Below are positions 1 through 20,387 of a stretch of DNA of 20,387 nucleotides, one piece after another. Within the stretch, counting starts at the first letter, position 1. Each line of letters begins with the position of its first letter. A program made the position numbers and the translations under genes. This DNA comes from a virus. The stretch lies in the IMG/VR virus record IMGVR_UViG_3300011253_000399, positions 1 to 20,387 of that record. One strand, given 5' to 3'. Below the pieces are notes generated by a model that made no database searches, had not been told where the DNA came from, and was given only the letters and a program-made list of their open reading frames with translations.

Positions 1-747
1 GCCAGTGTAAGCACCGTAGAGCGTAGACGAGACTTTCCAGAACACCAGTGTGTCCTTAGCAGTCAGCGTAGGAGCGACATTGCCGCCAGAGGTTACCCAT
101 GGCATTGTAGGCCAAGTGACTGTGTAGGATGCACCTGCTTCGAGCTGTAGGACGATTGCGTCACCAGAGCTTAGCGAGTCTGTGAAGGTCGTGTTAGCCG
201 CTAGAGTCTTGGTCTGTACTGCGCCGTTGGTAGCGTCAAAGGCTGTGCCTGACAGAGCGTATACAGTGTCTCGGATGGTCTTGTTCGTAAAAGTCTGAGT
301 GTTGGTAGACGTTGTGGTGTTAGCGTCATAGGCTTGGACAGTTACGCCAATATCAGCGTCAACAACTATTGTTGCATCGTAGGCTTGTACAGTTGAGCCT
401 ATGTCTGCATCTTTAAGAATAGTTGCATCAGCAGGTTCTTTGTTGTTTAGCTGAGTTTGAATGCTAGAAGTAACGCCATCTACATAATTCAGCTCAGTAG
501 CTGTGGCTGTAAGCCCTAGATTAGTCAAAGCAGTAGCAGAGTTAGCGAGATCAGATAGATTATTGCTATCTAATAAATAACTACCAGTATCAATAAGATA
601 CCCAAGGCTTGTCCAAGCCGTAGAGCCGTCCCCTGCTTTTATTTTACTGGTATCTGTCTCTAGTCCTAATTCACCTTGAGCCAATGTAGGATTAGCAGAA
701 GTCCAGTTAGCGGCAGTATCACGCCTAATTTGTATGATGTCAGCCAT
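1..747 (-). CDS. Tail fibre protein, Mtd_N-like N-terminus (3' end beyond window)
   Basis: An open frame starts at ATG 747 and runs without a stop to base 1 (249 codons), so the C-terminus is missing. The start overlaps the stop of the upstream fibre gene (TAATG), which implies translational coupling. The N-terminus (MADIIQIRRDTAANWTSANP, then LAQGELGLETDTSKIKAGDG and TAWTSLGYL) matches the pattern of the Mtd_N-type domain (major tropism determinant N-terminal domain) common at the start of phage fibres. Next come TATELNYVDGVTSSIQTQLN and two copies of a DADIGxTVQAYD unit, modules I know from environmental phage fibres. The last visible part (about 145-249) is beta-rich (TNKTIRDTVYALSG, then a segment with YTVTWP). 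It is probably a distal, receptor-facing or fibre-shaft protein. The visible part shows no enzymatic motif. The fibre call is firm; the exact position in the virion is inferred. Confidence 0.8.
   Translation of the reverse strand, partial: MADIIQIRRDTAANWTSANPTLAQGELGLETDTSKIKAGDGSTAWTSLGYLIDTGSYLLDSNNLSDLANSATALTNLGLTATATELNYVDGVTSSIQTQLNNKEPADATILKDADIGSTVQAYDATIVVDADIGVTVQAYDANTTTSTNTQTFTNKTIRDTVYALSGTAFDATNGAVQTKTLAANTTFTDSLSSGDAIVLQLEAGASYTVTWPTMPWVTSGGNVAPTLTAKDTLVFWKVSSTLYGAYTG
325..426 (-). repeat. Two tandem 17-residue (51-bp) units in partial fibre gene
   Basis: The units ATILKDADIGSTVQAYD and ATIVVDADIGVTVQAYD lie back to back. They are near-identical in protein, but synonymous codons differ, which points to an old duplication or selection on the protein. 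They are probably shaft repeats. Confidence 0.75.
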
Positions 748-2096
748 TACGCCGAACCTCCGTTGACCGATTGAACTGAAGTGTATGTGCTGTTAGCAAA
801 GCCACCGTCAGCATTTTTTAATTGGACGATAGTGTTATAAGTTGAGTGAGCTAATATCTCTATTAAGTCACCTGTCGTAGCGCCAGTAGCTAGAGTAATG
901 CTAGTGCCATTGGTAGCCGTAAATTCAGTGCCTAGTAATATCTTGATGCCGTTTAAAAACACATCAACGTAGCCAACATCATAGGTAACATTAAATACAG
1001 TCTGTCCAGACGTAGCCGTATAAAGCGTTCGTGTATATACAAATTCTCCTGCATCCACCACCGCCCACGATGGATCAGTGCCATCGGTAGTTAAATACTT
1101 ACCGCTGTTTCCGGTCTGGCTCGGCAGAGCGTCTACGTCACCAAAGGCTATTGACCCAGAGCCATCAGTAACAAGAGCCTGACCAGAAGTACCATCGGAT
1201 ACAGGTAGTGTGAAGGCTGTGACAAAGCTCGCTAGGTTTGCATCAGTGACAGCAACAGTAGCGTCTGTAATATCCGCAGCGACTAAGGCTCGCTTGTCGT
1301 ATGTGCCACCTGCGTTACCGATGAATACGTTGCCATCAGTTAGGTTAGGCACATCATTAGAACGCCCAGCGCCCATAATTACGCCGCCGCCATTTGATGC
1401 GTGTACCTTAGTCACTCTACCGAGATTCTGTACTAGGACAGACTGACCTGTAGGTCTGACATTAGTATAGCCGCCGCCAGACGCGACATAGATAACATCG
1501 CCCTCGCTGAACGCGCTTGTATCAACGCCAGAAATGCGACCCATCAAAAGCAGAATGCCTTCAGCGCCCGCAGTCAGGTCTTCGCCTAATACACCTACCG
1601 CTGGCATAGTAGCCGCGCTAGACGCATCAGCAGGAGCGATCTCCATAAAGTTGCCAGAAGTACCTGTCTGGTAGACCGGAGTGCCTTTAGAGATAGTTGA
1701 TCCAGTACCGTTCTTACACAGCTCCTCAATAGTATCTGAATCTATTGTCAGAGTTCCTGCGGCATCATCATAAGTAGTGGTGATACCTAGCCCTGCAACG
1801 ATTAAGGCGTTTACCCTATCGTCTACACGCTCGTCTGTGTAATATAGATTAGTGCCTTCAGTCAGGTCTGTGGTAGTAAACGAGCTGAGGTCGGTGATAT
1901 AAGAGGTTAGATCGGCAGGTGCAAACGTAAATACGCCAGACGTATACGCGAGCGTACCGCCCCCACTGGCAGCGCCAGTAGAGACGGATAGATCACCGCT
2001 TTCTAATTTATCGGTATTGAGGTTGGTAAAGTTCGCATCAACCTCGGTGTTGGTTAATGGCGAGCCTTTACCCGCTCGTGTGGTAATAGTAGCCAT
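747..2096 (-). CDS. Tail fibre / virion structural protein, 449 aa
   Basis: ATG at 2096 follows a good Shine-Dalgarno (AGAGG, spacing 6). The N-terminus has the motif TRAGKGSPLTNTEVDANFTN at residues 6-25, which I know as a recurrent start of virion structural proteins in environmental phages. Residues 80-120 carry GTNLYYTDERVDDRV and the YDDAAGTLTI pattern. Residues 130-245 form a compact beta-rich domain (KGTPVYQTG, PADASSAATMPAVGVL, GVDTSAFSEGDVIYV). Residues 353-423 form a further fibre-type beta domain (SGQTVFNVTYDVGYVDVFLN, then GIKILLGTEFTATNGTS). The stop (TAA 749-747) overlaps the next fibre start. The role is probably fibre shaft plus knob, outside the cell on the assembled tail. 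No chaperone or protease domain is evident. The fibre identity is well supported by domain style; the receptor is unknown. Confidence 0.8.
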   Translation of the reverse strand: MATITTRAGKGSPLTNTEVDANFTNLNTDKLESGDLSVSTGAASGGGTLAYTSGVFTFAPADLTSYITDLSSFTTTDLTEGTNLYYTDERVDDRVNALIVAGLGITTTYDDAAGTLTIDSDTIEELCKNGTGSTISKGTPVYQTGTSGNFMEIAPADASSAATMPAVGVLGEDLTAGAEGILLLMGRISGVDTSAFSEGDVIYVASGGGYTNVRPTGQSVLVQNLGRVTKVHASNGGGVIMGAGRSNDVPNLTDGNVFIGNAGGTYDKRALVAADITDATVAVTDANLASFVTAFTLPVSDGTSGQALVTDGSGSIAFGDVDALPSQTGNSGKYLTTDGTDPSWAVVDAGEFVYTRTLYTATSGQTVFNVTYDVGYVDVFLNGIKILLGTEFTATNGTSITLATGATTGDLIEILAHSTYNTIVQLKNADGGFANSTYTSVQSVNGGSA

Positions 2097-2115
2097 GACT
2101 CGCCTCTAACTTAGA

Positions 2116-2562
2116 TTAAGATGCAGACAGCGTAATAGTCCAAGTGATGCTTAGAGTATCGTTAGCAGCCTTATTGACTACTGCAAATACAGTACGAGCC
2201 AACATATCACCAGCAGATGCTGCGTTAAACAGACCAGCCTCAGTAATTGCGCCAGTGCCATCACCTGCACCCCAAGAGGCTACATACGCGATCTCGTTGC
2301 CAGTAACAGTAGTGCTAGTCAGCGCATTGCGGTCTAGCTCTGTTCCTAGAGTAGTATCGCCAGCAGCCGCAGCAACCGTGCCTGTGCCGATAGCCATATA
2401 ACCCATAGCAGCGTCTGTGGTGTCTTTCATGCGTGAGGCAATGAAACCAAGACCAGTAGTAACTACTAAGTTGTTGATATTGCTCTCTTGTTTAATAGCT
2501 CCAGTGGAATCTTTCAGGACTACCGAAAGACGACCTGTAGCCTTGATTTTGCTGTTAATCAT
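2116..2562 (-). CDS. Conserved phage tail/fibre-associated structural protein, 148 aa
   Basis: ATG 2562 is preceded by AAGGA at spacing of about 7. The protein has the pattern of a small family often found among phage fibre genes: an N-terminal beta strand region (GRLSVVLKDSTGAIKQ), then NNLVVTTGLGFIASRM, MGYMAIGTGTVAAAAGDTTL, TELDRNALTSTTVTGNE, GAGDGTGAITEAGLFNAAS, and a C-terminal MLARTVFAVVNKAANDTLSI ending in WTITLSAS. No signal peptide, membrane segment or catalytic motif is seen. It lies between the 18-residue-repeat protein and the 449-aa fibre, with short gaps to both, so it is probably made from the same late transcript and is a minor virion or fibre-adaptor protein. The family resemblance is clear to me from the pattern; no biochemical function is known to me. 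Confidence 0.75.
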   Translation of the reverse strand: MINSKIKATGRLSVVLKDSTGAIKQESNINNLVVTTGLGFIASRMKDTTDAAMGYMAIGTGTVAAAAGDTTLGTELDRNALTSTTVTGNEIAYVASWGAGDGTGAITEAGLFNAASAGDMLARTVFAVVNKAANDTLSITWTITLSAS

Positions 2563-2572
2563 AAGTCATTCC

Positions 2573-3541
2573 TTAAAAAGTACGTTTTTCACCAACATAG
2601 TCGTCAGCAAAATACAGGTTATTGTCTACATAGTCCTGAGATATAAGAACCCCAGAATCAGCAGTCCCTATTGTATCAGATTGCGCTTTTCCAACCAATG
2701 AGACCTGAGACTCCTGCACAACAAAGGAATCGGCAAATACTCTACTAAAGCCCCATGCCAATGAGATGAAGTCACCAGCTATCAAGGTTTCGGTTTGATC
2801 TCGAACGAAGGAAACTTGGACGATCACTGCGTCTGATGCAGCAAAGGAATCATTAAACGCTCTAGAATATGTCGCTTCTAAAGCCACAGTATCTGTCACA
2901 GCGCCGAAGTTAATCAGGCGTTTCTGCACCTGCATCGTCTGATTATCATCAATAGTAGCTTCAGCACCTATATCATCAGTTGAATATAAGTCATCAATAA
3001 TATCTTTGGTGATATCAAAAGCGTGAAAGTCTACCGTGATCGAGGTGTCTACAGGCTGCTTGCCAAACGTGACTACATTAGTATCAGTCACAGAGCCAGC
3101 ATCTGCTGCATCTTCGGTGATTAAAGGGTAAGGATTTAAGACATCTGTAATCGAAATTAGGTCGGCAAAGGACTTAGCTAGGCTTAATCCTGTCACATCC
3201 GTTATAGAAAAAGGGTCTGCAAGTGCCTTGTTAGTCCCGAATGCAGTGACTTCAGACAAGCCAACAAGATCGGTCGGCTGCTTGCCTATGATAGAAAGCA
3301 GCGAATCAGCCAAGGCCAGCGCCTCACTCGCGCCTTTACCAAGTTCACTAGCTGCGGCATCTGTCAGGGTATAGCTATCTACTACAACCTTAGAAGCATC
3401 AAGAGCCGCGCTATCTATAGCAGAAGCAGCGTCAGCTAGGGATTTAGCTATGACAAAAGAGGCTGCGTCAGTTGTGCCTACAGCGTCATTATGCAGTTTC
3501 GAGAACACCCAAGCCGCTATATCAGTCAGGCCAAGCGAGTC
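2573..3541 (-). repeat. About 15-17 degenerate 18-residue (54-bp) repeats
   Basis: From residue 50 to the C-terminus, units start with D and carry T/S-D at positions 6-7 and K near position 15. Clear 18-residue copies include DSLGLTDIAAWVFSKLHN, DAASAIDSAALDASKVVV, DAGSVTDTNVVTFGKQPV and DTSITVDFHAFDITKDII. A few units are lengthened to 20-28 residues. DNA identity between copies is low, so the periodicity is conserved mainly at the protein level. Confidence 0.75.
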
Positions 3542-3688
3542 CGAGATAGCCAAAAAGCGACCAGAGAACTCATTTAGAAACATTTCTGCAACCAAGCGCA
3601 ACCGCTTAGACGCTACATCTAAACGCAAGCTATTCGGCAAGATGTTACTAAGCCGAGGTTTGCCTGATGCTGGCTTGATCTTAGGCAT
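2573..3688 (-). CDS. Repeat-rich putative tail fibre protein, 371 aa
   Basis: ATG 3688 overlaps the stop of the upstream 110-aa gene (TAATG) and has GTGAGG upstream. After a basic head (residues 1-48, MPKIKPASGKPRLSNILPNS onwards), almost the whole protein is built from degenerate units of about 18 residues. The consensus is D-x-x-x-x-T-D followed by about seven mostly hydrophobic or small residues and a G/S/A-K pair, for example DPFSITDVTGLSLAKSFA and DAVGTTDAASFVIAKSLA. The tandem design, acidic composition and lack of enzyme motifs suggest an elongated fibre or surface decoration. I recognise related D-S-x-S-x-T/S-D repeat proteins among phage fibres but cannot name a defined family. The basic head may be the attachment part. 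The gene sits inside the fibre cluster, so a virion role is likely. Confidence 0.65.
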   Translation of the reverse strand: MPKIKPASGKPRLSNILPNSLRLDVASKRLRLVAEMFLNEFSGRFLAISDSLGLTDIAAWVFSKLHNDAVGTTDAASFVIAKSLADAASAIDSAALDASKVVVDSYTLTDAAASELGKGASEALALADSLLSIIGKQPTDLVGLSEVTAFGTNKALADPFSITDVTGLSLAKSFADLISITDVLNPYPLITEDAADAGSVTDTNVVTFGKQPVDTSITVDFHAFDITKDIIDDLYSTDDIGAEATIDDNQTMQVQKRLINFGAVTDTVALEATYSRAFNDSFAASDAVIVQVSFVRDQTETLIAGDFISLAWGFSRVFADSFVVQESQVSLVGKAQSDTIGTADSGVLISQDYVDNNLYFADDYVGEKRTF

Positions 3689-4020
3689 TAATAGTCCTCA
3701 CGAAGAGTGAACTCTAGTTCCTCAAAAGCCGTTTCGATGACTCCATCGACAAAGGTAAGCTGAACTTCCGCGACATAATCACCTGCGGTAATGTCTAATG
3801 CTGCGCTATTGAACTCGAATAATGCAATACCAGCTTCTAGGTCTGCGACTACAGTGGTAGACGAATTGATAGACGTTAAGACATTAGAAGTATTCTTCTT
3901 CTTAAACTTCATAGTCACTGTGCAATTTGTTAGATCGACAGCAGCGCCTGTATCGTCTCTAGTGATAGTGACCTTGACCTGTGAGCCATTATCACCTTGT
4001 ACCAAATAAAGCTGAGTCAT
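3688..4020 (-). CDS. Small Ig-like virion protein, BppU N-domain-like, 110 aa
   Basis: ATG 4020 follows the stop of the J-like gene by 4 bases, with GGA as a weak Shine-Dalgarno. The protein is a single beta-rich domain: YLVQGDNGSQVKVTI, TGAAVDLTNCTVTMKFKKK, LEAGIALFEFNSAALDITAG, then YVAEVQLTF and a closing strand FEELEFTLREDY. This matches the pattern of the N-terminal domain of siphophage baseplate upper protein (BppU), an Ig-like domain that anchors fibres to the tail tip. Its place directly after the J-like hub/fibre and before accessory fibres fits an adaptor or decoration role. The stop overlaps the next start (TAATG). An alternative is a generic phage Ig-like structural domain. The beta-sandwich and virion role are likely; the specific BppU relation is tentative. 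Confidence 0.6.
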   Translation of the reverse strand: MTQLYLVQGDNGSQVKVTITRDDTGAAVDLTNCTVTMKFKKKNTSNVLTSINSSTTVVADLEAGIALFEFNSAALDITAGDYVAEVQLTFVDGVIETAFEELEFTLREDY

Positions 4021-4024
4021 AGTC

Positions 4025-7000
4025 TTATCCGCATAAGTAGATACAGGAGATCATTTTGACCTCACCTGCTTGGAATGTAGCCGCTTCACGAGCCTTAGCT
4101 ACTGTGTAAGAGCGTATTATATCATCTCCCTGTTTCATGCCCTTGCCGAGCGTAGAGCTAGTGACAATTAAGTCGCCAGCTTGAATGTCCCCACCCTCGC
4201 CACAGACATTGACCTGCCCTTCTCCAACAGAGTTTAAGATAATACAGTTGCGATCTATGAACAGCGCATCATATTGCGGGTCTCGCGTAGGCAAATTCTC
4301 AGGCTGTATGTCTTCAATCTCATCAAACACTTTCTCAGGCGTAGCAGTTCTAGCTGACACAGGGACGTAGTTTGCAGGTGACATCTCCGAGTACACGCCG
4401 ATAGCGGATTGATTCGGCTGACTGCTGATTGCTTGTAGACATAAGGTATTAGATATATCTCGCTTAATTAGCACTTCAGTATCAACCATAATATCGCCAA
4501 TCTCAGGCGTTACAGAGTCATCCAGTAGACCATCGTGCATTCCGGTGAAAGGAGTGATCGTGCCTGTAGCAGTAATGTTTCCATTAACGTATACGTTGCC
4601 TGTTGCTTCCACAGCGTAAGTTGAGTTGGCTAAAGAGACAGCTTTTGTTCCCGCTGCAAATATTCCCGCTCTGGTATTGTTACAAAGTCCTGCTTGAGAC
4701 CTGTGAGTAGTGCCGCCAAGGAAAACGGAATTAGCAAAGAACGCACCAAATGAGTTAGCTCCATTATAAGATTGCTGACCCGCCACAGCGACAGAAGGGT
4801 CACCATTACCCAAACCTGCCACGCCAAATGAGTTAGAGTTGGTGCCTCTTAAGATTCCTGCACCAGTGAATCCTGCTACAGTCGTACTAGTTCCAAATTC
4901 AAATTGAAAACTATTTCCTAAAGCACCACCATAGGTCTTTGAGGTATTTGAAATTAGCTTGCCTACAGATAGTGAATCAGCCGCTATTTCTGTTGCTGTT
5001 ATAGCCCCCGCTGCTATCTGTCCTGCTGTGATGGTATTCGCTAATATCTCGTTTGCCGTGATTGTGCCTGTGGCTATTTCGTTTGCAGTAATAGTATTTG
5101 CTGCAATCTTTGCTGCGGTCACTGCATTGGCATCGAGCTTAGATGTGATGATTTGACCATCGCCAATTAATGTAGCCGTAATTGAACCATCTAATATCTT
5201 TGCTGCTGTGATTGCATCATCAGCTATATTAGTGCTACCAACTGCCCCAACTGCTAGTTCGCTAGTGGAAATAGCGCCTGCCGCTATCTGACCTGCTGTA
5301 ATGGTGTTAGAAGCTATCTCTGTGGCTGTAATCGTTCCTGCGGCGATCTTATCTGCGGTTATTGTTCCTGCTGCAATCTTTGCTGCGGTTACTGCATTAG
5401 CGTCTAGCTTTGAAGTAATTATTTGCCCATCGCCAATAAGTGTTGCCGTAATTGATCCGTCTAGTATCTTTGCTGCTGTTATAGCGTCATCAGCTAAATT
5501 AGTGGTATCAACCGCCCCTACCGCTAACTCGCTAGTTGATATAGCTCCTGCCGCTATTTGTCCTGCCGTAATGGTGTTAGAAGCTATCTCATTAGCCGTA
5601 ATAGTGCCTGTGGCAATCTTGGCTGCTGTGATAGTGTTAGCGGCTATCTTATCAGCAGTAATGGCTAGAGCGGCTAGTTTGGCGGTAGTAATAGCACCTG
5701 CGGCTATCTCTGTAGCTGATATTGTCCCTGCCGCTATTTGAGAAGCTGTTATCGTGTTGGCAGCTATCTCGCTTGCGGTAATGGCATTCGCCGCTATTTG
5801 CAGTGCGGTGATTGTTCCTGTAAGTATCTCTGTGGCAGTGATAGCCCCTGCCGCAATCTGACTAGCAGTAATTGTATTTGTGGCTATCTGATTTGCTGTA
5901 ATGGTGCCAGTTGCAATATTTCCCGCGACTATAGTTGCCGAGGCGATTTCAGAAGCTGTGATAGTACCTGCTGTAATCTTTGCGGCTGTTACTGCTCCTG
6001 CTGCTAATTTAGCTGTTTCAATAGCTCCGTCTAATATTTTTGTAGCTGTGATGGCATTAGTTGCTATGACAGCTTCGGTAGCAGCGTTATCTGCAAGCTC
6101 AGCGGATGTAACAGCATCGGCAGCAATCTTAGCTGTAGTAATCGCGTTAGAAGCTATCTTGTCAGCATTGACCGCCAGCGCAGCTATCTTGTCAGTAGTG
6201 ACTGCGTTAGCCGCTATCTTACCTGCCTCAACTGCCGCTGTGCCTAATTTGGTCGCCGTGACAGCCGCTGCTGCAATTTGAGCTGTTTGTACTGTGCCTG
6301 TTAGATCAGAGAAATCACTAGCTCCTTGAACCGTTACATACGATGAGCCATCCCATCGGTACAAGGTATTGTTTGTAGTGTTGTATATCGTCTCAGTGCT
6401 TTTCGTCAAAGGCACACTTGTAACTAGAGTCACAGGTTGAATAGTTGCCGCAAACTGAGCGGCAGTCACGTTACCGCTTAACTCAGAAAAGTTTGTTGCT
6501 CCTGTGGCCTCGGCATAAGCGGAACCATCCCAACGATATAATTTGTTATCGCTAGTGTTATAAATCACTTCTGTAGTCTTGCTAACAGGTACTGATGCAA
6601 CAAGACTTACAGGCTCAATAGTTGAGGCAAACTGAGCAGCAGTGACGTTGCCTGATAGTTGTGAGAAGTCCGTAACGCCTGTTGCAGCAACATAAGCCGA
6701 TCCATCCCATCTGTATAAAATATTGTCCGTTGTGTTGTAAACCACTTCGGTAGACTTGGTGGCAGGTACAGAGGTGACCAGAGTTACAGGTTCAATGGAG
6801 CTGGCAAACTTCGCTACATCAATAGAGCCGTCTACAATACCTGCCGAAGTCACAAGAGTCGCAGAAGCTGAAGCTACCCCAGAAAAGCCAGACACGTTTT
6901 CGCTATAATCCGCTGCCTTGAGCCAGTAGTAATAAGTAGTATCAGCAGCAATATTTTGATCTACAAAAGACTCGCTGTTGATACTAGCGATCTTGGAAGC

Positions 7001-8899
7001 AGAACCAGAGATGTTCGAGGTATGCCTGTAGACATCAATGATCTTTAGGTCTTTCGCAGAAGGATTAGTCCAATCTAAGCGAATGTTCTTGATGCCAGCA
7101 GTAGCGACTAAGCCAGTAGGAGCGTTAGGCGCTGTCGTATCACCATTGATGGTAAAGGTAGCGGTAGTAAATGCACCTTTTACATTTAGCGAGTTAATCG
7201 CTCTGATACGAATCGTAACACTGACCCCTACTTCAGCATTGTAGAACTCGTATTTATTGAGACTGCTAAACAGACTTTTAAACTCAGAGTCGGCTTCGCT
7301 TGTCAGCTTGTACTGTAGTTCGTAATTATTGACCAGATTATCGTAGGACGCATCCCATTGAATAAAGCCAGTAGGTATGACCGTGCCATCTTCACCAAGG
7401 GTCGTAGTCTCAGTGATAGTAATATTGGAGACCGTGCCTACAGTAAACGGATCAGGCAAGCTGGTATCTGGGTAAGCTGTCTGCTCAGTACCTTCCTCCC
7501 ATGTATAGATAGTCGAATCATATTCAAGCAGAGCTAGATCTACTGTGCCGTCCTCGGCAAGCTGCATACCTACGACTTGGAAAGGCTTGGCTGTCCAGCC
7601 CGGAGTTGGATGCGTAATAGACACAACATCTGCAACCTCAAGCTGTAGAGCCTCTGAGGTTGTCTTAATAGCGCAGGTGATCGCATTACGAGACCGCAGC
7701 AAGATAACCCTAGCGAGGTCTCTGGCTTGGTAGTAATTGGTGATTGCGTCTAGTTCGATCTCTTCATGGAGTAAGACACCACCATCTTCTGCTAGATAAG
7801 TAGTCTCTTCAGTTGACCCCGCAGGAGGCCAGATCGCAGTATCAGGTTGCCAGTTAGCATCAGGATTAGGGAACTTTACCGTCACTCGATTAAACTTGTC
7901 TTCCTTACTCTCGCCCTTAATGGCAATGCCACCAATAATCGTATCAGTAGTGAACGTAAACTCACTGCTGCGCGATCCATCTATCTTAAGGCGATATTGA
8001 CCCTGCGAGTACGGCAGGAAGCCACGGCATCCTAGTAATAAGATATTAAGGTTATCAAACAGGCTTTTAGAAGTATCAAGCACGACATTGGTAGTAAACA
8101 ACTTGCCAGAACCGCCACCATCGTACAGAGTCACTGACTCATCGCAAGCGTTGGCAGCGGCAGCTATTGCCACATCGTCAATGGCGCTAACTGGTAAGCC
8201 TTTGCCGTATCGCGTATTGGTGAGGTAGTCACGAATACACAGAGCAGGGTTATCAGACCAAACAGTAGTAGTTGTGCGCGGGTCATATAGTTTTCGGCCT
8301 TTGACTACCGCTGTAATATCAGGGACGCCAGCAAATGCTTCTTCATCCCACGTTAAACGCACCCCTATAAATGCCACACCACGCAATCTATGGTCAGCCG
8401 TCCAGAACTCATTAGCCTCGCGAAGCAATGCGGTATCAGGCATCGTCTGGTTATCAGTTCCTAGATATACGTTCCAGCTTACCAAGCCTGAATACTTAGC
8501 GTCCGTAGACGGCAAGTCATCAAGATATAGATCAGTAACGCTTTCTACTTCCCCTTCGGCTAACACTAGAGCTATGTACAAGTAGTCGTTTGTCGGAGTC
8601 CCAGTTACATCGTCATAAACTTCAGTGTCTGGGTGATAGCCTGAGTACCAATTGGTGTTCCCGCCAACAGTCTTGTAGACACCATCAGTCGATACAAAGA
8701 CACGAACACCGCCAACGCGCCGCTCACCATAGATGACAGGGATTTGCTCAATATTGGATTCTTTGTTGACGAGTACGCCACTCTGCTCGTCATTATTTCG
8801 CTTTGCCGCTTTCTGAGCCTTACGCGCCGCTAGGTAAGAGACCGTGCCAGTTGCCACCATAAAGACAGCAGTTAATACAGCAAATAATGGAAATGGCAT
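4025..8899 (-). CDS. J-like central tail hub and fibre (host specificity) protein, 1624 aa
   Basis: ATG 8899 starts 2 bases after the preceding stop, with GGGG upstream. Domains in order: a hydrophobic segment at 3-25 followed by a basic stretch (AARKAQKAAKR); the tail hub region at about 40-480, of the lambda gpJ / phage-tail-3 type (IEQIPVIYGERRVGGVRVFV, LVLAEGEVESVTDLYLDD, VAFIGVRLTWDEEAF, NPALCIRDYLTNTRYGKGLP); two fibronectin-III domains at about 486-588 and 591-685 (NAPTGLVATAGIKNIRLDW, TTYYYWLKAADYSENVSGFS). Then come three 59-residue repeats (698-874) and about 44 ten-residue repeats (871-1310). A Gly/Phe/Asn-rich segment (1315-1445) and a distinct C-terminal domain (1450-1624) with five Cys close the protein. 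It closes the tail tip and reaches the host receptor. Lambda J is 1132 aa; the excess here is the repeat shaft. The hydrophobic N-terminus may insert in a membrane or pack in the hub. Confidence 0.9.
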   Translation of the reverse strand: MPFPLFAVLTAVFMVATGTVSYLAARKAQKAAKRNNDEQSGVLVNKESNIEQIPVIYGERRVGGVRVFVSTDGVYKTVGGNTNWYSGYHPDTEVYDDVTGTPTNDYLYIALVLAEGEVESVTDLYLDDLPSTDAKYSGLVSWNVYLGTDNQTMPDTALLREANEFWTADHRLRGVAFIGVRLTWDEEAFAGVPDITAVVKGRKLYDPRTTTTVWSDNPALCIRDYLTNTRYGKGLPVSAIDDVAIAAAANACDESVTLYDGGGSGKLFTTNVVLDTSKSLFDNLNILLLGCRGFLPYSQGQYRLKIDGSRSSEFTFTTDTIIGGIAIKGESKEDKFNRVTVKFPNPDANWQPDTAIWPPAGSTEETTYLAEDGGVLLHEEIELDAITNYYQARDLARVILLRSRNAITCAIKTTSEALQLEVADVVSITHPTPGWTAKPFQVVGMQLAEDGTVDLALLEYDSTIYTWEEGTEQTAYPDTSLPDPFTVGTVSNITITETTTLGEDGTVIPTGFIQWDASYDNLVNNYELQYKLTSEADSEFKSLFSSLNKYEFYNAEVGVSVTIRIRAINSLNVKGAFTTATFTINGDTTAPNAPTGLVATAGIKNIRLDWTNPSAKDLKIIDVYRHTSNISGSASKIASINSESFVDQNIAADTTYYYWLKAADYSENVSGFSGVASASATLVTSAGIVDGSIDVAKFASSIEPVTLVTSVPATKSTEVVYNTTDNILYRWDGSAYVAATGVTDFSQLSGNVTAAQFASTIEPVSLVASVPVSKTTEVIYNTSDNKLYRWDGSAYAEATGATNFSELSGNVTAAQFAATIQPVTLVTSVPLTKSTETIYNTTNNTLYRWDGSSYVTVQGASDFSDLTGTVQTAQIAAAAVTATKLGTAAVEAGKIAANAVTTDKIAALAVNADKIASNAITTAKIAADAVTSAELADNAATEAVIATNAITATKILDGAIETAKLAAGAVTAAKITAGTITASEIASATIVAGNIATGTITANQIATNTITASQIAAGAITATEILTGTITALQIAANAITASEIAANTITASQIAAGTISATEIAAGAITTAKLAALAITADKIAANTITAAKIATGTITANEIASNTITAGQIAAGAISTSELAVGAVDTTNLADDAITAAKILDGSITATLIGDGQIITSKLDANAVTAAKIAAGTITADKIAAGTITATEIASNTITAGQIAAGAISTSELAVGAVGSTNIADDAITAAKILDGSITATLIGDGQIITSKLDANAVTAAKIAANTITANEIATGTITANEILANTITAGQIAAGAITATEIAADSLSVGKLISNTSKTYGGALGNSFQFEFGTSTTVAGFTGAGILRGTNSNSFGVAGLGNGDPSVAVAGQQSYNGANSFGAFFANSVFLGGTTHRSQAGLCNNTRAGIFAAGTKAVSLANSTYAVEATGNVYVNGNITATGTITPFTGMHDGLLDDSVTPEIGDIMVDTEVLIKRDISNTLCLQAISSQPNQSAIGVYSEMSPANYVPVSARTATPEKVFDEIEDIQPENLPTRDPQYDALFIDRNCIILNSVGEGQVNVCGEGGDIQAGDLIVTSSTLGKGMKQGDDIIRSYTVAKAREAATFQAGEVKMISCIYLCG
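4955..6292 (-). repeat. About 44 in-register decapeptide (30-bp) repeats in J-like gene
   Basis: Residues 871-1315 follow a strict 10-residue period with no register slip: T-A-x-x-[IL]-A-x-x-[TA]-[IV], for example TASQIAAGAI, TANEIASNTI and TADKIAANTI. Hydrophobic residues fall every fifth position (5 and 10), separated by small or polar residues. This suggests an extended homotrimeric or solenoid shaft. Codons vary widely between units, so the DNA is far less uniform than the protein. Confidence 0.9.
5033..5572 (-). repeat. 270-bp tandem duplication (2 copies) inside decapeptide array
   Basis: Copy 1 is 5572-5303 and copy 2 is 5302-5033. Each encodes nine decapeptides beginning ITAGQIAAGAISTSELAVGA and including ITAAKILDGS, ITATLIGDGQ and IITSKLDANA in the same order. 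The six inner decapeptides are almost identical between copies, apart from VDTTNLADDA versus VGSTNIADDA. Synonymous differences are scattered. A third partial start (ITAGQIAAGAI) follows at 5032. This indicates unequal recombination on top of the older 30-bp array. Confidence 0.88.
6278..6808 (-). repeat. Three tandem 59-residue (177-bp) repeats in J-like gene
   Basis: Units cover residues 698-756, 757-815 and 816-874. Each has the order F-A-x-x-I-x-P-V, LVxSVP, K(S/T)TE, (V/I)YNT, LYRWDGS, then xFSxL(S/T)GxV and AAQFA or TAQIA. The LYRWDG strand-turn motif is common in phage fibre proteins. The three units link the FN3 domains to the decapeptide shaft. Confidence 0.9.
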
Positions 8900-8901
8900 T
8901 A

Positions 8902-9453
8902 CTATTTACCCCACTTAATTTCTTTATTTGTCTCTGCGGCAAACTCAAAACCTTTGTCTCCGGGGAAATATTGTTGCTGCGTATTGTGGTTGGTCTTTCT
9001 GCCGTTGTGCAAATTGAAATCTTTCCAATGACTTGCGACGCCTATTGTCACAGTGCTGGTGCTATCAGTGTCTGTAAATCCGTACCCAGTAATGCGACCG
9101 TCAAAAACCAAAATAGGCTCTCCGATAACAACATCTGCATTCGTTAACACAGCCTTCCATACTCGCGTTCTAACATCCATGTAATTATTAGTTAGAAACA
9201 AGGCTGTAAAGGTCTGGCTGACACCGGAAAAAGTCAGGGTTGAGGAATTCACTTGCAGCTCAGAGCTTTCGCTGAACTCATCAAGCTCAAGAATATCGGC
9301 GCTGCTGTCAAAGGTGGTGCTAAGCGCTACAACGTCCCTAGCCCAATCGGTCAACTTGATAGGAGTAGAAAAATCCATCTGAACAAGGGTAGCCATGTTC
9401 ATGTTGTCGCTGTTCAACGCAGCGATAGTTGCTGCATTTATGATTCTGCTCAT
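8902..9453 (-). CDS. Tail-tip protein, DUF2163 / gpL-position, 183 aa
   Basis: ATG 9453 overlaps the upstream stop (ATGA), with GAGG five bases before it. The pattern is that of a phage tail-tip family (DUF2163/BR0599-type proteins, and lambda gpL by position): TLVQMDFSTPIKLTDWARDV, a middle region with TLTFSGVSQTF, then FDGRITGYGF, ASHWKDFNLHNGRKTN and QQQYFPGDKGFEF, ending IKWGK. The gene lies between the distal tail protein and the J-like hub, as in lambda L to J. Lambda gpL is 232 aa and is reported to bind an iron-sulfur cluster through C-terminal cysteines. This protein is shorter and has no cysteine at all, so that function cannot be present here. It probably forms a ring between the distal tail protein and the hub. 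The family call is from motif memory. Confidence 0.6.
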   Translation of the reverse strand: MSRIINAATIAALNSDNMNMATLVQMDFSTPIKLTDWARDVVALSTTFDSSADILELDEFSESSELQVNSSTLTFSGVSQTFTALFLTNNYMDVRTRVWKAVLTNADVVIGEPILVFDGRITGYGFTDTDSTSTVTIGVASHWKDFNLHNGRKTNHNTQQQYFPGDKGFEFAAETNKEIKWGK

Positions 9454-10028
9454 ATAGCCTCAATGAAATCAACTTCATACGAATACGTTAAATCAGTAGA
9501 GATGCCGTATTCCTGCACATCATTATTAAGGCGTACGGTAAAAGGTACGTCATCGTGTGTCAGTATCTCATTATCCAAGACAGAAGCCACTAACGCTGGC
9601 TGAAAGCTCAATGTGCCAGCACCCGCTAAATCGGCTGTCGCCATATAGACTTTGTTGTGATTGGCAAACTTAAACACATCACCTGCTTTCAGAGTTCCTG
9701 TGAAGCCGTCTAAGGCGATAGAAGTGTCACCTATACTAGCAGCAGCCCCAGCCAAGATCGTTCCTACAACGCTTCCAGAAGAGCTAGAAACCTCTGGTAA
9801 AACGATAGTGAACGTCTCAGCCATTCCACGTTGCGCCATCAAGAACCCTTGTACTGGCGAGAACTCTGCTCTAGTCATTGCAGGATAAGCAGCAGTGAAC
9901 GTAAAGCGCTGACCGCCGATATTCCTGACCTGTGTTCTGCCAGAGATGGTCTGCGAGCTTAGATTAAAAAACTCGCTCGTAAAGTTTACGGAGTTGAATA
10001 CTGGCGATGTTGGGTATGTTCCGCTCAT
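9450..10028 (-). CDS. Distal tail / minor tail protein (gpM position), 192 aa
   Basis: The start overlaps the tape measure stop (ATGA), and the stop overlaps the next gene, so it is tightly coupled. Residues 1-80 and 160-192 form one beta-rich unit (FTFTAAYPAMTRAEFSPVQG, LMAQRGMAETFTIVLPEV; closing YGISTDLTYSYEVDF). Residues about 86-158 look like an inserted domain (GTILAGAAASIGDTSIALDG, LKAGDVFKFANHNKVYM, LSFQPAL), of a beta-module type often inserted in phage structural proteins. Its place just after the tape measure fits the distal tail protein (lambda gpM), the ring that joins the tail tube to the tip. No membrane segment, Cys cluster or enzyme motif is seen. The function is assigned by order and fold pattern rather than by close sequence similarity. 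Confidence 0.6.
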   Translation of the reverse strand: MSGTYPTSPVFNSVNFTSEFFNLSSQTISGRTQVRNIGGQRFTFTAAYPAMTRAEFSPVQGFLMAQRGMAETFTIVLPEVSSSSGSVVGTILAGAAASIGDTSIALDGFTGTLKAGDVFKFANHNKVYMATADLAGAGTLSFQPALVASVLDNEILTHDDVPFTVRLNNDVQEYGISTDLTYSYEVDFIEAI

Positions 10029-11746
10029 GCTAGTGATGCCCTACCGCGATTGTTGATAGCCTGATTAATGATGTTAACCAACTGACCCCTGCGCTTGTAC
10101 AGCAGCTCATCGAAGCCCTTAGTGTCATTGGCTTGAATAGTAATATTGACATTAGTACCCATGCCCTGACCTTTGGTATGGTCAACAACGGTTTCATTAG
10201 GATGGAGAATCGCGGGGAATCCACCCTTGCCATCTACACCACCAACTCGCGCACCCATGCCTGTAAAGCCACCACCCTCGAAAGAGGCTTGGAACTTTTG
10301 AGCCTTAATCGCCGCCACGTTAGCCATACCAGAAGCTACAGTCATCGCCGCCATTGCAACACCTATCGGGCCGGGATAATTCGCTAAAGCTAAGGTTGCG
10401 CCTTGGTAAGTATTCATTACCGCTTGAGCTATTTTCATGCCTTTATCTATTGCAAAGCCTTTCTTTGAGTACGCTGCAATACCGGCTGTCTGCTTGGCAA
10501 ACGCATTAGTAATTTCTACCGCTTCACTCTGTGCTAGTTTGCTCTGCTCTCGTTGCCCAAAGGCTTGTAGCTCCTGAAAGAATGTCAGTTTTTTAGTGGC
10601 GTTTGTCATTCCTTCAGTGATATCAGTTGTGTTTTTACCAGCCGACTCATAGTCTGCTAGATATTGTTTAATTTTATCTGACGGCAGAGTCTCTGCGCGT
10701 AACGCCGCCAAAGATTCCCTTGCTTTTTCCGATGCCTCATAAGCGGCAAGCATATTATCTGCTAAAGGATTTTCAAGAATTTTTAACCCTAAAACTCCAG
10801 CGATAGTATTATAAGTACCAATCAATGCATCTAATGGAACTTTTAGCCCCATGATGACACCCATAAAGCCAGTTTGAATAAATTCATTTAACGCCGCAAA
10901 ACCAATCTTGACGCTATGAATTGCATCTAACAAGAAAGAGAAAGAAGACAGAACTGAATGAGCAGCGTTGATGGCTATTTTTTCAAAGTTTTTCGCACCA
11001 TAACCAGCATCATTGAAACCAGTAAAGATGCCATGAATCAAAGGTAATAGCTCGGCTGTGAATATCGTGACAGCAGCAGAGCCAGCAGTTTTCATTCTGG
11101 TGATGCCGTCGTTCATCTCTTCAAAGCGTTTAGCGTCAACCTCGCTAATAGAAAGACCTAAACTTTTAGCCTCGGCAGACATCTCCCTAAGACCTTCAGA
11201 ACCAAGGTTTAGCGTATTCACTAACGCTACACCCTCTGAATCAAACAGCTTCATGGCTAGACGAACTTTGTCACCGTCACTAGCTACACCTTCAAAAGCG
11301 TCTGCTAAAACTTCCATCTTTTTATCAAGAGGCAGTTTGTTTAATTTGGCAGCATTAATGCCTAACTCTTTAAGAGCGCCTTTCGCCTCACCAAAACCCA
11401 TAGACGCTTCTGACACACGCCTAGTCAAGCGCTGCATTGCCATATTTAGGGTTTCAGCAGCTACGCCGCTAATGTCTGCTGCGTATTGCAGTTCTTGGAG
11501 GGTAGATACGGTAGTGCCGAGCTTTTGAGCTGTCTTTGCTAAGTCGTCTACTTTCTGGACTTGCTTGGACAGCGCGTAACCCATAGCGACAACAGCAGCA
11601 GTTGCAGCAGCCGCAGCAGTTGCAACTCCTTTTGCCATTGTAGCGCCAGCAGCGCTGATCGCTTTAAGATTAGACCTAACAGACTTGAATGCTCTGGTGG
11701 TTCGATCTAATGCCGAGATGACTATTTTAACGTTTTCTGTTGCCAT
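10025..11746 (-). CDS. Tail tape measure protein, 573 aa
   Basis: ATG 11746 lies within the end of the GT chaperone extension; GAG at spacing 8 is a weak Shine-Dalgarno. The protein has typical tape-measure features: a charged helical start (KIVISALDRTTRAFKSVRSN), a very Ala-rich hydrophobic stretch at about 31-60, long amphipathic helices (VDDLAKTAQKLGTTVSTLQE), and a hydrophobic central part at about 265-330. A C-terminal Gly-rich tail from residue 491 (GGGFTGMGARVGGVDGKGGF, then HPNETVVDH) is shared by many tape measures. It sets tail length during assembly and later helps DNA cross the envelope. It is short (lambda gpH is 853 aa). At about 1.5 angstrom per residue, the known scaling, the tail should be roughly 85 nm. 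No lysozyme or peptidase domain is visible. Confidence 0.92.
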   Translation of the reverse strand: MATENVKIVISALDRTTRAFKSVRSNLKAISAAGATMAKGVATAAAAATAAVVAMGYALSKQVQKVDDLAKTAQKLGTTVSTLQELQYAADISGVAAETLNMAMQRLTRRVSEASMGFGEAKGALKELGINAAKLNKLPLDKKMEVLADAFEGVASDGDKVRLAMKLFDSEGVALVNTLNLGSEGLREMSAEAKSLGLSISEVDAKRFEEMNDGITRMKTAGSAAVTIFTAELLPLIHGIFTGFNDAGYGAKNFEKIAINAAHSVLSSFSFLLDAIHSVKIGFAALNEFIQTGFMGVIMGLKVPLDALIGTYNTIAGVLGLKILENPLADNMLAAYEASEKARESLAALRAETLPSDKIKQYLADYESAGKNTTDITEGMTNATKKLTFFQELQAFGQREQSKLAQSEAVEITNAFAKQTAGIAAYSKKGFAIDKGMKIAQAVMNTYQGATLALANYPGPIGVAMAAMTVASGMANVAAIKAQKFQASFEGGGFTGMGARVGGVDGKGGFPAILHPNETVVDHTKGQGMGTNVNITIQANDTKGFDELLYKRRGQLVNIINQAINNRGRASLA

Positions 11747-11873
11747 TTTTTATCTCGAAGTAGGATCGCCAACCTTGATACTCGACAACGCTCATTTCCA
11801 TAATCTCTGCGACTGTCTTATGGAGAACCTCTGCCAGCATATAACAGAAGTACAGATCGTTGTCGGTCGTTAG
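11727..11873 (-). CDS. GT frameshift extension of tail assembly chaperone (T part)
   Basis: A -1 slip at the slippery site ending at 11873 opens a frame of 48 codons. It begins LTTDNDLYF and contains MLAEVLHKTVAEIMEMSVVE and YQGWRSYFEIKNG before TAA at 11729-11727. The pattern LAxxLxKTVxEIxxM, then EYxxWxxYF, is the one I know from T-type extensions of siphophage tail chaperones, so the frame is under protein selection. The fusion protein would be about 160 aa: join 12208-11873 and 11873-11727. It overlaps the tape measure start by 20 bases. In lambda, gpGT binds the tape measure and recruits tube subunits while gpG alone is in large excess. No independent start codon or ribosome site suits this segment alone. 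Confidence 0.85.
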   Translation of the reverse strand, partial: LTTDNDLYFCYMLAEVLHKTVAEIMEMSVVEYQGWRSYFEIKNGNRKR

Positions 11874-12208
11874 TTTTTTGTCACTTCCTCATCTGTCATA
11901 GTGTTATCACTGATCGTAGTGATAATTCTAGACAGTACATCAGGATCGACTTGGCGCAGAAGCTCGCCTTTCTCTGCCTTTCTGAAGATAGGGTTTCCCT
12001 CTTCGTCAATCAGGCGATAGATCAGCGTCATGACCATAGCTTCTGCGCTTTTGCCATCGTTAGACAGCTCCATTATTTCGCCTAACTTAGCCAGCGATAA
12101 TGACGGTTTAGCGTAGACAGTAGAGTCCCACTCAGGGACTTCTACTTTGATAGGCTCTTGATTGATTATATTGGTGTAGTGCTTTTTAGCCTTATCCAAT
12201 ACGCTCAT
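11870..12208 (-). CDS. Tail assembly chaperone, gpG-like, 112 aa
   Basis: ATG 12208 lies 2 bases after the tail tube stop. The protein is acidic and helical: MSVLDKAKKHYTNIINQEPI, a beta start VEVPEWDSTVYAKPSLSLAK, then helices with MVMTLIYRLIDEEG and LLRQVDPDVLSRIITTISDN. This is the size and pattern of siphophage G-type chaperones, which are not part of the mature virion but coat the tape measure during assembly. Its place between tail tube and tape measure is diagnostic. The last codons read ACA AAA AAC TAA, so the stop follows the slippery heptamer directly. Most ribosomes should terminate here and give the short form; a minority shift to make the GT form. Confidence 0.88.
   Translation of the reverse strand: MSVLDKAKKHYTNIINQEPIKVEVPEWDSTVYAKPSLSLAKLGEIMELSNDGKSAEAMVMTLIYRLIDEEGNPIFRKAEKGELLRQVDPDVLSRIITTISDNTMTDEEVTKN
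11873..11879 (-). promoter_or_regulatory. -1 ribosomal frameshift slippery site A_AAA_AAC
   Basis: On the minus strand the zero frame reads AC[A AAA AAC] TAA, an exact X_XXY_YYZ heptamer whose next zero-frame codon is a stop. Both tRNAs can re-pair after a one-base slip. The -1 frame then codes a 48-residue chaperone extension. Slippage between tail chaperone G and GT is a widely conserved mechanism in long-tailed phages. I did not identify a clear downstream pseudoknot. Confidence 0.87.
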
Positions 12209-12210
12209 AG

Positions 12211-12603
12211 TTAAGCTACCGTGTCAGTGGTCAGTGCGCCAGTGCCTTGCAAGCTGATTGAACCTTCTAGCATTCCATCAGTTGTAGCATTGAGGCTATT
12301 AGCAGTGACAATCGCGCTGCCTGTCTTATAGGTATCACCAGCAGTCTCGCCTTCGTAATACACGTTGAGCGTTACTTCTGAGCCTACAGTCAATGCGCCC
12401 TGACCAGTTGTGTCAGTCTCATCAATATAGACATCTGCGCTTGCTGTCCAAGACTTCAGGCTAGGCTTAAAGCTGCGATAGCTATCACCCATGACGGTAT
12501 CTTCTACCGTGTCACCTGACTCTTCGATGCTGTATGAGCGAACCTCGGCTACTGCATTAGTGCCGACCTTGATTGTACCTTCGTTACCAGTATGCGTAGC
12601 CAT
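12211..12603 (-). CDS. Major tail tube protein, 130 aa
   Basis: ATG 12603 overlaps the stop of the preceding small gene (TAATG); GAGG lies 10 bases upstream. The sequence is beta-rich with the tube-protein pattern: HTGNEGTIKVGTNAVAEVRS, SIEESGDTVEDTVMGDSYRS, then LKSWTASADVYIDETDTTGQ, VTLNVYYEGETAGDTYKTGS, and a closing LEGSISLQGTGALT. Starting with a short N-arm and a VxxVRSYSIxE strand followed by a D-rich loop (VEDTVMGD) is typical of TP901-1/gpV-like tube subunits. Hexamers of this protein stack to form the tail tube. At 130 aa it is a single-domain version; lambda gpV (246 aa) has an extra C-terminal Ig domain that is absent here. Position before the G/GT chaperones supports the call. 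Confidence 0.85.
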   Translation of the reverse strand: MATHTGNEGTIKVGTNAVAEVRSYSIEESGDTVEDTVMGDSYRSFKPSLKSWTASADVYIDETDTTGQGALTVGSEVTLNVYYEGETAGDTYKTGSAIVTANSLNATTDGMLEGSISLQGTGALTTDTVA

Positions 12604-12755
12604 TAGTCTTCATCCTCATCAATAAATTCTTCAATTACTTCCACCACTTCAGCCGCTGGCGCTTCTTCATGCCAACCGCGAATTGCCATTATATCGCGCT
12701 GATCTTCCCAAATGGTAAGTTTATCATCACGATTATATACTGTTATGCGCTTCAT
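12603..12755 (-). CDS. Small acidic protein of unknown function, 50 aa
   Basis: A short frame fills the gap between the tail terminator and tail tube genes. ATG 12755 overlaps the upstream stop (ATGA) and has GGAG at 12764-12767, spacing 8. The TAA overlaps the tube gene start (TAATG). The protein begins MKRITVYNRDDKLTIWEDQR, continues DIMAIRGWHEE, and ends in a strongly acidic tail (EVVEVIEEFIDEDED). I recognise no family. No Cys, membrane segment or signal peptide is present. The tight overlaps on both sides and the good ribosome site argue strongly that it is translated. By position it could help tube assembly or act as a minor head-tail component, but nothing in the sequence proves this. 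Confidence 0.75.
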   Translation of the reverse strand: MKRITVYNRDDKLTIWEDQRDIMAIRGWHEEAPAAEVVEVIEEFIDEDED

Positions 12756-13195
12756 TTTGCGATCTCCGCATCATTCTCAAGCGTTGAATATAGCACTTCG
12801 ACCGTAAACACAGCAGACGCTACTGGAATATCTCCATCACCGCTGTAATCTGCATCGAAAGCAATGATTCTAGTGTCTTTCGCATAGCCGCCTCTAGTCA
12901 CATCTACAGCTAATGCAGCCTCGATCTCAGCAGAGATTGTATCAAGCGCTGAATCATAATCTGCTTTTGCCTGAACATACGCCTCAACTGAGACGGTCAT
13001 AGTGCGTAACAAAGTTCTAGGTCTTACATTGGTGGCGTATTCACTAGCGTCAGACTTCGTGTAAATGGTTAATCCGGGCAATTTGTTAGCAGCCAGAGGA
13101 TACACGCGAGACCTGTAAATCTTAGAACCTGTTGTAGATAGCCCTGTTAAGGTCGTCACAACATTGTCGCGTATTAGCTTGCGAACGTGGCTCAT
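12752..13195 (-). CDS. Tail terminator protein, gpU-like, 147 aa
   Basis: The start overlaps the previous stop (ATGA). The pattern fits siphophage tail terminators: an N-terminal helix MSHVRKLIRDNVVTTLTGL, the strand KIYRSRVYPLAANKLPGLTI followed by YTKSDASEY, LRTMTVSVEAYVQAKADYDS, the helix LDTISAEIEAALAVD, and the late strands FDADYSGDGD and VASAVFTVEVLYST. In lambda, gpU (131 aa) forms a hexamer that caps the tail tube when it reaches full length and then docks to the head. Gene order (joining protein, terminator, tube) agrees. No lambda gpZ homologue is seen between this gene and the joining protein, although gpZ-type proteins have similar size. The assignment rests on strand/helix pattern and order. 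Confidence 0.7.
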   Translation of the reverse strand: MSHVRKLIRDNVVTTLTGLSTTGSKIYRSRVYPLAANKLPGLTIYTKSDASEYATNVRPRTLLRTMTVSVEAYVQAKADYDSALDTISAEIEAALAVDVTRGGYAKDTRIIAFDADYSGDGDIPVASAVFTVEVLYSTLENDAEIAK

Positions 13196-13497
13196 TGTTT
13201 CTCCAGCAGCAACTCGGTCATTCCAGTACCATCAGGCATGACAACACGAATCTTATACGAGACCTTATCTATTTCTAGGTCGTCGCCTTCTTCTACATCT
13301 AACACATCAGCCGCACGGCAATAAAACCGTGGGCGAGTGATCGCAAAGTCCATAGACCCGCCAGCATTGACAGCTTCATAGTCGTTATCAAACACGCCTT
13401 TAATGGTCTTATGCGAAGAATCTGGTGTGTCGAAGATTGCCTCAACACCAAAATCAGCCAACATAAAAGCTCTGTCTGCCGCCGTCTCTACTGTCAT
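13192..13497 (-). CDS. Head-tail attachment/stopper protein, gpFII-like, 101 aa
   Basis: The start overlaps the preceding stop (ATGA at 13497-13494). The protein resembles the Phage_attach (gpFII) pattern: an N-terminal helix segment AADRAFMLADFGVEAIF, then TIKGVFDNDYEAVNAGG, RPRFYCRAADVLDVEEGDDL, KVSYKIRVVMPDGTGMTELL and a final LEKQ. The order DxYxxV, RxxDV, EGDxLxIxxxxYxIxxxxPDGTGMTxLxL is typical of this family. Lambda gpFII (117 aa) completes the head and provides the surface where the finished tail binds. The product should act at the neck between the gpW-like ring and the tail terminator. Neighbours on both sides agree with this role. Confidence 0.75.
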   Translation of the reverse strand: MTVETAADRAFMLADFGVEAIFDTPDSSHKTIKGVFDNDYEAVNAGGSMDFAITRPRFYCRAADVLDVEEGDDLEIDKVSYKIRVVMPDGTGMTELLLEKQ

Positions 13498-13703
13498 GAC
13501 TTGGCTTGTCGTCCTCTACGCTTTGGTGCGTCCTCAGAGGTCTCAAGACCTACAGAACGATTCACCGGAATTTGTGGCTCACTGGCTGGGATAATACGAC
13601 CCATGCCTAGCAGCACTTTTACGCCTTCAGTTACTTCAATCACATCACCCTTCTTCCGAGATACGCGATCAATGATGCAACCTTTCATTACTTCGTATTT
13701 CAT
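13494..13703 (-). CDS. Small phage protein of gpFI position, 69 aa
   Basis: I take ATG 13703 (MKYEVMKGCIIDRVSRKKGD) as the start because AGGAG lies 6 bases upstream. The frame extends 22 codons further, to 13769, but that part runs through the terminator hairpin and overlaps the capsid stop, so it is probably not translated as such. The protein has a compact basic-beta core (KKGDVIEVTEGVKVLLGMGR), a Pro-containing linker, and a basic tail APKRRGRQAKS. Small proteins with this KKGDVxEV and LLGMGRI pattern are often seen directly after capsid genes. The place matches lambda FI, a packaging helper, but sequence similarity to FI is not evident to me. It could also be a minor head protein. The stop overlaps the next start. 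Confidence 0.7.
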   Translation of the reverse strand: MKYEVMKGCIIDRVSRKKGDVIEVTEGVKVLLGMGRIIPASEPQIPVNRSVGLETSEDAPKRRGRQAKS

Positions 13704-13713
13704 AGATGCTCCT

Positions 13714-13744
13714 AAAGAAAGGGAGCGAGCCGAAACCCGCTCCC
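13714..13744 (-). terminator. Intrinsic terminator after capsid gene
   Basis: On the minus strand GGGAGCGGGU, loop UUCG, then GCUCGCUCCC forms a 10-bp stem (seven perfect G/C-rich pairs, then G-U, G-C, U-G) with a UUCG tetraloop. It is followed at once by UUUCUUU. It lies in the 58-base gap after the capsid stop (13762) and just before AGGAG and the next start. Downstream tail genes have no obvious promoter of their own, so it may act as a partial terminator that lowers tail gene expression relative to capsid. Confidence 0.82.
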
Positions 13745-13761
13745 ATTCAGGGTATTGCTGA

Positions 13762-15639
13762 CTAGCCATCGTTACCGAAAGCGAAGCTCTGCGCGTGACG
13801 TACTGCTACGTCAACTGATTGCAGTGCAACGACTCGGATAGTACCTGTAGTTGATGCTGTGTAAGGATCAACAACGATATCAAGACCGCCAAACATTCCG
13901 ATCAATAGATCAGAGAAGTTACCAAAGTACAGATTACCAGCAGTCGCTTGGTTAGAAACGATTGAGCGGTAGCCGTTCATGGTATTTCCGTCTGCAACGA
14001 ACTGAGCTGTGCCAGTGGCTTTCTCAGTTGTCTTCAACGCGCCGTACATACTCGCAGGGAGGATGTAAGACAGATTGCCAGCAAGCGCGTTATCTTCAGC
14101 AATAGCTGTCTCTAGGCTTACGACTTCCGCAAACGTAGGAGTAGCTGCCGCAAAGTTAGTCACTTGGTTAACACCACTCGTAGCTAAGATACCAGTTGGC
14201 GCACCGCTTGTACCTGCTCCTTCTAGGCCAGCCTTATCAATAGTCAATGCCATTGCAGACGTAAGGTCGTTGCGAATAAGAGCCTCAACATCCAATGAAC
14301 CTTGAATCAAGAGCTGACGAGTTACGTCAGTAAATGCACCCAAAGTCTTAGGTGTCATAGAGACTTGACCTACAGTCATTTGGCTCTCAGTCGCAGCACC
14401 ACCTTCAGTAGCAATCCAAGCAGCAGTAGCAGCAACAGTTTTCTTAGGGATTTTAACATCACCAGAAAGACCGCCAAGCATTGTAGCGCCAGCTTGCATT
14501 ACGCTTGAAGCGTTGCGTAGTACGTCAATGAAGTCACCAGCTCGGAAATCGTCACCGATCAAGTCGCCAGCAGCGTTTGCTGTGCCAGCAGTTAGATCAC
14601 GCTTCCAGTTAGCCATTACTTCAGCAGGTAGCATAATGCCCTGAGCCGAACGACCATACTGCTCGGCAGCAGCTCGTGATGCCTCGAACTCAAACGCAGC
14701 AGCTTCTTGAGCGCGACGATCAGTTGGATTAGCAAGAGCGTGAATCGCACGAACCATTGAAAAGCGCTGAACGTCTTTCTTAGTCATGCCGATGGACTGA
14801 TCTTCTAGAGCGCGTTGGCTACCGACTTTCTCAAGCAGTTGACCACGGAACTCTTCGATTGATGTGCCTTCAGAAATAGCTTTTTGAGCCATTTCATTCT
14901 CAGCGTGACGCGATCCCAACTCAATGATTTGAGCTGCATTCTTTTGGGCAGATTGGCGAGCGTTAGCTTCGACTGCCACGATATCTACTTCAGACATAGT
15001 TTTGTCCTCTACATAAGTTACGATTTCGGGTTGTTTTGGCTGCTCGCTTGATCTACCCACGCCAACTGTCACATCAGCGGGAATTGATACTAAACTTGCT
15101 TCCATAGGCATCCAAGATTTGGCGATATACGTTTCGCCGTCTCTGGTGTCTTTTTGCATTTTGCTAATTGAGTAACCAACGCTAATGTTAGCTCTGATAC
15201 CGTCTAGCACATCATCGAACGCCTCTCTAGCAAGTGCGCCTTTTCCAAAGCGTACAGTCGCTCGCAGTCTACGAGCCGAGCCATCAAGGTCTACCGATTC
15301 TATTACGCCTATCTGTTTCTCTGGGTCATGATCCAGCAACAGTGGCGCTCTGCCTGAAGCGAGGAATGATAAATCAATCGCCTCGGCTGTGTGTTCTAGC
15401 ACTTCATTACCGAATGACCTGACCACAGGCTCTTCGGATGAAATGGCAATTTGTACTGTTCGCTTATCTTCATTGATAGGCGATGCGTCTAAAGACATAG
15501 CGCGATGCACTACTTCAACAGTAGCTTTACGCTCTTCAACGATTTCCTCTGCTCGCTCTTCAACGATATTCTCGCTGACTTGCGCTACAGTCTCGTCTAC
15601 AGTTTCTTCGACGTTATCTTCAATTGTGATTTCAGTCAT
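13762..15639 (-). CDS. Fused prohead protease (S78-type) and HK97-fold major capsid protein, 625 aa
   Basis: ATG 15639 has AGAGGA at spacing 7. Residues 1-40 are a strongly acidic head. Residues about 43-195 are an S78-type prohead protease: NEDKRTVQIAISSEEPVVRS, AIDLSFLASGRAPLLLDHD with the likely catalytic His104, DGIRANISVGYSI with the likely nucleophile Ser153, and MPMEASLVSIPAD. Residues 215-330 are a helical delta/scaffold region (EANARQSAQKNAAQIIELGS, EEFRGQLLEKV). From about 333 the HK97 capsid fold follows: GIMLPAEVMANWKRDL, then AAWIATEGGAATESQMTVGQ, LGAFTDVTRQLLIQGSLDVE, SLSYIL-type P-domain strands and FGGLDIVVDPYT near the end. The protease should cleave the delta region after assembly, leaving a capsid protein of about 290 aa. 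Lambda instead uses an unrelated S49-type protease C, scaffold Nu3, decoration D and capsid E; none is seen here. Both halves are clear; the cleavage site is a guess near residue 330. Confidence 0.93.
   Translation of the reverse strand: MTEITIEDNVEETVDETVAQVSENIVEERAEEIVEERKATVEVVHRAMSLDASPINEDKRTVQIAISSEEPVVRSFGNEVLEHTAEAIDLSFLASGRAPLLLDHDPEKQIGVIESVDLDGSARRLRATVRFGKGALAREAFDDVLDGIRANISVGYSISKMQKDTRDGETYIAKSWMPMEASLVSIPADVTVGVGRSSEQPKQPEIVTYVEDKTMSEVDIVAVEANARQSAQKNAAQIIELGSRHAENEMAQKAISEGTSIEEFRGQLLEKVGSQRALEDQSIGMTKKDVQRFSMVRAIHALANPTDRRAQEAAAFEFEASRAAAEQYGRSAQGIMLPAEVMANWKRDLTAGTANAAGDLIGDDFRAGDFIDVLRNASSVMQAGATMLGGLSGDVKIPKKTVAATAAWIATEGGAATESQMTVGQVSMTPKTLGAFTDVTRQLLIQGSLDVEALIRNDLTSAMALTIDKAGLEGAGTSGAPTGILATSGVNQVTNFAAATPTFAEVVSLETAIAEDNALAGNLSYILPASMYGALKTTEKATGTAQFVADGNTMNGYRSIVSNQATAGNLYFGNFSDLLIGMFGGLDIVVDPYTASTTGTIRVVALQSVDVAVRHAQSFAFGNDG
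14995..15010 (-). promoter_or_regulatory. Internal ribosome binding site and start for capsid-only product
   Basis: Within the fused frame, AGAGGA (15010-15005) lies 7 bases before an in-frame ATG at 14997-14995 (codon 215, MSEVDIVAVEANARQS). This matches, base for base in the core and in spacing, the site used at the start of the whole gene (AGAGGA, spacing 7). Starting here would give a 411-aa delta plus capsid product without the protease. Initiation is inferred. Confidence 0.6.
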
Positions 15640-15667
15640 CTCTGAATCCTCTTCAGCAATGTGATGC

Positions 15668-15676
15668 AGTATATCA
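15668..15676 (-). promoter_or_regulatory. Candidate extended -10 promoter before protease-capsid gene
   Basis: The 51-base gap between portal stop and protease start holds TGATATACT, an extended -10 (TG-n-TATACT). A weak -35 candidate, TTAAAG at 15694-15689, lies 15 bases upstream, closer than ideal. Transcription would begin near 15661 and leave a leader of about 20 bases. This is one of only two real gaps in the cluster. The match is short and could be chance. Confidence 0.33.
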
Positions 15677-15690
15677 TAGGAGCAATCCCT

Positions 15691-17433
15691 TTAACTTTCA
15701 GAGGCCGCAGCCCCTGCGCCAGAAACAATCTTTTTAGCTTTATCTTCAGCAACACCAAAACCAACTATCAGTATTTCGATAGCTGACTCTTGGCTAAGTG
15801 TTCCAACACCATAAGCGGTCACTACTTCAATAATAGAAGCAACTTGCGCTCCGTTCATGAGTTTATCTGGCGATTGAATGCCTTGATCTTCAGCCTTTGG
15901 AGACGGCTTGTCAGCAGATGGACTAGCAGCGCTAGGCTGCATGACTGATAAGGTCTCGCCTGTTTCTTCGTCAATATATGGCATGACAGGCATGAACTGA
16001 GCGCCATAAGGCTCTAGTGCGTACTTAACGCCAAACTGTTCTGCCATCATCTTGTCTCGTGCAATCTGAGACATAAGCTCTTCAGCGTCTTTACCGTACT
16101 GACTAGCGACATCCTGAATAGATAAGATTCCGCTTTTAAGTCCTAAGACCGAGGCATTCATTTCTTTTAACGGATCAATCCATGACCAACCCTTCCCTCT
16201 AAACTCGGCAGCAGATGAGAATCTAATATATTGACGAGTCGGAATACCGAAAGTGTTCATCTCCATTGCACTTTCTAGCCAGCTTTCAAAGATAGGCTGT
16301 ACAAAATGCTGAATCATGAAATGCTGCACATCTCGGTAAAAGTCGCGTTCTTCTAGTGCGCCTTGGCGAATACTAGAGTAGCTAGTGGCTTCAAGGTCGT
16401 TAGATAATGAGGTGTAACTAACCCCTAACGCAGATGCGATAGATTTAAGGACGGACTTATGGAAGCCCTCAAACTCATTATTAGGATTACTGGGGTCAAA
16501 CGCTGTGAAATCCACGCCATTTGGAAGCTGATGAAAAGTACCAGGCTCTGCATCCATGATAGGCACTTGCCCATCTAGATCGTCAGCCACAAAACCATCA
16601 CCCGCTGGACTTGTAAAGAAGCCCATCTTACTAGCACCAACACGCGCTGCGACTAATGCAGCTTCAATGTATGCGCCCAATTGTTTTAATCCCGCCATCG
16701 CAGGAGACATCCACGGCTCGCCACGAGTCTGACCAGAGCGTAAAGGCATAAACACATGGATGACTTTCTCAGCCTCTATGCGAATCGTCTTCTTAGCGAC
16801 ACTCATCGTAGTGAAATCGTAATCTCCGGGATGATACGACAAAAAGTGATACGCAATCGGCTTCTTGAACTGGTTCAGCTCAATACCCATGCGAATCTCA
16901 TTGCCGTTACTCAGCTTCTCGTTTTTAGTTTCATCTACCTGATCTGCTTCGATGAACTCAATAGCAAACGAGTCTTTAAAGCTGTTGCCACGATGCTTCA
17001 CAATAAACACTTCGCCATCACGCGCCAGCGCTTCCAAGCATAGCTTTTGAGCATCAACCCAACTTATTCGACCGTCTACGGTAGGATTGCCGAGCTTTGC
17101 CCATTGCAGAAACGCAGTTTCAACCGCAGAATTGCCAGTTTCATCGAGCTTACCCACCGTATCTAGCGCCTTAACCTGCAAGCTAAACCCCTTGCCGCCA
17201 ACCACGTTGGTCTTAAGCAGGTTGATATAGCGTTTTGCGTACTGGTTATTGCGTACTAAATCCCTAGATCGTGATCTGATAACCTTGAGAACTGGACTTA
17301 ATTCGGAATCTGCTGAGCGTTCAGAAGATTTGAAGTCAGCAAACAAACGACCTGCATTAGCTGAAGCATAGGCACGTTTAAACGGCTTTGGTTCAGGCTT
17401 TGCTTTTTTCGTGAAAATGTCGAAAATCGCCAT
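15691..17433 (-). CDS. Portal protein, lambda gpB family, 580 aa
   Basis: ATG 17433 directly abuts the stop of the gpW-like gene; GAGG lies 6 bases upstream. The N-terminus is typical of lambda-type portals: FKRAYASANAGRLFADFKSS, then SELSPVLKVIRSRSRDLVRN, YINLLKTNVVGGKGFSLQV. Other family patterns are LCLEALARDGEVFIVKHRG, IEFIEADQVDE, KVIHVFMPLRSGQTRGEPWM and SYTSLSNDLEATSYSSIRQG. The portal forms the dodecameric ring at one capsid vertex through which DNA enters and leaves, and it docks terminase. Lambda gpB is 533 aa. The extra length is at the C-terminus: a Pro/Ser/Lys-rich linker (about 493-520) and a small helical domain at about 524-570 (NGAQVASIIEVVTAYGVGTL, then ESAIEILIVGFGVAEDKAKK). 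I know this from the ends of other portal families, not from lambda. Confidence 0.93.
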   Translation of the reverse strand: MAIFDIFTKKAKPEPKPFKRAYASANAGRLFADFKSSERSADSELSPVLKVIRSRSRDLVRNNQYAKRYINLLKTNVVGGKGFSLQVKALDTVGKLDETGNSAVETAFLQWAKLGNPTVDGRISWVDAQKLCLEALARDGEVFIVKHRGNSFKDSFAIEFIEADQVDETKNEKLSNGNEIRMGIELNQFKKPIAYHFLSYHPGDYDFTTMSVAKKTIRIEAEKVIHVFMPLRSGQTRGEPWMSPAMAGLKQLGAYIEAALVAARVGASKMGFFTSPAGDGFVADDLDGQVPIMDAEPGTFHQLPNGVDFTAFDPSNPNNEFEGFHKSVLKSIASALGVSYTSLSNDLEATSYSSIRQGALEERDFYRDVQHFMIQHFVQPIFESWLESAMEMNTFGIPTRQYIRFSSAAEFRGKGWSWIDPLKEMNASVLGLKSGILSIQDVASQYGKDAEELMSQIARDKMMAEQFGVKYALEPYGAQFMPVMPYIDEETGETLSVMQPSAASPSADKPSPKAEDQGIQSPDKLMNGAQVASIIEVVTAYGVGTLSQESAIEILIVGFGVAEDKAKKIVSGAGAAASES

Positions 17434-18009
17434 CTAAAACCTCACCTGAATCGTAGAAGCGCCTTTCCTGCCATTTCTGGCATTCTCAGCGGCTTGCTCT
17501 TTAGTAAATTCGGCTCGATAGTAATCTCTTGCGTCCGTAAGCTCTTGAAAGCTCATTTTGGACAGTGACCTACCTGCAATTGAATAGGACGCAACATCAG
17601 AGTCAGCTTTGCCTTCTAAGATGCTTTGAATCTTACTGACCATTAAAGCCGCATGGCTACGGAGGTCACTGCCAGCATTATCAAGATCAGCAAGCACTTT
17701 CCATGAGCCGCGCTTTAACGTAATACGAGCCGCATCAGAATTGCGAACAATTTCTTGCTGCCAATCATAAGTGCCAGCAGTGTAGCTGCCAGTAGACGAT
17801 GCCGTAATTAGATAATGAGTAGACTGACCAGTAGCGGTAAGTTGGAATTCGTCCCTAGCGCCAGATATCCTAGCAGTGTAAACCAGCGTATAACTATCTG
17901 TGGGATAATCATCTACTAGATTTGAGACCTTCCATTGCACAAAGTCCCCTGCAACGATCTGTAGCGGCTCACCTTCAGGCGCTTGCGTTGCATCAAACAG
18001 ATTAGACAT
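17434..18009 (-). CDS. gpW-like head-tail connector with extra N-terminal beta domain, 191 aa
   Basis: ATG 18009 has AGGGA at spacing 6 and starts 9 bases after the TerL stop. Residues 115-191 follow the lambda gpW pattern: SHAALMVSKIQSILEGKADS, YSIAGRSLSKMSFQELTDAR, DYYRAEFTKEQAAENARNG, and a C-terminal strand STIQVRF. Gene order TerL, W, portal is exactly that of lambda. gpW (68 aa) seals the packaged head below the portal. Here about 110 residues are added in front: a beta-rich domain at 17-108 (LQIVAGDFVQWKVSNL, DSYTLVYTARISGARDEFQL, GSYTAGTYDWQQEIVRNSDA, ITLKRGSWKVLADLD) that looks Ig-like. It may decorate the neck or bind portal. The gpW part is fairly secure; the added domain's function is unknown. 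Confidence 0.75.
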   Translation of the reverse strand: MSNLFDATQAPEGEPLQIVAGDFVQWKVSNLVDDYPTDSYTLVYTARISGARDEFQLTATGQSTHYLITASSTGSYTAGTYDWQQEIVRNSDAARITLKRGSWKVLADLDNAGSDLRSHAALMVSKIQSILEGKADSDVASYSIAGRSLSKMSFQELTDARDYYRAEFTKEQAAENARNGRKGASTIQVRF

Positions 18010-18018
18010 AGGCTGTCC

Positions 18019-19845
18019 CTATCGCCAAGAATTGATAAAACCGCGCCCCGAACTAGGGACAAACGGTTGCCGATTTAAAGTCTTAGGAGGTTCTACAACC
18101 TCTACATTAGACCTCTTGTCTGCTAAGGCATTGACATTGATGCCAAGTATAGCATACGCCGCTATTGCATACACAAAACAGTCCAACGCTTCGTTGCGAG
18201 GTCTGGTCTTGTGAAAGACTCTTTTCTTAAAGCCCTTATGGTATCTGGTGACAATCTTCTCAGCCGTGAGCTGCTTGAAGTATTCCTCATTCAACACATC
18301 TGAGAAGTGAATAAAACCAGCCCCTTCATCTGCTATCCGTAACCGAGCAAATAACAGGTCTTTGGTGGTATCTACACCCACTGGGAACAAGGGGCATTTG
18401 CCGATGTTGTTTTTGGAAGGTCTGCTGACTATAGCCCTGCCCTCTCCACCGACACCCTTGATAGCAAACACCCTACGACCTGCGTTTCTTTTGGCGTAAG
18501 AATAGACGCTGTTCGTATAGTGACCGCCCGAATCTATAGCAGTAGCCCTTATTGGCAGGTCTCTACCATCATGACTTGGATAGGTATTGAAGATTCGAGT
18601 ATCCAGAGCTGTCCATAAGTGAGGAGTAGATGGGTCGCCATACATGACATGATGATCTATCACCCAGCTCTCATCGTCTCGACCCCAACCGATAATGCTT
18701 ATCTCTAGTCGATCATCTTGTACGTCTACCCCAGCGGTAAGGAATAGCACCTCTTCAGGCACTTTCTGGTCAAAAGACTCTCGACGCTCAAACAGATTGT
18801 ACTCGTCTATGGACTCTCCTTGATCTTCCCAAGACTGTCCGAGGTAAGTATTCGTCCACACCTTCAGTTGTTCTGGGTTCTTCTTCACTAACAGAAAGTC
18901 CCTAACCCCTTCAGCCAATGGTGTCCAAGGGCTATACAAAGCAGATATTGCGAAGCCAGCCACGCCGTTGAATGGCGCTGTAGCCACCCACGAGCCTTCT
19001 TTGACCGACTTTCTGCGGTCTGAGTCACTCCAAAGCGCAGAGCATTCCTCACATTGGTACTTGGCTGTGTCTGGGTTACCGTCAACCCACTGAACATTTG
19101 ACCAATTTAGCACCTGCTCATGACCACAATGCTGGCAGGGAACGTAATATCTTCTCTGATCTGACTTCTCAAATGCGTCCTCAATCCGAGATGCGCCCTT
19201 ATTAGTGGGCGTAGACACCATGATGATACGGCGATTCCAGAAGGTTGACGCACGTTTCCGAGCCAACTGGATAGGGTCGCCCTCTGATCCCGCTGACGTA
19301 GGGTATCTATCCACCTCGTCACATAGAACCAAGCGAATAGGACGCGAGGCCAGACCTGATGGGCTGTTCGCACCAACCAGTGTAATAGACCCACCTGCGA
19401 ATATCTTGTGAAGCGTCGTATTACCTGAGTCACGAGACCTTGGGGATTTTACCTTGTCTTGAAGGCACGGAGTAGACGCAAGCAATCCATTAGCCACACG
19501 ATCTTTAGAAAATGACTGCGCCATGTCCAGACTTGGCTGAAGCATAAGAATCGGGCTAGGGTCGTTGTCTATATGGTAGCCAATGATGTTAAGCAGCGCC
19601 TCAGACTTGCCTAATTGAGCCGCAGACATAATCACAACCTCTACGTTCTTAGGGTCGCAACAGGCATCCATCATTCCGCGCTGATACTCAGCTCTAGAGG
19701 TATGCCATCTTCCGGGTTCGGCGCTGGATTGACTATCAAGCCGTCTTTCTTTGTCAGCCCATTCGCTAACCGTCAGCTTCGGTGGCGGTCTCAGAACTGC
19801 CATCGCTTTCGCTAGACTGTGCTTGATGTCTCCTGTTACCTGCAT
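18019..19845 (-). CDS. terL: Terminase large subunit, lambda gpA family, 608 aa
   Basis: This is the packaging motor ATPase plus nuclease that cuts and pumps DNA into the prohead. ATPase: Walker A-like SAAQLGKS at 74-81, Walker B LVLCDEVD at 172-179, and the coupling motif MVSTPT near 209-214. A zinc-binding-type cluster, CQHC (237-240) and CEEC (265-268), lies between ATPase and nuclease, as in the gpA family. Nuclease: AGVDVQDDRLEI with Asp374, ATAIDSGG with Asp438, and NEALDC with Asp555 as likely metal ligands. Length is close to lambda gpA (641 aa). From ATG 19845 it overlaps TerS by 80 bases; Met15 at 19803 is an alternative start and would give 38 bases of overlap. No strong ribosome site decides between them. 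The gpA type suggests cos-type cutting with staggered ends. Confidence 0.95.
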   Translation of the reverse strand: MQVTGDIKHSLAKAMAVLRPPPKLTVSEWADKERRLDSQSSAEPGRWHTSRAEYQRGMMDACCDPKNVEVVIMSAAQLGKSEALLNIIGYHIDNDPSPILMLQPSLDMAQSFSKDRVANGLLASTPCLQDKVKSPRSRDSGNTTLHKIFAGGSITLVGANSPSGLASRPIRLVLCDEVDRYPTSAGSEGDPIQLARKRASTFWNRRIIMVSTPTNKGASRIEDAFEKSDQRRYYVPCQHCGHEQVLNWSNVQWVDGNPDTAKYQCEECSALWSDSDRRKSVKEGSWVATAPFNGVAGFAISALYSPWTPLAEGVRDFLLVKKNPEQLKVWTNTYLGQSWEDQGESIDEYNLFERRESFDQKVPEEVLFLTAGVDVQDDRLEISIIGWGRDDESWVIDHHVMYGDPSTPHLWTALDTRIFNTYPSHDGRDLPIRATAIDSGGHYTNSVYSYAKRNAGRRVFAIKGVGGEGRAIVSRPSKNNIGKCPLFPVGVDTTKDLLFARLRIADEGAGFIHFSDVLNEEYFKQLTAEKIVTRYHKGFKKRVFHKTRPRNEALDCFVYAIAAYAILGINVNALADKRSNVEVVEPPKTLNRQPFVPSSGRGFINSWR

Positions 19846-20320
19846 ATTCAGATAGCTCTTGTAAGGTTTCTCGGATGTATGTGTTGATAACGTCTTCAGC
19901 TTCAGCAGGGTTATCTATATCTGCGACCAAGGTAGCCAGTTTGGAAGGAATGGATAACAGCTTGCCCTTCATATCCATAAGCTGTAATTGAAACTCTTTG
20001 ATAACGTCCTCAACCCTTACTAGGTCGCCTGACAGCTCAAGCACTTCCATTTCAGCCTTGTCAGCTTGCATCTTAGTCAATCGAGCCTTCTCAGTGTGGA
20101 AGTCAATGTCATCACCGCCTGATTTGTTCTTCAGGCTTTTGATGTACGTCTTGATACTCGCAGCAATATCGTACTTCCCGCGCTCAGGCTGAATGATTAG
20201 GCCGTCCTTGCGATAGTGACTTAACATCATCACGGAGCAATCCAGAATCTCCTGCATTGCTTCCGAGCTGCCAATGAGCTTGTCATCAGTAATCGTATAT
20301 TTCGGCTGTTTTACTGACAT
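19766..20320 (-). CDS. terS: Terminase small subunit, Nu1-like, 184 aa
   Basis: ATG 20320 has only a weak GGA upstream. The N-terminus (residues 20-60) looks like the winged-helix DNA-binding domain of lambda Nu1: AMQEILDCSVMMLSHYRKDG, then LIIQPERGKYDIAASIKTYI. A helical region follows with EKARLTKMQADKAEMEVLEL and SGDLVRVEDVIKEFQLQLMD, a pattern shared by Nu1-type proteins (E-x-A-R-L, A-D-K-A-E-x-E, G-x-L-V). IPSKLATLVAD comes next. The last 20 residues are low-complexity, Ser/Glu-rich. It recognises the phage cos/pac site and brings the large subunit to DNA. It is the first gene of the morphogenesis run, and its 3' end overlaps TerL. Length is close to Nu1 (181 aa). Confidence 0.9.
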   Translation of the reverse strand: MSVKQPKYTITDDKLIGSSEAMQEILDCSVMMLSHYRKDGLIIQPERGKYDIAASIKTYIKSLKNKSGGDDIDFHTEKARLTKMQADKAEMEVLELSGDLVRVEDVIKEFQLQLMDMKGKLLSIPSKLATLVADIDNPAEAEDVINTYIRETLQELSEYAGNRRHQAQSSESDGSSETATEADG

Positions 20321-20387
20321 TGATCGGTGTTTCCAATAAAGCTATTCATAAAATTCTGTCGCTAGGAAAAGAATGCGGTCGCGAATT
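20321..20387 (-). other. Upstream edge of terminase operon
   Basis: Sixty-seven bases lie before TerS. On the minus strand one frame is open from the edge (20386) to TAG at 20344-20342 and reads IRDRILFLATEFYE, possibly the end of another gene, but it is too short to judge. A TCGCGA palindrome lies near the edge. In lambda, cos lies about 190 bases before Nu1, so a cos site would probably be outside this window. No promoter was recognised. Confidence 0.3.

Follow-up and report, generated by a model that had tools for sequence, protein, structure and literature searches.

The window analysed here is a 20,387-nt stretch of viral DNA, the IMG/VR record IMGVR_UViG_3300011253_000399. A gene of 625 codons plus stop, which matches Pfam S78 and Phage_capsid as well as phrog_617, lies on its minus strand at 13762..15639; the frame runs from the ATG at 15639 to a stop codon at 13764-13762. 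Its setting is an ordinary head-tail cassette, with the portal gene (15691-17433) on one side and small head-tail genes on the other. The stop codon of the portal gene shares the frame of the protease-capsid gene and is followed by 17 sense codons before the ATG at 15639 (15640-15693). The same gene is present at 100% amino acid identity on a second metagenome contig (L002), and therefore the fusion is not an assembly error.

The encoded chain runs from a prohead protease of the Peptidase_S78 type through a disordered linker and a predicted helical delta (scaffold) domain to a capsid with the HK97 fold. Peptidase_S78 matches residues 89-192 with 25.8 bits, above the gathering cut-off of 21, Phage_capsid (PF05065) matches residues 360-623 (E 3e-42), and the full-length profile of phrog_617, the fused major head protein, aligns residues 43-623 with positions 8-622 of 626 (E 1.3e-154). 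Two alignments, of 16 and of 29 relatives, show no variation at His104 or Ser153. The first-pass annotation had described the gene as a 625-codon fusion of a protease bearing these two residues to an HK97-type capsid, and the frame, the Pfam matches, and the invariant residues all confirm this description, with the minus strand as the coding strand. Two NCBIfam cut-offs were not reached by the gene; NF045541, a protease/capsid fusion model, gave 151.7 bits on the N-terminal half alone (cut-off 525), and TIGR01543, the HK97 proheadase equivalog, gave 32 bits (cut-off 59).

In the AlphaFold2 model of the 625-aa chain (mean pLDDT 69.7, 29 sequences), a beta-rich protease at about residues 53-195 is followed by a stretch with pLDDT below 50 (196-226), by helices at 223-272 and 295-328, and then by the capsid domain. 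The protease module can be delimited from the confident beta-rich part and the invariant residues to residues 53-195 (15055..15483, minus strand), and the inter-domain linker, which is of low confidence or disordered and hypervariable judging from pLDDT and column conservation, to residues 196-222 (14974..15054, minus strand). The best solved matches of the modelled capsid domain in Foldseek are the capsid of phage R4C (8gta) and the HK97 prohead. Alignment with 8gta, the R4C major capsid protein, begins at residue 358 of the fusion and sets the mature capsid part at about residues 357-625 (13765..14571, minus strand). The 8gta chain covers residues 362-629 of the 629-aa R4C ORF, and the helical N-terminal region is absent from the modelled chain.

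The gene start, the ATG of codon 1 (15637..15639, minus strand), is preceded at a distance of 7 nt by the Shine-Dalgarno (SD) sequence AGAGGA (15647..15652, minus strand; anti-SD pairing -5.8 kcal/mol). As had been pointed out from the sequence at the outset, the same layout recurs inside the frame, where AGAGGA (15005..15010, minus strand) stands 7 bases before the ATG of codon 215 (14995..14997, minus strand), and this pair proved unique in the window; AGAGGA-N7-ATG occurs only at codons 1 and 215 when both strands of the 20.4 kb are scanned, against 0.19 occurrences expected, and two or more matches were obtained in just 2 of 100 shuffles. Among the 19 in-frame ATGs, moreover, only these two have an anti-SD pairing energy of -5 kcal/mol or below, both at -5.8 kcal/mol. 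A chance origin of the duplicated site was rejected on the basis of the shuffles and of the family-wide comparison with other in-frame ATGs given below. The opening energy is lowest at codon 215 (6.2 kcal/mol), compared with 10.5 at the gene start and 9.5-16.9 at the other in-frame ATGs. Thus, the internal site is calculated to be as strong as the gene start and more accessible. In the AlphaFold2 model, Met215 lies inside the disordered linker, 8 residues ahead of the first delta helix. A product initiated there is predicted to comprise the delta domain and the capsid, 411 aa in all (13762..14997, minus strand), which agrees with the earlier proposal that the internal start would place the delta scaffold at the N-terminus of the capsid protein as in HK97.

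Relatives were gathered from IMG/VR and from phage isolates to give 203 usable genes. The internal Met occupies the same alignment column in 191 of them and lies within a few residues of it in 10 more. One of the two remaining genes (L130) has GTG behind CCCAAGGAGATCCCT, with AAGGAG at 6 nt, and this exchange of ATG for GTG makes most sense if the codon serves as a start codon. In the other, phiHAP-1, an ATG together with CGAGGA is located 12 residues upstream, and VP882 carries a matching upstream site. At 70% redundancy, conservation amounts to 92% for the Met and peaks at 49% in the seven linker columns immediately preceding it. At only 21-31% identity, the fusions of Helicobacter prophages and of a gut phage still have AAAGGAG or AAGAGGG ahead of the boundary ATG. 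In one of these Helicobacter prophage fusions (L211, 1454-1526), the internal ribosome site is in tandem, CAAGGAGAAGAAAAT-ATG occurring twice 42 nt apart. A genome scan with P0001 gave no matches, and alignment A1 contained no run of sequence sufficiently conserved for scanning genomes.

Split relatives are also known. In one (L012), the portal gene is followed by a separate gene for a 214-aa protease and then by a capsid ORF whose start, equipped with an SD of its own, is the homologous Met; in another (L213), protease and capsid frames adjoin. The fusion boundary resembles such an old gene junction, and the internal SD and ATG might accordingly be a relic of a two-gene ancestor that lost its stop codon, with the full-length fusion being the only product made. 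A relic would be expected to erode, particularly within a linker that is hypervariable, but the start codon and SD persist down to about 21-31% identity, the ATG can be replaced by GTG, and the SD is re-encoded by other residues. This explanation is therefore improbable.

The first-pass annotation had asked, through an alignment of homologous fusions, whether the internal SD and ATG are kept beyond codon needs, and they are, the synonymous-codon null being exceeded. In 111 representatives at 90%, the mean anti-SD energy at the internal Met is -6.86 kcal/mol, compared with -2.00 at 1569 other in-frame ATGs (p 2e-48). Synonymous recoding of the internal SD with each gene's own codons gives only -4.08 kcal/mol against the observed -6.86 (p 5.5e-18). 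As the relatives are not independent, these p-values are optimistic and the low-redundancy sets are more trustworthy; in 20 representatives below 60% identity, the anti-SD energy is -6.17 as against -2.47, and the synonymous test gives p 1.8e-5. The Glu codon GAG makes up 81/125 (65%) in the SD window and 1642/4400 (37%) elsewhere. The SD is encoded variously through Lys-Glu, Glu-Glu, Glu-Asp, Glu-Val, Met-Glu, and other residues, and in another codon phase in 5 of 100 representatives; among the 100 representatives with an SD core, 94 have it 5-8 nt ahead of the ATG. Most internal SDs nevertheless sit in Lys-Glu or Glu-Glu codons, so a preference at the protein level could partly contribute. 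No homologue lacking both the internal ATG and the SD was found in this family. The cyanophages S-LBS1, S-CBS1, and S-CBS3 (L014, L017, and L019) have the boundary ATG without an SD, perhaps because their hosts are less SD-dependent, and the internal SD is weak in L084, L132, and the FoX-type L023 and L024. Together, these comparisons show the SD to be kept at the RNA level and strongly support a selected internal start where the protease meets the delta domain.

An SD-like sequence placed precisely at a domain boundary might also act as a ribosome pause, aiding the folding of the protease ahead of capsid synthesis. A pause requires no start codon, yet almost every member retains ATG or GTG 5-8 nt downstream; since the retained start codon would be left unexplained, a pause-only reading was rejected and is regarded as very unlikely. 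Even less credit is given to a programmed frameshift near the boundary, in which the SD would serve as a stimulator and early termination would free the protease. The -1 frame does stop inside the boundary region in 90% of the members, compared with 69% at control positions, but slippery heptamers are found in just 5 of 111 and at no fixed place, and release of the protease by frameshifting was rejected on account of this scarcity.

Functional in-frame internal initiation, by which the 411-aa delta-capsid chain would be made beside the 625-aa fusion, is thus highly probable. Initiation at codon 1 would yield the 625-aa protease-delta-capsid chain, and initiation at codon 215 the 411-aa delta-capsid chain without the protease. 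The two chains would co-assemble through the delta and capsid domains that they have in common. A minority of fused chains would thereby bring the protease into the procapsid, and the protease would then excise itself and the delta domains to leave a mature capsid protein of about 269 residues. We infer that the shell is built mainly from the 411-aa delta-capsid, to which the 625-aa fusion adds a small number of chains bearing the protease. The proposals that the two chains co-assemble, that the short one is made in excess, and that cleavage proceeds in this sequence derive from the biology of HK97 and lambda and from the capsid structure of R4C. The virion shell of R4C contains 415 capsid copies (PMC10276861). 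Its modelled virion chain, residues 362-629 of the 629-aa ORF, fits the proposed processing; the mature capsid would be identical from either precursor, and the structure therefore does not discriminate between them.

Nested genes of this kind have a precedent in lambda C/Nu3 (Shaw and Murialdo, 1980, as cited in PMC8508860). In lambda, an in-frame internal start in the gene for a head maturation protease gives the C-terminal part alone and thereby sets the amount of protease, as is proposed here. The lambda internal start, however, yields a scaffold, with the capsid encoded by a separate gene, whereas the internal product here would be the delta scaffold together with the major capsid protein. 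The fusion gene shares with C/Nu3-type arrangements a conserved internal SD and an in-frame start codon, and the internal frame continues through the capsid to the stop of the gene, so that its product would not be a separate scaffold like Nu3. The lambda protease belongs to a different class (ClpP/S49-like). HK97 gp4/gp5 has an S78 protease followed by a delta-capsid, and the predicted internal product is gp5-like in that it begins at the delta domain, although in HK97 a stop separates two genes and the frame here is single and open. Of these systems, lambda C/Nu3 comes closest in the way it works and HK97 gp4/gp5 in structure.

Homology throughout, with the same internal start, is found in the fused major head proteins of phrog_617, including those of R4C, RcCronus, S-CBS1/3, phiHAP-1, VP882, ep3, and CRP-811. 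These proteins are annotated as a single chain, and the internal start is absent from their records and from the open-access literature found. Fused genes are mentioned by the authors who described the Rhodobacter phages (PMC8601537). The open-access papers found describe fused genes and contain no report of the internal start, which is weak evidence of novelty.

Two other types of fusion can be compared. First, the NF045541 type (gpT/Phage_capsid_4 type) has the same order of protease, linker, and capsid, although its capsid is of another family. All 81 close relatives of one such gene (L215) have a boundary Met with a GAGGA/GAGG-type SD. The synonymous-codon test is not significant in this family (p 0.97) because the Glu-Glu codons there already yield an SD. 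An exception is a distant member, a plasmid-borne fusion of Rhodovastum (L214, 1945-3831), which scores over the NF045541 cut-off and has no convincing boundary start. By its sequence pattern, the internal-start design appears to recur in this second fusion family. Second, a single gene of phage MD8 encodes the protease, the scaffold, and the capsid, and internal initiation goes unmentioned in the lines of the same paper that describe it (PMC8508860). In the MD8-type ClpP/capsid fusion (NF045540), whose protease fold is unrelated, GAGGA stands 10 nt before the boundary ATG in 81 of 81 genes. This boundary is conserved as protein, so its SD is not informative and the candidate site is only suggestive.

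The nesting may go further in some marine relatives (L013, 299-1000; L140; L136; L164; and about 50 other IMG/VR sequences), which have an extra in-frame region upstream of the protease; in CRP-811, this region matches phrog_2859 and is TUDOR-like. A second conserved SD and ATG lie at the junction of the upstream module and the protease, with a mean energy of -6.5 kcal/mol and 86% of 57 sequences at -5 or below. It is possible that these relatives carry a gene with three nested starts. In L140, an ORF that looks by eye like an HNH endonuclease is encoded on the opposite strand within the open extension upstream (2149-2595, minus strand); as it overlaps part of this extension, the extensions need not all be translated, and part of the one in L140 may be spurious. 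The gene start in the window appears to be the counterpart of the junction site, judging from shared patterns such as GAGGATCAGACC ATG ACT GAT. These observations suggest that starts in this cassette turn internal whenever the upstream frame stays open.

Hundreds of capsid chains are required per shell and presumably few proteases, which poses a question of stoichiometry for fused genes. A conserved internal start offers a direct answer, as it would allow more shell than protease to be made from one frame. Database entries for phrog_617-type fusions would then describe a precursor form through which most capsid subunits probably never passed, and the internal start provides an annotation rule for the real N-terminus of the capsid protein. 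On balance, we lean slightly toward a broader proposition, that internal initiation is a general and repeatedly arising rule of phage protease-capsid fusions, extending over at least two differently composed families (phrog_617 and NF045541/gpT, and possibly the ClpP type) with up to three nested products per frame; if so, every fusion now entered in databases as one capsid protein would come from a gene with two or three products. The proposed internal start can be tested in the cultured phages R4C, RcCronus, CRP-811, ep3, and Persinger. Elsewhere in the window, a 1624-aa ORF at 4025-8899, which has sub-threshold Pfam matches alone (OLF, Decapeptide, and Tail_spike_N), is likely to encode a large tail fibre or spike.
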